From the NCBI RefSeq assembly GCF_000374565.1, contig NZ_KB894691.1:22600-86599 (forward strand): a stretch of DNA of 64,000 bases, in the 5' to 3' direction. The position numbers were made by a program, and so were the translations under genes. This DNA comes from Siminovitchia fordii DSM 16014 = CIP 108821. GTDB lineage: Bacteria > Bacillota > Bacilli > Bacillales > Bacillaceae_C. The notes under the pieces were generated by a model. The model made no database searches. It saw only the letters and a list, made by a program, of their open reading frames with translations, and was not told where the DNA came from. Position 1 is the first letter of the stretch, and the number at the start of each line of letters is the position of its first letter. Shown piece by piece: positions 1-64,000 of the stretch.

Positions 1-450
1 TAAAAGTAAAGAGTATTTGACCCATAGTGAAGAATATTTTCCAAAAATAAAGAGTATCTGACCCATAATAAAGAGTATTTCCCAAAAGCAAAGAGTATTT
101 GACTCATGGTGAAAAGGATTTCCTAAAAGTAAAGAGTATTTGACCCATAGTGAAGAATATTTTCCAAAAATAAAGAGTATCTGACCCATAATAAAGAGTA
201 TTTCCCAAAAGCAAAGAGTATTTGACTCATGGTGAAAAGGATTTCCTAAAAGTAAAGAGTATTTGACCCATAGTGAAGAATATTTTCCAAAAATAAAGAG
301 TATCTGACCCATAATAAAGAGTATTTCCCAAAAGTAAACAGTATTTGCCCCATAGTGAAGAGTATTTCCCAAAAGCAAAGAGTATTTGACCCATAGTGAA
401 GAGTATTTCCCAAAAGTAAAGAGTATTTGACCCATAGTGAAGAGTATTTC
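1..450. repeat. Tandem array of ~41-bp repeats, 123-bp higher-order period
   Basis: About eleven consecutive monomers of 40-42 bp. Each is built of two similar ~20-bp halves, one around GAGTATTTGACCCATAGTGA and one around GAGTATTTCCCAAAAGTAAA. Three slightly different monomers (42+41+40 bp) form a 123-bp unit that recurs almost exactly from 1, 124 and 247; the last copies (about 330-450) are more uniform. The array begins at or before the window edge. Because 123 is divisible by 3, minus-strand frames stay open through it, but they have no ribosome site or protein-like composition. It ends about 135 bp before the GH18 gene. Confidence 0.9.
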
Positions 451-585
451 TTAAAAACAACTTGTCCTGAAATCAAAAGTATATCCACAAAAGGCTCTCC
501 TATTCCTCACCCCATTCATAAGAAAAAACTTACCTACATATATATCAATAAAAGAATATCCGCGCAAGAGGAAACGGGGTGCCAT

Positions 586-1839
586 ATGTTTATTTATGTT
601 GTGAAACTGGGGGATTCTTTGTTTTCAATCGCAGCCAAGTACCGGATTTCTATGGATAGCCTTCGCATCACTAACGGTTTGAGAACGGACGCCCTCGTTC
701 CCGGACAAGACCTACTGGTCCCTTCAAACGTGTATATTGTACAGCCTGGGGATTCGCTTTTCTCTATTGCTCAAATCGCTTTTATTCCAGCTGAAACGAT
801 CCGCCTATACAATGGACTTCAATCGGATGCTTTAACCGTAGGAATGGAGCTTTATTTACCGCCGAGAGAAAAGTATCCGGATGAAGGGCTAAGTTATTTG
901 ACCCCTTCTACGTCTGCGCAAAACCGGATTAATGTACAAACCTTTGCACCGATCATTACGAATTTCGGTGTGTTTGAGTATCATATTTTTGAAGACGGGA
1001 GCTTAAGTACCCTCGATGACCAGCAACTCATCTCCCTCATAAGAGAGAATGGTTCGGCCCCGATTGCAGTCATCACTAATTTAACAGAGAGCGGCTTCAG
1101 CCCTGAATTGACCAGGAGAATTTTAAATAGTCCGTCACTCCGGCAACAGGTAATCAATAATATTTATAATTTGGTCAAGAGTAAAAATTACGCTGGTGTC
1201 AATGTGGACTTTGAGCGGATCCTTGAGAGTGAGCGGGATTTATACAGTGGGTTCCTGGCAGCCCTAAGGGACCGGTTGAAACCGGAAGGATTCAGTATCT
1301 CCGCAGCCGTTCCTGCAAAAACGTCAGACAATATTCCATGGCTGAGAGGTTTTGATTACGGCGGAATTGGGGCAGCAGTCGATTTTGTTTTTATTATGGC
1401 GTATGACTGGCATGAGGCTAGCAGCCCGCCCGGACCAGTAGCCCCCATCACGGAAGTGAGGAATACGCTAGATTATGCACTTACGAAAATGAACAGGAAC
1501 AAAATTGTATTGGGCGTCCCTCGGTACGGATACAATTGGACGATGTCAAACGGAGAAGTTGCCAGCGCAAGTGCATTTTCCGTCTCCAATGCCTATGCAA
1601 CTGCGATGAGGTACCAAGTACCCATCCAGTATTCCACAGAATACCAACAGCCCCACTACACGTATTGGGATGAAAATGGAGCAAGGCACATTGTCTGGTT
1701 TGAAGATGTCCGGGCGCGGGCGGCAAAATTTCAATTGGTCGTGGATTACAAGATCAGAGGGGTGGGAGCATGGCAATTGGGTCTGCACTTCCCGCAATCC
1801 GCGTTTTTGGTACGAGAATTCTTCAGAAAAAAAAGGTAA
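586..1839 (+). CDS. LysM-GH18 spore cortex hydrolase (SleL/YaaH-like)
   Basis: A 417-aa protein with two N-terminal LysM peptidoglycan-binding repeats (about residues 2-46 and 48-92, each with a GDSLFSIA core) and a glycoside hydrolase 18 domain (about 110-415). The GH18 acid is visible in GVNVDFE (Glu about 210), and FIMAYDWHE later in the barrel is also typical. Members of this group (SleL/YaaH, YdhD, YvbX) are N-acetylglucosaminidases of spore cortex or coat. There is no signal peptide, as usual for spore-targeted SleL. The frame stays open upstream to 427 inside the repeats, but ATG 586 begins directly at the first LysM and has a GGGGTG-like site, so I chose it. The exact paralogue is uncertain. 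Confidence 0.85.
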   Translation: MFIYVVKLGDSLFSIAAKYRISMDSLRITNGLRTDALVPGQDLLVPSNVYIVQPGDSLFSIAQIAFIPAETIRLYNGLQSDALTVGMELYLPPREKYPDEGLSYLTPSTSAQNRINVQTFAPIITNFGVFEYHIFEDGSLSTLDDQQLISLIRENGSAPIAVITNLTESGFSPELTRRILNSPSLRQQVINNIYNLVKSKNYAGVNVDFERILESERDLYSGFLAALRDRLKPEGFSISAAVPAKTSDNIPWLRGFDYGGIGAAVDFVFIMAYDWHEASSPPGPVAPITEVRNTLDYALTKMNRNKIVLGVPRYGYNWTMSNGEVASASAFSVSNAYATAMRYQVPIQYSTEYQQPHYTYWDENGARHIVWFEDVRARAAKFQLVVDYKIRGVGAWQLGLHFPQSAFLVREFFRKKR

Positions 1840-2210
1840 GCAGCCCCTATTTATCTGTGTAAAAAAATGAGATGAAAGTTAAGTAAGTATGATGGTGCCT
1901 GTTTGTCGGAACAAAGTTAGACGAACCGCTGAGATAAGCGTAGATACCTTCAAGCTGAATCTTTATGGCAATGGTGCTCGACAGGATTAAGCTTCAACAC
2001 CCTGTTGCTTCGATTACACTAGCAATTCCCGTGCCTTTGAAGACTCAAGCCGCAACGTCCTGTTGCTTCAATTGCACCTGCACTTCCTGGGCGTTCGAAA
2101 GGAATAGGCAATGATTGCCCTGTCGCTTTGCCTTTAATGAGGACAGCCTTGCTATCGGAGAATAACCTTTTATCTGAATTGCCAGCCACTACCTTATCTA
2201 AAATAAAAAT
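1840..2210. other. Intergenic region, no gene seen
   Basis: About 370 bp between the GH18 gene and the terminator of the next operon. It holds two imperfect copies of a ~60-bp stretch (around 1990-2040 and 2050-2100), both containing CCTGTTGCTTC followed by ATT. No ORF with a ribosome site was found. Confidence 0.5.
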
Positions 2211-2246
2211 ATCTCCTTCTTAGAGCTGCAGCCCTAAGAAGGAGAT
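2211..2246 (-). terminator. Rho-independent terminator of the ABC_sub_bind gene
   Basis: A perfect 13-bp stem (ATCTCCTTCTTAG at 2211-2223 with its complement at 2234-2246) and a 10-nt loop, followed on the minus strand by ATTTTTATTTTAG. It lies 7 bp after the stop of the lipoprotein gene. Confidence 0.9.
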
Positions 2247-2253
2247 CTCTTTC

Positions 2254-3252
2254 TTATTCATAAATTTCCGCTTCCCAATCGGGCTTGATTTCTACTTCTA
2301 TTGTGTCCGCCACTTTCTTGTTAACCATGAACTTCAGTGTTTTTGGCGGCTCGGCCGGAATGTCTGCCGGCTTTGCTTCTCCTTTTAAAATTTTCACCGC
2401 CATTTCACCTGCTCCGTGGCCGACTTCAAAGAAATCAACTCCGAACGCAGCGAAAGCACCTCTTGGAACTGAATCAAGATCAGCCGCGAGCAATGGCACC
2501 TTAGCAGTAGTGGCGACGTCAGCAACTGACTCAAATGCAGATACTACAGTGTTATCCGTAATGCAATAAAAGGCATCGACCTGGTCGGCAATCGACTCTG
2601 TCGCCTGTTTTACATCCGCGCTTGTGGAAACCGTCGCTTCAATCAATTCCAATCCATATTCGTCCATCTGTTTTTTTATTTTATCGATTTGGGCGCGCGA
2701 ATTTTGCTCTCCTGCATTGTAGACTGTCCCTACCTTCTTGGCTCCCAATTCATTTTTCAAATACTCCAGGGCTTTTGGAATTGAATCCGGATGATGATGG
2801 CTTGTCCCGGTTACATTACCCCCAGGTTTTTCCATGGACTCTATCAATTCTGCTCCTACCGGATCTACGACAGATGTAAAAACAATTGGAATGTCCGTTG
2901 TTTTGCTTAATGCCGCCTGGGCGCTCGGCGTTGAGTTAGCAAAAATAAGGTCTACATTTTGACCCACAAAGTTGGAAGCAATCGTGTCATTGGCGCTGTT
3001 GTCTCCTTGGGCATTTTGCATGTCATACTCAACGTCAATCCCCGCTTCCTCGATCGCCTTCTGGAATCCTTCAGTTGCCAGATTCAATGCCGGGTGTTCC
3101 ATAAGCTGTGTAACGCCAATCGTATAGGTTTCCTTGCTCTCCTTTTCACCTTCGTCCGCCGGTTCAGATTCGGGCGAAGCGGAATTACTGCTGCAGGCCC
3201 CAAGGATGAACAATGCCCCTACTAATGAAAAAATACTTTTTTTAAATCTCAC
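2254..3252 (-). CDS. ABC_sub_bind-type substrate-binding lipoprotein
   Basis: A 332-aa protein starting at GTG. It has a lipoprotein signal ending in LGAC (Cys20) and a Ser/Glu-rich linker, then a two-lobed binding domain of the ABC_sub_bind family (TrpX-like). Motifs include YTIGVTQLMEHPAL, the NSTPSAQAAL region and GGNVTGTSHH. Relatives bind amino acids such as tryptophan or tyrosine for an ABC importer, but no permease or ATPase lies beside it here, so it must work with a transporter elsewhere or as an orphan. It has its own sigma-A promoter and terminator, so it is separate from the upstream sigma-54 regulator although on the same strand. The ligand is unknown. Confidence 0.85.
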   Translation of the reverse strand: MRFKKSIFSLVGALFILGACSSNSASPESEPADEGEKESKETYTIGVTQLMEHPALNLATEGFQKAIEEAGIDVEYDMQNAQGDNSANDTIASNFVGQNVDLIFANSTPSAQAALSKTTDIPIVFTSVVDPVGAELIESMEKPGGNVTGTSHHHPDSIPKALEYLKNELGAKKVGTVYNAGEQNSRAQIDKIKKQMDEYGLELIEATVSTSADVKQATESIADQVDAFYCITDNTVVSAFESVADVATTAKVPLLAADLDSVPRGAFAAFGVDFFEVGHGAGEMAVKILKGEAKPADIPAEPPKTLKFMVNKKVADTIEVEIKPDWEAEIYE

Positions 3253-3341
3253 TATGTAATACCCCCATTTTGAAACTCCCTTTTTATCAATAACTTTTTT
3301 TCCTCCATTTTAAAATAATCTGAAGTTATCGAATTAAAAAA

Positions 3342-3370
3342 ATTATAGACTAGTGTATCTGTGCTGTCAA
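3342..3370 (-). promoter_or_regulatory. Consensus sigma-A promoter for the binding-protein gene
   Basis: On the minus strand TTGACA (3370-3365), a 17-nt spacer and TATAAT (3347-3342): both hexamers match consensus exactly at ideal spacing, about 90 nt before the GTG start. Confidence 0.85.
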
Positions 3371-3394
3371 TTGTATTTCAAAGCTTCAAATAAT

Positions 3395-3421
3395 CAAAAA
3401 GAACCCAAAAAAATGGGTTCT
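3395..3421 (-). terminator. Terminator of the sigma-54 regulator gene
   Basis: Stem AGAACCC/GGGTTCT (3400-3406 with 3415-3421) and an A/T loop, followed on the minus strand by TTTTT. It overlaps the last bases of the regulator gene. Confidence 0.8.
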
Positions 3422-5690
3422 AAATACTAATCCCAAACTCTTTGATTTTCCGATAGAGGGTGCTTCTGGCAATGCCCAGTTTCCGGGCCGCTTCCAGGAC
3501 ACTTTTCGTTTCGCGGAGTGCTTTTGAGATGGCATCCTTTTCCACTTCTCTCAATGAAAGCTGCTGCATCGGCTTTCTTGCCGTATATCCACGGAGGTTG
3601 GCCGGAAAATCATCCTGCGTAATGTCTCTTGCCTTGCTGCGCGCCAGCAAGTAAGCACGCTCTATGACGTTCCGCAATTCCCGAATATTGCCCGGCCATG
3701 GGTATTCAACCAATAGCTGTAATGCTTCTCCGTTCACCTGATCCGGGCCGTCTCCATACGAATCTTTTAATTCCTCCAACATCTCCCTTATAAGCCCTTC
3801 AATGTCCTCCGGCCGCTCCCGAAGCGGTGGAATCGTCAATGACAGTACATTCAGGCGGTAATAAAGATCTGATCGAAAAGTATTTCCATACGCAATCTCC
3901 TCTGGCAGGTTCCGGTTCGTTGCCGCTATAATCCGGATGTCCACTTCCCGCTCATTCGTATCACCAAGGCGGACAATTCTTTTCGTCTCCAATGCCCGCA
4001 GTAAAATGACCTGCAGGTCCATTGGCATATCACCGATTTCATCGAGAAAAAGCGTCCCTTTTTGAGCAGCCTCAAATTTTCCGATGGCTCCTCCCTTCCT
4101 TGCCCCGGTAAAAGTTCCTTCCACATAGCCAAACAATTCGCTTGCAATTAAATTTTTCGGTATAAGCCCAGTATTGACCGAAATAAGGGGGCCATTTCTT
4201 CTATCGCTCATTTCGTGAATGGATTTGGCGACCACTTCTTTTCCTGTTCCGGTTTCTCCCAAAATTAATACATTCGCCGTCGACTGTGCAGCAATCCGGG
4301 CCGTCTCCAATTCAAGCTGGTACTGTTCATTCCTTGTTCTTACTCTGCCAAATTTCATCACGGGAATCGATTTTCTGCCTATTCGCGGCTTTAATAGTAA
4401 TAAATGTTTGTGCTTTGCTTCATGTGAGATGACCTGAAAGGCGTCGTTCAATTGTCCGATCATTTTCTTTGTAAGCCTGTTTCCTTTCCTGAAACCCGTC
4501 AGCTCTGCTGCTTTTCGGCTCAAATATTGAATTGTCCCATTTTCGGAAAGGGCGATGATCGCTTCTTCACTGATCTGCCCCCACGCTTCAAGGACGATTT
4601 CGTTTACACGGCTTGCTTTTCTTGTACTGATTTTAAAAGGTTCCGGGTTTATATTTTTATCAGAGTCCCAAACAATGTCAAACTGTCCGTCAGGCAATGC
4701 CTTCCCAATTTTTACCGGACGTGACAGATGCCTCCCATTAGCATCTACACGGAGCGTCCCACATGCCGTATCCATCCTTTTTCCTCCCATGTACCCCATG
4801 ATTTTTTCCCGATCAAAGGCTCTTAACTTCAACATCGAATCTAGAACGATTTTTGTTCCCAAATAAGTGTTGTACATGACGGATGAAACTGGTTTTTTCC
4901 CTTCGGAAAAGCGATGAAACCGCTGGATGAAAGATTGGTTAAGCGGATTGGACAATGATTGGAAATAACTGGCCGAACTGTAATGACCTGCCCCGAATTC
5001 GGCTCCCATCGCTTCTATTTCCGTTTCTTTTGTAATTGGGCTGAATATGGGAACGGACTCCGGTGAGAGGCCCATCTGTTTATATTTGCGGTAAAACGCC
5101 GGTACACTTTTTCCTACCAAAGTGGAAAAAATCACATCTGGTTTTTTTAAGATGATATCCTGAATCACTTCATGAAATTCCTGGTTACCGAAAGGCACAT
5201 ATCTTTCCTCAATCACCTCTCCATTTTTCCCTGAAGTATACGTCTTTACCTGCTCATTTGTTTCCCGGGGATAAATATAATCATTTCCAATGAGGTAAAT
5301 GCGTTTACCATAATGGTGCATAAAATAGTCAATCAATATATGGACCTGCTGATTGGGGACTTCTCCTGTGTAAAAAACATTGGGATGGTCTTCCTGCCCC
5401 TCGTAAAGGGTCGGATAAACTAGGAGGCAATCATACTTTTCCAGGACTGGCAAAACGGCCTTCCGGCAAGCGGAAGTATAGCATCCGATAAAAATCTTGA
5501 CGCCATCCAGAGCAAGCGCCTCTGCTTCTTCGGCACTTTTTCTTGGGTCCGAACTTATATCCCTGACAATGGCTTCAATTTCCGCATGTTGTTCATTGAA
5601 CTCACTGATGGCAAAACTGGCAGCCTCATACTGCCCTCTTTCCGTGATTGACGTGATTCCTGTCAACGAAAATAGAAGTCCGACTTTCAT
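3420..5690 (-). CDS. Sigma-54 activator with AmiC-like amide-sensing domain
   Basis: About 756 aa. Residues 1 to ~350 form a periplasmic-binding fold of the AmiC/FmdD/UrtA group without a signal peptide. GCYTSACRKAV (69-79) and VYPTLYEG (91-98) resemble AmiC, the cytoplasmic amide sensor of Pseudomonas. A PAS-like segment follows (~375-440), then an AAA+ domain with Walker A GETGTGKE and Walker B LFLDEIGD, and a C-terminal Fis-type HTH (~705-755, LGIARSTLYRKI). The sigma-54-contacting loop reads GTFTGA (525-530) instead of GAFTGA. The gene is divergent from a -24/-12 promoter and amidase operon, which it probably activates when it binds an amide. Start: ATG 5690 or TTG 5696, both behind GGGGAG; the frame extends to 5723. 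Confidence 0.88.
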   Translation of the reverse strand: MKVGLLFSLTGITSITERGQYEAASFAISEFNEQHAEIEAIVRDISSDPRKSAEEAEALALDGVKIFIGCYTSACRKAVLPVLEKYDCLLVYPTLYEGQEDHPNVFYTGEVPNQQVHILIDYFMHHYGKRIYLIGNDYIYPRETNEQVKTYTSGKNGEVIEERYVPFGNQEFHEVIQDIILKKPDVIFSTLVGKSVPAFYRKYKQMGLSPESVPIFSPITKETEIEAMGAEFGAGHYSSASYFQSLSNPLNQSFIQRFHRFSEGKKPVSSVMYNTYLGTKIVLDSMLKLRAFDREKIMGYMGGKRMDTACGTLRVDANGRHLSRPVKIGKALPDGQFDIVWDSDKNINPEPFKISTRKASRVNEIVLEAWGQISEEAIIALSENGTIQYLSRKAAELTGFRKGNRLTKKMIGQLNDAFQVISHEAKHKHLLLLKPRIGRKSIPVMKFGRVRTRNEQYQLELETARIAAQSTANVLILGETGTGKEVVAKSIHEMSDRRNGPLISVNTGLIPKNLIASELFGYVEGTFTGARKGGAIGKFEAAQKGTLFLDEIGDMPMDLQVILLRALETKRIVRLGDTNEREVDIRIIAATNRNLPEEIAYGNTFRSDLYYRLNVLSLTIPPLRERPEDIEGLIREMLEELKDSYGDGPDQVNGEALQLLVEYPWPGNIRELRNVIERAYLLARSKARDITQDDFPANLRGYTARKPMQQLSLREVEKDAISKALRETKSVLEAARKLGIARSTLYRKIKEFGISI

Positions 5691-5735
5691 TTGCAAACCA
5701 TCTTCTCCCCCCCTATGTCCCATTTTAGGAAAACC

Positions 5736-5822
5736 GTCTCATTATCGGACATGGCATACGATCACCCTTATATCGTATATCCAAATTTCAAATAATTCAA
5801 TTAATATGTCCGTTTTTGAGAC
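5736..5822. promoter_or_regulatory. Inverted repeats, likely enhancer (UAS) for the activator
   Basis: Two 17-bp arms, GTCTCATTATCGGACAT (5736-5752) and ATGTCCGTTTTTGAGAC (5806-5822), form an inverted repeat with 14/17 matches. Inside it lies a second perfect inverted repeat, ATACGAT/ATCGTAT (5756-5762, 5772-5778). The arms lie about 40-130 bp upstream of the -24 element, the usual position for sigma-54 enhancer sites. Binding by the divergent activator is inferred. Confidence 0.6.
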
Positions 5823-5862
5823 TTGAAAAAAAGCGAAACCCTTTTCTTGCTGCCCTTTTCCT

Positions 5863-5878
5863 TGGCATGGAACTTGCA
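5863..5878 (+). promoter_or_regulatory. Sigma-54 (-24/-12) promoter of the amidase operon
   Basis: TGGCATGGAACTTGCA matches the TGGCAY-R-N4-TTGCW consensus. The GG (5864-5865) and GC (5876-5877) are exactly 12 bp apart. It lies about 90 bp before the first gene and is divergent from a sigma-54 activator. Confidence 0.92.
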
Positions 5879-5969
5879 AAACTCTAAGTGAGAGGAGGGC
5901 GCAGAGAACACCGATCCAACATAAGTTTCAATCCGTATCTACTTAAATTGAAAAAGGAGAGGATTCAGG

Positions 5970-6152
5970 TTGAAGTTATCGATTCAGGAAAAATTGGAGG
6001 ATAAGGGGATTATAGTTAAAGAAGGACACCTTCCCCTGCTCCAGACACGATGGGACGCAATTCAGGCTTTGAAGAAAAGAATTGACAGTGCGAATCTTGA
6101 TGATGCAGACATCAGTCTTCGCAATACGCCCGGAGGTGACCACATTGAGTAA
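5970..6152 (+). CDS. 60-aa protein, possible small subunit of the amidase
   Basis: It starts at TTG 5970 behind a strong AAAGGAGAGG. The protein is soluble and helical, with LPLLQTRWDAIQALKKRI in the middle and no Cys or membrane segment. It is the first gene after the sigma-54 promoter. Its last 8 bp overlap the amidase start (TTGAGTAA), and it carries the amidase ribosome site GGAGGTGA within its coding sequence, so translation is coupled. Size and position recall AtzG-type small subunits paired with amidase-signature enzymes such as AtzE. That likeness is contextual and not a firm homology call. Confidence 0.75.
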   Translation: MKLSIQEKLEDKGIIVKEGHLPLLQTRWDAIQALKKRIDSANLDDADISLRNTPGGDHIE

Positions 6153-7566
6153 AGAGCTCGTTACAAAACCGGTGGAAAAATTGGCGCCGCTCCTTGAAAA
6201 GAAAGAAATTTCCTCACTTGAATTGACGAAAGCAGTGCTCGACCATGCTGAAGCCCTCAATGATACAATCAATGCTTATGTCAGTTTCAGACGCGACAAA
6301 GCGGAAAAAGAAGCGGAGCAGGCGGATAAAGAGATTGCAGCCGGCAATTACAAAGGAATGTATCACGGGATTCCGATGGCGATAAAAGATAATATTTATT
6401 TTAAAGATGAAGTGACGACGATGAGCTCTAAAATCCATGGAGAGTTTGTTTCCGATTATGACGCCACCGTCATTTCAAAAATGAGAGAAGCCGGAATCGT
6501 TTTCACCGGAAAATTGAACATGCATGAATATGCATGGGGAATCACCAATAATAGCCCGCATTTCGGCCCTGTCAGAAACCCATGGAATCTTGAAAAAATT
6601 CCTGGCGGATCAAGCGGAGGCTCCGGTGCAGGGGTAGCCGCGGACATGACGGTGGCAACACTTGGAACGGATACGGCAGGGTCCATCCGCATCCCATCGT
6701 CCTCCTGCGGGATCGTCGGCCTCAAGCCAACCTTTGGCCGGGTGAGTAAGTACGGATGCTTTCCGCTAGCCTGGTCACTCGACCATATCGGACCGATGAC
6801 AAAGACTGTAAGAGATGCAGCGGGCCTGTTGGAGATCATTGCGGGATATGATCCAAACGACCCAACATCTGCCAATGCGCCAACGGAAGAATATACATCC
6901 AAGCTGACTGGTGATGTGAAAGGCCTTGTCATCGGAATTAACGAAGAGTACTACTTCAAGGATGTGGACTCCGATGTTGAAAAGCTTGTCAGACAAGCGA
7001 TCCATACTCTTGAAAGCCAAGGGGCAAAGGTGGAGAAAGTTGAAATCCCTGCGCTCCAATATTCTGAATATGCAGAGCTCGTCACCTCCCTGTCGGAAGC
7101 GTCGGCTATCCACCATCGCAACCTGCAAAAACGTCCGGATGATTTCGGTGATGATATCCGCTTGCTCTTTGAGCTTGGAGAACTGTTCTCCTCTGTAGAT
7201 TACTTACAGGCACAGCAGCTCCGCCGCCAGCTGAAGCAGGATTTCAAGAGAGCTTTCGAAAAAGTGGACGTCCTGATGGCACCGACACTGCCGGTCATGC
7301 CGCCTGATATCGGTAGCGACTTTGCTGATCTGAACGGAAAGCAGGTCGATCTCATCGATAACTTCATCCGCTTCATGGGACCGTGCAATCTAGCCGGGCT
7401 GCCGGCCATGACGGTACCATGTGGATTGAAAAACGGAATGCCGGTCGGGTTGCAGATCATCGGTCCAGCTTTCTGCGAAAGCACTGTGCTCAACGCAGGC
7501 TATGCCTTCGAGCAGACCGATCCGTTAAAAGGAAAAAAAGCTGAAATGGCAAGTCCGGTTAAATAA
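6145..7566 (+). CDS. Amidase-signature family hydrolase (GatA/AtzE-like)
   Basis: A 473-aa cytoplasmic enzyme of the amidase-signature family. The Ser-cisSer-Lys triad is readable: Lys81 in AIKDNIYF, Ser156 in PGGSSGGSGAG and nucleophile Ser180 in TDTAGSIRIP. The family hydrolyses amides or transfers ammonia. Without gatB or gatC nearby and under an AmiC-like regulator, a catabolic amidase acting on a small amide or carbamoyl compound is most likely. The TTG start at 6145 has GGAGGTGA (6132-6139). An upstream in-frame ATG at 6082 lies inside the preceding gene and lacks a ribosome site. A strong terminator follows. The substrate cannot be read from sequence. Confidence 0.9.
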   Translation: MSKELVTKPVEKLAPLLEKKEISSLELTKAVLDHAEALNDTINAYVSFRRDKAEKEAEQADKEIAAGNYKGMYHGIPMAIKDNIYFKDEVTTMSSKIHGEFVSDYDATVISKMREAGIVFTGKLNMHEYAWGITNNSPHFGPVRNPWNLEKIPGGSSGGSGAGVAADMTVATLGTDTAGSIRIPSSSCGIVGLKPTFGRVSKYGCFPLAWSLDHIGPMTKTVRDAAGLLEIIAGYDPNDPTSANAPTEEYTSKLTGDVKGLVIGINEEYYFKDVDSDVEKLVRQAIHTLESQGAKVEKVEIPALQYSEYAELVTSLSEASAIHHRNLQKRPDDFGDDIRLLFELGELFSSVDYLQAQQLRRQLKQDFKRAFEKVDVLMAPTLPVMPPDIGSDFADLNGKQVDLIDNFIRFMGPCNLAGLPAMTVPCGLKNGMPVGLQIIGPAFCESTVLNAGYAFEQTDPLKGKKAEMASPVK

Positions 7567-7610
7567 AAAGGCGGCATTTTGCACCCGCTTGGCTGTTAGA
7601 TTTTGCAGAA

Positions 7611-7646
7611 AGCACTTTAGATATCAAATGTCTAAAGTGCTTTTTT
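7611..7646 (+). terminator. Terminator of the amidase operon
   Basis: A perfect 11-bp stem AGCACTTTAGA/TCTAAAGTGCT (7611-7621, 7631-7641) with a T6 tract. Confidence 0.92.
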
Positions 7647-8072
7647 ATTTGGTTGCTTATAAGGAAGACAGACCGAGCGGGTTTTCCCCCCTGAGATCTA
7701 AGATTACCATCCTCGTTTCAATCTAACAAATACGGAGCGGTATTCCATTGGAAGTAAACATATTTCAACAGATAGCCTCCTGTTTGTTGTAAGCAGCCAA
7801 GAGATGCTTTGCCCTTTCGTAACGAAGACAGCAACCAGAGGCAACTTTTAAAATGACCGTACAGATTGCATATTCCACCTCTCTTCGTGACATGCTAAAA
7901 AGCAGCAGGATTTTCGGCTAATTCATATTTTCTGTTCTTACGATTTATCTTTCCAACAGGGTAATCCCAGTCATAGGGACCTACTCTATATACACAATCA
8001 TTGAGATTTCCGGGATATCAATCCGCACGAGGGTCAGATTACACCCTAGTCCCATTTAAGGAGAACATACAT
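7647..8072. other. Intergenic region before the first ger operon
   Basis: About 425 bp with no supported gene. It should hold the promoter of the germination operon (normally sigma-G type), but I could not fix one by eye. The ribosome site AAGGAG is at 8058-8063. Confidence 0.4.
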
Positions 8073-9440
8073 ATGCGCAAAAAAATTCCCATCATGTACA
8101 CTCCATTTGAAACAATCAGCTGGATAGAGGAGAAACTAAAGGATTCCTTCGACTTTGTACATAAACCGCTTGAAATCAATCATAAAAAAATCATGCTTTT
8201 ATTCATTAAAACCGTTATAGACGATCAGAAACTGCAAGAGGGCATCATCAGGCCTTTTTTTGAGTTGCCTACCACGAATGATGTGGAGGCTTACTTAAGA
8301 TCTCTTCCCAACCAGATCGACATTGAATCAAAAGAGCAAATTTTGGTGGAACTTACAAAAGGCAGTCTTTTAATCCATATCAATGACTCCCTCTTTTTGT
8401 TTGATTTTAATTTAGTAAGTAATGATACTATCCTGGAAAGCAATATTGAACCTACCATTCAAGGGCCTCAGTTTGCCTTGAGTGAGAGTCTTATGACTAA
8501 TATCAATCTTATCCGTCAGCGATATCATCAGCCTTCTCTACAGATTGAAATGATGACGATCGGAAAAAAATCCAATCAATCGTTGGCCATAATGTATGAT
8601 CAGGACAACGTAAAGCAGGATACACTGGAAAAAGTAAAGGATAGACTGAAGGGAATTGACCGGGATATCGTCCAATCAAGTTCTGAATTACAATTTTTGA
8701 TTAACAACAAAAGATTTTCACTTTTTCCAGGCATGATGATGACGGAAAGAACAGATCGAATGGTGTACAATCTGGCAGGGGGAAAAGTGCTCCTTCTTCT
8801 TGATGGTGATTCGAACGCCATTATTGCGCCCGCCATATTTTTTGATTTCATGACTTCCAGTGAAGACAGCTACCACACTTATTGGGTGTCCAGATTTGCA
8901 ATTATGCTACGGTATATTGGTTTGTTCAACTGTTTACTTTTGCCGGGATTATATGTCGCTGTTACTTCTTATAATGCTGATGTTTTTCGTGCTGAATTGG
9001 CACTGTCTGTAGCAGGAAGCAGGATCGGTGTTCCTTACCCCTCATTTATTGAAATTGTGCTCATGTTATTTGTAATGGAACTTCTGACAGAGGCAAGTAT
9101 CCGGCTTCCAAAAGCGGTGAGTGCCACAGCCACGACAGTCGGAGGGCTCATTTTGGGCACCGCTGCAACGGAGGCTGCTTTAACCTCCAATGTGATGATT
9201 ATTATCATTTCTGCAGTAGCCATTTCTACCTTTGTCATCCCTATTAACGAGATGAGTCTTGCCATCAGGGTCTTCAGATATGTTATTTTGTTCTTTTCCA
9301 CTGTATCGGGAATGGCCGGAATAATGCTTGGCCTCCTCGGGTTAATTATGTATTTGACGAACAAAAGCAGCTTTGGAGAGCCTTATCTAAAATTTTTCTA
9401 TAAAGGAAGGAAACAAGAGATTAAGGGGAGCCAGTCATGA
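8073..9440 (+). CDS. Spore germinant receptor subunit A (GerA family)
   Basis: A 455-aa GerA-family protein, slightly shorter than the usual 480-530. The N-terminal ~240 residues are soluble. The C-terminal half has about five to six hydrophobic segments and the family signatures LPGLYVAVTSYNADVF, VPYPSFIEIVLM and GEPYLKFFYKG at the end. In the inner membrane of spores, A subunits combine with B and C subunits to sense nutrients. The motif usually reading TTFHQEMIPT is TSYNADVFRAE here, so this is a divergent receptor. ATG 8073 (AAGGAG, 9-nt spacing) is preferred over an in-frame ATG at 8001. It overlaps the next gene by ATGA. Confidence 0.92.
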   Translation: MRKKIPIMYTPFETISWIEEKLKDSFDFVHKPLEINHKKIMLLFIKTVIDDQKLQEGIIRPFFELPTTNDVEAYLRSLPNQIDIESKEQILVELTKGSLLIHINDSLFLFDFNLVSNDTILESNIEPTIQGPQFALSESLMTNINLIRQRYHQPSLQIEMMTIGKKSNQSLAIMYDQDNVKQDTLEKVKDRLKGIDRDIVQSSSELQFLINNKRFSLFPGMMMTERTDRMVYNLAGGKVLLLLDGDSNAIIAPAIFFDFMTSSEDSYHTYWVSRFAIMLRYIGLFNCLLLPGLYVAVTSYNADVFRAELALSVAGSRIGVPYPSFIEIVLMLFVMELLTEASIRLPKAVSATATTVGGLILGTAATEAALTSNVMIIIISAVAISTFVIPINEMSLAIRVFRYVILFFSTVSGMAGIMLGLLGLIMYLTNKSSFGEPYLKFFYKGRKQEIKGSQS

Positions 9441-10534
9441 ACCGCTTTTTGTACTACTTGCTGTTCGTTAATATGTCTGCAAATATGATATCGGCCGTAC
9501 CAAAAATCCTTTTGGACCAACGGTTAAATGGCACGATCCCGTCCATGCTCCTTTCAGTTATATTCAGCTTTTTGCTCGTTTACTTATTCGTCAAGTTTTT
9601 CAATAAGTTCCCAAGCAAAGGTTTGCCAGAACTATTGAAGGAGTTTACCTCTCCCTGGTTTTACTATCCTTTTTTGATCACCATCATAGCCTTCTGGTTT
9701 GTTGGCGGCCTCATTACACTAATCACTTATTCTTTCATGCTCAAACGATTTATGACGCCGGACATGTCCTTAATATGGATCGCTTCAAGTATTTTGATTT
9801 TTGTTTCATTCGGTATTTTGATGAATACAAAAAGTGTTCTAAACACCGTGGAAAATGTCCTTTTTTTTACTATACCTGTAATCATTTACATGATGGTTAA
9901 ACCTTTTTTCAGTGATCAGTTTGAGTGGGACTTTGTCAGGGAAGCGATTATGCACGTAAATCACCTTCCCAGCTATAGTGCTTTTTCCGCTTCCTCTTTT
10001 GTTTACGTCGGCATCATGAATATCATCATCTTTAACCGGGCCTTTACCCAAACAAAGCGCCGCTTGACATGGAAGCAATTGCTTTTGATTGGAATTACCG
10101 GTATTTCCGTGTTGTCGGCCGCCTATTTTGTCCCTATCGGTTTGAATGGATTCAATAAGATAAACGATCTGGTCTATCCTGCCATCACTACAAGTGATAC
10201 GCTGCGGATGAAATTTGGGCTTATTGAGCGGCTTATTTACCTGTTCATGCCGTTTTTTCTGGCCATATCTTTTTTGAGCATGCTGATTCATTGGCATGTG
10301 GCTATTGAAACGTGTAAGGATGTGATCTGGCTGAAGCGATTTAAATGGAAAAAAGTCAACCTGACGCCTTACCTTTACCTGGTCGTATTCTGGATTATTA
10401 CATTAAAACTTGTCACAACACTTTCCGAATATGAAGTGTATTTGTATTCGTCCTATTTCTTCAATGCTGTACCAGGCCTAGTCGCTGTTTTCTTTTTCTT
10501 ATGTTGGTTCATAAAAAGGAGGGCGGCAACATGA
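9437..10534 (+). CDS. Spore germinant receptor subunit B (GerB-type permease)
   Basis: 365 aa with about ten predicted transmembrane segments, belonging to the spore germination permease branch of the APC superfamily. B subunits form the likely germinant-binding part of the receptor in the spore inner membrane. It starts inside the stop of subunit A (ATGA) and ends inside the start of subunit C (ATGA), so the three genes are translationally coupled. Gene order A-B-C is the classical gerA layout. The germinant is unknown. Confidence 0.9.
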   Translation: MNRFLYYLLFVNMSANMISAVPKILLDQRLNGTIPSMLLSVIFSFLLVYLFVKFFNKFPSKGLPELLKEFTSPWFYYPFLITIIAFWFVGGLITLITYSFMLKRFMTPDMSLIWIASSILIFVSFGILMNTKSVLNTVENVLFFTIPVIIYMMVKPFFSDQFEWDFVREAIMHVNHLPSYSAFSASSFVYVGIMNIIIFNRAFTQTKRRLTWKQLLLIGITGISVLSAAYFVPIGLNGFNKINDLVYPAITTSDTLRMKFGLIERLIYLFMPFFLAISFLSMLIHWHVAIETCKDVIWLKRFKWKKVNLTPYLYLVVFWIITLKLVTTLSEYEVYLYSSYFFNAVPGLVAVFFFLCWFIKRRAAT

Positions 10535-11634
10535 AGAGACAGTTATTCAGATTATTCATTGGAATTGCTGCCTGTTTGTTTCTTACAAGCTGCGGATTCA
10601 AAGATATCGATAAGCGGATTTTCGTCCAAGCCATTGGTGTGGATTATTCCAACAATGAGAAGCAGCCATATAAAGTGACTTTAAAATTAGCCGTTCCATC
10701 CGGTTCATTAAAGGAGGCAGAAACTAAATACGCTTATATTTCAAAGGAAGACTCAAGCATGGCAGAAGCAATCCGGTTTCTAAAGAGCCATGAGGACAAA
10801 GAACTTGATTTTGGCCATGCAAAAGTGATTGTTTTGGGAGAAAATATTTTGGAACGCGATCTGCACGAGATGTTGGACTTTTTTTTCAGAAGAAGAGATA
10901 TTCAAATGATTTCGTGGGTAGCTGTTGGCAATCCTTCCGCCGAAAAAGTGTTGAAAGTCCATCCCAAATCAGAAATGTCCGGAACGTTCGCACTCAGTAA
11001 CTTTTTTTCCAACAACGGGGTCGAGAGTGCCTATATTGTGTCAAGCTTCCTTTTTGATGCAAGAAGGAGAATCGTTGAAAGCGGGATTGATCCGATTCTT
11101 CCCATCATTGAAACAGGGAACAAAAGTAAACTGAAGGTGAATCAATCAGTGGTTTTTTCGGGGGTCAAAAAGACGAGGACTATACAGCTCTCCCCTAAAC
11201 AGACGAAGCTTTATAATTTATTGGCCAATAATACAAGTAAAATGGAAATTGAAGTAGGCAAAATGGAGGAAAGCTTTACAATGTCCGTGGATACTGCAAA
11301 GGTGAGATATAAAATCATCACTTCCGGGAGAAAACCAGTTTTAAAAATGGATATTCGAATCGGCGGAATTATTGAAGAATCCAGTTTCGATATGTCTCCC
11401 AAAAATTTAGACAAGTACAGCAGCCAAGCAGGCAAACACACAAAAAAAGAAATCTTGAAACTTTTGACATTATTTCAGGAGAAGAATATTGACCCACTGG
11501 GATTTGGCTTAAGGTATAAAGCGACAAAATTAAATAACGGGAAAAGATTTGATGAGTGGAAAAAGATATACCCAGATTTGACTTTTGATGTTTCTGTTGA
11601 TGCAAGCATTAAAAGTACCGGAGCGATAGAATAA
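10531..11634 (+). CDS. Spore germinant receptor subunit C (GerC lipoprotein)
   Basis: A 367-aa lipoprotein of the Ger(x)C family. The signal peptide ends in LTSCGFKDID, and the characteristic FVQAIGVDYS follows. C subunits are lipid-anchored to the outer face of the spore inner membrane and are needed for receptor function. The start was set at ATG 10531 (AAGGAGGG site); an in-frame ATG 30 bp upstream lies inside gerB. It ends the operon. No clear terminator hairpin was seen. Confidence 0.9.
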   Translation: MKRQLFRLFIGIAACLFLTSCGFKDIDKRIFVQAIGVDYSNNEKQPYKVTLKLAVPSGSLKEAETKYAYISKEDSSMAEAIRFLKSHEDKELDFGHAKVIVLGENILERDLHEMLDFFFRRRDIQMISWVAVGNPSAEKVLKVHPKSEMSGTFALSNFFSNNGVESAYIVSSFLFDARRRIVESGIDPILPIIETGNKSKLKVNQSVVFSGVKKTRTIQLSPKQTKLYNLLANNTSKMEIEVGKMEESFTMSVDTAKVRYKIITSGRKPVLKMDIRIGGIIEESSFDMSPKNLDKYSSQAGKHTKKEILKLLTLFQEKNIDPLGFGLRYKATKLNNGKRFDEWKKIYPDLTFDVSVDASIKSTGAIE

Positions 11635-11751
11635 TGTCCCATCATAAGTTGTGGTAATGGTTCACATCAAATTATATTCGAAATTTTCCATCATATATGG
11701 GTATGCCGACTGTATAATGTAGATAGAAGATGAATACAAGGGGTATGGACG

Positions 11752-12459
11752 ATGAGAGAAGGAAAAATTCTGATCGTGGAAGATGAGTTGGCTATCCGTA
11801 AACTGATTAATTTTAATCTCCAGCGTTCCAATTTCGATGTAATCGAAACGGATGAAGGAAAACAGGTAATACCCTTAATAAAAAAACATGACCCTTCGCT
11901 TATTCTATTGGATCTGACCCTACCGGATATGGACGGATTTGATCTTTGCGCACAGCTTACCGACAATCACCCCGAGATTCCGATTATCATTGTATCCGCA
12001 CGAGGGCAAGATATGGAAAAGATCATGGGACTGGAGCTTGGAGCAGACGATTATATTGTAAAGCCGTTCAATCCACTGGAACTGGTGGCAAGAATCCGAT
12101 CGGTCCTCAGAAGGCTCAGCAGTATTGCTAATCAAACTGAGCCGGATGTCATCAGAACAGGCCCCTTCATAATCGAACTCCGAACTCAAAGAGTCTATAA
12201 ATCCAATAAACAGATCAAATTGACGAACAGAGAATTCCAGATGATCAAGTTGTTTACAGAAAAGTTGAACGAACCCATTACAAGAGATGAGCTTCTTGAT
12301 GAAATTTGGGGGTTAGACTTTTTTGGCGACCCGAAAACAGTAGATGTACATATTCGGAGGTTAAGAGAAAAAATTGAAAAAGATCCTTCCAATCCGGCAT
12401 ACCTGAAAACAATTTGGGGATATGGGTATTCCTTCTTCCATGATGAGGATACCAAATGA
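11752..12459 (+). CDS. OmpR-family response regulator
   Basis: 235 aa. The receiver domain has the acidic pair ED near residue 9, phospho-acceptor Asp in LILLDLTLPD and Lys in YIVKPFNP. A winged-helix DNA-binding domain of OmpR/PhoB type follows (DELLDEIWG, VDVHIRRLREKI, YGYSF). The ribosome site AAGGGG precedes ATG. It overlaps the histidine kinase by ATGA. A TATAAT at 11713-11718 may be part of the promoter, without a convincing -35. Confidence 0.93.
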   Translation: MREGKILIVEDELAIRKLINFNLQRSNFDVIETDEGKQVIPLIKKHDPSLILLDLTLPDMDGFDLCAQLTDNHPEIPIIIVSARGQDMEKIMGLELGADDYIVKPFNPLELVARIRSVLRRLSSIANQTEPDVIRTGPFIIELRTQRVYKSNKQIKLTNREFQMIKLFTEKLNEPITRDELLDEIWGLDFFGDPKTVDVHIRRLREKIEKDPSNPAYLKTIWGYGYSFFHDEDTK

Positions 12460-13838
12460 AAAAAAGCATAAAGAGAAGGCTGGCATGGAGTTATCTGCTC
12501 CTCATCATTTTTACTGTTGTCTTATTCGAGACGATCATTTTATCAGCTCTGATGATGTATTACAAAGAAGGTGTAAAACAGACCCTTCGCGACCAGAGCG
12601 CCATGTTTTCGTCCTTTTATGAACAGGAATTGATTGAAGGCAGATATAAAAGCGAAGCGAGCCAGCTTTTGTCACAGTACAACTTCCACATCAATGCTCA
12701 CGTTCAGCTCGTTGACATGAAAGGGAATATATTAGCGGAGTCCCATAAAACCGCTGTAAAAAATATTTCACAGGAAGATGATGTACAAAACGGACTTGAC
12801 GGCGGAATGACAACCTCCATTCGAAGGGTGGACGGAGAAAAAGTCATGTCATTGACCTATCCTTTGAAATCGGGCGGCGAGATGATAGGCGCTATCCGAT
12901 TTACGACTTCACTCGTACCAGTTCATACAGTTTTTACCGAAAACGCCTTGATTCTCCTGGCAATAGGCGGAGTAGTTATTGTCCTGGCTGCTTTTATCAG
13001 TTTTTTTCTGGCAGGATCGCTCATCAGGCCGATCGGTCAAATGATCTCCGCCGCTGAACAAATGGCTTCTGGAAAATTTTCAGCAAGGGTGCCAAAAGGC
13101 AAGAATGATGAACTGGGACGCCTGGCTGACACATTGAATTACATGGCAAGCCAGGTACAGAAGCATGAAAAGCTGAAAAATGAATTCATCGCCTCCGTCA
13201 GCCACGATCTCCGTACACCGCTCACATCCGTCAATGGCTGGGCCATCACTCTGCATTCGATGGCAAAGGATGACTTGTTCCGCGAAGGGTTGGATATTAT
13301 TAAAACTGAGAGTGAACGCCTGTCACACCTTCTAGGCGATCTTCTTGATTTTTCCAGTCTTTCAAGTGGAAGGATTTCCTTCACTTTCGAAGAAGTGGAC
13401 CTGGCTGACACCATTCAGCAAGTCGTTCAGCAGTTGCAGCCTAGAGCTCAAAGACAAAGTGTACAACTGACGACAATTGTAAGGGAGCCGATTATTGGAA
13501 TCAAAGCGGATAAAAACAGGCTGATTCAAGTGTTCATTAATCTGCTGGATAATGCACTTAAATTCACTCCTGTGGATGGAAGTATCACCATGTCCGTTGA
13601 AAGAATTGAAAATAGAGCGATCGTTAAAGTGTCGGACACCGGGGTCGGTATTCCGGCCCACCAATTGGACACCATCAAGGACAAATTTGCCAAAGGGAAA
13701 GCAAAAGGCTCGGGCACAGGACTCGGGCTTGCGATCTGTGAAGAAATTATTGAGGGGCATGGCGGTTCACTTGAGCTGAGAAGTTCTGCTGAAGAAGGAA
13801 CAATAGCAGAAGTCACCTTGCCTGTTACCGAATTGTAA
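12456..13838 (+). CDS. Membrane sensor histidine kinase
   Basis: 460 aa. Transmembrane helix 1 is at ~9-35, then an extracytoplasmic sensor of about 130 residues, TM2 at ~168-190, HAMP at ~190-245, a HisKA domain with SHDLRTPLTSV, and a HATPase domain with DNALKFT, DTGVGIP and GTGLGLAI. It forms a pair with the preceding regulator. The gene downstream is a lipoprotein, suggesting a cell-envelope signal. The sensor has no family I recognise. Confidence 0.93.
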   Translation: MKKSIKRRLAWSYLLLIIFTVVLFETIILSALMMYYKEGVKQTLRDQSAMFSSFYEQELIEGRYKSEASQLLSQYNFHINAHVQLVDMKGNILAESHKTAVKNISQEDDVQNGLDGGMTTSIRRVDGEKVMSLTYPLKSGGEMIGAIRFTTSLVPVHTVFTENALILLAIGGVVIVLAAFISFFLAGSLIRPIGQMISAAEQMASGKFSARVPKGKNDELGRLADTLNYMASQVQKHEKLKNEFIASVSHDLRTPLTSVNGWAITLHSMAKDDLFREGLDIIKTESERLSHLLGDLLDFSSLSSGRISFTFEEVDLADTIQQVVQQLQPRAQRQSVQLTTIVREPIIGIKADKNRLIQVFINLLDNALKFTPVDGSITMSVERIENRAIVKVSDTGVGIPAHQLDTIKDKFAKGKAKGSGTGLGLAICEEIIEGHGGSLELRSSAEEGTIAEVTLPVTEL

Positions 13839-13885
13839 CTCTCTTCCCTGCCAATAGTATTTGGAAAAGAGTATTGGAGGAGCCT

Positions 13886-15580
13886 ATGAAAAATCTCCTT
13901 GTTTCATTCATTTTCCTGACTGCCGCTTCTTTGCTGACAGCCGGCTGCACTATTCTTCCAGAGCCAGGCAGCCTGATTCAGGCTCCCAAACAGACGGTTA
14001 CGGGAGCTGCCGATAGTGAAGATATCCATTTGATTGCGAAAAAATTCCTCCCGAAAGGAACAATCTTAGCAACGCCAAACTCCCCAGTTCATGGAGAGCC
14101 GATCTTAACAGCAGATTTTGATGAAGATGGCCTTGAAGAAGTGGTCGTTTTTTATCAATCAAGAAACAGCTCAGGCTCCGTAGGCATGTTTGTATTGAAG
14201 AAGTACGGGGATGAATGGGAGAAGGTTTTTGCAAAAAAAGGGATGGGCTATGAAATCAGTTGGGCAAGCGCATCTGACCTGACGGGAGATGGGAAAAATG
14301 AATTATTGGTGGGATGGAAAATAGGTAGCTCTGCCGGCAGCACTCTTGAGATTTTCACTTATAGAAAAAATGGGATGGATCAAGTGACAAAAATCAACTA
14401 CCATGAACTGGACTTGATTCATATAGATAACGACCCAAAGGCGAGACTAGCCGTATGGAAAAAAGACGGCAATGATATTTACAATGTCGATCTGCTGGAA
14501 TGGAGAGGAAAAACACTACAACCTGACAAGGACCATTACCCTGTCTTTTTTCCCGAGGTGGTCAATTATTATCAACGAAGAACAGCAGCAGTCCCAGATG
14601 CCTCTTATTATTGGTACTATTTGGCCGATGCATTGTTAAAGGCAAACCTTCCTGAACAGGCCCTTACTGCGGTGGAAGAGGGCATGTCCTTCAATATGGT
14701 TGTTCCAACCTATGACCAATTTATTGAACTGCGGAATAAAATCGAACGGTCACTAGCATTGGCAGGAGATCAGGACTTGGTATTGGAAGTCCGGAATGCA
14801 GGAATTACTATGGAGATTCCAAGAGAGATTTCTCCTTATATCACTTATGAAGAAAAGGCGGCGGATATGGGCGGTTATGAGGTTTCCGTGCTCGTATCGG
14901 CCGGAACAAACAGGAAAAAGCTTTTTACAATTGAAATATTTTCAAAGGATATATATGTCCCCGAGGATGAACCCGACCTTGAAAGAATAGCTGAGTCGGA
15001 ACAGTTCGTTTACTTTGCAAGGAAATCTGTCCCTGCTACCAGCGGGGGCATTATAGAAAAAAAAAGCTTTGCCTTGGTAGATAAAATGATCTCAAATGTA
15101 CGGCCTGGGTCCGTCTATCCTGCATTTACAAACTTGGAAAACGAGCTGATCGTGAAACAGGTGAAAGAAGCTGCTGACAAATACACCTTTGTTACGACCG
15201 GCGGGAAAATGCCTAAAGGAATCGTTGAAGCTTCCGTGAATGACGGGATGGAAAACCGGTATATGGGGTCTGATCTCGACACCAGAGAAAAGCTGGCGAG
15301 TTATTTATCAACATCCTATACACCCGGAACGATCCGCTCTTACCTCCAGCGCACCAATCTGTCAAAACATAACGGAAAATTGGTACAGTCCAACGCAGAC
15401 GGCGGTTCACAATTACACTATGAAAAAGCCGTGATCGTCCGAAAAAAAGACAACGGGATGGAAAAAGAATTCGATTTGAGAGTGCCGATCGGAAACAGCT
15501 TGTCGTTCGAATATGTCCACGTTGTTTTTTCGAAAACTAAGGACGGCTGGAGAATCTCATCCGATTTGGGAACATTCTAA
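13886..15580 (+). CDS. Large lipoprotein with FG-GAP/VCBS-like repeats
   Basis: 564 aa. The signal peptide ends in TAGCTILPEP, so it is lipid-anchored outside the cell. Two acidic repeat units, TADFDEDGLEEVVVFY (~residues 70-85) and SASDLTGDGKNELLVGW, match the DxDxDG Ca-binding loop of FG-GAP/VCBS repeats. The rest, including a long C-terminal domain, is unfamiliar to me. The gene lies 47 bp after the histidine kinase and probably belongs to the same operon, as partner or target of the two-component system. The start is ATG 13886, with GGAGGA overlapping an in-frame TTG at 13874. Confidence 0.8.
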   Translation: MKNLLVSFIFLTAASLLTAGCTILPEPGSLIQAPKQTVTGAADSEDIHLIAKKFLPKGTILATPNSPVHGEPILTADFDEDGLEEVVVFYQSRNSSGSVGMFVLKKYGDEWEKVFAKKGMGYEISWASASDLTGDGKNELLVGWKIGSSAGSTLEIFTYRKNGMDQVTKINYHELDLIHIDNDPKARLAVWKKDGNDIYNVDLLEWRGKTLQPDKDHYPVFFPEVVNYYQRRTAAVPDASYYWYYLADALLKANLPEQALTAVEEGMSFNMVVPTYDQFIELRNKIERSLALAGDQDLVLEVRNAGITMEIPREISPYITYEEKAADMGGYEVSVLVSAGTNRKKLFTIEIFSKDIYVPEDEPDLERIAESEQFVYFARKSVPATSGGIIEKKSFALVDKMISNVRPGSVYPAFTNLENELIVKQVKEAADKYTFVTTGGKMPKGIVEASVNDGMENRYMGSDLDTREKLASYLSTSYTPGTIRSYLQRTNLSKHNGKLVQSNADGGSQLHYEKAVIVRKKDNGMEKEFDLRVPIGNSLSFEYVHVVFSKTKDGWRISSDLGTF

Positions 15581-15654
15581 TGCGGCCAGATCCTAAATGC
15601 AGTGAAAACCCGAACTAAGTGTCAAAAAGTGCAATTCCCTTGCCTGTCAACCAT

Positions 15655-15885
15655 TCATAAAGAGGTGGAGAAAAATGTATCCGTATCTCTCCACCACCCT
15701 TCTATTTCAGGCAACTTTGTTTTCAATTTCTTTTCAGTTCTTGCACCTTTACCTTCTAATGATTGAGCTCCCTGAATAGAAGTGATCATACCACCGACAA
15801 TTGCTGAGATAGTCGGACCAAAATCCGGGAATTCATTTTGAAGTCCTCCAATTTTCCAATAATAGACTGTTGAAACATTCCCCGA
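15655..15885 (-). pseudogene. Remnant of an unrecognised protein gene, frame broken
   Basis: A 76-codon minus-strand frame without a start codon or ribosome site. It reads like real protein: NEFPDFGPTISAIVGGMITS, then QGAQSLEGKGARTEKKLKTK, ending FFSTSL. A second natural-looking stretch (HFNYPDLMDILSDPNPLIDS, then GMFQQSIIGKLEDF) precedes it in another frame. A single-base change near 15840 would join the two as IIGKLEDLQNEFPDF. I do not recognise the family. Confidence 0.4.
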
Positions 15886-16028
15886 TTATAACAATGAGAA
15901 TCAATTAGAGGGTTAGGATCAGAAAGAATATCCATAAGATCAGGGTAGTTGAAATGGATACTGCAATAAGTACATATATAAGAAATTCAGCGAACTCCTT
16001 CGATCGTCGTTGATTCACCCCAGTCGAC

Positions 16029-16508
16029 TTACTTTACAACTCGTTTGGCACCGACATATTTTGTTTTCCAGTATTTCAGGTCCATGGACTGAACACGGAC
16101 TCCTTTCGATGTCGCCCCGATGAATTGCTTTTTACCGATATAGATTCCTACAAAAGATACTGTCTTACCATTTGTTTTATAAAATACAAGGTCTCCTGCC
16201 TTAAGATCCTTCACTTTGACGCTCTTTCCCTTTTTATACTGCTGAGCACTTGTACGTGGCAGCTTCACCTTTAGACTTTTTGAATAAACATATTGCGTAT
16301 AGCCGGATGCATCAAATCCTTTCGGTGTTGTACCTCCATACTCAAAACGCTTCCCTTTTAATGTTTGCGCATAGGCGGATACCTTCTCCCCTTTCGTTTG
16401 ACCCGCTGCATCCGCACTCGCTCCAAACATGGAAGAAAATAAAAGTGCCAAAGCCGTGAAGATTGCGACGAGAAACGATGACCTTTTGATCTTTAAGCTG
16501 ATTTCCAT
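16029..16508 (-). CDS. NlpC/P60-fold secreted protein lacking catalytic residues
   Basis: 159 aa with a signal peptide (to about residue 34, ASADAAG), then an NlpC/P60 domain. The fold markers are clear: FEYGGTTPKGFD, LPRTSAQQY, LKAGDLVFYKTNGK and VGIYIGKKQFIG. Active family members are Cys-His-His endopeptidases of cell-wall peptides. Here the Cys of FDCSG is Ala67 (GCA at 16308-16310), the His of HVGIYIG is Phe and the second His of FIHAS is Gly. It is therefore probably a non-catalytic wall-binding or regulatory protein. It stands alone on the minus strand. Confidence 0.88.
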   Translation of the reverse strand: MEISLKIKRSSFLVAIFTALALLFSSMFGASADAAGQTKGEKVSAYAQTLKGKRFEYGGTTPKGFDASGYTQYVYSKSLKVKLPRTSAQQYKKGKSVKVKDLKAGDLVFYKTNGKTVSFVGIYIGKKQFIGATSKGVRVQSMDLKYWKTKYVGAKRVVK

Positions 16509-16975
16509 GAAAAACCCCCGCTTTCTTAAGTTTTTTGCTTCAAGAACAGCATATTCGTTTTTGGAATTCTATAAGTTTCTAATTGTTTAAAAATGGTTAC
16601 ACAGAGGTTACAGGCTGCTTTGGGCTATGAATAAAACGGATGACCCTTGAGAGCGGGCAAATAAGCCGACTGCGGAAGGGACAGTTTTTTCAGTCACCAG
16701 GAACAGTCTGAGATTTGAGGACGAGGTGCTGGCCGCCATAGAGAGCCCATAACGCCGATGTTCGTTGAAGCAGGAAAGATTATTTTTTTCCTACATTTCC
16801 TAAAAAAGCAGGGGGGAACCTGTTTTGTTAATGCTAGCAGTTAAAATAGAACCGGTCACATGCAGACGTGGAAGCTGAAGGTCAACGCATAGATTTTTGG
16901 GATCCAAAACCCGTGGTTTACTCAGTTCGATCGCAGATCCCTTAATTATCGTTAGACATACGACAAATCCACATA
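16509..16975. other. Intergenic region, nothing recognised
   Basis: About 470 bp between the NlpC/P60-like gene and the terminator of the peptide-transport operon. The first ~100 bp should hold the promoter of the NlpC-like gene. No ORF or RNA gene is supported. Confidence 0.4.
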
Positions 16976-17002
16976 CAAAATGGCGGAGGATTCACCCCCG
17001 CC
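16976..17002 (-). terminator. Terminator of the peptide-transport operon
   Basis: Minus-strand stem GGCGGGGG/CCTCCGCC (7/8 pairs, 16982-17002) followed by ATTTTG, 14 bp after the M42 stop. The U tract is weak. Confidence 0.6.
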
Positions 17003-17016
17003 GCGCGCTGTCTCTA

Positions 17017-18090
17017 TTATAATTTTTCCTTCAAATCTTCAATAAACGCTACAACCAATTGTACCGCATACTCCAGATCATCCATATGAACACAGCCAGT
17101 AGCTGAATGAATATAACGGGATGGGAACGATATACAGCCAGCCATTGCCCCTTTTCCCCTGATGCTCATTGCCCATGCATCTGTTCCGCCGTTCAATACT
17201 GCCTGGCGCTGGTATGGGATACTATTTTTTTCCGCAACATCAACGAGTTTGCGGGTCAATTTTTTCGGGACATTGTTTCCGTGTCCTGTATCCGGAGTCC
17301 AGTCATAGAACATAATAGCCGGACCTCCGCCAAGTGTAACCGGGATATCTTTTTCAGAAAGAGCCGGTGTCCCTCCGGACAAGCATACATCCAGAGCGAG
17401 CCCAATATCAGGCTGAATTTGCCCGGAGATCGGTTCAGAACCACGGATGCCCATTTCCTCCTGTGTTGTTCCAACTCCGTAAACCGTTGCAGCAATCTCT
17501 TTGTCCGCAAGACGTTTCATGACTTCAACAAGAACAGCACAAGCTGCACGGTTGTCGACCGCTTTTCCGGTAAAAATTTTGCTTCCGTTCAGGAATTGCC
17601 CCGTCCGCTCAAAAGTGATATAGTCTCCAATCTGGACGCCCAAAGCGTGGGTTTCCTCTTTGCTGCTTGTACCGACGTCAATGTACAACTCGTTCAGCGG
17701 GATAGCCATTTTCGCTTCTTCCGGTGTCACAATATGCGCCGGCTTTCCGCCAGTGATTCCGGTGACAGGCCCTTTCTCTGTATGAATGGTCAAGACCTGG
17801 TTAAATGCGGTGCGGCTGTCATGGTAGCCAACTGGCAAAAAGTAAATGAATCCATCAGAGTCGATATTATGAACTATATAACCGATTTCGTCCATATGGG
17901 CTGCCAGCATGATTTTCAAATCAGGATTGCTCCCTTTTTTAACAAAAACCTGGTTGCCTAGCGCGTCTTCGAAGTAATCATCCGCAATCGGCTGCAGGTG
18001 TCCTTTCAAACAATCGGCGACGCGTTCTTCATCTCCTGAAACTCCGTGGATGGCATCAAATTGAACCAATAAATCAGATAGTGAACTCAT
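17017..18090 (-). CDS. M42-family metallo-aminopeptidase
   Basis: 357 aa. It has the ligands of the di-metal M42 aminopeptidase/FrvX group: AAHMDEIGY, VDNRAAC, TTQEEMGIRG, ALDVCLSGG and the late RYIHSATG. The enzyme is cytosolic and usually forms large tetrahedral shells that trim oligopeptides. As the last gene of an oligopeptide ABC operon (20 bp after the ATPase gene) it would digest the imported peptides. ATG 18090 has GGAGG at ideal spacing; the in-frame TTG at 18105 overlaps that site. Confidence 0.92.
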   Translation of the reverse strand: MSSLSDLLVQFDAIHGVSGDEERVADCLKGHLQPIADDYFEDALGNQVFVKKGSNPDLKIMLAAHMDEIGYIVHNIDSDGFIYFLPVGYHDSRTAFNQVLTIHTEKGPVTGITGGKPAHIVTPEEAKMAIPLNELYIDVGTSSKEETHALGVQIGDYITFERTGQFLNGSKIFTGKAVDNRAACAVLVEVMKRLADKEIAATVYGVGTTQEEMGIRGSEPISGQIQPDIGLALDVCLSGGTPALSEKDIPVTLGGGPAIMFYDWTPDTGHGNNVPKKLTRKLVDVAEKNSIPYQRQAVLNGGTDAWAMSIRGKGAMAGCISFPSRYIHSATGCVHMDDLEYAVQLVVAFIEDLKEKL

Positions 18091-18110
18091 ACTTCCAACC
18101 TCCAAAACTA

Positions 18111-19085
18111 TTATTCTTCATCATACAAATGACATGCCACGTAATGGCCCGGTTTAACTTCCTGGAAGTTCGGCACTTCCTTTGTACAACGGGCAAAACA
18201 TTTCGGACAGCGTGAAGCAAAACGGCAGCCGCTTGGTGGGTCAAGCGGACTTGGAATATCCCCTTCCAATATCACTCTATCTTTCTTTTCTTTTGGATGA
18301 TTGACAGGTATTGCATCGATCAATGCCTGGGTGTATGGATGCAAGGGAGTTTCGTACAATTCTTTTACATCTGCCATCTCAACCATCTGTCCCAAATACA
18401 TGACGCCAACCCGATCACTGATATGCTCTACTACACTCAAATCGTGGGCTACAAATAATATGGTCAAGCCTAATTCCTCCCGAAGCGATGCAAGTAAGTT
18501 TAAAATCTGGGCTTGAACTGAAACATCCAACGCGGATACCGGTTCGTCCGCGAAAATAAATTTCGGTTCGACTGCCAATGCTCGGGCGATAACGATTCTT
18601 TGAAGCTGTCCCCCGCTGAATTCATGAGGATGGCGATCCATTGCATCCTTTGGCAGCCCTACCTGTTCCAAAAGCTCCGCAATTCTTTCTTTCGCTTTTT
18701 TTCCTGTCGCAATTCCGTGGACTTTCAACACTTCTTCAAGAGATTGGTAAATGGTCATCCGCGGATTAAGCGACGAATACGGATTCTGAAAGATCATCTG
18801 CATCTCACGGCGGATATCAAGCAGATCCCTGCCTCTAATATCCGTAATGTCTTTACCCATGAAGTGCATGCGCCCTTCCGTTATTTCTTCAATTTTTAAA
18901 ATACATCTGCCTGTCGTGGATTTTCCGCATCCACTTTCTCCGACTAATCCGAATATCTCTCCCTCTTCAATGGCAAATGAAATATTGTCAACAGCTTTCA
19001 GAAGCTGGGTATGTTTCCCGAGAAAATTTGTTTTTCCTGCCGGGAAGTACTTTTTCAGACCCTCAACTTGTAATAACGTCGACAC
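18111..19085 (-). CDS. Oligopeptide ABC transporter ATPase (OppF/DppF)
   Basis: 324 aa. Walker A GESGCGKST, Q-loop, signature FSGGQLQR, Walker B FIFADEPVSALD and the C-terminal oligopeptide/dipeptide transporter extension with clustered Cys (CRFASRCPKC), which in relatives carries an iron-sulfur site. The GTG start at 19085 has GGGGAGGAG five bases upstream and overlaps the end of the OppD-like gene by 23 bp. An in-frame upstream start would lie deeper inside that gene. Confidence 0.93.
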   Translation of the reverse strand: MSTLLQVEGLKKYFPAGKTNFLGKHTQLLKAVDNISFAIEEGEIFGLVGESGCGKSTTGRCILKIEEITEGRMHFMGKDITDIRGRDLLDIRREMQMIFQNPYSSLNPRMTIYQSLEEVLKVHGIATGKKAKERIAELLEQVGLPKDAMDRHPHEFSGGQLQRIVIARALAVEPKFIFADEPVSALDVSVQAQILNLLASLREELGLTILFVAHDLSVVEHISDRVGVMYLGQMVEMADVKELYETPLHPYTQALIDAIPVNHPKEKKDRVILEGDIPSPLDPPSGCRFASRCPKCFARCTKEVPNFQEVKPGHYVACHLYDEE

Positions 19086-20079
19086 AGCGCTCCTCCCCTT
19101 CCTTTTTAAACTGCCCGGCCACATGGCATGCAACCCAATGTGAAGGAGTCAATTCTTGTAAAACAGGCTTTTCAACCTCGCAAATCTCAGTCTTGAACTT
19201 GCAGCGTGCAGCAAATGGACAGCCCTTGATCTCTTTTGTAAGATCCGGGGGTGAGCCTTCGATCGGCTGCAGTTGTTTTTGCTTTTCTCCAAGCTTCGGT
19301 CTTGATTCCATCAATGCCTGAGTATAGGGATGGAGCGGGTTATCAAAGATAACTTCCACGCTCGTACTTTCAACGATCTCCCCCGCATACATGACGGATA
19401 CGGTATTGCAAATTTCCGCCACAACCCCCAAATCATGGGTGATCATAAGAATGGCCATTCCATATTCCTTCTGCAGTTCTTCCATCAAACGTAAAATTTG
19501 CGCCTGGATTGTTACGTCAAGTGCTGTTGTCGGTTCATCCGCAATCAATAATTTCGGTTTGCAGGCAAGGGCGATGGCAATCATCAAACGCTGCAGCATA
19601 CCGCCGCTGAATTCATGCGGATATTGATGGTACCTTTTTTCCGGAGAAGGGATCGATAAACCCTTCATGATTCTGATCGCGTCTTCTTCAGCCTGTTGCT
19701 TCGTCATCCCTTTGTGGTAGCGAAGCACCTCTGAAATTTGTACGCCTACCTTAATCAACGGATTCAAGGAAGTCATTGGATCCTGGAAAATCATCGATAT
19801 ATCATTTCCCCTGATTTTTTGCATCTGCTTTTCCGTCAGGCTGGCAAGATCCTTTTCTTCAAATAAGATTTCTCCGGAAGAGATTTTACCCCGCTGGCTT
19901 TCTACCAGTCTCATAATCGACTTGACCGTAACACTTTTGCCGCTGCCACTTTCGCCCACGATGCCCATCGTTTCCCCAGGGCTGATTGAAAAGTTAACTG
20001 ATCTGACAGCATGCGCGATCCCACGTTCCGTCTTGAATTGGGTGGATAAATTTTTTACTTCAAGCAATTGCCCCATCAT
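19063..20079 (-). CDS. Oligopeptide ABC transporter ATPase (OppD/DppD)
   Basis: 338 aa. Walker [18 protein letters not shown] signature, Walker [14 protein letters not shown]-loop ITHDLGVV and the C-terminal peptide-transporter domain with CPFAARCKF. It forms the ATPase heterodimer with the OppF-like protein. The ribosome site AAAGGGGG precedes ATG. Confidence 0.93.
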
Positions 20080-20103
20080 ATAACCCCCTTTACAGAAATT
20101 CTT

Positions 20104-21357
20104 TTACTGTCGGTGCTTGATTCCGGTAACTGCCACAAAAATTACCGTCACAAAGGATGATAAAAACAATTCAATGATTATTCCCGCCATCAATCCTTGT
20201 TGGATCATAAAATATATCCCTGCTGCTGCACAGGCACTTACAGCGACCCATACAATAAACGGTGGTACAGGTATTTTTTTGATCGAAAAGATTGGAACCA
20301 TGGCTGCCCAAATGAAAGAAAAGTAAAACATGACATCCAAAATCGTTAAATCGGGAATGAAAGCAGCAATAAGCACCGCAATGATCACTGTTCCTACTTT
20401 GATGGCGGCACTGAACTGCCCAGACTCCTGGTGTATCACATAGGTTGAAATGGAAGAAAACATTATAACAATCAGTGTCACGACCAAGAGGGCGCCTCCA
20501 AATTGCCCGCCAAATTGTTGGACAACATTGAAACTCACTTCATCATTCAATGCTGGCCAGACCGCCGACGCTTTTGCAACAAAGGAAAGAGTTCCAATAG
20601 ATAACGGAAGAAACATCCATATAAGGGGCGTTAGAGTAAAAGAAAGAGCCCTTTTTGTCTGTTTGATCTTCGAATAAATACTCCAAATCTGTTCATTCAG
20701 AAGGTTGTGCGCCGAAAATCTGACACAAAGGATGACAACAATCAACCAGCTTGAGGGCTCATCCAAAATCAGCATGTCAGTCGCTAAAAAGTCCACTCCG
20801 GAGTACACTGTCGGAACACTCACTTTTAAATAAACCAAAGTTGGTATCAAAACAGTTGTTACCAATGATAGAATCACAAGCATCAATGAACCGGGATACT
20901 GATTCTTATTTCTTGCAAGAATAATAAACTGATAAAAAATGACCAGCATGCAAGCCGCAATAATAATATTCAGGCCGTAAAAAAGTTTGATGATCATTTT
21001 CCCTGCCAAGATGAAGATTAAAATGTTCTCCAATTGGCACAGCCATTTGAATGCCTCAAGCATTTCCTTCTTGCGGCCGAGCATTCCGTCATTTCTTTTC
21101 AAAAGCAGGTAGATGAATAAAAAACTGGCAATCCCCGCCAGACAATAGCCAAGTAAACCGATTACCCCATATTCATAGGAAGCTTGTGATGACGCCAGAA
21201 AGGTTACAAGGCCTATTGACTGGCCGAGCAGTGCGACAATCCCTCTTCCTAAGCCGAACTCGTCAGTCAAATCCGAATTGCTTTTCTGAATGTACCGAAC
21301 TCCCAATAGCAGGAAAAACAAACTTAAAAGAATCGTTATCTGCAGTGTTATAAACAT
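20104..21357 (-). CDS. Polytopic membrane protein, symporter-like
   Basis: 417 aa, almost all hydrophobic, with about eleven to twelve transmembrane segments. The early FGLGRGIVALLGQSIGLVTF and following YEYGVIGLLGY recall sodium:solute symporter-like LeuT-fold proteins, but I cannot assign a family or substrate. It overlaps the AraC-type regulator by 10 bp and precedes the ABC ATPase gene by 24 bp, so it is part of the operon. It could be a transporter, or a membrane sensor partner for the embedded histidine kinase, which itself has only one membrane helix. Confidence 0.7.
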   Translation of the reverse strand: MFITLQITILLSLFFLLLGVRYIQKSNSDLTDEFGLGRGIVALLGQSIGLVTFLASSQASYEYGVIGLLGYCLAGIASFLFIYLLLKRNDGMLGRKKEMLEAFKWLCQLENILIFILAGKMIIKLFYGLNIIIAACMLVIFYQFIILARNKNQYPGSLMLVILSLVTTVLIPTLVYLKVSVPTVYSGVDFLATDMLILDEPSSWLIVVILCVRFSAHNLLNEQIWSIYSKIKQTKRALSFTLTPLIWMFLPLSIGTLSFVAKASAVWPALNDEVSFNVVQQFGGQFGGALLVVTLIVIMFSSISTYVIHQESGQFSAAIKVGTVIIAVLIAAFIPDLTILDVMFYFSFIWAAMVPIFSIKKIPVPPFIVWVAVSACAAAGIYFMIQQGLMAGIIIELFLSSFVTVIFVAVTGIKHRQ

Positions 21358-22469
21358 GGATGCCTGCCATCTTTCTTTAATCGATACTGACTGGGTGAGA
21401 TGCCCTCCAGCTTCCGGAAAGTCGATGAAAAGTAATCCGGGCTGCTGAATCCGACATGGTTGGATATGAATTGAATGGAAAGATCTTTGTTTTCCAACAA
21501 TCCCTTTGCACGCTCAATCCTTATTTTCGTCAACACATCAACGAACGTGACTCCCAGGTTATTCTTAAAAATACGGCTCAGATGTGAAGCGCTAATATGG
21601 ACGGATTTTGCCAAATCATTCAAGGTGATGGAGCTTGCATAGTTGGCTGATAAATAATCAAAGCATTTCTGAATAATCGCTTCATCTTTATTTTGTGTAT
21701 CCTGAATGGCGCTGTAGAAAGACCTTTTCAAATCTGCCGGTGAATGAACAACCTCACCAACCCCAAAGATCCACTCGACCCCTTGAAACCTCTCTGACAA
21801 AAACATTTTGAGAAATGAAAGCTTTTCTGTGATCTCATGGGTTTCGGATTCCTTGCTTTCCATCAAATAAACCCAGTGACCCTTGATTGGATGGGGTACC
21901 GAAATCGTTTTTTCTAATCCTTCGCAAAATGCTGCATCCCACTTTTCTTTTTCGGGCTGCGTTTCACTTTTTATTTTTACAACAACCACAACACTGGGCT
22001 GAATGGGAAGGTTTAAGAAGTTTACATACTCTTCGTTCGTTTCATCCTGCAACCAGCTTTCAACGGCTGTTTGCAAAATAAAGGAATATTCACTTCTCAT
22101 CCATTCAATTTCTTGGCACATTTTTTTAAAAGCCTCGATAAACTCTTCCGGCACAACAGGTTTCAAAATATAGGCAGATGCTCCTGAAGCGATGGCCTCC
22201 TGAGCATATTGAAACTCTCCGTACGCTGAAACAAGCATGACCTTCAAATGCGGCCATTTATTCTTAATCCTTTTTAATATCTCAATTCCATCCCAGCCGG
22301 GCATGCGGATATCCAGGCATACGATATCGATTTGGTGCTTTTCCAATTGGGACCACGCAGCCATGCCATTCTCAGCTGTAAAAATCTCAAGTAAAGGATC
22401 AAAAGATAAAAGAATACTTTTAAGGTTTTCGAGTTCCAAAGGTTCATCGTCTACTAGTAGTATCTTCAT
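21348..22469 (-). CDS. YesN-type response regulator (receiver + AraC HTH)
   Basis: 373 aa. The receiver (1-120) has DDEP, phospho-Asp in VCLDIRMPG and Lys in YILKPVVP. A linker domain follows, then a C-terminal AraC double HTH (~270-370: LNDLAKSVHISASHLSRIF, GFSSPDYFSSTFRKL). It overlaps the histidine kinase by 26 bp and is its partner. Relatives control carbohydrate or peptide uptake, so this one probably regulates its own operon. Confidence 0.92.
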   Translation of the reverse strand: MKILLVDDEPLELENLKSILLSFDPLLEIFTAENGMAAWSQLEKHQIDIVCLDIRMPGWDGIEILKRIKNKWPHLKVMLVSAYGEFQYAQEAIASGASAYILKPVVPEEFIEAFKKMCQEIEWMRSEYSFILQTAVESWLQDETNEEYVNFLNLPIQPSVVVVVKIKSETQPEKEKWDAAFCEGLEKTISVPHPIKGHWVYLMESKESETHEITEKLSFLKMFLSERFQGVEWIFGVGEVVHSPADLKRSFYSAIQDTQNKDEAIIQKCFDYLSANYASSITLNDLAKSVHISASHLSRIFKNNLGVTFVDVLTKIRIERAKGLLENKDLSIQFISNHVGFSSPDYFSSTFRKLEGISPSQYRLKKDGRHPCL

Positions 22470-23283
22470 CGTAATCCTCCCTTGTCCAATGTCCTTGATC
22501 CAGCCCTTCTTGATAAAAAATCTTCACCTGGCTTACCGTTTCATTTCCTTCCCTCTTTATTATCAACCCGCTTCTGCTGCCAAACTGTTCTGTCAAACGG
22601 GAATGGACATTTTTAAGCCCAATATGAAGATGTTCTTCGGCGGATGGAATACCTTTCTTCCAATCTTCAAAGCCTTCAATCACTTCATCGCTTATCCCCA
22701 CACCATCATCTCGTATTTCGATGCATAAAGCGTCTGGGCCGGATGCAGCCGAAAGTGTGATACGCCCTCCGTCAATCGCCGGCTCGATACCATGAATGCA
22801 GGCATTCTCGACCAAAGGCTGGATCACGAGCATCGGAATTTTTTTGTCCAGTAAATTTCCGGGCATGTCCAACGTCCAGTCAAGCCTGTCTCCGAAACGA
22901 AGCTTTTGTATGGACAAATATTGTTCAGCGTATGTCATCTCGTCTTTTAATGGTATTAGTGAATCCTCGTGTTCCAAATGGTAGCGCAGCAGAGACGATA
23001 CCGAGTAGATAGCCTGCTCGGCTTCTTTATTTTTCTCCAACCGGATCAACGTCGAGATGGTATTCAATGTATTAAAAAGAAAATGCGGACGGATTTGAGC
23101 AGATAGATGGAGCAGCTTTGATTCGTTCAACAGAACCTCCAACTCCGCCCTTTTCTTCTCAACTTCCAAATAATCCACTTCTTTTTCTGTGATCAGGATG
23201 ATGACAATGGCGGTGAGGCTAATCATTCCGCCAACAATGCCTAAAATGATCAAAGTCGTAAAAAGGTTGAGTGATAACAGCAT
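22444..23283 (-). CDS. LytS/YesM-type sensor histidine kinase, one membrane helix
   Basis: 279 aa. There is one N-terminal transmembrane segment (~5-32), a short coiled stretch, then His_kinase with the phospho-His in QIRPHFLFNTLN and a HATPase (NACIHG, DDGVGIS). YesM relatives usually have two membrane helices around a large outside sensor; that is missing, so the signal must come from another protein. The frame opens at 23355, but ATG 23283 has GGAGG at ideal spacing and removes an implausible N-terminus that overlaps the permease gene. Confidence 0.9.
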   Translation of the reverse strand: MLLSLNLFTTLIILGIVGGMISLTAIVIILITEKEVDYLEVEKKRAELEVLLNESKLLHLSAQIRPHFLFNTLNTISTLIRLEKNKEAEQAIYSVSSLLRYHLEHEDSLIPLKDEMTYAEQYLSIQKLRFGDRLDWTLDMPGNLLDKKIPMLVIQPLVENACIHGIEPAIDGGRITLSAASGPDALCIEIRDDGVGISDEVIEGFEDWKKGIPSAEEHLHIGLKNVHSRLTEQFGSRSGLIIKREGNETVSQVKIFYQEGLDQGHWTREDYDEDTTSRR

Positions 23284-23305
23284 ACGTCCTCCATTAATGC
23301 AAGAG

Positions 23306-24193
23306 TCATTGTTTTCGCTGTTTCGGATCAAGATGGCTTTGCAGCCCGTCTCCAAATAAATTGAAAGAAATAACCGTTATCATGATGGCAAATCCCGAAG
23401 CAAGGGCAGCGTTGGGAGAAACAAGTAAATATTCTCTCCCTTCTGACAACATATATCCCCAGTCCGCTGTAGGCGGCTGTACCCCAAGACCCAGAAAGCT
23501 GAGTGCGGCCAAATCAATGATGGCATACGCAAAGTCAATCATTACTTGAACAATGATGGGGGAAATACAGTTGGGCAGTATATGCCGGAAGATAACACGT
23601 GCGTGGGAAAAGCCCAGAGACCGGGCTGCATCCACGTATGACTGCTGTTTTTCGACGAGAGTCACTGATCTGACTAGTCTGGCTATCATTGGCACATATA
23701 CAATGCCAAGTGCAATCACCGCGTTTTCAAAACCGCGCCCGAAAGTAGCGACAATGATGAATGCCAAAAGAATGGTCGGGAATGCAAGGATGACATCCCA
23801 TACACGGTTAATAATATTATCGATTTTTCCTCCGAAATATCCTGAAATCAATCCAAGCGGGACACCAATCACTACGGAAAATAACACAACAAGCAGGGCA
23901 CCAAGTAAAGTCGTTCTTGTTCCAAATATGACCCTGCTGAGTATGTCCCTTCCTTGCATGTCGGTTCCAAACCAATGAGCTGCCGATGCCGGTTCCAGTG
24001 ATTTCTCCAAATCCTGGGCATTGGGATCATATGGAGCAATGAGTGGTGCCAACAGCGAAATCATTATGATCATAATAATAATGATTCCGGCAATAATAGA
24101 CAATTTATTTTTGAAAAAAGGCGAATGCCAAATACTTCTTTTTTTATCCTGTTCATTCAACACCTGTGCAGGTGGCTGGCTTTGTAGTTCCAT
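23306..24193 (-). CDS. Oligopeptide ABC permease (OppC/DppC)
   Basis: 295 aa with six predicted membrane helices, an N-terminal cytosolic tail typical of DppC/OppC, the motif GTDMQGRDILSRVIFG and the EAA-like loop AARSLGFSHARVIFRHILPN that docks on the ATPases. It lies 14 bp after the DppB-like gene. Confidence 0.94.
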   Translation of the reverse strand: MELQSQPPAQVLNEQDKKRSIWHSPFFKNKLSIIAGIIIIMIIMISLLAPLIAPYDPNAQDLEKSLEPASAAHWFGTDMQGRDILSRVIFGTRTTLLGALLVVLFSVVIGVPLGLISGYFGGKIDNIINRVWDVILAFPTILLAFIIVATFGRGFENAVIALGIVYVPMIARLVRSVTLVEKQQSYVDAARSLGFSHARVIFRHILPNCISPIIVQVMIDFAYAIIDLAALSFLGLGVQPPTADWGYMLSEGREYLLVSPNAALASGFAIMITVISFNLFGDGLQSHLDPKQRKQ

Positions 24194-24207
24194 CGAATCC
24201 CTCCCCT

Positions 24208-25146
24208 CTATTTATAACGAATTCTTGGGTCGATCACGGCATAAAGGACATCGACCAGCAGATTAATCAAAAGGAATGCAACGACCATAAACAGCATCGT
24301 ACCTTGAACGACAGGGTAATCACTTGTTTGTACTCCATTGATAATGAGACTTCCCAAACCGCCAAGACCAAATGTATATTCGACGAGGACCGTTCCTACA
24401 ATCAATACCCCGATTTGGATTCCGGTTACAGTCACCAGTGGTACGAGCGCGTTCCTAAGTGCATGTTTTAAAATAATGGCATTGCGCGGCATTCCCTTTG
24501 CCACTGCTGTTTGTATATAATTCGTATTCATCACTTCGATCATTCCGCTTCTTGTGATGCGGGAATTGAGCGCAATCATATTAAAACTCAAAGCCAATGA
24601 TGGCAATAACAGATGGACAAGATTATCTGTAAATCCCTCGCCGGCTCCGAAGGCAGGAAGCACATCAAGATGATATGAAAACAGCAAAACGAATAAAATT
24701 CCCGTAAAGAAAACTGGTGAAGAAACACCGACAAAGGCAAACATCGTCGATAAATGGTCCATCCAAGTATTTTTCTTGATGGCGGATAATATTCCCAGAG
24801 GGATCGCTATCAGTAAAGTAAAAATCATACTCATCACTACCAACTGCAAAGTGAGTGGCAGCCGTTCAATGATCATGCTTGTGACAGATTGCTTCATTTT
24901 ATAGCTTTCGCCTAAATCGCCTGTGGCCACATTTTTCAGCCAGATGGCATACTGTTCAACAATCGGCTTATTCAGATGGTATTTTTCGCGAATATTATCC
25001 AGCACTTCGGGCGAGGTTTGGTGTCCGCCTGCCATGATAAGCGCGGGATCTCCCGGAACCATTCTTGACATGCCGAAGATCAGGATAGAAACAATGAATA
25101 AAATAGGAATCAAAATAATTAGTCGCCTGGCAATATAACTGACCAT
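24208..25146 (-). CDS. Oligopeptide ABC permease (OppB/DppB)
   Basis: 312 aa, about six membrane helices, N-terminal YIARRLIILIPILF and the EAA-like loop TAVAKGMPRNAIILKHALRN typical of DppB/OppB. ATG 25146 has AGGAGG (25154-25159) at 7 nt; the in-frame GTG at 25152 is too close to that site. Confidence 0.94.
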   Translation of the reverse strand: MVSYIARRLIILIPILFIVSILIFGMSRMVPGDPALIMAGGHQTSPEVLDNIREKYHLNKPIVEQYAIWLKNVATGDLGESYKMKQSVTSMIIERLPLTLQLVVMSMIFTLLIAIPLGILSAIKKNTWMDHLSTMFAFVGVSSPVFFTGILFVLLFSYHLDVLPAFGAGEGFTDNLVHLLLPSLALSFNMIALNSRITRSGMIEVMNTNYIQTAVAKGMPRNAIILKHALRNALVPLVTVTGIQIGVLIVGTVLVEYTFGLGGLGSLIINGVQTSDYPVVQGTMLFMVVAFLLINLLVDVLYAVIDPRIRYK

Positions 25147-25163
25147 ACTCACACCTCCTGTCA

Positions 25164-25219
25164 GGGGGTCTGACCCCCGGTGGTTTAAAGTATTAATGCA
25201 TTAAAGGGGATCTGACCCC
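25164..25219. repeat. Cluster of three short palindromes upstream of dppB-like gene
   Basis: GGGGGTCTGACCCCC (25164-25178), TTAATGCATTAA (25193-25204) and GGGGATCTGACCCC (25206-25219). The first abuts the ribosome site of the permease gene. They may be mRNA-structure elements or a dispersed repeat; no protein is indicated. Confidence 0.6.
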
Positions 25220-25232
25220 AGGTAGAAAATGA

Positions 25233-25270
25233 GAGAAACCCCCTTCTTCATTTGAAAAAGGGGAATCTCC
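25233..25270 (-). terminator. Hairpin between binding protein and permease genes
   Basis: Long imperfect stem (GAGATTCCCC side at 25269-25260, GGGGGTTTCTC side at 25243-25233) just after the binding-protein stop. It is probably a partial terminator or mRNA-stabilising element that lets the binding protein be made in excess over the permeases, as is common in such operons. The U tract is weak. Confidence 0.6.
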
Positions 25271-25286
25271 GTTGACGTTTCTGCTA

Positions 25287-26891
25287 TTATTTCAATTTAA
25301 TATCTTTCAAGAAGCCATCCCAATACCATAATGGGGTAATATGATAGCCTTCCACATCATTTGTCATGGCCATCATTTGCTTTTGATGGCTGAGAGTAAT
25401 CCACGGAGAGTCTTCCGCAATGATTTTTTGTGCTTTAATCATGAGTTCCGCACGTTTTTCATCATCAATCAATTCATTTTGCTCAGCCAACAGCTTGTCG
25501 ACTTCTGCATTTTTGTAATTGGCATAGTTAGCTCCACCGTCTCCCGTATTGACGGAATGGAACAATGGATGCAAGTTGCCGGATGGATCCGGGAAGTCGG
25601 CACCCCAGTTTTGAATGGCAATGTCGTAATCTCTCGCTCCGCCAAACGTCCGGGACATTAACTCCTCACCGGTCAGTTTTTCAATCTCAAGATCAATTCC
25701 TAGCGGCTTGACTGCTGCTTGTAGGGACAAGGCGGCGTTCATGCGGAGTGTATCACCGTCAGTGGAAATTTTCGCTTTGAATCCTTCCGGGACACTTGAT
25801 TCCGCCATTAGCTTTTTGGCTTTTTCAATGTCATAAGAATAGTTTGGCAATTCTTTATACGCCTGTTCCCATTTATCTTTTGCAAATGTCCACATCACTG
25901 GAGGAACAGTCGTTCCTTCTGCAGGAATTCCTGCATCTTTAATGATCTGTTTGATGATCTTTTCTTTATCAAGCGCATAGTTCATCGCTTGTCTAACTTT
26001 TGGATCGTTAAATGGTTTTCTTTGTGTGTTGAATTCAATTCCATCAATCAGGTAACTATCCGAAGTATCCAGTCTCACATTATCCATTTCTTCGATTTTT
26101 CCAAGCAAATCCAATGGAAGTTCGACTGCTATATTCAACTGGCCTGTTTTTAAGCCGGTAATTCGCGTTGTTCCTTCCGGAATAACCTTGAACACCGCTT
26201 TATCCAAATAAGGCCCGCCTTCTTTGTTCCAGTAGTTTTCATTCTTTTCAAGTACTATTTCCGAACCTGTCTGCCAGCTGACAAACTTAAATGGTCCCGT
26301 ACCGACAATTCCGCCTTCTGGCTTGCCGAAGTTGTCTTTATGCTCATCATAATATGCTTTGCTAATGACGTGTCCTGCTGTAGTCGCAACGGCATACTTG
26401 AACAATGCATCCGGTTTGGACAATGTCACCTTGACTGTCCAATCACCTTCTTTTTCTATTTTGTCTACATTATCGAACATCCAGCCTACGTATGACGCTG
26501 TTTTAGGATCCCTTATTCTTTCCAATGAAAAAATGACATCGTCTATGGTCATAGGAGTACCGTCGGAGAATGTGACATCATCGCGCAAATGATAAACATA
26601 CGTCAGTTCATCAGGGTTCTCCCAATCCTTCGCCAGATTCGGCTCAAGATCACCTTTTTCATTGAATTTCAATAATCCTTCAGTAATTTGATTCACTACA
26701 GGTCCAGTGGCGAAGTCATATGTGAACGCAGGGTCCACAGCCACTATATCCTGGGCCAAGCCGATTGTAATTGTTCCACCGGATTTGCCTTCGGATTTGG
26801 AGTCTGAGCTACTTTTTCCTGAACATCCAGTAAAGACAAGCAGCATGAAAACGCTTATCATTACAAGGATCGCTTTTGTTTGCTTTTGCAA
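25287..26891 (-). CDS. Oligopeptide-binding lipoprotein (SBP_bac_5)
   Basis: 534 aa. Signal peptide with lipobox VFTGCSGKSS, then the family-5 extracellular solute-binding domain: FNEKGDLEPNLAKDWENPDE, VTFSDGTPMTIDDV, GTGPFKF and VRQAMNYALDKE. It delivers peptides (or nickel or other family ligands) to the DppBC-like permease. It is the first gene of a nine-gene operon running down to 17017. TTG start with a G-rich ribosome site (GAGAGGGGG). Confidence 0.93.
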   Translation of the reverse strand: MQKQTKAILVMISVFMLLVFTGCSGKSSSDSKSEGKSGGTITIGLAQDIVAVDPAFTYDFATGPVVNQITEGLLKFNEKGDLEPNLAKDWENPDELTYVYHLRDDVTFSDGTPMTIDDVIFSLERIRDPKTASYVGWMFDNVDKIEKEGDWTVKVTLSKPDALFKYAVATTAGHVISKAYYDEHKDNFGKPEGGIVGTGPFKFVSWQTGSEIVLEKNENYWNKEGGPYLDKAVFKVIPEGTTRITGLKTGQLNIAVELPLDLLGKIEEMDNVRLDTSDSYLIDGIEFNTQRKPFNDPKVRQAMNYALDKEKIIKQIIKDAGIPAEGTTVPPVMWTFAKDKWEQAYKELPNYSYDIEKAKKLMAESSVPEGFKAKISTDGDTLRMNAALSLQAAVKPLGIDLEIEKLTGEELMSRTFGGARDYDIAIQNWGADFPDPSGNLHPLFHSVNTGDGGANYANYKNAEVDKLLAEQNELIDDEKRAELMIKAQKIIAEDSPWITLSHQKQMMAMTNDVEGYHITPLWYWDGFLKDIKLK

Positions 26892-27005
26892 CTTTTGTCC
26901 CCCTCTCTTACATTTATCAAAATTATAATGAACTTTCGAAATTAAAAGTTTTAAAATCTGATCATATTTCCCTTGAAATTTTATCTAAAATTAATTCTCA
27001 ATAGG

Positions 27006-27035
27006 AAAAAACGCCCTTTTTCAGGAGGCGTTTTT
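27006..27035 (-). terminator. Terminator of the A-C-D-B ger operon
   Basis: Stem AAAAACGCC/GGCGTTTTT (27006-27014, 27027-27035) around the gerB stop, U-rich on both strands. Confidence 0.85.
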
Positions 27036-28124
27036 GTCTTTCTTTTTTCTTCTTTTCAAAACAAATGCTATGGCTAAAAGCAACATCGGCAAAAGCAATT
27101 GGATAAAAGTCGAATAATATGGGAATGTCTGAAAGTCGTATCGGGCAATCTCCATCGTGCTTGGCATTCCCCAAAAGGAGAACTGTACAATCAATATTCC
27201 CAATGGCCAGACAAGCGGCCGGTAGTCGGAAAGATTCAGCCATTGGGCAGTCCCCAGGGCGGTAACGTAATAAAAGACGGAGATTTTGACAAAGGCTCCA
27301 GCAATCCATACTGCCATGATTACAGCCTCCATATTCTCAAAGAATCCACCAAGGCTTGCATACCGGCCGACATTCATTAATGGATAAATCTTGTTGGACG
27401 TTGCATCACCCAGTATAAAAAGAACAATCAAATTCACGATCACCAGTGAGAGCATGACTCCTGAAACAGTGAAAAGCCCATACTTCATTCCTTTTTTCAT
27501 ATCTGATAAATAAGGGAGAAGAAAGCCGATGATAAAAAACTCAGCGAACCATCCAGTGGGTGAAATGGCACCTTTTATGGCGGGAATCCATCCGTCTTCC
27601 AAAATTGGCAAGATATTTTGGAATTGAAAGTCGGGCGCCAAGAAAAGAGAAGAAAAAATGATCGGCAGCACGAATACCGGAAATAGCAGCTGACCTGTCC
27701 TTGCCATCACCTCCACCCCTCCATATATGCAGAACCCGCAAAGCAATACCATCGAGGATATGATTACTATTTGGGGAGTCTTGAGCAAAAAGGAGGTTAC
27801 GATAAACTCACTATATGACCTGGCGATTGTTCCAGTGAGATCCAGGTAGAAATATAGAATAACGAAGCCCATCATTTTGCCTACTATTTTTCCCGAGACA
27901 GCTTCACTGATTTGGATAATGGTTTTTCCTTGGTACCTATTGTGAAGGCTGACTGCCAAAAAAACAGCTAAATAGCCTGCAAAAGATGCAAAGATGGGAG
28001 ACACCCACATATTCCTGCCTGCGGATTGGGCTGTAAGGCTCGGCATAGAAAGGATAGCAGTGGCAATAATGGTGGGATACAATAATAAAGCCATTTGAAG
28101 AGCTGATATTTTCCCTTTTTCCAT
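27021..28124 (-). CDS. Spore germinant receptor subunit B (permease)
   Basis: 367 aa with about ten membrane helices and a basic C-terminal tail (KRRKKKDKN). The start region KISALQMALLLYPTIIATAI and GVEVMARTGQLLFPVFVLPI are typical of spore germination permeases (GerKB/YndE). It is the last gene of the operon, 31 bp after the small D gene. ATG 28124 has AGGAG at 8 nt. Confidence 0.92.
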   Translation of the reverse strand: MEKGKISALQMALLLYPTIIATAILSMPSLTAQSAGRNMWVSPIFASFAGYLAVFLAVSLHNRYQGKTIIQISEAVSGKIVGKMMGFVILYFYLDLTGTIARSYSEFIVTSFLLKTPQIVIISSMVLLCGFCIYGGVEVMARTGQLLFPVFVLPIIFSSLFLAPDFQFQNILPILEDGWIPAIKGAISPTGWFAEFFIIGFLLPYLSDMKKGMKYGLFTVSGVMLSLVIVNLIVLFILGDATSNKIYPLMNVGRYASLGGFFENMEAVIMAVWIAGAFVKISVFYYVTALGTAQWLNLSDYRPLVWPLGILIVQFSFWGMPSTMEIARYDFQTFPYYSTFIQLLLPMLLLAIAFVLKRRKKKDKNAS

Positions 28125-28155
28125 TATTACCACTCCTTACCATTATTGATTTATA

Positions 28156-28383
28156 CTACTTTCCTATGAGTCGGCTGATCGGATGGAATATTGCTCTTTC
28201 CAAATGAGGAGGACCCTTTATATACTCCAAATTAAATAAGGATAGTATGAGACCTATCAGAAGCAATATCATGAAGGCTCCTTTGTCCCTCGTTGGATTG
28301 TTTTTGATCCCAGGCCATTGCAAAATGACAATTACTGCAACAACCACTGCTACACTGAAGAAATGTCCCCACATCATACTCAT
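28156..28383 (-). CDS. Small two-helix germination protein (D-subunit type)
   Basis: 75 aa with two predicted membrane helices (~6-24 and ~36-51) and a short basic tail. It starts inside the stop of gerC (ATGA overlap) and lies between C and B. Short two-helix proteins encoded in ger operons (D genes such as gerKD and gerUD) are known to modulate germination rate; this gene matches them in size, topology and position. Assignment is by context and topology, not residue identity. Confidence 0.75.
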   Translation of the reverse strand: MSMMWGHFFSVAVVVAVIVILQWPGIKNNPTRDKGAFMILLLIGLILSLFNLEYIKGPPHLERAIFHPISRLIGK

Positions 28384-29564
28384 TTCTGTCCCTTTGTTTT
28401 AATCGGCTCATTGATATACCCTTGTCTGCGAATATTTGCATGGATGTGGAATTCAGTCTTCACTTCAGGAAAAACTTCCTCCCACCGACCTTCAACTTTC
28501 TTCCATTGCTGTGGGTATTTCTGATGAAATTCCCTTCCATACCCCACAACATCCAATCCATGTTCCTGTGCTGCCTCTATTGCCTTGCGAATCCGTTCTT
28601 CCACTTTGTCACGATACACTTTGTTGATTTTTCTTTCTGATTTCCTATCATCTAAATCTAATGTTGTTCCATTTTGCACAATGGTCCCTTCGGTATGAAC
28701 ATCTACAATCATCTTCCACTCTCCATTTTGAATGCGGGGTGTGAGATTTACTTCGGTTTTTACTGGGAAAATAGAGATATGCCCATTTCCCTCCTCTATC
28801 TCAAAAGTTACTGTATATTCCTTTAATTTATCAGTAATCCATAGCAATCCTCTCGTCGTTGATTCGGAAATCGTTCCAATCATCCGATCTTTTTTAAACA
28901 AGACAGTCCCTTCCAAAACTGTGTATTGGGTCTTTTTTCCGTCGCTTTTCTCCTTTAATATCTTTAAATAAGGAAGCACAACATTCTGGTCCTTAGACGT
29001 TAACATTGTATCAAGCTCCTGAAGTGTGACACTCATTCCATGTTTCTTGTTAGCAATTTCTCGGAGTGTTTCCGATGAAAAGCGTTCCAAGGTAGCCTTT
29101 GTATCAAGAATTTTTTTGGCTTTTCCCCGGCTGACCAATATGAAGGCTCTCTCCCTTGGCTGCGGGTGCCGAAGAAGAAAATCAACGTGTTCTTGTATAC
29201 CATCTTTGGCAACTGCATCACCAAAAATAAATATTTTGCAAGACCCCCAATAAATTTTACGGGGCATTTCAGCTTGGAGCTTCGAAAGGGCTTCGGCTAT
29301 ATTCCTCCCTTTATGATAAGTGACCATCGTCGTCTGTTGCTCGCCTCCCCCAAGACCATTGCCACCCTCACCCCCTGTCATATTTTTAGGGATGAAAATT
29401 TCAAGAGAAAGCACTACTTGCCCGTCTTCACTTTTATCAATTCCTGTTGCAGTTACGATGGCCAGATCGTTTATTTCTATTCGGTCCCAGCAGCCGGCTA
29501 GAAAAAAAATGCCTCCGGCAAAGACAGCAAGAAAAATTGATTTTCTTATTAAAGAATTTTTCAA
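28380..29564 (-). CDS. Spore germinant receptor subunit C (GerC lipoprotein)
   Basis: 394 aa, lipoprotein signal FFLAGCWDRIEINDLAIV with Cys anchor, then the Ger(x)C domain. TTG 29564 (GAGGG at 7 nt; GTG 29567 is an alternative) gives a normal signal peptide; the frame is open to 29660 but that part overlaps gerA. It contains a Gly-rich stretch (GGEGGNGLGGGEQQ) early in the mature protein, an insertion-like loop that also appears in shorter form in the third cluster's C subunit. Confidence 0.9.
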   Translation of the reverse strand: MKNSLIRKSIFLAVFAGGIFFLAGCWDRIEINDLAIVTATGIDKSEDGQVVLSLEIFIPKNMTGGEGGNGLGGGEQQTTMVTYHKGRNIAEALSKLQAEMPRKIYWGSCKIFIFGDAVAKDGIQEHVDFLLRHPQPRERAFILVSRGKAKKILDTKATLERFSSETLREIANKKHGMSVTLQELDTMLTSKDQNVVLPYLKILKEKSDGKKTQYTVLEGTVLFKKDRMIGTISESTTRGLLWITDKLKEYTVTFEIEEGNGHISIFPVKTEVNLTPRIQNGEWKMIVDVHTEGTIVQNGTTLDLDDRKSERKINKVYRDKVEERIRKAIEAAQEHGLDVVGYGREFHQKYPQQWKKVEGRWEEVFPEVKTEFHIHANIRRQGYINEPIKTKGQK

Positions 29565-29595
29565 CACTTTTCCCTCACTTTGGCCCACACTCTCT

Positions 29596-31173
29596 TCAAT
29601 TCTCTGACTCACCGCCCCGAAGCGGACCCGGTTTCTGATTAGGAGCCTGCCGATACACATTCATCTCCTTATCAAGGTGAGGGCGTGTATCCATCATCCA
29701 TAAAGGCGATCTCCAAAGAACATCCTTCAATTCGCGCTTCTTTAGCGGTGCTATCGGTTTCATATATGGCTCCCCGAAGGATCTTAAAGTGCATAAATGG
29801 ATGAGAATCGTCAACATTCCGAGCATGATGCCCAGTAGCCCTAATAACCCGGCAAGGAAAACAAGTGGAAACCGGAGAAAGCGAATAGGGTATCCGATCG
29901 TATAGCGTGGAATCAAAAAAGATGCGATTCCAGTTGTTGCCACCACAATGACCATTGGTGCCGAGACAATCCCTGCCTGCACGGCTGCCTGTCCGATGAC
30001 AAGCGCTCCGACGATACTGACAGCAGCACCAATTTGATTTGGAAGCCTGACTCCTGCTTCACGCAATGCTTCTAGCATCAATTCCAACAGGATCACTTCC
30101 ACCAAAGCGGGAAATGGAACACTTTCTCTAGCAGCGGCAATGCTGAGAACCAATGGATCAGGGATCATTTCTTGGTGAAATGTTGTGATGGCTACATAAA
30201 GGGATGGAAGTAACAAGGAAATGGCGACAAATGTATAACGCAGCCATCGGATAATTGTACCTACAATAAAGCGCTCATAATAATCATCAGGCGACTGAAG
30301 CATCGAAAAAAAAGAAATCGGAGCGATCAAGGCAAATGGCGTCCCTTCCGTCAAAATGGCTGCTCGCCCTTCAAGCAAATGGGCGCTTACGACATCAGGG
30401 CGCTCAGTGGATAAAATTTGCGGAAATGGCGAATACGGATTGTCCTCAATCATTTCCTCAATATAATCACTCTCCAGAACACCATCAATCACAATCCGTT
30501 GAAGCCTAATTTCAAACTCTTCTATCAAAGTGGGACTTGCTAACCCTTCGATATAAGTAAGAACAACGCTTTTCTTTGTATAATCTCCGATATTGATCGA
30601 TTTCATTTTAAGTGCCGGGCTTTTTATAATGCGCCGCAACATGGCCGTATTCACTTGAATCGATTCAACGAACCCCTCCCGCGGTCCCCTTATCACCTTT
30701 TCGGCCTGTGGTTCTTCTATATTCCGGATTTCATACTTGGACAACCCTAAGGAAATAGCAATTTTTTCTCCTTCAATCAATAAAATAGGACTCCCATTAG
30801 AAATTGACTCAACGCAGTCAGCTATAAGAGATACCTGTTTGATATTAGGCACGGAAATTTCGTTCTCGATCATCTTAAGCTCCAGCTCCTGCGGATCAAT
30901 GATGTCTTTCCGTATAAGCGGATTGAGAACACTTTCATCCAGCCACTCTACATCTGATAAACCATTAATATAAATAACCATCCCTCTGAAATTGCCAAAA
31001 ATCCAAATATCCCGGAAAACTACATCTGAACATTCTTTATAAATGGACCGAAAAACCTCTTCATTTTCTTTTAAGCTTCGCTGAAGGGTTTCCTTTGGTT
31101 TGGGCAATGGGGCTTGATCGTTTGTTTGGTGTTTATGTTTTTTCTTAAGTAGCCTTTGCACATTCCGAATCAA
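29596..31173 (-). CDS. Spore germinant receptor subunit A (GerA family)
   Basis: 525 aa, the normal length. A charged N-terminal tail (KKKHKHQTNDQ) precedes the soluble domain. The C-terminal half has the family markers RFIVGTIIRWLRY, PSLYVAITTFHQEMIPDPL, VPFPALVEVILLELMLEALR and SFGEPYMKPIAPL. TTG start with GGAGGGAAG upstream. First gene of the A-C-D-B operon. The family motif here is canonical, unlike the A subunit at 8073. Confidence 0.93.
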   Translation of the reverse strand: MIRNVQRLLKKKHKHQTNDQAPLPKPKETLQRSLKENEEVFRSIYKECSDVVFRDIWIFGNFRGMVIYINGLSDVEWLDESVLNPLIRKDIIDPQELELKMIENEISVPNIKQVSLIADCVESISNGSPILLIEGEKIAISLGLSKYEIRNIEEPQAEKVIRGPREGFVESIQVNTAMLRRIIKSPALKMKSINIGDYTKKSVVLTYIEGLASPTLIEEFEIRLQRIVIDGVLESDYIEEMIEDNPYSPFPQILSTERPDVVSAHLLEGRAAILTEGTPFALIAPISFFSMLQSPDDYYERFIVGTIIRWLRYTFVAISLLLPSLYVAITTFHQEMIPDPLVLSIAAARESVPFPALVEVILLELMLEALREAGVRLPNQIGAAVSIVGALVIGQAAVQAGIVSAPMVIVVATTGIASFLIPRYTIGYPIRFLRFPLVFLAGLLGLLGIMLGMLTILIHLCTLRSFGEPYMKPIAPLKKRELKDVLWRSPLWMMDTRPHLDKEMNVYRQAPNQKPGPLRGGESEN

Positions 31174-31281
31174 GCCGCTTCCCTCCGTTCAGATCTTTTT
31201 TTTATCTTTCTACAAATGGGATGATTTATACAGTAAATCCTAAAAATACCATGTGAGTCCTTCGGGTTTATTAAAAAGGGT

Positions 31282-31315
31282 AAAAGCCGAAGGCTGTTGA
31301 AGTCCCTCGGCTTTT
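31282..31315. terminator. Terminator between ktr gene and ger operon
   Basis: Stem AAAAGCCGAaGG/CCcTCGGCTTTT (31282-31293, 31304-31315), U-rich on both sides. It lies about 220 bp after the KtrA/C stop and about 110 bp before the gerA start. Confidence 0.8.
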
Positions 31316-31536
31316 AAAAAAGATCTGTGCAGATGTCCGCATTCATGAAATTGATTTTATTTGGTTTCAATCTTGCCAAAGAAAGGAAAGTGGTAGGGCC
31401 GCTAGCTTTTCCTATAAAGGGTGATCATAATATTGGCTTTTCCAGTACAAAAGTTAAACACACGGTTCCAAAAACAGCTACAACATCAAACAAGATCCAT
31501 TACTCGGAAGGTAAAGAAATCAACATCCATTCTTCT

Positions 31537-32193
31537 TCATACCCCTTCTTCCTCAAAACGGTTAATGTCTTCGTTGCGGCCGATGACATATAGAATGTCC
31601 CCCTTCCGGACAAGAGCTTCTGCTGGCGGGGCAATCATAATTTCCTCCCCACGCTGAATACCCATCAGTACACATCCATATGTTGACCTTATACTTAATT
31701 GTACCAGTGATTTACCATCTAGCTTTTCAGATGCGATAATTTCAGCCATACTATAGTGGCTGGATAGCTCGATGAAATCGATCAGTTTATCCGAGACAAT
31801 ATGCTTAGCTATCCTTCTGGCTGTATCCCTCTCAGGCTGAATGACCCGATCTACGCCGATCTTCTCTAACACTTTACTGTGATAATCGCTTTGGGCCTTG
31901 GACCAAACGATTGGTACTCCTGATTCCTTTAACATTAAAGATGTTAAAATACTTGCCTCAATATTGTCGCCAAACGAGACAAATGCATGATCAAAGTTCT
32001 TAACCCCTAAATTCCGGAGGACAGATTCGTCAAGGGCATTTGCTCGAACCACTTGGGTCGCATACTTCGAATATTCTTGGACCTTGTCATAATCTTGATC
32101 CACTGCTAACACTTCAGAATCGGATTCAGCCAACGCTTTTACCAAATTTCCGCCAAAGCGCCCCAAACCAAATACAACATACTGTTTCTTCAT
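31537..32193 (-). CDS. Potassium-uptake regulator KtrA/KtrC (RCK protein)
   Basis: 218 aa, the size of KtrA/KtrC. The N-terminal RCK_N Rossmann fold has FGLGRFGGNLVKAL and the acidic end of strand 2 (LAVDQDYD). The C-terminal RCK_C domain (~135-218), which in relatives binds c-di-AMP, ends in GDILYVIGRNEDI. It gates a Ktr membrane channel by nucleotide binding. No KtrB/D gene lies beside it, which fits the stand-alone KtrC arrangement of Bacillus. Confidence 0.9.
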   Translation of the reverse strand: MKKQYVVFGLGRFGGNLVKALAESDSEVLAVDQDYDKVQEYSKYATQVVRANALDESVLRNLGVKNFDHAFVSFGDNIEASILTSLMLKESGVPIVWSKAQSDYHSKVLEKIGVDRVIQPERDTARRIAKHIVSDKLIDFIELSSHYSMAEIIASEKLDGKSLVQLSIRSTYGCVLMGIQRGEEIMIAPPAEALVRKGDILYVIGRNEDINRFEEEGV

Positions 32194-32332
32194 AGACTCT
32201 CCTCATTTTTTAACTCCAGTTATTGCGTTTGTGTAGAAATGCTTGTACATGTCACCAATCTCTTTATGAATACCCGCCTTCTGTCTCTCTAAGCATCTTT
32301 CAAACGATAGTTTTTATGTCTCGAAACGAATG

Positions 32333-33073
32333 CTAAAGCTTCTTCAACTTCTTTACATTCCACATCAGCGAATCGACCCCTTTCGAAAAGTGGACAATCG
32401 GAGTTTCATCGGAAAAATCAAGGTTTAATGGAGAAAAGAGCGTGTTCCTTTGAATTTGAAAATCTGCCCTTTGCAGCGGCCATGGTGGGTGATGTATGTC
32501 TCCATAAAATATATTTATTTTGTCACAGGCTGTATAAAAACAATATTTTTCTGTGAGGAAGTGATCAAGGGTTCCGTTCACCGGAAAATACTCCTCCTGC
32601 TTCGCTGTGCAGGTTCCTTCAAACCGAACAGGCTGATTTTTTCGAATCGATTCGTAATAGATCGTGCTTCCTTTCGGTCTTATAGAAATGTCAGCCGAAT
32701 GATACGGGAGCCGGTACCACCTCTTGGCAATATTCAAAGAAGCCCAGTCGTTTACATCGAGAGAAATGAAAAAAACCCCGGGTTTCCCCTTATGTTTAAC
32801 ATATGTACGTACGTTCATCTCTGAAAAAGGAGTTACCACAGAAAAGAAAGACAGGCCACGGAAATAAATACCCTCCATTGCAAACGCCACTATTCCAATC
32901 CATGCAGACCCGTCATATGTATCAATTTCAAGCTCGGAAGGAATAAAGGGACGGAGTTGTTCAGGCTGAACGGGCCAATGGAGAAACAATACATCCCGCC
33001 ATGCCTGCCGCATGATCCAATTGTTTGGAGGAAGTGGCAGCGGACGATGTCCGTCTTCTTTATAGATATCCAT
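32333..33073 (-). CDS. yqjF: YqjF-like DUF2071 protein
   Basis: 246 aa, soluble. It has the DUF2071 features: an N-terminal MRQAWRDVLFLHWPVQPEQL followed by LRPFIPSELEIDTYDGSAWIG, and later FSEMNVRTYVKHKGKPGVFF. The family is related in fold to acetoacetate decarboxylase, but its function is not established. It stands alone between divergent or unrelated neighbours. Confidence 0.85.
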   Translation of the reverse strand: MDIYKEDGHRPLPLPPNNWIMRQAWRDVLFLHWPVQPEQLRPFIPSELEIDTYDGSAWIGIVAFAMEGIYFRGLSFFSVVTPFSEMNVRTYVKHKGKPGVFFISLDVNDWASLNIAKRWYRLPYHSADISIRPKGSTIYYESIRKNQPVRFEGTCTAKQEEYFPVNGTLDHFLTEKYCFYTACDKINIFYGDIHHPPWPLQRADFQIQRNTLFSPLNLDFSDETPIVHFSKGVDSLMWNVKKLKKL

Positions 33074-33211
33074 GGTATCGTCTCCTTTCGTGAATAATTT
33101 GTGCTTTTTACTTGCCTTCTATGCTAACCACTATTTTTTCAAAGGCGTCACATAGTTTTCTCCATCTGAGAAACAATAGAATCAAGCCTTATGAGATTGG
33201 GGGACAAGAGC

Positions 33212-34624
33212 ATGGCAGATATTTTGTCCTATATTACATTTGGAATCGTTGTTTTTATGTTCATTGTATTTGTGATGATGATTTTCAGCTGGCGCTGGAT
33301 CGCGAAAATGATTGTAAGAAAAACGGGAAACATCATTTTTACAGATAGTTATCAAGAAAATATTATTGAGATGATTCCAGGCTTCAAGCATATGGGGATT
33401 CAAAATGTACTTGAAAACAATCTGCGGACTGAAAGCGGCGATGTTCTGAATCGTCCGCTTGGCTCTTCAAAAACTTGGCCGCATTTAGATTCGATTACAT
33501 TTATCCCTGCACAGACTTCTCCGTTTGCCATTTCAGGAGACGAAGAAGTAGATGTAAGTGTAAAAATAGGTCCCAAAGCAAAAAAACCGATGAAAATAGA
33601 TATTCCACTCATGATTAGTGGAATGGCTTATGGGGTTGGTGTCAGCAGAGAAGTCCGATTGTCTTTTGCTCAAGCAGCAAATAAAACTGGTACGGCCATC
33701 AATTCCGGTGAAGGCGGCATCATGAAGGAGGAATTGGAGGCTGCCGGAAAATATATATTGCAGTTTTCAAAAACGGAATGGGGAAAAGAAGAAGAATTCA
33801 TCAAGCGTGCGGACATGATTGAAATCAAACTCGGACAAGGTGCGAAACTCGGAATCGGTACAAAGATTTCACCGAAAAACCTGACTGGCAGGGCACGTGA
33901 AGTGATGGGGCTGAAAGCAGAAGAAGATGCCGTCATCCATGAGCATTTTTTTGAAAACCAGACTTTGGAGGATCTGAAGGAATTGGTTGATGAGCTTCGT
34001 GACATGTCCGGCGGAGTCCCTATCGGGGCTAAAATGGGAGCCGGTGGAAAAATTGAAGAAGATATCGATCATCTTCTGGAAATGGGTGTAGATTATATCG
34101 CGGTGGATGGCGGGCAGGCGGCCACTCACGCCGGTGCGCCCATTTTGGCCGATGATTTTGGAATCCCTACGCTGCATGCAGTAGTCCGTGCTTCGAACCA
34201 TTTAAAAAGGAGAAAAATGAAAGATCAGGTCAGTCTGATCGTCTCTGGGGGTCTTTTAATCCCCGGTCATTTTTTAAAAGCGCTGGCCCTTGGGGCTGAT
34301 GCCGTTTACTTAGGCTCGGCTATATTATTTAGCGTTGCGCACGGCCAGGTGACCAAATCTCTCCCCTTCGAACCGCCAACGCAGGTAGTTTGGAATGAAG
34401 GGAAATATAGTCATCAATTTAAAGTAAAAGACGGAGCGGAATCGGCTGAAAAATTTTTGAAAGCAAGTACTGAAGAGATGAAAATGGCTCTGAGAGCGAT
34501 GGGAAAACGTTCATTGAGCGAGCTTTCCAGAAGAGATCTCACTTCCTATGATGAACTGACGGCAAGGATGATTGGAATTCCGTTTACATTTAACCCGTGG
34601 CCAGAAAAGGGAAGAAAAAAATAG
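33212..34624 (+). CDS. FMN-binding glutamate synthase-like protein (YerD-type)
   Basis: 470 aa. One N-terminal membrane helix (~5-27), then the FMN-barrel of the glutamate synthase large subunit: SGMAYGVGVSREVRLSFAQA, GEGGIMKEELEA, KLGQGAKLGIGTKIS, VDGGQAATHAGAP and the late ALALGADAVYLGSAI. It lacks the amidotransferase and GXGXG domains of full GltB, so its exact reaction is open (Bacillus YerD type). The start at ATG 33212 follows GGGGG at ~9 nt; an in-frame ATG 33191 precedes that site. Confidence 0.87.
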   Translation: MADILSYITFGIVVFMFIVFVMMIFSWRWIAKMIVRKTGNIIFTDSYQENIIEMIPGFKHMGIQNVLENNLRTESGDVLNRPLGSSKTWPHLDSITFIPAQTSPFAISGDEEVDVSVKIGPKAKKPMKIDIPLMISGMAYGVGVSREVRLSFAQAANKTGTAINSGEGGIMKEELEAAGKYILQFSKTEWGKEEEFIKRADMIEIKLGQGAKLGIGTKISPKNLTGRAREVMGLKAEEDAVIHEHFFENQTLEDLKELVDELRDMSGGVPIGAKMGAGGKIEEDIDHLLEMGVDYIAVDGGQAATHAGAPILADDFGIPTLHAVVRASNHLKRRKMKDQVSLIVSGGLLIPGHFLKALALGADAVYLGSAILFSVAHGQVTKSLPFEPPTQVVWNEGKYSHQFKVKDGAESAEKFLKASTEEMKMALRAMGKRSLSELSRRDLTSYDELTARMIGIPFTFNPWPEKGRKK

Positions 34625-34652
34625 AGCAAAAGCTCGGAAAGGTACAAAATGG

Positions 34653-36261
34653 ATGTCTTCACTTTTTAAACGAACAAGAAAAAAGCTATTTGAGAAAAGC
34701 GACAAAAAAATAGAAGAGTCTGATTTTCTATCCCCTTCATTGCCAGATAACTTGACAGTCATAAAGCAACAAACTGGGAATAGTCAGGACATTGTCATAA
34801 GACCATTAAAGACTGAAGCATCACCAGTAGCTAATTTGGCAATTGTCTATGTTGATGGAATTGTTGATGCCGCAACAGTCAATGAATTTATTTTTGAATC
34901 AATTATGGCCAATCCCCGGCAATATGAAGGGACATCTGAAGCACTTCTTCAGCATCTGGCAGACAATGGAGTGGCATTAGGAAGCTTAAAAACGGTTCAG
35001 GAATGGAAAGACCTTTTTCAGGAATTAATGGACGGAAACACAATTGTTCTTATCAATGGGACAAACCAGGCCATTTCGGCAGGGACAAAGGGCGGCGAGC
35101 ACCGTTCCGTAGAACAGCCGGAGAGCCAAGTGACAGTCCGAGGCCCAAGGGATGGGTTTAATGAATCAATCCAAACAAATATTGCCCTTGTCAGACGACG
35201 CATAAGGAACCCGAATTTATGGACGGAGTCAATGAAAATCGGCCGAATGACAAAAACCAATGTAACCATCATGTATTTAAAAGGTGCCGTGAACGAAAAA
35301 ATTGTGGATGAGGTCCGCAACAGATTAAACACGATTGATATAGACAGCATCCTTGAATCCGGTTATATCGAACAATTAGTTGAGGATCAGACCTGGACAT
35401 CCTTTCCTACCTTGTATCATACGGAAAGGCCCGATACAGTTGCAGGCAATATCCTTGAAGGCAGAATAGCAATCTTTGTCGATGGAACACCATTTGTTCT
35501 TCTTGCACCTGCAGTTTTCATCCAATTTTTCCAGGCCGCCGAAGACTATTACATGCGGTTTGATATAGCCACCGCGCTTCCTGCGAATATTAATATTTTT
35601 CATTTCAATTATCGCCCCCTCCATTTACATTGCAGGGACAACCTTCCATCAGGAAATGATACCAACACAGCTGGTGATCAGTATTGCCGCTCAACGGGAA
35701 TCAGTGCCGTTCCCGGCTTTTGTGGAAGCAGTCATGATGGAAATCACATTTGAAATTTTACGGGAAGCGGGGGTCAGGATGCCGAGAGCTGTGGGATCGG
35801 CCATTTCGATTGTGGGAGCGCTTGTCATTGGCCAGGCTGCCGTGCAGGCAGGGATTGTTTCCCCTGCTATGGTCATCATCGTTTCAATTACAGCTATTGC
35901 CAACTTTGCCACCCCCTCCTTTGCAATGGCAGTTTCCGCCCGTTTAATTAGGTTCCTGTTCATGGTGATTGCTGCTATTTTCGGAATGTATGGTGTGATA
36001 TTGGGGATCATCGTTCTTATTGTGCATTTATGCAGTCTCCGATCGTTCGGCGTTCCTTACATGTCGCCGCTCGCCCCATTATCCTTCGGTAATCTGGGAG
36101 ATACCATTATTCGTGTACCTTTGTGGGCAACAAGGGAAAGGGCAAACCTGATTATGCAAGGTGAACAAATCCATGGAAAAAATATGGCTAAACCAAAGCC
36201 ACCTAACAAGCGGGAAATGACCATGAGTAAAAAGGGGCAAAGTGATGCCAATGAAACGTAA
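34653..36261 (+). pseudogene. gerA-type receptor subunit A, frameshifted
   Basis: Two overlapping frames together encode one GerA protein of ~535 aa. The first runs 34653 to about 35571 (MSSLFKRTRKKLF to EDYYMRFDIAT); the second begins about 35575 (RFLRILIFFISIIAPSIYIA then GTTFHQEM) and ends at 36261. Comparison with the intact copy at 29596 (RFIVGTIIRWLRY) shows the IATxxRFLR segment is short, consistent with loss of 5 (or 2) bases at 35571-35576. Frame 1 alone would stop at 35753 and lack most membrane helices. It may be a real inactivation or a sequencing error; the rest shows no other damage. It overlaps gerC by 17 bp. Confidence 0.88.
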
Positions 36262-37477
36262 AATATTAGTCGCTCTGTTTCTTTTCCTCCATATGCTCAT
36301 ACTCTCCGGCTGCTGGAGCAATAAAGAATTAACAGACCTGGCATTTGTCATTGCAATTGGTTTTGATAAAAGTGAAGATGGAAAGATTGTCGGGACATTT
36401 CAAATTGTAAATCCAAGCAATGTAGCCGGGGGGCTGCAAGGAGGAACAATGGGAGATGCTTCTGCTGTCACTGTTTATACGTCAACTGGAAAAAATGTTT
36501 ATGAAGTAACCCGGCAGGCATCCAGTAAACTGTCAAGAATATTATATTATTCACACGCCAACTTGTTGGTGATCGGAGAACAGTTGGCAAAGGAGGAAGG
36601 CCTATACAGGGTATTGGATACTCTTGATAGGGATATCCAGTTCCGAAACACCGCCAAGGTCGTGATTGCCCATGAAACAAAAGCAGAAGATATTTTAAAG
36701 GTTACTACTCCTGTCGATAAAATTCCTGCCAATAAAATTATGAAGACGTTAAAGTTTTCTGAAGAACTATGGGGTGGTCACGTAACAGTCAATATTCGGG
36801 ATGTGCTTGAAAGTCTTTCCCTCCCTGGCAAAGAAACTATTATACCGGTCTTTAAAGTTCGAGGGAGTTTAAAAGAAGGAAAAAATATTAGCAACCTGCA
36901 AAACACCGAACCAAAAGCAACGCTTTCGGCTGACGGTTTGGCCATTTTCAAGGAAGATAAGATGATTGATTGGGTGGATACAAGGAAGGCAAGAGGCATT
37001 GTATGGACACTAGATAAAATAAAGGAAACGAATGTTCCGGTCGATTGGGGAGATAAAAAAGACGCAATAACCTATCAGGTTTTAAGGGAAAAAACAAAGG
37101 TTACAACTGACTTTTCCAACGGGAATCCTGTCATATCCATTCGGATCCAGGTAAAAGGCAATGTTGGGGAGGTGGATGTTCCCATCAACCTGAAGGATTT
37201 AAATGTAAGAAATAAAATTAATGAAAAGGTGGAAAAGAGAATTAAAGAGCAAGTACATGCATCCTTAAAACATGCCCAATCAAAAAAGGCGGATATTTTC
37301 GGCTTCGGAGAAAACATTTATCGTAATCATCCGCAAGCATGGGATCGATTAAAAAAAGATTGGAATGAAGAGCATTTCCCGGAATTGAAAGTAAAAGTGA
37401 CGGTTGATGCAGCTATCGTACGTACTGGATTAAAAAATAGCCCTTACCTATACCAAATGAAAAATAACTCCGAATGA
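36245..37477 (+). CDS. Spore germinant receptor subunit C (GerC lipoprotein)
   Basis: 410 aa, lipoprotein signal LILSGCWSNKELTDLAFV, and the Ger(x)C domain with GFDKSEDGKIVGTFQIVNPS. ATG 36245 has AAGGGG at 7 nt; GTG 36242 and ATG 36251 are alternatives. It is intact although the co-transcribed gerA is frameshifted. A bidirectional terminator overlaps its stop, with the receptor's B gene coming in from the other strand. Confidence 0.9.
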   Translation: MPMKRKILVALFLFLHMLILSGCWSNKELTDLAFVIAIGFDKSEDGKIVGTFQIVNPSNVAGGLQGGTMGDASAVTVYTSTGKNVYEVTRQASSKLSRILYYSHANLLVIGEQLAKEEGLYRVLDTLDRDIQFRNTAKVVIAHETKAEDILKVTTPVDKIPANKIMKTLKFSEELWGGHVTVNIRDVLESLSLPGKETIIPVFKVRGSLKEGKNISNLQNTEPKATLSADGLAIFKEDKMIDWVDTRKARGIVWTLDKIKETNVPVDWGDKKDAITYQVLREKTKVTTDFSNGNPVISIRIQVKGNVGEVDVPINLKDLNVRNKINEKVEKRIKEQVHASLKHAQSKKADIFGFGENIYRNHPQAWDRLKKDWNEEHFPELKVKVTVDAAIVRTGLKNSPYLYQMKNNSE

Positions 37478-37493
37478 GAATATGGAGTTATTT
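37463..37493. terminator. Shared bidirectional terminator of convergent gerC and gerB
   Basis: Stem AATAACTCC/GGAGTTATT (37463-37471, 37484-37492). It spans the stop codons of both genes (37477 on plus, 37488 on minus), with T6 on the plus side. Confidence 0.85.
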
Positions 37494-38579
37494 TTTCTTG
37501 TTTTTAAAAAAAGCGATAATCAGAAATAGTAATGGAATAATAATTTGAAATGGCAACTGTAAATATAGAGCGATTCCTTTAACTCCCTCTTTCGCATGTT
37601 CTTCCATATTGCCCGCAATAGCGATGGAGAAAAACAAAACGACAAATCCAATCGGAAGAACAAGCTTCGTTGGTTCTTTAATATTCCATATGTCAGCCAT
37701 CCCCATTGTAATTGCATAAAAGTAAATGCTGATTTTAAAAAATCCCAAAATGATTAATGCAAGCATAAAAAAAATATCAAGCCGCTCTAAGAAATCAGCT
37801 ATCTCGATGGATTGGATGGTACCAAGGAGAGGGAATAGCGATCGTTCCACCTCGAAAACACCAAGAACACTAACATTTATCGCCATACTGATGGCCAAGT
37901 TCACTCCACTTAACCCTATGGCAAATAAGCTTACAGATTTCACCTTTTTCTTATTTGCAATATAAGGAAAAATCATAGCAAAAACAAACACTTCACCAAA
38001 CGGAAAAAAGATAACCTGTGTCAAAGCCACTTTTAAAACTGGCCAAATACCGTCTTCAAGAAATGGCTTCAATCGATCAAAATCAATTAAACTGGAAAAA
38101 ACAATAAATGAAAATCCTGCGATAGCCATTAAATAAATCAATACAAATAGGATTTCTCCTGTCCTAGCCAAGACTTCAATGCCTTTGCGGACAGTATAAA
38201 TCACTACTAAAATCAATAATGTGTGATTAATGACCAACGGAGTATTGAGATATCCAACAACTGCAAGCATCTCCCCCAAGTCCCTAAGAATTCTGGCAGC
38301 AAAATATGTAAAATAAACCATAAATAAAAAAGCGGTTATTTTTCCAAAAAACTTCCCTATTATCTCCTGGACATAGGTCGTTGGTAATACATCAGGATAA
38401 ATCAAAAATAGACCGTAATAAATAAAAAAGATTAAAAATCCGCCTATAGTTGAGATCAGTATAGCAAGCCATACGTTCTGCTTGGCATCAATGCCAAGCG
38501 GGAACAACAAAGCGCTTCCAAGTAGAAACAACAGTAAAAGGACAAACAATTGATAAGAACTGATCTTGGCCTTTTCCAT
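37488..38579 (-). CDS. Spore germinant receptor subunit B (permease), convergent
   Basis: 363 aa with about ten membrane helices, of the spore germination permease family (KGIEVLARTGEILFVLIYL is the conserved region). It is on the opposite strand to the adjacent gerA/gerC and only 10 bp from the gerC stop, so it needs its own promoter, upstream of 38579. It is the natural partner of the damaged third receptor, or may serve as a free-standing B subunit with another receptor. Confidence 0.9.
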   Translation of the reverse strand: MEKAKISSYQLFVLLLLFLLGSALLFPLGIDAKQNVWLAILISTIGGFLIFFIYYGLFLIYPDVLPTTYVQEIIGKFFGKITAFLFMVYFTYFAARILRDLGEMLAVVGYLNTPLVINHTLLILVVIYTVRKGIEVLARTGEILFVLIYLMAIAGFSFIVFSSLIDFDRLKPFLEDGIWPVLKVALTQVIFFPFGEVFVFAMIFPYIANKKKVKSVSLFAIGLSGVNLAISMAINVSVLGVFEVERSLFPLLGTIQSIEIADFLERLDIFFMLALIILGFFKISIYFYAITMGMADIWNIKEPTKLVLPIGFVVLFFSIAIAGNMEEHAKEGVKGIALYLQLPFQIIIPLLFLIIAFFKNKKK

Positions 38580-38699
38580 GGATGGATCACTCCTGTTTAG
38601 AGAACCCTAAAGGTGAGCTCATTCACCGTTTTACCCATAATAAAACACTTTTATAACCATGACCCCTAAAGAAAAGAAAGTTGGCAGGAAGTGATTAAA

Positions 38700-38930
38700 T
38701 TGAAAATAATCGTGATATTTTTATTAATGATGGCGTTGATGACAGTATTATCCATAAGTGCCAACCTATTTATCGGCATTGGATTCAAAGATGCCATCCG
38801 TGAATCGGCCAAATCTTTTTATGCCATGACCGTTTCAGAAAAAGTACTTTACACTTTATTCCCTTTAGTTATTTTTTTACACCCTCTTTATTTCCGATAT
38901 AAAAAAGGAAAACAAAGCCAGAATGAATGA
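38700..38930 (+). CDS. Small two-helix membrane protein
   Basis: 76 aa from TTG 38700 (AGGAAG at 8 nt); GTG 38691 in the same frame is an alternative start. Two hydrophobic segments (~3-27 and ~50-67) flank a short polar stretch (FKDAIRESAKSFYAMTVSEK), with a basic tail. It is divergent from gerB. Its size and topology resemble the D-type germination proteins, but it shares no obvious residues with the one at 28156, so the link is only suggestive. A terminator follows directly. Confidence 0.65.
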   Translation: MKIIVIFLLMMALMTVLSISANLFIGIGFKDAIRESAKSFYAMTVSEKVLYTLFPLVIFLHPLYFRYKKGKQSQNE

Positions 38931-38954
38931 ACGGCAGGATTTTCTGCCGTTTTT
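38931..38954 (+). terminator. Terminator after the small membrane protein
   Basis: ACGGCAG/CTGCCGT stem (38931-38937, 38944-38950) and TTTT, starting at the stop codon of the small gene. It also overlaps the end of the convergent gene at 38953. Confidence 0.85.
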
Positions 38955-39399
38955 ACGTTGGTTTCAATATTTTTTTCAATAAAAGTCCTGCCAACACTCC
39001 AGGAATGACACTGAGGATCGGAAGCCATATGGGGCCGAGCAGCACTCCAAATAATCTTACTTTTGTTGAAAAAATGACTCCCGCTGTAACAAAATAAGCT
39101 GTAAAGGCAAACGGAAGAAATGAATAAGGTTCCTTACCCCCACCTGCATCCTTGTACGCATCCCATATGGCAAAGAAATAGAGGCAGGGGTAAAACATGA
39201 GCCATTGAAAATCGGCTTGATTGATGGCCCTTTCGATATCCCCATGGAAGCTGGCAATGATAACCGCATTAAAGTTACCCATTACATTAACGAGAAATTC
39301 CAAAGCGATCAGTACAATTCCCTTTATATATTTTCCGTTTAATAACTGGCCAAATCCCGGTACGGCAATGCTCCAAAACAACCTTTCCTTCGCATTCAC
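38953..39399 (-). CDS. Four-helix membrane protein, function unknown
   Basis: 148 aa. It starts MNAKERLFWSIAVPGFGQLL, followed by NGKYIKGIVLIALEF, which resembles the opening of TM2-like small membrane proteins (PGxGQ motif). About four hydrophobic segments follow. It begins 5 bp after the DUF3231 stop, so the two form an operon. No role can be assigned. Confidence 0.75.
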   Translation of the reverse strand: MNAKERLFWSIAVPGFGQLLNGKYIKGIVLIALEFLVNVMGNFNAVIIASFHGDIERAINQADFQWLMFYPCLYFFAIWDAYKDAGGGKEPYSFLPFAFTAYFVTAGVIFSTKVRLFGVLLGPIWLPILSVIPGVLAGLLLKKILKPT

Positions 39400-39404
39400 T
39401 TTCT

Positions 39405-40409
39405 TTAACCCTTCGACAAATCTTGTCGGTCAGGGGCAGAAGGCGGCTTTTCAAGCCATCCATTAGAAATCATGATTTCCGTCCCGTCCGTTACATATTC
39501 ACCAACTTCAATAATTAAACGGCTGTATGCCGCTGCTAAATCGCTCCGAGGGCTTGCTATCATACTTTGGCCATAATAACCTGCACCGGAAATATTTAAG
39601 GAATTTGTGTGAAACATTAATAATTTATCGGAAAACACAGGTTCTCTAGAATCTGATACAGTTAAAATCCATGGAAGGGGAGTAGCAATGTCGCTTTCAG
39701 ATAAAAACTTTCTGAATACAGATTCATGATGTTTGGCAATCTCTGACCCTCTTACCATGAATGTGCGGACTTCCTTTGACTCTGCAACTTGCGCAAAGCC
39801 TGTCAATAAGGCCCCTCCGAGACTGTTTCGCAATAAATTCATATACAAAAATGAAATCTCCGTGCTCGTTAAAGTCCTTTGTTTACCTATCCACCCTGAC
39901 AAGAAGTGCTCTTTCTTAACAAATTCAGTGGTTTTCGGGTAAGGAATATAAGGTGCACGAATGAAAAAACCTTTTTCCTGCAGAAGAGTTGCAGTTCGAT
40001 TAAATAACTCGGCTGACGACTGCAGGCAAGATGTAAAATGCTCCCGTACGTCTGGCCGGGCTGAATTTGTAATGGCAAGACTGTAGGCGCTCATTCCCAA
40101 TATCCCTAAATTAGTGATGTACTGAAGAATCAACTCGTCCCCAAAAAGCCTAGGTGCATTCACATTTACGTCCTGTTTTGTAAACCCTACCGGCGTAGGA
40201 AGTCCCTCTTCGTCAAATAAATTCCTATCAATGTCGACATGCATTTCCGATAGCCGTAATGCATATTCAACAGATTCTTTAATATCCGGATCCTCTACGT
40301 GCTCCCGAAAGTAAGAAAGTACACACACTGCCATTGTATCCCGCAAATACGACATAAAATATGTGGACAATTCACTTGCCGTTAATTTTACATGGTCATG
40401 GTTTGTCAT
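39405..40409 (-). CDS. DUF3231 protein (spore-former ferritin-like family)
   Basis: 334 aa, two tandem helical halves of the DUF3231 type: a first half with TASELSTYFMSYLRDTMAV and DVNVNAPRLFGDE, and a second with LTSTEISFLYMNLLRN and HHESVFRKFLSESDIATP. The family is typical of Bacillaceae. Its predicted helical bundle suggests a ferritin-like fold, but no function is established. AAGGAGGT ribosome site. First gene of a two-gene operon. Confidence 0.85.
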   Translation of the reverse strand: MTNHDHVKLTASELSTYFMSYLRDTMAVCVLSYFREHVEDPDIKESVEYALRLSEMHVDIDRNLFDEEGLPTPVGFTKQDVNVNAPRLFGDELILQYITNLGILGMSAYSLAITNSARPDVREHFTSCLQSSAELFNRTATLLQEKGFFIRAPYIPYPKTTEFVKKEHFLSGWIGKQRTLTSTEISFLYMNLLRNSLGGALLTGFAQVAESKEVRTFMVRGSEIAKHHESVFRKFLSESDIATPLPWILTVSDSREPVFSDKLLMFHTNSLNISGAGYYGQSMIASPRSDLAAAYSRLIIEVGEYVTDGTEIMISNGWLEKPPSAPDRQDLSKG

Positions 40410-40541
40410 AAGAACGGACCTCCTTTTGATTATTGAATAGTATTCCCTTCATTAAAAAACTTATAATGCTTTATGCCAAATGCTTAGCAAGCATTTATTG
40501 TGGTAAAAAATGAGGGAAGACAGAAAATTGGGGAGGTTTCT

Positions 40542-41237
40542 ATGCTCTACTTTGATACCGTCATCAAATTAGTACTGGGGCTAGGGGCTCTGCTCGCAGT
40601 CACTCGGCTGCTCGGAAAGAAAGAGATGGGGCAATTCACCCCTTTTGATTTCGTATATGCCCTCATTTTGGGCGCATTGCTAGAGGAAAGTCTTTACGAT
40701 CATCAAATATCCATTTGGCAAATGCTGTTTGGTGTTGCCGTATGGGCTGTGTTAATTTATATAGTAGAGATTCTAGTTGGGAAAAACGACTTGCTAAGGG
40801 GCATTTTCAAAGGAAGTGCATCAAGGCTGATGAAAGACGGAGAGCTTGATCTTGAGAAATTAAAAAGTAACCATATAGAAATGGAACAGCTTCGTACAAT
40901 GCTTCGTCAACAAGGAATATTCTCATTAAAAGATGTGAGGGATCTCTATTTGGAGACAAGCGGATCCATCAGTGTAAAGAAACATTCCTCCGCTGAACCG
41001 CCAACCGCAGAAATCCTTCGGATGAAAGTTAAAGACGAAGCACCGTCCATTTTGCTAGTAGACGAAGGACGAATACAAGAAGACATGCTGAAGTCCATCG
41101 GAAAAACGGACGATTGGCTGGAAGAGCAATTGAAAAGGGAAGGTTATTCGGACATAGATAATATTTTGTACGCAGAATGGTCTGAAACAGAAGGGTTTTT
41201 TATCAAAACATATCGTTCCTTAAAGGGGCAATCGTAG
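40542..41237 (+). CDS. DUF421 membrane protein (YetF/YrbG-like)
   Basis: 231 aa, about three N-terminal membrane helices (TRLLGKKEMGQFTPFDFVYA is the family signature) and a soluble C-terminal domain with KDVRDLYLETSGSISVKK. Members are common in Bacillus, often sporulation-linked; function unknown. ATG 40542 has GGGGAGG (40530-40536). The frame opens at 40500 without a ribosome site. Confidence 0.88.
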   Translation: MLYFDTVIKLVLGLGALLAVTRLLGKKEMGQFTPFDFVYALILGALLEESLYDHQISIWQMLFGVAVWAVLIYIVEILVGKNDLLRGIFKGSASRLMKDGELDLEKLKSNHIEMEQLRTMLRQQGIFSLKDVRDLYLETSGSISVKKHSSAEPPTAEILRMKVKDEAPSILLVDEGRIQEDMLKSIGKTDDWLEEQLKREGYSDIDNILYAEWSETEGFFIKTYRSLKGQS

Positions 41238-41253
41238 AAAAAGGATGTAAATC

Positions 41254-42369
41254 ATGGATACTTTTATTGTAATCGGCGCCGGGATTTTCGGCGCATCCAC
41301 AGCTTATCATTTGGTCAAATCAGGAGCGAAAGTGACCGTTATTGACCGGAAACACAAAGGACAGGCAACAGATGCAGCTGCAGGCATTGTTTGTCCCTGG
41401 CTATCCCAGCGGCGGAATAAAGATTGGTATAGACTTGCCAAAACAGGAGCTGCTTTCTATCCCGGCCTCATTTCAGAGCTTGAAAAGGCCGGGGAAACAG
41501 ATACCGGATATGCGAAAGTCGGGGCCGTCAGCCTTCATACCGAACGGGAAAAACTGATTGAAATGAAAGAACGGGCTTTGAAGAGACGTGAAGGTGCTCC
41601 CGAAATAGGGGATATCCGTCTTCTGGACGAGGAAGAAACTCGAATGATGTTTCCTCCTCTGGCGGAAGGCTACGGATCTGTTTTTGTAAGTGGCGCGGCC
41701 CGTGTGAATGGACGTGCGCTGCGTGACTCCCTTTTGCGTTCAGCGGAGCGACTTGGAGCGCGAATCATTTACGGAGATGCACGACTCGTTTTGGAAGGGA
41801 AAAAGGTTGTGGGTGCCGAGGCAAATGAGGTTTTTCATCATGCTTCAAAGGTCATCGTAACCACGGGTGCATGGGTTCAGGAGCTAATGAATGCAATCGG
41901 TGTCGACTTTCGGTCGAAGGATTTGAAGGCGCAAATTGTACATATGGAACTGCCTGAAACACAAACGGGGAATTGGCCGGTGATCATGCCACCAGGAAGC
42001 CAATATATCGTGCCATTTGAAGATGGCCGGATTGTGGCAGGTGCAACCTATGAAAATTTCACTCATTTCGATTTGCGGGTAACGGCCGGCGGAATGCATG
42101 AAATATTGGAAAAGGCACTGGAAACAGCACCTGGCCTCACCGACAGTACCATTTTGGAAACGAGAGTTGGCTTTAGGCCCTATACGCCTGAATCGATTCC
42201 GGTACTCGGGGAGTTGCCTGGATTTGAAAACATCCTGATCGGAAACGGTCTGGGGGCAACTGGCCTGACCGCAGGACCATATTTAGGCTCGGAGCTGGCT
42301 CGTCTGGCTTTGGAGGAGGAGCCGGGAATGGATTTGAGCCTGTATCGTGTCGAGCGTGCGTTGGGGTGA
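41254..42369 (+). CDS. FAD-dependent amino-acid oxidoreductase (DAO family)
   Basis: 371 aa. The N-terminal dinucleotide-binding motif is VIGAGIFGASTAYHLVKSGA with the acidic IDR at the end of strand 2. The DAO fold follows: DAAAGIVCPW, KVIVTTGAWVQ and the C-terminal VGFRPYTPESIPVLGELP and GNGLGATGLTAGP, which fit D-amino-acid dehydrogenase or glycine-oxidase-like enzymes. It is 16 bp after the DUF421 gene. The substrate is not determined. Confidence 0.87.
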   Translation: MDTFIVIGAGIFGASTAYHLVKSGAKVTVIDRKHKGQATDAAAGIVCPWLSQRRNKDWYRLAKTGAAFYPGLISELEKAGETDTGYAKVGAVSLHTEREKLIEMKERALKRREGAPEIGDIRLLDEEETRMMFPPLAEGYGSVFVSGAARVNGRALRDSLLRSAERLGARIIYGDARLVLEGKKVVGAEANEVFHHASKVIVTTGAWVQELMNAIGVDFRSKDLKAQIVHMELPETQTGNWPVIMPPGSQYIVPFEDGRIVAGATYENFTHFDLRVTAGGMHEILEKALETAPGLTDSTILETRVGFRPYTPESIPVLGELPGFENILIGNGLGATGLTAGPYLGSELARLALEEEPGMDLSLYRVERALG

Positions 42370-42603
42370 GGATATGCTTTGACATAACAGCTATATCAAA
42401 ACTTGGTGTATGACTGTTATATGCAGAGTAAATAATTAATCTCATGAGAACAAAAGCACTGAAACAAGAGCTCTTGCTAAGCGGTTTGATCCGGAACTAT
42501 ACGCTGGTCTGTGACATCGGCAGTACTTGATCTCTTGTCCGTTAAAGCTGGTCAAAAAAACAGATAATACGTTTCTAACAATTTATGCGTTTCCGGTCTT
42601 CCT

Positions 42604-42637
42604 GTAAAAGAAAAACCGGGCTGATCAAACAGCCCGG
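42604..42637 (-). terminator. Terminator of the AGCS transporter gene
   Basis: CCGGGCTG/CAGCCCGG stem (42616-42623, 42630-42637) followed on the minus strand by TTTTTCTTTTAC. Confidence 0.92.
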
Positions 42638-42646
42638 CTGCCTCTT

Positions 42647-44104
42647 TTAGCTGACATCCCGCTTTTTAAAGTCTTCGCTCTCCCAGAAGTCGGCGTTTTT
42701 AATGCCCACTTTCCTAGGATCAAAAACAGGGTCCAATCCTTGTTTTTTCTGTTCTTCATAATCTTTTAAAGCAATCATGGCCGGCTTAAACAAAATCAGG
42801 ATGGCGATCAGGTTCAACCAACACATAATGCCCAGCCCGATATCCCCGAGATCCCAAGCTACTTTGGCCGTTCGGATGCATCCATAAAACGTAGTTGCCA
42901 GTAAGGCGATTTTTACGAAAAACATCGCAATCTGCCCGTTTCTTCCTCTTGTTAAATATGCGACATTCGTCTCGGCCATGTAGTAATAAGCCATAATTGT
43001 CGTAAACGCAAAGAAAAAGAGGGCAATTGCTACAAAGCCAGAACCGAATCCGGGCAATACAGATTCTACGGCAGCCTGTGTATAGCCCGGCCCGGGCTCA
43101 ACATCACCAAGACGTTTGACAATATAGGAATTGTCCGGGCGAACCGTATTGTACATACCCGTGATAATAATCATGAATGCTGTAGCTGAACATACAACAA
43201 GGGTATCAATGTAAACAGAAAACGCCTGAACGATTCCCTGTTTGGCAGGGTGCGATACTTCGGCCGCCCCCGCAGCGTGGGCTCCCGATCCCTGGCCGGC
43301 TTCATTTGAGTAGATTCCCCGTTTTACCCCCCAGGAAATAGCCATTCCAAGAATACCGCCGAAGGCAGAATCCAGACCAAAAGCACTTTTAAAGATCAGC
43401 GCAATAATAGAGGGCAATTCTGTAATATTAAACGCTATGACAATTAGTGATACAAGAACATATCCAACAGCCATAAACGGAACAACCAATTCTGCCGTCT
43501 TTGCAATTCTTTTAATACCCCCAAATATAATGAAACCCAGTAACAGAACGATAAAAATGCCTGTGACAACAGTGCTGAGCCCAAAAGCATTTTGAAGACC
43601 GTTGGCAATGGAGTTTGCCTGCACCCCGGGCATCAGAAAAGCCATGGCTATAGCAGTTGAGACTGCGAAGATCACTGCATACCACTTTTTCCCCATACCT
43701 TTTTCAATATAATAGGCAGGACCTCCGCGGTATTGTCCATCTTGTTTCACTTTATAAATTTGCGCCAGAGTTGATTCTACATACGCTGTACTGGCACCAA
43801 GGAAGGCGATCGCCCACATCCAAAAGACGGCCCCCGGTCCTCCGAATGCAATGGCTGTTGCCGTTCCGGCAATATTACCGGTTCCGACCCGCCCTGAAAG
43901 TGCAACCGCCATCGCCTGGAACGACGAAATTCCAGCATCAGAGCTCTTCCCCGAAAATAGTTGTGTGATCATATCTTTGATAAGGCGAAGCTGCATAAAA
44001 CGAGTCATAATCGAAAATAAAATGCCAATGCCCAGTGCCAAATAAATAAGGGGAGAACTCCACAATACACCGTTCAGCCATTCAACGAAATGTCCCACCT
44101 GCAT
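42647..44104 (-). CDS. Sodium:alanine/glycine symporter (AGCS family)
   Basis: 485 aa, about eleven membrane helices. AGCS signature ALSGRVGTGNIAGTATAIAF, then GGPGAVFWMWAIAFLGASTA and KRGIYSNEAGQGSGAHAAGA. It imports alanine, glycine or glutamine with Na+. A perfect cre-type palindrome lies 35 bp upstream of the start, so carbon catabolite control by CcpA is likely. AGGAGG-type ribosome site precedes ATG. Confidence 0.93.
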   Translation of the reverse strand: MQVGHFVEWLNGVLWSSPLIYLALGIGILFSIMTRFMQLRLIKDMITQLFSGKSSDAGISSFQAMAVALSGRVGTGNIAGTATAIAFGGPGAVFWMWAIAFLGASTAYVESTLAQIYKVKQDGQYRGGPAYYIEKGMGKKWYAVIFAVSTAIAMAFLMPGVQANSIANGLQNAFGLSTVVTGIFIVLLLGFIIFGGIKRIAKTAELVVPFMAVGYVLVSLIVIAFNITELPSIIALIFKSAFGLDSAFGGILGMAISWGVKRGIYSNEAGQGSGAHAAGAAEVSHPAKQGIVQAFSVYIDTLVVCSATAFMIIITGMYNTVRPDNSYIVKRLGDVEPGPGYTQAAVESVLPGFGSGFVAIALFFFAFTTIMAYYYMAETNVAYLTRGRNGQIAMFFVKIALLATTFYGCIRTAKVAWDLGDIGLGIMCWLNLIAILILFKPAMIALKDYEEQKKQGLDPVFDPRKVGIKNADFWESEDFKKRDVS

Positions 44105-44138
44105 TCCTCCTCATTTTATAAGACTATATCAATATATG

Positions 44139-44152
44139 TGTAAGCGCTTACA
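44139..44152. promoter_or_regulatory. cre site (CcpA operator) upstream of AGCS gene
   Basis: TGTAAGCGCTTACA, a perfect 14-bp palindrome matching the catabolite-responsive element consensus, 35-48 bp before the transporter start where it would overlap the promoter or leader. Confidence 0.8.
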
Positions 44153-44497
44153 ATTAGAATTATATACTGTAATAAAAAATAAAACAATATCTTTTACGGA
44201 ACAAGTTGTGCCTATTTTTTCGAGCAACCAATACTCCCTTTGAAACACCCTTTTTTGAACCATCCCCCTTCATAATTCCTAATTTTTACAGTCCATCTTG
44301 TCCAACCTTTTTTTCTTCAACTGCACTCATCCACCACCTGCAAGAACCGTTTCAATCACGGATGGGTATGATGTCTGCAAAAAATAAAACAACGCACAAG
44401 CCCACTGTACGTTGTAAAATGAATTTGCAAATGATTGAGTTTAAAGCTGGCTAACTTAACATTTTGATACAGTGCTTGTTCGGTATCTCCAACGTAT
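44153..44497. other. Intergenic region, no gene seen
   Basis: About 345 bp of A/T-rich sequence between the divergent-facing end of a small coiled-coil gene and the AGCS promoter. Possible frames here have no ribosome site. Confidence 0.4.
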
Positions 44498-44743
44498 TTA
44501 TAGCCAAAAAATCCCGATGATGACGAGCGCACCTAATATAATGCCGCCCACTTGCCCAATCATTGCCGGAGTCAGTACAGGCTTTGGGGTGAAAAACTTG
44601 ATATCTTCGATATCCTGCTCTATCTTTTCCATCTTGGTTCTCATATCTTTTATCTCATTAAGCAATTGTGTATTTGCGTCTTCCCTGGCTTTCAATTCTT
44701 TTAATTCATTTAATAATTGCTGACTCATTTCTTCTTTTTCCAT
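44498..44743 (-). CDS. Small coiled-coil protein with C-terminal membrane anchor
   Basis: 81 aa. Residues ~1-50 are a charged heptad-like coiled coil (LLNELKELKAREDANTQLLN and KMEKIEQDIEDIK), followed by a Pro-containing hinge and one membrane helix at the end (IGQVGGIILGALVIIGIFWL). Such tail-anchored architecture suits a membrane scaffold or adaptor; no known family. ATG 44743 with AGGGAGG at 9 nt; the frame opens at 44767 before that site. Confidence 0.75.
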   Translation of the reverse strand: MEKEEMSQQLLNELKELKAREDANTQLLNEIKDMRTKMEKIEQDIEDIKFFTPKPVLTPAMIGQVGGIILGALVIIGIFWL

Positions 44744-44767
44744 CTCGATATGCCTCCCTTTTTTCAT

Positions 44768-45275
44768 AATACGACCAAACTTAATCTAAAGTTTCATGAG
44801 ATCTTCAGACGTTTTACCTGTATGCCGGATACGAGGCCATGCGGTCCCTTTCTCTCCCCTCATCCAGAACAGATAAATGAATGTAATAAAATTGAATCGT
44901 TTCAGCTCTCCGGTACCGTACCAAAACGATTATATGCGTATATTCCCAAGGGGTAACTTGATGAACGTACAGATCCAACCCTGTGACATTGTAAGTCTCC
45001 CATTGCTTTGGGTGACAAACAGTCTAAAGATTGATTTCCTAACTGTTTGCTTTCGAAATTCATAAATGATAAAAATACGTCCATACAGGATCGATATTGT
45101 AAAATCACCACCACAACTCTTCAATTTTCAGACCGCTCCGAAGTGATAAGCTGCCATCTTCGGATATTAAACTGAGCAGAAGCTTCGACCGCTAAATTCA
45201 CAGCAAAAAAATCGAAAAACAGTCCTATAGGCAGTATGCTTCCTAATCGCTAACAGCGACTCAATTTCCTCAGTC
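44768..45275. other. Intergenic region, no gene seen
   Basis: About 500 bp. Short frames on both strands lack ribosome sites and normal codon use. The first part should carry the promoter of the coiled-coil gene. Confidence 0.4.
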
Positions 45276-45860
45276 TCACTTTTCCCCCATTATGACAGAT
45301 GCCTTGTGCTTTCTTTTACCAAGACGTCTTATCGTGACATTTTTAAATCCGCAGTTCTCCATCCACTTCTTTACATTCGTATCTGTAAATTTTTGATAGA
45401 CCTCTCCCTTACCGGTCCGAATGGCGATCACTGCTGTCCCCTTATCTTTCAACACCCTATAAATCTCTTGTAGATTGGATTCAGGCTGAGTCCAAAAGTA
45501 AATGCAATGAATGCTGTAAACCTTATCAAAGGACGATTGAGAAAAATCCAGGCTTTCTGCATCTCCCACATGAAGCTCAACAATTCCTCGATCAATCCAA
45601 TTATTGTTTTTCCGTGATGCCACTTCAAACATAGTAATTGAATGGTCAACGCCGACAATCTTTCCATCATGAATTTTTTCCGCCGACAAAATCATCGCTT
45701 GACCTGTTCCATAACCAATTTCCAGTACCCGATCATCCGGTTGCAAATCAAGACTTTTAATTGTTTCAACATGCTCGAGTTTATTATATCTGTCCATCAT
45801 CCAGCCAAAGAACTTTCCAAGTGGACCCTTCGGCTTTCCAAACTGTCCCAGGTCGGCCAT
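45276..45860 (-). CDS. Class I SAM-dependent methyltransferase
   Basis: 194 aa. SAM-binding motif I VLEIGYGTGQA, motif II acidic VGVDHS, and a later VHLGDAES-like segment (HVGDAESLDFSQSSFDKVYS) of the Rossmann methyltransferase fold. UbiE/Methyltransf_11-like, substrate unknown. It stands alone. Confidence 0.88.
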   Translation of the reverse strand: MADLGQFGKPKGPLGKFFGWMMDRYNKLEHVETIKSLDLQPDDRVLEIGYGTGQAMILSAEKIHDGKIVGVDHSITMFEVASRKNNNWIDRGIVELHVGDAESLDFSQSSFDKVYSIHCIYFWTQPESNLQEIYRVLKDKGTAVIAIRTGKGEVYQKFTDTNVKKWMENCGFKNVTIRRLGKRKHKASVIMGEK

Positions 45861-46031
45861 TGTGTTTCCCTCTTTCCGTTTTTTAATTGAAATATACCCC
45901 TAATTAAACATAAGGACCTATTATTTTCAACAGTCAAAATATATAAAAATCTGATTTATCCGACGCAGAACCATACTCCTTATGATAGACTATGAGAATG
46001 GTTGGAATATATACAAAATGGGGGGATTTTG

Positions 46032-47024
46032 TTGAAAGCGATTGTTCACGAAGGAAAGTCAGGAATTGCAGGTCTCTCTTTACGCGAAATGGAAGTTGGC
46101 CAGCCTGGCCCGGGTGAAGTAAGGGTTAAACTAAAAACAGCAGGGATAAATCATCGCGATTTATTTGTTCTTCACCGCCACAAACCAACGGAACCTCCGC
46201 TCATCATTGGTTCCGACGGGGCAGGCATTATCGATGCGATCGGTGACGATGTCACGGGTATCAATGTCGGAGACGAAGTGATCATCAATCCTGGATTGGG
46301 CTGGAAGGAAAAAAGCGATGCTCCGCCTGAGGGATTTGAGATTGTCGGGCTTCCGGACCATGGAACATTTGCCGATTACATCGTGATTCCGGCTGAAAAT
46401 GCAGTCCCCAGACCCCAACATCTGATATGGGAAGAAGCAGGGGTATTTGGACTCGCTGCCCTTACAGGATATCGCGCCCTTTTTACGAGAGGAAATATTA
46501 CACCTGGTAAAACAGTGCTTCTTCCAGGAGTCGGAAGCGGCGTTATCACCTTTATTTTAAAGTTTGCCAAAACAGCAGGAGCCACCGTCTATGTTACATC
46601 ACGTTCAGAAGAAAAACTTCAGCGCGCCCTTGAACTTGGAGCCGATAAAGCGATCAATAGTGATGGCGATTGGAATGAACAGCTAAACGGCGAAAAAGTT
46701 GATTTAGTAATCGAGTCCGTTGGAGCAGCTACTTTCAACAAATCACTCGGCCAGCTCCGCCCAGGGGGAACCATCGTTACCTTTGGAGCTTCCGCGGGAG
46801 ATGAAGTGAGTATTGACCTCAGGAGCTTCTTCTATGGACAGTACAACATGCTTGGCACTACCATGGGAAGTGCCGAAGAGTTCAAAGAGATGATCAAGTT
46901 TGTGGAAAAACATAAAATCAAACCGGAAATCGAAGCTATTTTTCCGTTAAGCAGATACGAAATCGCCTTCAACCGTTTGGAAGAGGCCGAGCAATTTGGA
47001 AAAATAGGATTCTTGATTGATTAA
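46032..47024 (+). CDS. Zinc-type MDR alcohol dehydrogenase/quinone reductase (YogA-like)
   Basis: 330 aa. MDR family: GroES-like N-terminal half with AGINHRDLFVLH and IIGSDGAGIIDAIGDDV, NAD(P)-binding half with VLLPGVGSGVITFILKFAKT and later PGGTIVTFGAS. The usual Cys/His zinc ligands and structural Cys cluster of true zinc enzymes are not evident, so it is nearer the YogA/quinone-reductase-like branch. TTG 46032 has GGGGGG at 6 nt; the ORF opens at 46002. Substrate unknown. Confidence 0.85.
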   Translation: MKAIVHEGKSGIAGLSLREMEVGQPGPGEVRVKLKTAGINHRDLFVLHRHKPTEPPLIIGSDGAGIIDAIGDDVTGINVGDEVIINPGLGWKEKSDAPPEGFEIVGLPDHGTFADYIVIPAENAVPRPQHLIWEEAGVFGLAALTGYRALFTRGNITPGKTVLLPGVGSGVITFILKFAKTAGATVYVTSRSEEKLQRALELGADKAINSDGDWNEQLNGEKVDLVIESVGAATFNKSLGQLRPGGTIVTFGASAGDEVSIDLRSFFYGQYNMLGTTMGSAEEFKEMIKFVEKHKIKPEIEAIFPLSRYEIAFNRLEEAEQFGKIGFLID

Positions 47025-47029
47025 TAATT

Positions 47030-47058
47030 GGGACAGGGCGGCTGCTCTGTCCTGTTTT
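47030..47058 (+). terminator. Terminator of the MDR gene
   Basis: GGACAG/CTGTCC stem (47031-47036, 47047-47052) followed by TGTTTT, a few bases after the stop. Confidence 0.75.
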
Positions 47059-47240
47059 GATTGGAATGGTCTTTGTTAATACAGCCAATTCGATACCTAT
47101 TGGACCTTAAGGAGTTTATATATAATCAACATTTCAACCGTTCAGCCAGGTTAAAGCTTTAGTCGGGCTCGTTTAGAGGAGCTGTTGACATTGCAGATTA
47201 TTCATTCTCAGTTTTAAGCGTTTTCTAATTTATACCCAAT

Positions 47241-47455
47241 CGTGGATAACTTTGTGGATAATTTTACTTCTACGACATGTTTATCTTTTTTTATGTTGGT
47301 AACTCTCTATAGAAAAGTTTGTTTTACCACAATTGTGGATTCATGTAGTGGATATACAGGATTTTGTGGATAACCTCCTGGTAGACCTGTGGATATTTCT
47401 TCTTTTATCAAGAATACCCCAGATTTACATCTACTTTTTTAAAAAATGTGGACAA
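47241..47455. other. DnaA-box cluster
   Basis: At least seven DnaA-box-like 9-mers, all in one orientation (TGTGGATAA on the plus strand). Perfect: 47253-47261 and 47365-47373. 8/9: 47241-47249 (CGTGGATAA), 47388-47396 (TGTGGATAT), 47447-47455 (TGTGGACAA). 7/9: 47334-47342 and 47347-47355. A facing 7/9 site (TTTACCACA) is at 47323-47331. The region is noncoding, A/T-rich and over 100 bp from either gene. Bacillus chromosomes carry such clusters away from oriC, where they titrate DnaA. No dnaA, dnaN or plasmid rep gene is near, so this is probably not oriC. Confidence 0.8.
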
Positions 47456-47589
47456 TCATTTTTTTCTGTGTATAATTTTTGCTCTATTAATGGGTATTCA
47501 TAAGGACACGCTTGGAATTCCTTTTACATATGCTAGTTTTGTAGGGATTTTTTGTGATGTTGTAGAGACCATTATTGGGGTGATGTCAT

Positions 47590-48159
47590 TTGGAGTGGTT
47601 TAGCTCTTTCTTAATAGTAAATTTAATTGGAATAAGTGCAAACCTGGATAATACTGGTGTTGGAATTGCATACGGGCTTAATAATTTTCGAATACCAGCT
47701 TGGTTCAACATGATTATCAATATAATCGGTTTTTTTTACACACTGATTGGTGTTTATCTAGGCTCTTTAATTTCCCAAATTATTTCTCCCGCAGACATTG
47801 GACTAGTTTCATTTTTTGTGTTTTTCTGTATCGGAATAGTGACTATCTGCAATCGCTATTCAAGTTTGATTTATAGGAAAAAGCACTCTGGAACAAAAAT
47901 ACAACAACCTAGGCTGCGAGATGCTATTTTTCTTGGCTTTGCATTGTCGTTTACAAATATTGCTGCTGGAATTGGCCTAGCTGTTGCCTATGACACACTT
48001 ATTTGGGAATTGATCATCAGCATAACATTATGGGGGTATATTTCCATCATGATAGGAAATGCGGTAGGGAAAAATCTTATTTCAAAAATGCTTGGTCGTT
48101 ACTCTTCTCTTGTTGCGGGGCTTATTTTTATTGCAATCGGACTTAACCAATTACTTTAA
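47590..48159 (+). CDS. MntP/YtaF-like membrane protein
   Basis: 189 aa, six hydrophobic segments. The start SANLDNTGVGIAYGLNNFRIP is the MntP/YtaF signature (an acidic residue within the first helix pair), with a related second half. MntP exports Mn2+; YtaF is a sporulation-linked relative of unknown role. TTG start with GGGGTGATG upstream. It lies downstream of the DnaA-box cluster and about 100 bp before a CadD-like gene. Confidence 0.8.
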   Translation: MEWFSSFLIVNLIGISANLDNTGVGIAYGLNNFRIPAWFNMIINIIGFFYTLIGVYLGSLISQIISPADIGLVSFFVFFCIGIVTICNRYSSLIYRKKHSGTKIQQPRLRDAIFLGFALSFTNIAAGIGLAVAYDTLIWELIISITLWGYISIMIGNAVGKNLISKMLGRYSSLVAGLIFIAIGLNQLL

Positions 48160-48262
48160 TATCGTTATTTAACGTTGTTAGTCGAATCATCATTTGGACA
48201 ATTAATATTAATATAATGGAATGATAACTTGAAAAACAAAGAAAGGGATCATTTCCATCGTT

Positions 48263-48859
48263 ATGTTAAGTTTGATTGCTTCCATCATTATATTTTTTAT
48301 CGCGACTAATATTGACGACCTCTTTTTTTTGATGACTTGGTTTTCACAAGTAAAGACAACCGAACAAAAACTATGTATTGTAGCCGGACAATACCTGGGT
48401 TTTATACTCATTTTAATTTTTAGTTTTATCGGCGCTATTGGTGCTGTGCAGCTTTCTGCTGAGTGGATAGGTTTGTTGGGATTAGCTCCCATTTATATTG
48501 GGATCAAATCATTAAGGGACTTGTATCAGGTACGAAAAGATGCTAGCCATAACCTCGGATGGTTATTCAAAGTGGCCACAATCACCTTTGCAAACGGTGC
48601 TGATAATATTGGCGTATATATTCCGTTTTTAGCAATTCATAATCTTGAACGTATTATTTTGCTTCTGGTAATCTTTTTAGTCCTGGTAGCTGTTTGGTGT
48701 TACTTGGGAAATGCCTTAGTTAAGCAACCATTCATTTCCCGCATATTAGAGCTCTACGTTCAAAAGATGGTTCCTTTTGTATTCATAACTCTAGGCATCC
48801 TTATTATGATTAGACAAGGGACATTGATTTATTTTTATAGAGTTCTGCTGATCACTTGA
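48263..48859 (+). CDS. CadD-family cadmium resistance transporter
   Basis: 198 aa, about five to six membrane helices. IFFIATNIDDLFFLMTWFSQ and the internal TITFANGADNIGVYIPF are the two conserved Asp-containing motifs of the CadD (LysE-superfamily) family, which gives Cd2+ resistance or related export. Together with the preceding MntP-like gene it forms a metal-export pair. The ribosome site is weak (AAAGGGATC, far upstream). Confidence 0.85.
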   Translation: MLSLIASIIIFFIATNIDDLFFLMTWFSQVKTTEQKLCIVAGQYLGFILILIFSFIGAIGAVQLSAEWIGLLGLAPIYIGIKSLRDLYQVRKDASHNLGWLFKVATITFANGADNIGVYIPFLAIHNLERIILLLVIFLVLVAVWCYLGNALVKQPFISRILELYVQKMVPFVFITLGILIMIRQGTLIYFYRVLLIT

Positions 48860-48980
48860 ACGGCGCATTGTAACAATATCTGCACATCCTTTTTACATGG
48901 AACTATTCCTCTAACGTTTTGCAATAATGGTTATCCGTATCATGTTTATATGTTCTGTTTTTCTTATCCTGCAAAACAAC

Positions 48981-49008
48981 AAAAACCCTCGATTTATCGA
49001 GGGTTTTT
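48981..49008. terminator. Bidirectional terminator before aspartase end
   Basis: AAAAACCCTCGA/TCGAGGGTTTTT perfect stem (48981-48992, 48997-49008) with a TTTA loop, directly after the aspartase stop on the minus strand. Confidence 0.93.
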
Positions 49009-49011
49009 CTT

Positions 49012-50439
49012 TTATTTTTTCAACAAAGCCGCACCAGCGATGCCAGGATTGGTCATTTCGTGTGCATCCAAAATTTGATCAAGCTCTGCTTCAGTCAGAA
49101 CGCCTAGCTCAAGGCAGAGTTCACGAACAGAACGGCCCGTTTTTAATGCTTCTCCCGCAATGGCAGCCGCAGCTTCGTATCCGATATGCGGATTGACTGC
49201 CGTGATGATGCCAATACTTGACTCTACATAATGCTTCATTCTTTCTTCGTTGGCGGTGATGCCGGAAACGCAATATTCCGTGAACACTCTGAAACCGTTG
49301 GTCATCACTGTGATGGAATCCATCAAATTGTAGACAAGAACCGGTCCCATGACATTCAATTCGAATTGTCCCGCTTCCGAAGCTAGGTTGATTGTTTGGT
49401 CATTTCCGATGACTTGGAATGCGATTTGGTTGATGAGTTCAGCCATAACCGGATTCACTTTTCCAGGCATGATCGATGAACCTGGCTGTCTTGCAGGAAG
49501 ATTGATTTCCGCAAGGCCCGCTTTTGGTCCGGATGCCATGAATCTTAGGTCGTTTGCAATTTTGGACATGTTCGTCATGCAGATTTTCAATGCGGCGGAC
49601 ACTTCTGTGTAAGCATCCGTGTTTTGCGTTGCATCAACCAGATTTTCTGCAGCCACCATTGGCAATCCGCTGATATCTTCCAGGTATTCAACAGCCAGTT
49701 TGATATATTTTGGATCCGCATTTAAGCCTGATCCGACAGCCGTTGCGCCCAAGTTTACTTCATAAAGAGCCTCTTTTGAACGGCGGATGCGCTGAATATC
49801 CCTTTTGATGACACGGCTGTAAGCACCGAACTCCTGGCCAAGGCGGATGGGAACAGCATCCTGAAGATGTGTCCTTCCCATTTTTACTACATGGTCAAAT
49901 TCCTTTTGCTTCTCTTCAAAAGCGGCTTTCATATCTTCCATGACTGACAGCAATCCATCAAGAACATTCAAGACCGCCACATGGATGGCTGTTGGAACAC
50001 TGTCATTAGTCGATTGGGCCATATTCACATGGGAGTTAGGGCTGATTGAGGCGTAATCCCCTTTCTTTTTGCCAAGCAACTCAAGCGCCCGGTTTGCAAT
50101 AACCTCGTTGGCGTTCATATTCATCGATGTACCGGCTCCGCCTTGAATCGGATCCACGATAAATTGATCATGCAGTTTCCCTTCAATGATCTCCTGAGAT
50201 GCCTCAACAATCGCTTGCCCTATTTCTCCCGGCAGCAATCCGACTTCAGTGTTAGCCAGTGCTGCAGCCTTCTTTACAATGGCCAATGCTTTAATCAACT
50301 CTTCATGAAGTTTGTTTCCCGTGATAGGAAAATTTTCCACAGCCCTGAGTGTCTGAATCCCGTAATAAGCATCAACGGGTACATTTTTAGTTCCTAAAAA
50401 ATCTTTTTCCACTCGCGTTTCCATGACTGACGCTTCCAT
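49012..50439 (-). CDS. aspA: Aspartate ammonia-lyase
   Basis: 475 aa, the length of Bacillus aspartase. L-aspartate is split into fumarate and ammonia. It has the fumarase/aspartase signature GSSIMPGKVNP, plus YGIQTLRAVENFPITG, DPIQGGAGTSMNMNANEV, NVNMAQSTNDS-like THVNM region and LNVMGPVLVYN. ATG 50439 is preceded by GGGAGACGG. The frame continues to an ATG at 50475, but that codon lies in the terminator of the MATE gene. No asparaginase gene lies beside it. Confidence 0.93.
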   Translation of the reverse strand: MEASVMETRVEKDFLGTKNVPVDAYYGIQTLRAVENFPITGNKLHEELIKALAIVKKAAALANTEVGLLPGEIGQAIVEASQEIIEGKLHDQFIVDPIQGGAGTSMNMNANEVIANRALELLGKKKGDYASISPNSHVNMAQSTNDSVPTAIHVAVLNVLDGLLSVMEDMKAAFEEKQKEFDHVVKMGRTHLQDAVPIRLGQEFGAYSRVIKRDIQRIRRSKEALYEVNLGATAVGSGLNADPKYIKLAVEYLEDISGLPMVAAENLVDATQNTDAYTEVSAALKICMTNMSKIANDLRFMASGPKAGLAEINLPARQPGSSIMPGKVNPVMAELINQIAFQVIGNDQTINLASEAGQFELNVMGPVLVYNLMDSITVMTNGFRVFTEYCVSGITANEERMKHYVESSIGIITAVNPHIGYEAAAAIAGEALKTGRSVRELCLELGVLTEAELDQILDAHEMTNPGIAGAALLKK

Positions 50440-50472
50440 TTTTCCGTCTCCCATCTGGTATTCTTTTACATG

Positions 50473-50510
50473 CATAAAAGTCTGCCCGGATCAATTTTCA
50501 AGATCCGGGC
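50473..50510 (-). terminator. Terminator of the MATE gene
   Basis: GCCCGGATC/GATCCGGGC perfect stem (50484-50492, 50502-50510) followed on the minus strand by AGACTTTTATG. Confidence 0.8.
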
Positions 50511-50617
50511 TATCATAGGTTATTTATAGTTCCATCTTACATGGTTAAGCAGCTTTTGAAAACAGTAAGTTTTCAACATTTAATTTTCCCCATTCTTCTC
50601 CTATAAAAAGAAGTACC

Positions 50618-51961
50618 CTACTGAGCTGCTTTCTTAAACAGATCCCTTTCTCTCCATTTCCCGAATCGATAGTAGCCAAACGCAAGAATGCTGCTAATGA
50701 CAAAACTTGCACCAATACCGACACCTACCCCTTTTTCTCCAATTAACTTCGCAAAAATGAACGTCAAAGGATAACGAAGCACCCAGAAAGAAATAATATT
50801 AAGCAAAAGTACCTGGAACATAGCCCCTGAAGCCCGAACAATACCGTTCCATACAAAATTGAGACCGAGAAACGGATAGAAAAAAGCGATGATCTTCACA
50901 TATTCCGCCCCGAAGGCAACTGCCCCTTCATCAGAGATGAACATGCGAATCCCCCATCTTGCAAAAATAAAGATAACCACTGCCGCCAAGAACATAGCAG
51001 CCAAGTTCATAAGCAGAGCATACTTCGTGATCTGCCTGACCCGATCCCATTGCTTGATTGCGATATTCTGCCCCGCCATACTGTTGACTGCCGTACCAAG
51101 TGCATGTGCCGGAAGCATGATGATGCTATCCAGCCGCTGGGCTGCACCAAAACCGGCCACAGCATCCGGGCCGAATGAAGTGACAACACTCATAATAGCA
51201 GCAAGCCCTGCCGAAATCACTGTCATTTGGAGCCCGGAAGGAATCCCCTGTTTTAAAATGATGGATACCTCTTCCCTTTTTGGAAGCTTTGGTATGGAAA
51301 AAGGAATCTGTCTGAAGCGGATGCTGACCATCAGGCCATAAACAAAAGCAGCTCCCTGTGCAAAAATTGTCGCATAAGCTGCCCCTTCGATTCCCCAATC
51401 AAAGATGTCAATAAACAAAGGATCAAGAACCGTATTTAAAATAACAGCAACCAAGACGAAGCGGACAGGTGTTTTGCTGTTTCCAAGCGCCCGAAACACA
51501 GTGGAAATAAAGTTATAGCCAAACAAGAACAAAATTCCCAGAAAGTTGATTTGCAAATAACTGACACCCTCCGCAATCATTGAATCAGGAGTACCGAGGA
51601 ATTGGAGAATGTCTTTTGCCAAGATAAACCCTACAACCCCAAGAGCTATTGCCATACCGCTTAAAATGACAACAAATGCGTTGACAAAACTCCTTAACCT
51701 AGCGTCGTCATCCTTCCCTTTAAGTTGGGAGAGGACTGTCAGCGTCGCATTATTTACGCCAATTATAAAAGAAAGAACAGTAAAAATGACCGTACTCGAA
51801 ACCGCTACAGCTCCAAGAGCAGTTGTCCCAAGCAAATTCCCAACCCACAGACTGTCGATAAATTGATAGGATGTCTGAAGAAGGTTGGTAACCAGAATAG
51901 GGAGCGAAAAAGCAAGGAGCTGCTTCCCAATCGGGCCAGCCGTGAAATCCTCCTGTTTCAT
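50618..51961 (-). CDS. MATE-family efflux transporter
   Basis: 447 aa, about twelve membrane helices in two MATE repeats. QLLAFSLPILVTNLLQTSYQ starts repeat one, with VDSLWVGNLLG-like IDSLWVGNLLGTTALGAVAV; repeat two starts IILKQGIPSGLQMTVISAGL. It exports drugs or cations using Na+ or H+ gradients. The upstream region carries three copies of a palindromic operator, suggesting repression by a TetR-type protein not present here. Confidence 0.92.
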   Translation of the reverse strand: MKQEDFTAGPIGKQLLAFSLPILVTNLLQTSYQFIDSLWVGNLLGTTALGAVAVSSTVIFTVLSFIIGVNNATLTVLSQLKGKDDDARLRSFVNAFVVILSGMAIALGVVGFILAKDILQFLGTPDSMIAEGVSYLQINFLGILFLFGYNFISTVFRALGNSKTPVRFVLVAVILNTVLDPLFIDIFDWGIEGAAYATIFAQGAAFVYGLMVSIRFRQIPFSIPKLPKREEVSIILKQGIPSGLQMTVISAGLAAIMSVVTSFGPDAVAGFGAAQRLDSIIMLPAHALGTAVNSMAGQNIAIKQWDRVRQITKYALLMNLAAMFLAAVVIFIFARWGIRMFISDEGAVAFGAEYVKIIAFFYPFLGLNFVWNGIVRASGAMFQVLLLNIISFWVLRYPLTFIFAKLIGEKGVGVGIGASFVISSILAFGYYRFGKWRERDLFKKAAQ

Positions 51962-52053
51962 TGTAAAGATATCCTTTCCTGCATTGCTTTGATAGATACT
52001 ACTTTCATTATATATGCTGGATTAAGGGAAAAGCATGATTTTGGCTTAAGCAG

Positions 52054-52190
52054 TTAATCAAACGTTTGATCAATAAATAGCCATTGAGGTAGTAGCGGCA
52101 AATCCTTATAGGTATCAATAGTTCCAAGCTAATCAAACGTTTAATTCATTCAGAGAGTCCGCTTAAACGGGATTTAATCAAACAATTGAT
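52054..52190. promoter_or_regulatory. Three palindromic operator-like sites upstream of the MATE gene
   Basis: ATCAAACGTTTGAT (52057-52070, perfect), ATCAAACGTTTAAT (52132-52145) and ATCAAACAATTGAT (52177-52190). The repeated palindrome resembles operators of TetR-type repressors. The sites lie about 95 to 230 bp upstream of the MATE start. The repressor is unknown. Confidence 0.6.
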
Positions 52191-52251
52191 TATGCGGCAA
52201 TGGAGATCTGGGACGAATACACCTTCTGACTGAAGGCACGCAGAAAATGGA

Positions 52252-52274
52252 AAAAAACCCGGAAAACCGGGTTT
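52252..52274 (-). terminator. Terminator of the nitrilase gene
   Basis: AAACCCGG/CCGGGTTT stem (52255-52262, 52267-52274), a TTTT loop and a T7 run on the minus strand, 16 bp after the stop. Confidence 0.9.
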
Positions 52275-52290
52275 ATGATTGGCTCATTAT

Positions 52291-53085
52291 TTAATGTTTA
52301 GCTAGTTTGGAATACAGTTCCGCCCTTCTATTGGCCGTATAGCTCATTTTTGGGTCAAGTTGCTGTTCGATTGGCATGTCCACAGTTCTAACGCCTACCG
52401 CCTGCTTCATTTCCAAAAGTATGTTTCCAGTCGCATCAATGACCATGCTGTCTCCACAAAATTCCAAATCTCCCTCTACCCCCAGACGGTTACAAATAAT
52501 GACGGGGATTTCATTCTCCATCGCCCGGACTCTGGAAAAAAGATGGTGATGCAATTCGTATGGATACATATTGGCATTGACGATGACAATGAAGTCAGCT
52601 CCCTGCAATTTCAACGACCGGGCTATTTCCGGGAATTCTACATCAAAGCAGATCATTAGTCCCATTTTTCCAATTGGCGTCTCGATGACTTTAAACTCCG
52701 ATCCCGGAGTAAAATGCACTTTCTCCTTGTCAAACAAATGCGTCTTTCGGTAAATGCCCAACACATCTCCATTATTATCAATCAGCGCGGAAGAAATGTA
52801 GAATTGCCCGCTTTCACCCTTCTCTGGAAAACTGATCACTGCGTACAGCCCATGTTCTACGCATAATTTTTTTATTTCAGTCATGCCTTGTCCTTCTTCC
52901 GTTTCGGCCATTCGGTCCAAATCATCTCCTACGGAATAACCCGTTAGGAATAATTCAGGGAATACAATCAAATCGGCCCGATCTCCTTTCGCCTCAATCA
53001 TTGCGTCGGAAATCAATTGGAGATTATGCTGCTTGTCTCCCAGTTTTGGTGTCAATTGTGCTACAGAAACTTTAATCGCTTTCAC
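52291..53085 (-). CDS. Nitrilase-superfamily C-N hydrolase, active triad intact
   Basis: 264 aa. Glu44 in FPELFLTGY, Lys114 in YRKTHLFD and nucleophile Cys146 in GLMICFDVEFPE are all present. The superfamily hydrolyses nitriles, amides or N-carbamoyl compounds in the cytosol. It is paralogous to the neighbour at 53165, which has Thr at the Cys position. A sigma-54-type promoter about 30 bp upstream and flanking terminators make it its own transcription unit, likely activated by the regulator at 53968. GGAGG ribosome site. Substrate unknown. Confidence 0.9.
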   Translation of the reverse strand: MKAIKVSVAQLTPKLGDKQHNLQLISDAMIEAKGDRADLIVFPELFLTGYSVGDDLDRMAETEEGQGMTEIKKLCVEHGLYAVISFPEKGESGQFYISSALIDNNGDVLGIYRKTHLFDKEKVHFTPGSEFKVIETPIGKMGLMICFDVEFPEIARSLKLQGADFIVIVNANMYPYELHHHLFSRVRAMENEIPVIICNRLGVEGDLEFCGDSMVIDATGNILLEMKQAVGVRTVDMPIEQQLDPKMSYTANRRAELYSKLAKH

Positions 53086-53113
53086 AATGATCCCTCCTCA
53101 CCTATAAATCTCA

Positions 53114-53129
53114 TGCAAGTTTTGTGCCG
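53114..53129 (-). promoter_or_regulatory. Sigma-54-type promoter of the nitrilase gene
   Basis: Minus-strand CGGCACAAAACTTGCA: GG (53128-53127) and GC (53116-53115) are 12 bp apart and the TTGCA half is exact; only the first base differs from consensus TGGCAC. It lies between the upstream terminator and the nitrilase start. Confidence 0.8.
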
Positions 53130-53133
53130 TTTC

Positions 53134-53164
53134 TTAAAAAAAGTGTGGTTACCCAACCACACTT
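53134..53164 (-). terminator. Terminator between pseudo-nitrilase and nitrilase
   Basis: AAGTGTGGTT/AACCACACTT perfect stem (53141-53150, 53155-53164) with a 4-nt loop and T7 on the minus strand, starting at the stop of the upstream gene. Confidence 0.92.
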
Positions 53165-53971
53165 CTATTTTTTCTCAGTTAAATTTTCTGCCTCATAAAC
53201 TGAAGTCCTACGATTATGAAGGTAATCAAGCACTTGTTTTTCAGAATTTATTTTAGATAAATTAAGATTGATCACAGGAATTTCCTCGTTATTTTTTCCT
53301 TTATAAATTTCCCGTCCACTTGGATGAACAATTTGGCTTTCACCAAAAAATATATTTTCATTGTCAAGTCCAACCATATTGGCCAAAGCTGTATAAACAT
53401 GATTCTCCAAAGCACGCGCCTTGATAAAGGTATCCTGGAAATGCTGATAAGGAACCATGTTGGCAGCCAGAACAAGAAGGAGTTGCGCCTCTTTGAGGGA
53501 AAGGATACGAGCGGCTTCCGGAAATTCCATATCATATGTAATCATCAACCCTATGTTTCCCTCTGGAAGAGAAAACACAGGGAATGATTCTCCTGGAGTG
53601 AACCACTCTTTTTCACGATGATATAAATGGACTTTACGGTATTTCCCTATGATCTCACCATTTTTACCTATAAACAAAGCTGTGTTATACAGCAAATCTC
53701 CTTCCAACTCAGGAAACCCGACAATCGCTCCGACACCATACCTTTTTGCTTCTTCCCGGATTCTTCGAATGCTTGGACCATCCTCTGTTTCAGCCAGAAT
53801 AGGAAGCTGTTGGTCCATGATATATCCCGTCAAGTATAATTCCGGAAAAAGGACATAATCAGCTCCCTTCTTACTCGCCTCCTCCAAACTTTTAAGGATC
53901 CGTAAAAGGTTCATCTCTTTATTGCACAATTCACAACGAAGTTGTGCCAAAGCAATATTGATTGTGTTCAT
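53165..53971 (-). CDS. Nitrilase-like protein with catalytic Cys replaced by Thr
   Basis: 268 aa. Nitrilase-superfamily fold: Glu44 in FPELYLTGY and Lys113 in YRKVHLYHREKEW are kept, but the nucleophile position reads GLMITYDMEFPE, with Thr145 (ACA at 53537-53539) instead of Cys. With Cys absent the usual thioester mechanism cannot run. It overlaps the sigma-54 activator by ATGA and both are transcribed together, ahead of an intact paralogue with its own sigma-54 promoter. It may bind the pathway substrate and signal to the activator. That role is inference; the substitution and overlap are seen. Confidence 0.88.
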   Translation of the reverse strand: MNTINIALAQLRCELCNKEMNLLRILKSLEEASKKGADYVLFPELYLTGYIMDQQLPILAETEDGPSIRRIREEAKRYGVGAIVGFPELEGDLLYNTALFIGKNGEIIGKYRKVHLYHREKEWFTPGESFPVFSLPEGNIGLMITYDMEFPEAARILSLKEAQLLLVLAANMVPYQHFQDTFIKARALENHVYTALANMVGLDNENIFFGESQIVHPSGREIYKGKNNEEIPVINLNLSKINSEKQVLDYLHNRRTSVYEAENLTEKK

Positions 53972-55233
53972 TCTGTCAGCCTCTCTTCTTCCCGATATTG
54001 CTTTATTTTTTTTGCAATAGTCGACTGGTCGACTTGTAAAATTTCTGCCGCTTTATAAGTCGTTCCATATAGGTCATAAGCCCGTAAGATTAATTCCTTT
54101 TCCAATTGCTTCTTTGCTTCTTTCAATGGAGGAAGCTTATTCCCTGCATAGCTGCCTGAAATTTCAAATGGCATTTCATCTCCCGGCGGAGCCATTTCTT
54201 CTGATTGGGTGACAACCATCCTCTCGATTGTATTCTCTAATTCACGGATATTTCCGCGCCATGGATTTATGAATAAGCGGTCCTTTACGTTTGCTGATAA
54301 AACAAAATGACGGCCATATTGTTCGTTAAACTTGCGCACAAAATGTTCTGCCAAAGGAATGATTTCCTCCCTCCTTTCTCTCAGAGGAGGAATTGTAAGT
54401 GGTACGACGTGCAGACGATAATACAAATCCTCGCGAAATTTCTTTTCGTCCACCATCTGCTGCAAATCCTTATTGGTAGCTGCTATGATTCTAATATCAA
54501 CGCTTACACTATTTGTACCGCCGACTTTTCTAAAAGTGTGCTCCTGCAGCACCTCAAGCAGCTTGGATTGTACAGAAAAGGGCAATTCTGCGATTTCATC
54601 CAGAAACAGGATTCCCCCATCCGCTAATTCAATCAATCCCTTCTTCCCCTTACTTCTTCCTCCAGTAAAAGCACCAGATTCATAACCGAATAATTCAGAT
54701 TCAATCAAGCTATCCGGTATCGCCCCACAGTTAACTGTTACGAATGGCTGCTTTGAACGGGAGCTGGATTTATGAATGTAACGGGCCAGCATCGTTTTCC
54801 CTACCCCGGTTTCTCCCAATAGCAATACGGTGGAATCAACCTCAGATATTCGTTGAATAATATCAATGATTTTTTTCATTGCATCCGACTTCGCCGGCAT
54901 ATGATCCAGAGGTTCTTGGAAAGACTGCTGGAGCCCTTCCATATAAAAACCGCTGTCCAACCGGCAGATGAGCAGCAAATAATCCATTTCCGGATTTGAA
55001 AACGGAATATCCACAGTAAAGAATAAAATAAAGTCTCCCGAGTGCATCTTTGTAATATGAGACCCTTCCATCAAAGAAGGGGGAGCATCCACCACATTGC
55101 TCCAGTCAATATCAAATAAATGAATACCAACCGCCAATGAGAATGGAGTGGCGCCGAAAACCTTCGTTACATCCCCTTGTATCTTAGATATTCTATGTCT
55201 TTTATCCATAAAAACTGTTAAATAATCGACCAT
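53968..55233 (-). CDS. Sigma-54-dependent transcriptional activator
   Basis: 421 aa. The N-terminal ~110 residues have no family I recognise (PAS-like at most). The AAA+ domain (~115-350) has Walker A GETGVGKT (140-147), GAFTGG (187-192; last Ala of GAFTGA is Gly) and Walker B LFLDEIAE. A C-terminal TyrR-like HTH (~375-415, AAEILQVDQSTIAKKI) binds DNA. It is divergent from an APC permease with a consensus -24/-12 promoter and is followed by a nitrilase-like gene. ATG 55233 has GGGGAGG; the frame opens at 55263. Confidence 0.9.
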   Translation of the reverse strand: MVDYLTVFMDKRHRISKIQGDVTKVFGATPFSLAVGIHLFDIDWSNVVDAPPSLMEGSHITKMHSGDFILFFTVDIPFSNPEMDYLLLICRLDSGFYMEGLQQSFQEPLDHMPAKSDAMKKIIDIIQRISEVDSTVLLLGETGVGKTMLARYIHKSSSRSKQPFVTVNCGAIPDSLIESELFGYESGAFTGGRSKGKKGLIELADGGILFLDEIAELPFSVQSKLLEVLQEHTFRKVGGTNSVSVDIRIIAATNKDLQQMVDEKKFREDLYYRLHVVPLTIPPLRERREEIIPLAEHFVRKFNEQYGRHFVLSANVKDRLFINPWRGNIRELENTIERMVVTQSEEMAPPGDEMPFEISGSYAGNKLPPLKEAKKQLEKELILRAYDLYGTTYKAAEILQVDQSTIAKKIKQYREEERLTE

Positions 55234-55285
55234 ATAAAAAACCTCCCCTAAAGGGTAGAGCACACGTTAATGAAAATTGGCATCT

Positions 55286-55390
55286 TTAATGATTATTTTC
55301 ATTATACTTCAGTTCCCAAAGAAATATCAATCGTTTTCATTCTGAAAAACACCTCTCCTCTTATAATATAATGAAAAAAATCATCATTAA
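55286..55390. promoter_or_regulatory. Inverted repeats, likely enhancer for the divergent activator
   Basis: TTAATGATTATTTTCATTAT at 55286-55305 and TATAATGAAAAAAATCATCA (55367-55386, continuing TTAA to 55390) form a near-perfect inverted repeat. Each arm is also a small palindrome (AATGA...TCATT). The arms are about 45-150 bp upstream of the permease -24 element. Binding by the activator is inferred. Confidence 0.6.
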
Positions 55391-55435
55391 GAGCTTTTCA
55401 ACTATAAAGAATGCGTCTTTTTTGCATAACAAAAT

Positions 55436-55451
55436 TGGCATGATAATTGCA
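55436..55451 (+). promoter_or_regulatory. Sigma-54 (-24/-12) promoter of the APC permease
   Basis: TGGCATGATAATTGCA: GG (55437-55438) and GC (55449-55450) 12 bp apart, both halves consensus. About 50 bp before the permease start. Confidence 0.92.
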
Positions 55452-55499
55452 TATAAAATGTTAGTCTAATCAAAGCTAACAAATGAAAGGATGCATACT

Positions 55500-56843
55500 A
55501 TGGAACAGAGCACTCAATCTCTTAAACGAACGTTGACTTTAATGCCAATCGTTTTATTTGGCCTTGCTTATATGACTCCCATGATTGTTTTTGGCATTTA
55601 TGGTGTACTTGCTGAGGCAACGGAAGGAGTAGTATCCACTGCGTATCTAGTAGCCATGATCGCCATGTTATTTACGGCATACAGTTATGGGCAAATGGTG
55701 AAAGCCTACCCTGTTTCCGGTTCTGCTTATACGTTTACTCGGAAATCCATTAACCCGCATTTAGGCTTTATGGTCGGTTGGTCCGTCATACTTGATTATG
55801 TATTTCTTCCGATGGTTATTTGGCTGATTGGAAGCGTTTATTTAAATGCGGCATTTCCCGGTGTAGACATATGGATATGGATTTTGGTATTTATTTTAAT
55901 TACCACAGCAATCAATGTAATCGGTATCCGTTTAACAACAAACATCAACTTAATTATGATGGTCTTTCAATTTCTCGTTATCGGATTGTTTATCATCTTA
56001 TCCATTGTCAGTCTGTCAAAAGGGAATGGCATGGGCACCTTTTTTACAGCCACACCATTTTTTAATGGTGACATGTCTCTTTCGCTTGTTCTCGCCGGAG
56101 CTTCAGTCGCCTGCTATTCATTTCTAGGCTTCGACGCTGTAACAACCCTTTCAGAGGAAACGATCAATCCTGAAAAGACATTGCCTCGGGCTATCTTTCT
56201 TATTGCTTTAATTGGTGGAGCCATTTTTGTCTTGGCTTCATACTTTGTTCATCTCGTGTTTCCGGATTATACACAGTTTGCCAATTCCGACTCTGCCGGA
56301 CTGGAAATCGCCCGCTTTGTCGGAGGTAACTTATTCAGCGCCATTTTTCTTGCCGGGATGATTACCGCTCAGTTTGCTTCAGGATTGTCTGCACAGGCCA
56401 GCGCCGCTCGTCTGCTGTTTGCAATGGGAAGGGATAATGTGTTGCCGAAAAAATTATTTGGCGCATTGCACCCAAAATTCCGCACACCCATTATCAACAT
56501 TAGCGCTATAGGCATTATTGGACTTATAGCATTGGCAATGGATGTTTCAACTTCCACTTCATTTATTAACTTTGGAGCCTTTATCACTTTTACATTTGTC
56601 AACCTGTCAGTCATTGGGCACTACTTTGTAAAAAGTAAAAGACGAAACGGCAAGGGAACAATCCTTTATTTACTCCTTCCCTTAATCGGAACAGGGTTGA
56701 ACATCTGGCTATTCACTAACCTGGATGTCCACGCTTTGACACTTGGATCCATCTGGGCTGCCATCGGCTTCGTCTATTTACTCATTTTAACAAGAGGATT
56801 TAAGAAAGAGCCTCCCGAGATGAAGTTCGAGGATGCGGAATAA
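55500..56843 (+). CDS. APC-family amino acid/amine permease
   Basis: 447 aa, twelve predicted membrane helices. APC signatures: TLMPIVLFGLAYMTPMIVFG in helix 1, GGNLFSAIFLAGMI and SFLGFDAVTTLSEETINPEK, the well-conserved helix-6 region. Being the only gene of a sigma-54 promoter facing the nitrilase regulator, it probably imports the nitrogen compound used by that pathway or its product. ATG 55500 follows AAAGGA at 8 nt (an ATG at 55491 sits on that site). Substrate unknown. Confidence 0.92.
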   Translation: MEQSTQSLKRTLTLMPIVLFGLAYMTPMIVFGIYGVLAEATEGVVSTAYLVAMIAMLFTAYSYGQMVKAYPVSGSAYTFTRKSINPHLGFMVGWSVILDYVFLPMVIWLIGSVYLNAAFPGVDIWIWILVFILITTAINVIGIRLTTNINLIMMVFQFLVIGLFIILSIVSLSKGNGMGTFFTATPFFNGDMSLSLVLAGASVACYSFLGFDAVTTLSEETINPEKTLPRAIFLIALIGGAIFVLASYFVHLVFPDYTQFANSDSAGLEIARFVGGNLFSAIFLAGMITAQFASGLSAQASAARLLFAMGRDNVLPKKLFGALHPKFRTPIINISAIGIIGLIALAMDVSTSTSFINFGAFITFTFVNLSVIGHYFVKSKRRNGKGTILYLLLPLIGTGLNIWLFTNLDVHALTLGSIWAAIGFVYLLILTRGFKKEPPEMKFEDAE

Positions 56844-56868
56844 CTGTTTTTCAACAATTTTGTGATTC

Positions 56869-56896
56869 AGGAGGGGATCACGTCCCCTCCTCTTTT
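56869..56896 (+). terminator. Terminator of the APC permease gene
   Basis: AGGAGGGG/CCCCTCCT perfect stem (56869-56876, 56884-56891) with CTTTT following. Confidence 0.85.
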
Positions 56897-57010
56897 CTTC
56901 TATGTGTTTTCAGTATCCAAAAAAGGCTTCGGACCAATGTCCAAAGCCTTAAAAGTCAAGAGCGCGCCCTTCGGATTGCCCGTTAACGAACCAATGTCAA
57001 AGCCAACAAC

Positions 57011-58774
57011 CTACAATGCAATGCTTTCTTTCTGCTTCGCAGAATAGATTGCTACTGGCAGTGCAATCGTAATGGTTGTTCCTTTTCCAACCTCGGACGC
57101 GACAACTAAATCTCCATCATGCAATTCGACAATCGCTTTCGCTATGCTCATCCCCAAGCCGAGCCCATCCGACTTTTCATTCGTGTTTGTACCACGATAA
57201 TACCGGCCAAACAGATTTTTAACTGCTTCTTCATCCATCCCTATTCCATTATCTTCAATTTGAATATTTACTGACTCTTCTGTTCTAAGAAGTCTCACTG
57301 TAACTCTTGTATCTGGAGGATTATGTTTAATTGCATTATAAATAAGATTATCCAAAACCCTTGTAAACCATTTCGGATCCAAAGGTATATAGGTTGGATT
57401 TTCCATTCCAATACATTCAAAGGAGTATTCTGAGAGCGTGAAGTCTTCTTTAAATTTCGCAACCACTTTTCGCACAAAGTGATTTAATTCAAGCGAGCTT
57501 TTATTCAACGTGATTCCACTGTTCTTTAGCTGAAAAACCAATGAAAAATCATTTACCAATTCAAGCATATAATCGCCTTTTTTCCTAATCGTTTTACCGA
57601 TTTCTTCAAGTTCACCAGCAGAAAAATCATATTTATTACTCTCTAACATATGTCCATATCCTTGAATGGTTGAAAGTGGAGTACGCAGATCATGAGAAAT
57701 TCCCGCCATCCACTCTTCTCTTAATTGTTCAAGTCTTACTCTCTCTCGTTCAGCACTATTTAATTTATCCGCCATATGATAAAAAGATTGAAAGACTTCC
57801 TGATATAATCGATAACGATAGCGTGTCTTCCCTTTCTTTTTAAACACTTTCTTCTTCTCTTTTTCCGTTAATACCTCATCGTAACGCTCTTTTCCCATCC
57901 GCTCCAGCCAATTAACAAACAATAATAGAGGCCGACCATAGCGATATCCATTCCATATAGAAAACATAATCGTTAAAAATAAGCTGATTAAAATGGCAAT
58001 TAATAAAATCTGTGTCTCTTGAGAGGAAAAAATCCAAGTTGGTTTTGGACTTTCTTTCCCTGGCAAATGAAGTATCCATGAAATACCCGTTTCTGAATCA
58101 TTATAGACCTCCACCCGGGTTGGATGTTTGCCCGGCTCATAAATTCGGCCTATTATGTCCAGATGCCCGAGTTGTTCTTCCTCATTTGTGCCAATCGATT
58201 GGATGAGCTCACCCTTCTCAAAAATTTGAATATAACCGTTAAAGGGCTGTAATTTTTTTTCTAAGGCTGGCAGAGCTTTTTCATCTACATACCCTTGATC
58301 ATTATATGATGTATACCATTTCCCCAAAGTGTCTCGATAATTATGCTGAAAACCAAATAAGAAATAATATTCTCCATTCATCCATGAATCATAATAGGTG
58401 TGGACAGGATAATGTTCCACTTCTCTTGTTTCCTCAATTTGAAGAAGCTCATTTATTGTATACGATTCTTTTAATGCCGAAGGTGTATGTTTAGAATAAA
58501 TAACATGACCCTCTTTATCGATAATTTGCATCCACATATCATTTTCATTCAATAATTTAGACCATTTCTCATCAATCTCAACTTCATTGTCCTTTATGAC
58601 CATCCTGGATGGAATCGTTTCAACTAAACCGTCAACCGTATTAGCGTTTAATTCCACCTTAGTTAATAGATTAGCTACCAACACAAGCAAAAAGATAAAA
58701 AAGATAAAAACAGATACGAATAACATCACAAACTGTATGGAAAAGTGCAAAGTGATTCTTCTTTGTAACCTCAT
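57011..58774 (-). CDS. Membrane sensor histidine kinase
   Basis: 587 aa. TM1 ~13-36, a large outside sensor domain (~37-255, no family recognised), TM2 ~256-276, HisKA with GISHDLRTPLSTIQGY, and HATPase with DNLIYNAIKH, DNGIGMDEEAV and GLGLGMSIAKAI. It overlaps the response regulator by ATGA. Nearby genes do not reveal its signal. Confidence 0.93.
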   Translation of the reverse strand: MRLQRRITLHFSIQFVMLFVSVFIFFIFLLVLVANLLTKVELNANTVDGLVETIPSRMVIKDNEVEIDEKWSKLLNENDMWMQIIDKEGHVIYSKHTPSALKESYTINELLQIEETREVEHYPVHTYYDSWMNGEYYFLFGFQHNYRDTLGKWYTSYNDQGYVDEKALPALEKKLQPFNGYIQIFEKGELIQSIGTNEEEQLGHLDIIGRIYEPGKHPTRVEVYNDSETGISWILHLPGKESPKPTWIFSSQETQILLIAILISLFLTIMFSIWNGYRYGRPLLLFVNWLERMGKERYDEVLTEKEKKKVFKKKGKTRYRYRLYQEVFQSFYHMADKLNSAERERVRLEQLREEWMAGISHDLRTPLSTIQGYGHMLESNKYDFSAGELEEIGKTIRKKGDYMLELVNDFSLVFQLKNSGITLNKSSLELNHFVRKVVAKFKEDFTLSEYSFECIGMENPTYIPLDPKWFTRVLDNLIYNAIKHNPPDTRVTVRLLRTEESVNIQIEDNGIGMDEEAVKNLFGRYYRGTNTNEKSDGLGLGMSIAKAIVELHDGDLVVASEVGKGTTITIALPVAIYSAKQKESIAL

Positions 58775-59484
58775 GTTTGTTTTTCCTTCACCATTTTATA
58801 GCCAAGTCCGCGGATAGTCAGAAGAAAAACCGGATTCCCAGGGTCAGGTTCGATTCGTTCACGGATTCTGCGAATGTGAACCATCACTGTATTATCATCT
58901 GCCATATGATCATAACCCCAAACGGCTGTAAACAACTGTTCTTTCGAAAGGATTCGATTGGGATGTTTACAAAAATAAAGTAATAACAAAAAAACTTGAG
59001 CAGGACAAGGCACTAACTCTCCTTCAACAAATAATTCTCCTGTTTCTTCATCCAAAACAAAACGTCCGAAGTCATATCTTTTTTTATTTTTCACCACAGT
59101 ATTTTGCTGCTCATTTTGGTTTCTTCTTAATTGTGCTTTTAGTCTTGCTACAATTTCTAGAGGATTAAAGGGTTTAGTAACATAATCATCTCCCCCTTTT
59201 TCAAATCCTGTTAAAATGTCAAAATCGGTTACTTTCGCTGTTAAAAATAGAATGTAAGCATCTGTATATTCACGAATCTTCTCACATAAATCAAAGCCAT
59301 TTATATCAGGAAGCATGACATCCAGAACAATCAAATCAATCGATTCTTGCCGAATGATTTCCATTGCTTCTTTCCCGTTCTCTGCTTTAAAGATATGTGA
59401 AAAACCTTCTTTTCTTAAAACCATTTCAACCATTTGCATAATCGCGCATTCATCATCCACCAATAAAATCTGGCATTCTTGCAT
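58771..59484 (-). CDS. OmpR-family response regulator
   Basis: 237 aa. Receiver with DDECAIMQ, phospho-Asp in LIVLDVMLPD and Lys in YVTKPFNP, then an OmpR/PhoB winged helix (LFTAVWGYDHMADDNTVMVH). Partner of the following kinase (ATGA overlap). ATG 59484 has AAGGGTG upstream; an in-frame GTG at 59493 lies on that site. The gene's own promoter region is 59485-59726. Confidence 0.93.
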   Translation of the reverse strand: MQECQILLVDDECAIMQMVEMVLRKEGFSHIFKAENGKEAMEIIRQESIDLIVLDVMLPDINGFDLCEKIREYTDAYILFLTAKVTDFDILTGFEKGGDDYVTKPFNPLEIVARLKAQLRRNQNEQQNTVVKNKKRYDFGRFVLDEETGELFVEGELVPCPAQVFLLLLYFCKHPNRILSKEQLFTAVWGYDHMADDNTVMVHIRRIRERIEPDPGNPVFLLTIRGLGYKMVKEKQT

Positions 59485-59726
59485 TAAAGACACCCTTTTT
59501 TAAAAAGATATTAATAAAGCAATCTTTCATAAAGCGAATGATCAGTCAGTATTGCATTCTCTGAATTTATAACAGATATCCGCACAAATTGCAGGTTCAA
59601 AATATATTTCTTGCCATCCTTCATTTATTTTATCGTTTAACCCTTTCCACTGTACTAACTATCTATAAATTCGCATGAAATCCGGTCCTTTATGAACATT
59701 CCTTAAGAGAATTTACTTCCTATTTC

Positions 59727-60446
59727 TTACGCCGAATGTTCCGTATGTCTCATGGCGAAGCGCCAATATTGTTTTGTACCTCTTGTTCGAACGACTATAT
59801 TCAAATCAGCTAATCCCTTCCGTAACTCCCTGGCTTCCTCATCATTTTTATCTTCCAAAGCTTTTTCTCGGGCTTTCATAAGTGCGTGAACGGCATTAGA
59901 AACTTCCTTTGTCTTAGCAGTCCAGAGCTGGAATTCCTTCTCATACGGATCGCCTTGTTCCCACGGATAACGATGAAAGACGAAAGCATCTTCAACAACC
60001 TTTTCTTTATGATGATGAGTCTCGCGTAATAATTCATGTCCGTTCAAATCTACTATAACCAGCTCTTTTTCATCTAAAAAAACATGCTGTATTTCATCCT
60101 TTGAAATTGCATACGTATGATCGTCTTTGTATATGACGATTTCCTGATCGGAAATGTTGGCACGCAATATTTCTTCGATACATAAAAAAGCAAGAAAGAG
60201 CCCTAAACAAGCGCCAATGATCGCCAATATTATTGCAGACCAATCACCGCTTAATGACTGGATTTTAAGAAGCACCTTATTCACTAATTCAAATGATTGA
60301 TGATAAGGTATCCAAGAAAGTCCTATTATCCATTTCACAATTCCAGTAGCAAAATAACCGCCAATGAGTCCGATCGTGGCAAAGCTTAGATATAGGATAC
60401 TTTTTTGGTTTTTAGTCGGGCCTAATAAAGTCGATGAAGTATCCAT
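59727..60446 (-). CDS. YqeB-like membrane protein
   Basis: 239 aa with two membrane helices near the N-terminus (~18-42 and ~66-90), then a long cytoplasmic domain with DDHTYAISKDEIQHVFLDEK and a C-terminal charged helix. It matches what I recall of Bacillus YqeB; function unknown. Isolated by 230-240 bp on both sides. Confidence 0.6.
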   Translation of the reverse strand: MDTSSTLLGPTKNQKSILYLSFATIGLIGGYFATGIVKWIIGLSWIPYHQSFELVNKVLLKIQSLSGDWSAIILAIIGACLGLFLAFLCIEEILRANISDQEIVIYKDDHTYAISKDEIQHVFLDEKELVIVDLNGHELLRETHHHKEKVVEDAFVFHRYPWEQGDPYEKEFQLWTAKTKEVSNAVHALMKAREKALEDKNDEEARELRKGLADLNIVVRTRGTKQYWRFAMRHTEHSA

Positions 60447-60642
60447 GATTTCCCCCTTTATCCGTTTCCTCTCTTTACGTCACCCTAAATTCTTTTGTAT
60501 TTTAAGAATCCGTATTGGCATATTACACATTATCCTAACAGTACTTACTTTTTAATTTAGCACAGCAACCTTACATACAGCTAAACAGATATCGTTAAAA
60601 ATTAAGGTTATGGTAAGGTTTTAGTGCCGATAAAGTTAAGTT

Positions 60643-60680
60643 CTCCCTATATGCTTTTTAATAAGCATGAAGTAAGGGAG
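60643..60680 (+). promoter_or_regulatory. Hairpin that hides the DUF418 ribosome site
   Basis: CTCCCT (60643-60648) pairs with AGGGAG (60675-60680), with an inner ATGCTT/AAGCAT stem (60651-60656, 60663-60668). The AGGGAG is the Shine-Dalgarno site of the next gene, and TTTTT follows, so the element can act as an SD-sequestering hairpin or a leader terminator. Confidence 0.65.
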
Positions 60681-60688
60681 TTTTTATA

Positions 60689-61888
60689 ATGACAAACATG
60701 ACAAAGCGAGTAAACGCGATTGATGGTATAAGGGGTTTTAGTCTCTTGGGGATCTTGCTGGCCAATTTGCTGATTTTCCAATACGGAATATGGGGTAAAG
60801 ACGAATTGGAGTTTTATTCTGTATCATCAGCTGATTCCTTCTTCAATATTATCCTTCATATTGCCGTTGAAGAGAGTTTTATGCCCATTTTCACCTTTTT
60901 ATTTGGCTATTCTATGATCATGATGAAAGAAAGCCTGGAAAACAAAGGGTTAAAAGTAAAGCGGTATTTTGTGCGAAGGTCGGTTTTTTTACTCGTGATC
61001 GGTTGGATTCATAGCACATTTTTATGGGAAGGAGATATATTATTTTTTTATGGCCTAATGGGGTTCTTCCTGCTGCTCTTTTTAAATCGAAAGAAAACGA
61101 CACTGCTTGTTTGGGGAATCATTTTATTCTCGCTAATGGCTTTACTTTTAGGCATCGGAGCCTTTATAGATGAGGGAAATACAGGTATTGTGGATGCTAA
61201 AAAACTGGGTCCTTATATGGAAAAAACGATTGATGTTTATGGAGAAGGTACTTATTTGGAAATCATGCATCACCGAAATAATGAAGCTCCGATCGAAGAA
61301 GATTCCTACCTATTATTCTTCCTTGTTTTATTTGCACCTTTTTTTACAGCTCCTATGTTTTTATTCGGTATGTATGTAGCGAAGAAAAAGATTTTTCTCA
61401 ATCCATTGAAGGAAAAAAGACTATATCAATATGCGGCTGCTTGGTTAATCCCTCTAGGACTTGGATTAAAGGCAATCTATCATATCTTCCCTGAATATAG
61501 TTGGACGGAGGTTTCTAATACTTTAGGCGGTCCACTCCTTTCAGTTGGTTATATATTTGCTATTGCCTATTTATATAGCCGTGCTTTGAATTGGCCCATT
61601 CTAAAGATGTTAGAAAGTGTCGGGAAATTATCAATGACCAACTACTTGATGCAAACTGTCATCTGTACAACTATTTTTTATGGCTATGGGCTCGGACAGT
61701 TCGGAAAAATGGGTGTAGGAGCATCTATCATTTTAGGATTCGCTATATTCGGCCTACAAATGTGGATCAGTCACTATTATTTAAAATATTTCCGTTATGG
61801 GCCAATTGAAAAATTAAACAGAATTTGGACCCATTTTTCTTTTAATGGAAGACCAAAAGAAAAAAGACCGAAAGAAAAAACGGCCTAA
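60689..61888 (+). CDS. DUF418 membrane protein (YeiB/YxaH-like)
   Basis: 399 aa with about ten hydrophobic segments. N-terminal NAIDGIRGFSLLGILLANLL and the late GKLSMTNYLMQTVICTTIFY belong to the DUF418 domain (a proposed acyltransferase-like membrane fold, also called the YeiB/YxaH family). Function unknown. Expression is likely controlled by the hairpin covering its ribosome site. Confidence 0.88.
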   Translation: MTNMTKRVNAIDGIRGFSLLGILLANLLIFQYGIWGKDELEFYSVSSADSFFNIILHIAVEESFMPIFTFLFGYSMIMMKESLENKGLKVKRYFVRRSVFLLVIGWIHSTFLWEGDILFFYGLMGFFLLLFLNRKKTTLLVWGIILFSLMALLLGIGAFIDEGNTGIVDAKKLGPYMEKTIDVYGEGTYLEIMHHRNNEAPIEEDSYLLFFLVLFAPFFTAPMFLFGMYVAKKKIFLNPLKEKRLYQYAAAWLIPLGLGLKAIYHIFPEYSWTEVSNTLGGPLLSVGYIFAIAYLYSRALNWPILKMLESVGKLSMTNYLMQTVICTTIFYGYGLGQFGKMGVGASIILGFAIFGLQMWISHYYLKYFRYGPIEKLNRIWTHFSFNGRPKEKRPKEKTA

Positions 61889-61890
61889 AT

Positions 61891-61915
61891 GAAGATGGCT
61901 GAATCAGCCATCTTC
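61891..61915 (+). terminator. Hairpin after the DUF418 gene
   Basis: Perfect 10-bp stem GAAGATGGCT/AGCCATCTTC with a 5-nt loop directly after the stop. The U tract is poor, so termination strength is uncertain. Confidence 0.6.
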
Positions 61916-61979
61916 TTACTTCTAATCATACATTTTTATATTTGAGGTACTAAGATTCTTTGCAGAAGCCCGGAATCAC

Positions 61980-62558
61980 TTAATTGCCTTCTTTCACAAT
62001 GGCTCCACATATAATCCGGTCGCCTGCATTCCCCGCTGGATCTGTGACATAATCATCCTCACCGGCATGAACGACAAGGGCGCTTCCATCCTTGTCCAAT
62101 AAAGAATTTGGTTTGCCCCGTTCCAGAGTAACGTCTGCCGTCTTTATGATCTCATCCACCTTGCCTTCAGAATTCACTTCCAGGTTCGGCATATCTCCCG
62201 CATGATATCCTTTTGGATTATGAAATCCATGTTCTTTATGTCCGGGGTTAAAATGTCCGCCCGCCGATTTAAAATCAGGCGGCTCGCATTTTCCGGTTTC
62301 ATGAATATGGATGGCCCTTTTCCCTGGCTCCAGTCCTTCGGCTCTCACATGAATAGCCACACCTTTTGAGTTTTCCGAGAGCTCCGCTTCTCCAACCTTC
62401 TCCCCTTCTGTATTGATCAGAGGAATATTGATAGGCGTTTCCGCATTGACCATTGCCGTATCCTCGCGTTTTTCCTGTTCAGCGGTGTCTTTATTTCCAC
62501 TGCATGCACTTATGATTAAAAGCAACAGAATCATTGGACCCATTATTTTTTTCAGCAT
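61980..62558 (-). CDS. Cu/Zn superoxide dismutase-like lipoprotein (YojM/SodC)
   Basis: 192 aa. Lipobox ISACSGNKDT anchors it outside. The SodC domain has the Cu/Zn ligands HIHETGKC, SAGGHFNP, KEHGFHNPKGYHAGDMPN and the late VVHAGEDDY, plus the catalytic Arg in GDRIICGAI and the disulfide Cys pair (GKC, IICGAI). All of the usual Cu and Zn ligand positions appear filled, so an active enzyme that dismutates extracellular superoxide is likely. Confidence 0.88.
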   Translation of the reverse strand: MLKKIMGPMILLLLIISACSGNKDTAEQEKREDTAMVNAETPINIPLINTEGEKVGEAELSENSKGVAIHVRAEGLEPGKRAIHIHETGKCEPPDFKSAGGHFNPGHKEHGFHNPKGYHAGDMPNLEVNSEGKVDEIIKTADVTLERGKPNSLLDKDGSALVVHAGEDDYVTDPAGNAGDRIICGAIVKEGN

Positions 62559-62723
62559 AAGGTACCTCCAATTTTAAAAGTTATTACCTGTATTTACCAT
62601 CATCCTATTATTTATACTTTTTCCAAACCTTTAATAGCTTTCAAGCCTGTCGGCTTTACTTATATACCAGGGTTCGTTAAGATAAAATCAATATTTCATT
62701 GTATTCCTCTAGGAGTTGATCAA

Positions 62724-63569
62724 ATGAACGATACATGGGCGTTATTACATTCAGGCCATGATGATGCCGCTATCAACATGGCCATGGATGAAGCATTGCT
62801 GAACTGGCACAGCGAAGGGAAGATCCCTCCCGTCCTCCGTTTTTATGGCTGGTCTACCCCGACGCTTTCTATTGGTCATTTCCAAAAAGTCGACCGGACA
62901 ATCGACCTTGAAGGTATAAAACGGCATGGTTGTCAATTTGTTCGTCGACAGACAGGCGGAAGCGCTGTCTTACATGACGATGAGCTCACCTACAGTGTCA
63001 TCGTCTCAGAATCCAGACCTTACATTTCCCAATCAATACGGGAAGCGTACTTTGAATTATCGAAAGGGATCATGGAAGGATTCAAACAACTGGGAATCGA
63101 AGCGGACTACTCCATCCCGAAAGAACGCTTCAGGGATCGGACGGCTGTTTGCTTTGAAAGACCATCAGATTATGAGATGCTGGTAAATGGCAAGAAAATT
63201 TCGGGACATGCCCAGACAAGGAAAAAGGGGGTCCTTTTACAGCACGGCTCCATTCCTTTCACCATGGATAAACAGATGTTGTTTGACCTTTTCTTTTTTT
63301 CAGATGAAGAAACAAGGCAAAAGAAACGTGCAGCTTTTTCAAAAAAAGCAATAACGATCAACGAGGCGTCCGATCAGCCTGTCACTTATGAAATGGCTGA
63401 AAAAGCTTTTCAAAAAGGCTTTGAAAAGGGTTTGAATTTAGAGTTGGTTCCTTTTGAACTTACAGAAGAACAGTGGAACGAGGTACATGAACTGGCAGAA
63501 ACGAAATACCGTTCAGATGATTGGAATTTACATTATCGAAAGAGGGTGTTGGCTCATGGCAAAAAATGA
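62724..63569 (+). CDS. Octanoyltransferase/lipoate-ligase family protein (LipM-like)
   Basis: 281 aa, BPL/LplA/LipB fold. [35 protein letters not shown], catalytic Cys143 in [12 protein letters not shown] and Lys in [14 protein letters not shown] are the markers of Bacillus LipM, which moves octanoate from ACP to GcvH. Its last 14 bp overlap a lipA gene, which would then insert sulfur to make lipoate. In B. subtilis lipM and lipA are apart, so this pairing is unusual and may be a second set. Confidence 0.85.
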
Positions 63570-64000
63570 AGAATACATAAGAAAACCCGATTGGCTGAAA
63601 ATCAAGATTAACACGAATGAATCTTATACAGGCTTGAAGAAATTGATGCGCAACAAAAGTTTGAATACGGTTTGTGAAGAAGCGCGTTGTCCGAATATCC
63701 ACGAATGCTGGAGCGAGCGGAAGACGGCCACCTTCATGATCTTGGGTGATACATGTACAAGGGGCTGCCGTTTTTGTGCAGTCAAAACCGGACTTCCGAC
63801 AGAGCTGGACTGGGGGGAGCCTGCACGTGTAGCGGAATCAGTACAAATCATGGGCCTGCAGCATGTTGTTGTGACGGCTGTGGCACGGGATGATTTGAAA
63901 GACGGGGGAGCTGCCGTTTTTGCGGAAACGGTAAGGAGAATCCGCGAAGTCAATCCGGGGTGTACAATCGAGATCCTTCCTTCCGATATGAAAGGTGATT
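63556..64000 (+). CDS. lipA: Lipoyl synthase LipA, truncated by the window end
   Basis: First 148 codons only. It has both iron-sulfur Cys motifs: [12 protein letters not shown], the auxiliary cluster, and CTRGCRFC, the radical-SAM CxxxCxxC. It inserts two sulfurs into octanoyl-lipoyl domains. The ATG at 63556 (AGAGGGTG upstream) lies in the last codons of the LipM-like gene, so the pair is coupled. Confidence 0.93.

Follow-up and report, generated by a model that had tools for sequence, protein, structure and literature searches.

The DNA analyzed here, a 64-kb stretch that we call the window, corresponds to positions 22600 to 86599 of contig C7 in a 4.51-Mb draft genome (the window genome). 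Between an oxidoreductase gene and a convergent aspartase gene, the two landmarks of the locus, it carries an intergenic cluster of DnaA boxes, followed by an mntP-family and a cadD-like gene (below, mntP and cadD). The site is outside the dnaA-dnaN region, dnaA itself sitting on another contig (C13). In window coordinates, the features are as follows.

46002..47024, plus strand: zinc-type alcohol dehydrogenase/quinone oxidoreductase family gene, the upstream landmark; the protein is 79 to 89% identical in the five other genus genomes
47029..47054, plus strand: terminator-like hairpin, 3' of the oxidoreductase gene and 5' of the cluster; a terminator-like hairpin also follows the oxidoreductase gene in the four other cluster-bearing species
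47241..47249, minus strand: DnaA box A, TTATCCACG, one mismatch; a box with zero or one mismatch at the equivalent site in 5/5 cluster-bearing genomes
47253..47261, minus strand: DnaA box B, TTATCCACA, perfect, 12 bp from A; a box with zero or one mismatch and the 12-bp spacing from A in 5/5
47365..47373, minus strand: DnaA box C, TTATCCACA, perfect; a box with zero or one mismatch in 5/5
47388..47396, minus strand: DnaA box D, ATATCCACA, one mismatch, 23 bp from C; at most one mismatch and the 23-bp spacing in 4/5, two mismatches in S. fortis
47447..47455, minus strand: DnaA box E, TTGTCCACA, one mismatch; a box in 4/5, absent in S. fortis
47467..47475, minus strand: DnaA box F, TTATACACA, one mismatch (perfect under TTATNCACA); a box with zero or one mismatch in 5/5
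47449..47476, plus strand: predicted promoter-like element, TGGACA-16-TATAAT, an 11/12 match, overlapping boxes E and F and facing mntP
47590..48159, plus strand: MntP-family putative metal efflux gene (YtaF-like, under the YtaF cut-off)
48263..48859, plus strand: CadD-like cadmium resistance transporter gene (Pfam Cad; under the NCBIfam CadD cut-off)
49012..50475, minus strand: aspartase/fumarase-type lyase gene, convergent, the downstream landmark

The six boxes (47241-47475) each have at most one mismatch to TTATCCACA, two of them are perfect, and all are on the minus strand. An initial annotation of this DNA had counted two perfect and three one-mismatch boxes in 47241-47455, and these are present (perfect at 47253 and 47365; one mismatch at 47241, 47388, and 47447); box F lies beyond that range. 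Where it gave two 7/9 boxes, the same strand in fact holds three two-mismatch sites (47294, 47334, and 47347), and its single orientation holds for the boxes with at most one mismatch but not for the two-mismatch sites, since those at 47323 and 47405 are on the plus strand. Under TTATNCACA, the B. subtilis DnaA-box consensus (PMC4447404), three boxes of the cluster are perfect and an extra one-mismatch site appears on the plus strand at 47230. The gap is noncoding and A/T rich, as first described: there is no open frame of at least 60 codons in 47025-47589, and the G+C content around the cluster is 31 to 35%, versus 38 to 46% in 4-kb steps along the window. A 37-codon open frame just before mntP (47490-47603) has no Pfam match and is unmatched in five other mntP loci. 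Between cadD and the convergent aspartase gene lies a terminator-like hairpin with a T run on both strands (48981-49008). No Rfam family reached its gathering score in 46000-50500, and no parS site with up to two mismatches was found within the window.

The initial annotation had raised the question of whether the boxes are more frequent than base composition predicts, and the answer differs for clusters and for single boxes. The real sequence has six same-strand boxes per 240 bp, whereas the maximum was three (seen once) in 60 second-order Markov copies of the 64-kb window and two in 3,000 first-order Markov copies of the local 576 bp; base shuffles of those 576 bp (n = 20,000) gave at most three same-strand boxes, four times. 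Single boxes, in contrast, were not very unusual, at 28 in the window against 17.6 expected, a count reached in 1 of 100 shuffles, and genome-wide there are 46 perfect boxes versus 37 for the reversed motif. It is the clustering, rather than the number of single boxes, that is the exceptional feature.

Conservation at the same locus in relatives, which the initial annotation had proposed to check, was found within the genus. The genus is Siminovitchia, and our set of its genomes consisted of the window genome, S. terrae, S. fortis, S. thermophila, Bacillus norwichensis, and Bacillus sp. HF117_J1_D (HF117). All six genomes have the oxidoreductase gene, and five have a cluster 3' of it; the exception is S. 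thermophila, in which the 238 bp between the oxidoreductase gene and the convergent aspartase gene contain no box. Because S. thermophila lives without the cluster, it is dispensable within the genus. The conserved boxes (A, B, C, and F in 5/5; D and E in 4/5) share one orientation, and HF117 and B. norwichensis each have one additional near-box of opposite orientation inside the cluster. Over the aligned region of the five species, mean pairwise identity was 0.88 in box columns versus 0.61 in the spacers, and only 1 of 242 circular shifts of the box mask scored as well as the real placement.

Beyond the genus, a plain DNA search of 149 relatives gave one convincing match (S. terrae, G002) plus short ones; the other three genus copies were found only via the oxidoreductase gene. 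None of 64 outside-genus loci pairs that gene with an aspartase gene in the fetched DNA (E 1e-20). In the DNA 3' of the oxidoreductase gene, 57 of these loci have at most one near-box per 300 bp, six have two, and one (L063) has three, 1.8 kb away; the 64 include distant homologues (L102, 33% identity; L104, 25%), and the DNA after the gene was shorter than 3 kb in five of them (shortest, 699 bases). Before the gene, L045 has three near-boxes, far away. Also 5' of the gene, L067 (Bacillus sinesaloumensis) and L069, L072, and L083 (Fredinandcohnia onubensis) have three to five TTATCCAGA/TTATCCAAA near-boxes at 53-bp multiples (in L083, 5385-5605), perhaps a tandem repeat. As judged from sequence, then, the cluster is real, conserved, and lineage specific.

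What follows the cluster is much less constant. An intact acetyltransferase (GNAT) gene comes next in B. norwichensis and S. fortis; the GNAT gene of S. terrae has a stop codon and a broken frame (L037 7293-7705), and that of HF117 is reduced to its start at 7292 and first codons (L036 7292-7376). The window genome has mntP-cadD in place of the GNAT gene, and S. thermophila has neither GNAT, its remains, nor mntP-cadD at the locus. Because the boxes persist while the downstream gene decays or differs, their role would seem to lie in binding DnaA as such. The mntP and cadD genes are probably later arrivals. No match to either was found around the site in the fetched DNA of the five other genus genomes (for B. 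norwichensis, readable to ~640 bp past the cluster), and none of five mntP loci elsewhere has a cluster, in keeping with the earlier remark that the neighboring metal genes have no obvious link to the boxes, at least as regards origin. DNA similarity to mntP of other genomes starts at the mntP start in four of the five loci, with no DNA match in the fifth; cadD stands beside mntP on the same strand in two of the five (one of them S. thermophila, at a different place) and nearby on the opposite strand in one.

Several ways in which the cluster might have traveled were considered and rejected. Carriage with the GNAT gene was one; GNAT matches occur in 95 of the 149 genomes; among the loci retrieved, from 30 places, the 28 best outside the genus have at most two near-boxes per 300 bp. 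Carriage with mntP was another, and the five mntP loci elsewhere show no boxes grouped together. A small transposon was suggested by an imperfect inverted repeat that brackets the cluster (47216-47238/47491-47513, 23 nt, 78% complementary); there is no second copy in the genome, only 22- to 28-base matches, and the strand showed no better folding than shuffled copies (z = -0.74; 23 of 100 at least as good). Because its right arm lies in DNA unshared with the other species, the repeat is probably due to chance or the trace of an insertion.

To place the locus on the chromosome, we used the genes of contig C7, whose minus strand also bears cwlD, an Mrp/SalA-like gene, rocF, sigW, cdaA, and glmM. 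Moving away from oriC, the B. subtilis chromosome has cwlD, sigW, cdaA, and glmM in that order. On C7 the cwlD-sigW-cdaA-glmM order runs towards the cluster, which is 63 kb beyond glmM, a distance measured in this one genome (glmM and the cluster locus fall on separate contigs in each of the five other genus genomes). The G+C skew is negative in all 12 full 16-kb steps of C7, which would fit entry of replication forks at the high end of the contig. Gene order and strand imply that oriC is on the cwlD/sigW/cdaA/glmM side of the cluster. The start of glmM is 179 to 191 kb from that of dnaA in five of six relatives (G009, G010, G014, G016, and G017; in G022, they are on separate contigs). Because the cluster is 63 kb beyond glmM, it would lie on the right arm, ~240 to 255 kb from oriC, provided that this gene order is kept; no contig of the window genome spans both oriC and the cluster.

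We then took a census of clusters in the window genome, covering ~1.5 kb around each of the 46 perfect boxes with a cut-off of our own choice (three near-boxes per 300 bp); by design, it misses clusters without a perfect box. Groups were found at dnaA-dnaN, upstream of dnaA, at jag/mnmE, at HtrA-like/rlmH, at a spoIIR/ywlC-type site, upstream of tdk, at tsaD/ABC-F (two), at yqeG, and at the window locus. We take rlmH to be yydA, tsaD to be gcp, mnmE to be trmE, and the threonylcarbamoyl-AMP synthase gene to be ywlC. According to the ranking in PMC4447404, the eight strongest DnaA regions of B. subtilis in vitro are upstream of dnaA, dnaA/dnaN, ywcI/vpr, gcp/ydiF, trmE/jag, ywlC/ywlB, yqeG/sda, and yydA/yyzF. 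Seven of the eight have counterparts in the window genome, namely both oriC clusters and five of the six B. subtilis extra-oriC clusters, and the window cluster comes in addition; a ywcI/vpr-type cluster was not met around the 46 perfect boxes. The yqeG group, counted without identification of sda, has only three boxes (one perfect) of mixed orientation. Two boxes of the spoIIR/ywlC group are inside the spoIIR frame, with others in the frame that follows; similarly, the ABC-F frame contains the second of the tsaD/ABC-F groups. The tdk site consists of three same-facing boxes (two perfect) immediately 5' of the thymidine kinase gene (L170 1461-1550; G000:C19:47184-47273) and has no entry in the top-20 list of PMC4447404.

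Close direct box pairs were also counted across genomes. There were 32 rows in the six genus genomes, with overlapping pairs counted separately (window genome, 7; S. fortis, 4; B. norwichensis, 6; HF117, 6; S. terrae, 7; S. thermophila, 2), and the reversed pattern gave none in any of the six. S. thermophila, scanned genome-wide with this pattern only, has a cluster at L110. In six other genomes of the family, the pattern gave three to nine rows each and the reversed pattern one row in each of two; their distance from dnaA suggests that some of these rows are the mnmE and rlmH clusters. In G009, G010, G014, G016, and G017, the interval from 180 to 320 kb on the right side of dnaA contains no row.

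Taken together, synteny in five of six genus genomes, the conservation of boxes over spacers, and a same-genome cluster set that largely matches that of B. subtilis support the initial assignment to the extra-oriC type known from Bacillus. We consider it likely that this is a genuine lineage-specific DnaA-box cluster of that kind, binding DnaA and tempering initiation. The DnaA protein of the window genome aligns, over residues 1 to 436 of 438, to 8btg, its best match among solved structures, which we take to be B. subtilis DnaA, and it keeps GGRDHTTVIHA, presumably the motif that reads the DnaA box. DnaA would bind the six same-facing boxes cooperatively, spreading from A-B (12 bp) and C-D (23 bp), the two close pairs. 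If the locus is as near oriC as its gene order indicates, it would be copied early in each round, so that the binding places would double soon after initiation. The doubled places would then draw DnaA from oriC and help to prevent a premature next initiation, and it is in this sense that the cluster may influence initiation timing.

Work on B. subtilis (PMC5295017 and PMC13220808) offers the precedent from which the restraining role named in the initial annotation is carried over: cells without the six extra clusters initiate early. A strong effect requires the loss of all six, and a single cluster restored at various places gives partial relief. A passage of PMC13220808 also reports that tenfold overproduction of DnaA in B. 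subtilis did not cause over-initiation, which argues against simple titration as the main control. Because of this result and of a 9/12 promoter match in S. fortis described below, we hold the DnaA-holding interpretation with slightly less confidence, and control of a downstream gene by the boxes with slightly more, than we otherwise would. The absence of the cluster from S. thermophila, the changes to boxes D and E in S. fortis, and the opposite-facing near-boxes of HF117 and B. norwichensis also weigh against the DnaA-holding interpretation. The kind of cluster is already known; its place at the oxidoreductase gene was not met in the literature searched, and we found no literature on DnaA in Siminovitchia. 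B. subtilis lacks the loci and proteins with which E. coli switches DnaA off (as stated in part of PMC13220808), and how far clusters set timing there is debated. A genus that has most of the known clusters, one at a new place, and one species without that one is a natural comparison, in which the place or presence of the cluster could be compared with initiation mass without strain building.

We doubt, but take seriously, that the cluster is chiefly an operator, comparable to sda or ywlC in B. subtilis, at which bound DnaA controls the downstream gene (mntP-cadD in the window genome, GNAT in some others). A same-strand gene lies 3' of the cluster in three genomes (the window genome, B. norwichensis, and S. 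fortis), the 11/12 promoter match of the window genome overlaps boxes E and F, box F of S. fortis overlaps a 9/12 promoter match that faces the GNAT gene, and DnaA represses or activates at several B. subtilis clusters, according to sections of PMC4447404. However, the boxes are retained in HF117 and S. terrae, where only the first GNAT codons or a broken GNAT gene remain, and each of these two species has one 9/12 match inside the cluster, about the level of shuffled sequences; B. norwichensis, with an intact GNAT gene, has no promoter-like match, and neither the 28 best outside-genus GNAT loci nor the five mntP loci elsewhere have such a cluster. As for the promoter itself, matches of 11/12 quality arose in 36 of 2,000 dinucleotide shuffles of 47200-47589 (plus strand), three matches of 11/12 or better occur in the whole window, and at a looser cut-off there were five promoter-like matches, fewer than the 8.5 found in shuffles. 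Co-option of boxes E and F for control of mntP-cadD in the window genome is thus a weak possibility.

A broader proposal, which we regard as unlikely, is that Siminovitchia has rewired its DnaA sinks: a right-arm cluster would have been gained ~245 kb from oriC, the ywcI/vpr-type cluster would be missing, the number of extra-oriC places would have been kept near six, and the newcomer would also serve as promoter and operator of mntP-cadD in the window species. If this were true, the replication initiator would control manganese and cadmium export in that species.

It is very unlikely that, like datA or DARS of E. coli, the cluster changes which nucleotide DnaA carries instead of simply holding the protein. 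With those loci it shares a noncoding group of boxes outside oriC, and the gcp/ydiF region of B. subtilis favors ATP-DnaA ~16-fold (a value given in part of PMC4447404), but B. subtilis is described, in a passage of PMC13220808, as having no datA, DARS loci, or IHF homologue. Chance, or the DnaA-box-like sites of some other protein, is a highly improbable source of the cluster; the genome count of single boxes barely exceeds that of the reversed motif, but the simulations, the conservation of the boxes, and the match to known clusters all oppose it. That the cluster is a replication origin or its remnant, whether an ectopic oriC or an integrated plasmid or phage origin, can scarcely be right: although box arrays occur at origins and the cluster DNA is A/T rich, three or more consecutive TAN triplets occur within it in none of the five species (the dnaA-dnaN region of the window genome has six in succession near a box), searches of 72,556 plasmid and 50,697 phage records gave no match (E 1e-5), and the identified neighbors are metabolic and transport genes.

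Among known systems, datA of E. coli needs IHF and promotes ATP hydrolysis, neither of which is among the features described here for the Siminovitchia cluster; the two are alike in that datA is a DnaA-box cluster away from oriC, one that lowers initiation (PMC5295017, in the passages on datA). The ywcI/vpr, trmE/jag, ywlC/ywlB, yydA/yyzF, and sda/yqeG clusters of B. subtilis resemble the window cluster in having several close boxes, and four of these five places recur in the window genome; the difference is that no entry in the top-20 table of PMC4447404 is named for the genes of the window place. The gcp(tsaD)/ydiF cluster of B. subtilis differs in its flanking genes; moreover, in the four cluster-bearing species apart from HF117, the Siminovitchia cluster is followed by an additional gene, intact or broken. 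Because a tsaD/ABC-F cluster is present in the window genome as well, the window cluster is not that cluster moved with its genes. The likeness lies in position: the gcp/ydiF cluster is outside oriC, on the right arm by coordinate, and between genes with facing 3' ends (Table 1 of PMC4447404), and the landmark genes here are convergent too, with just a GNAT stub between cluster and aspartase gene in HF117.
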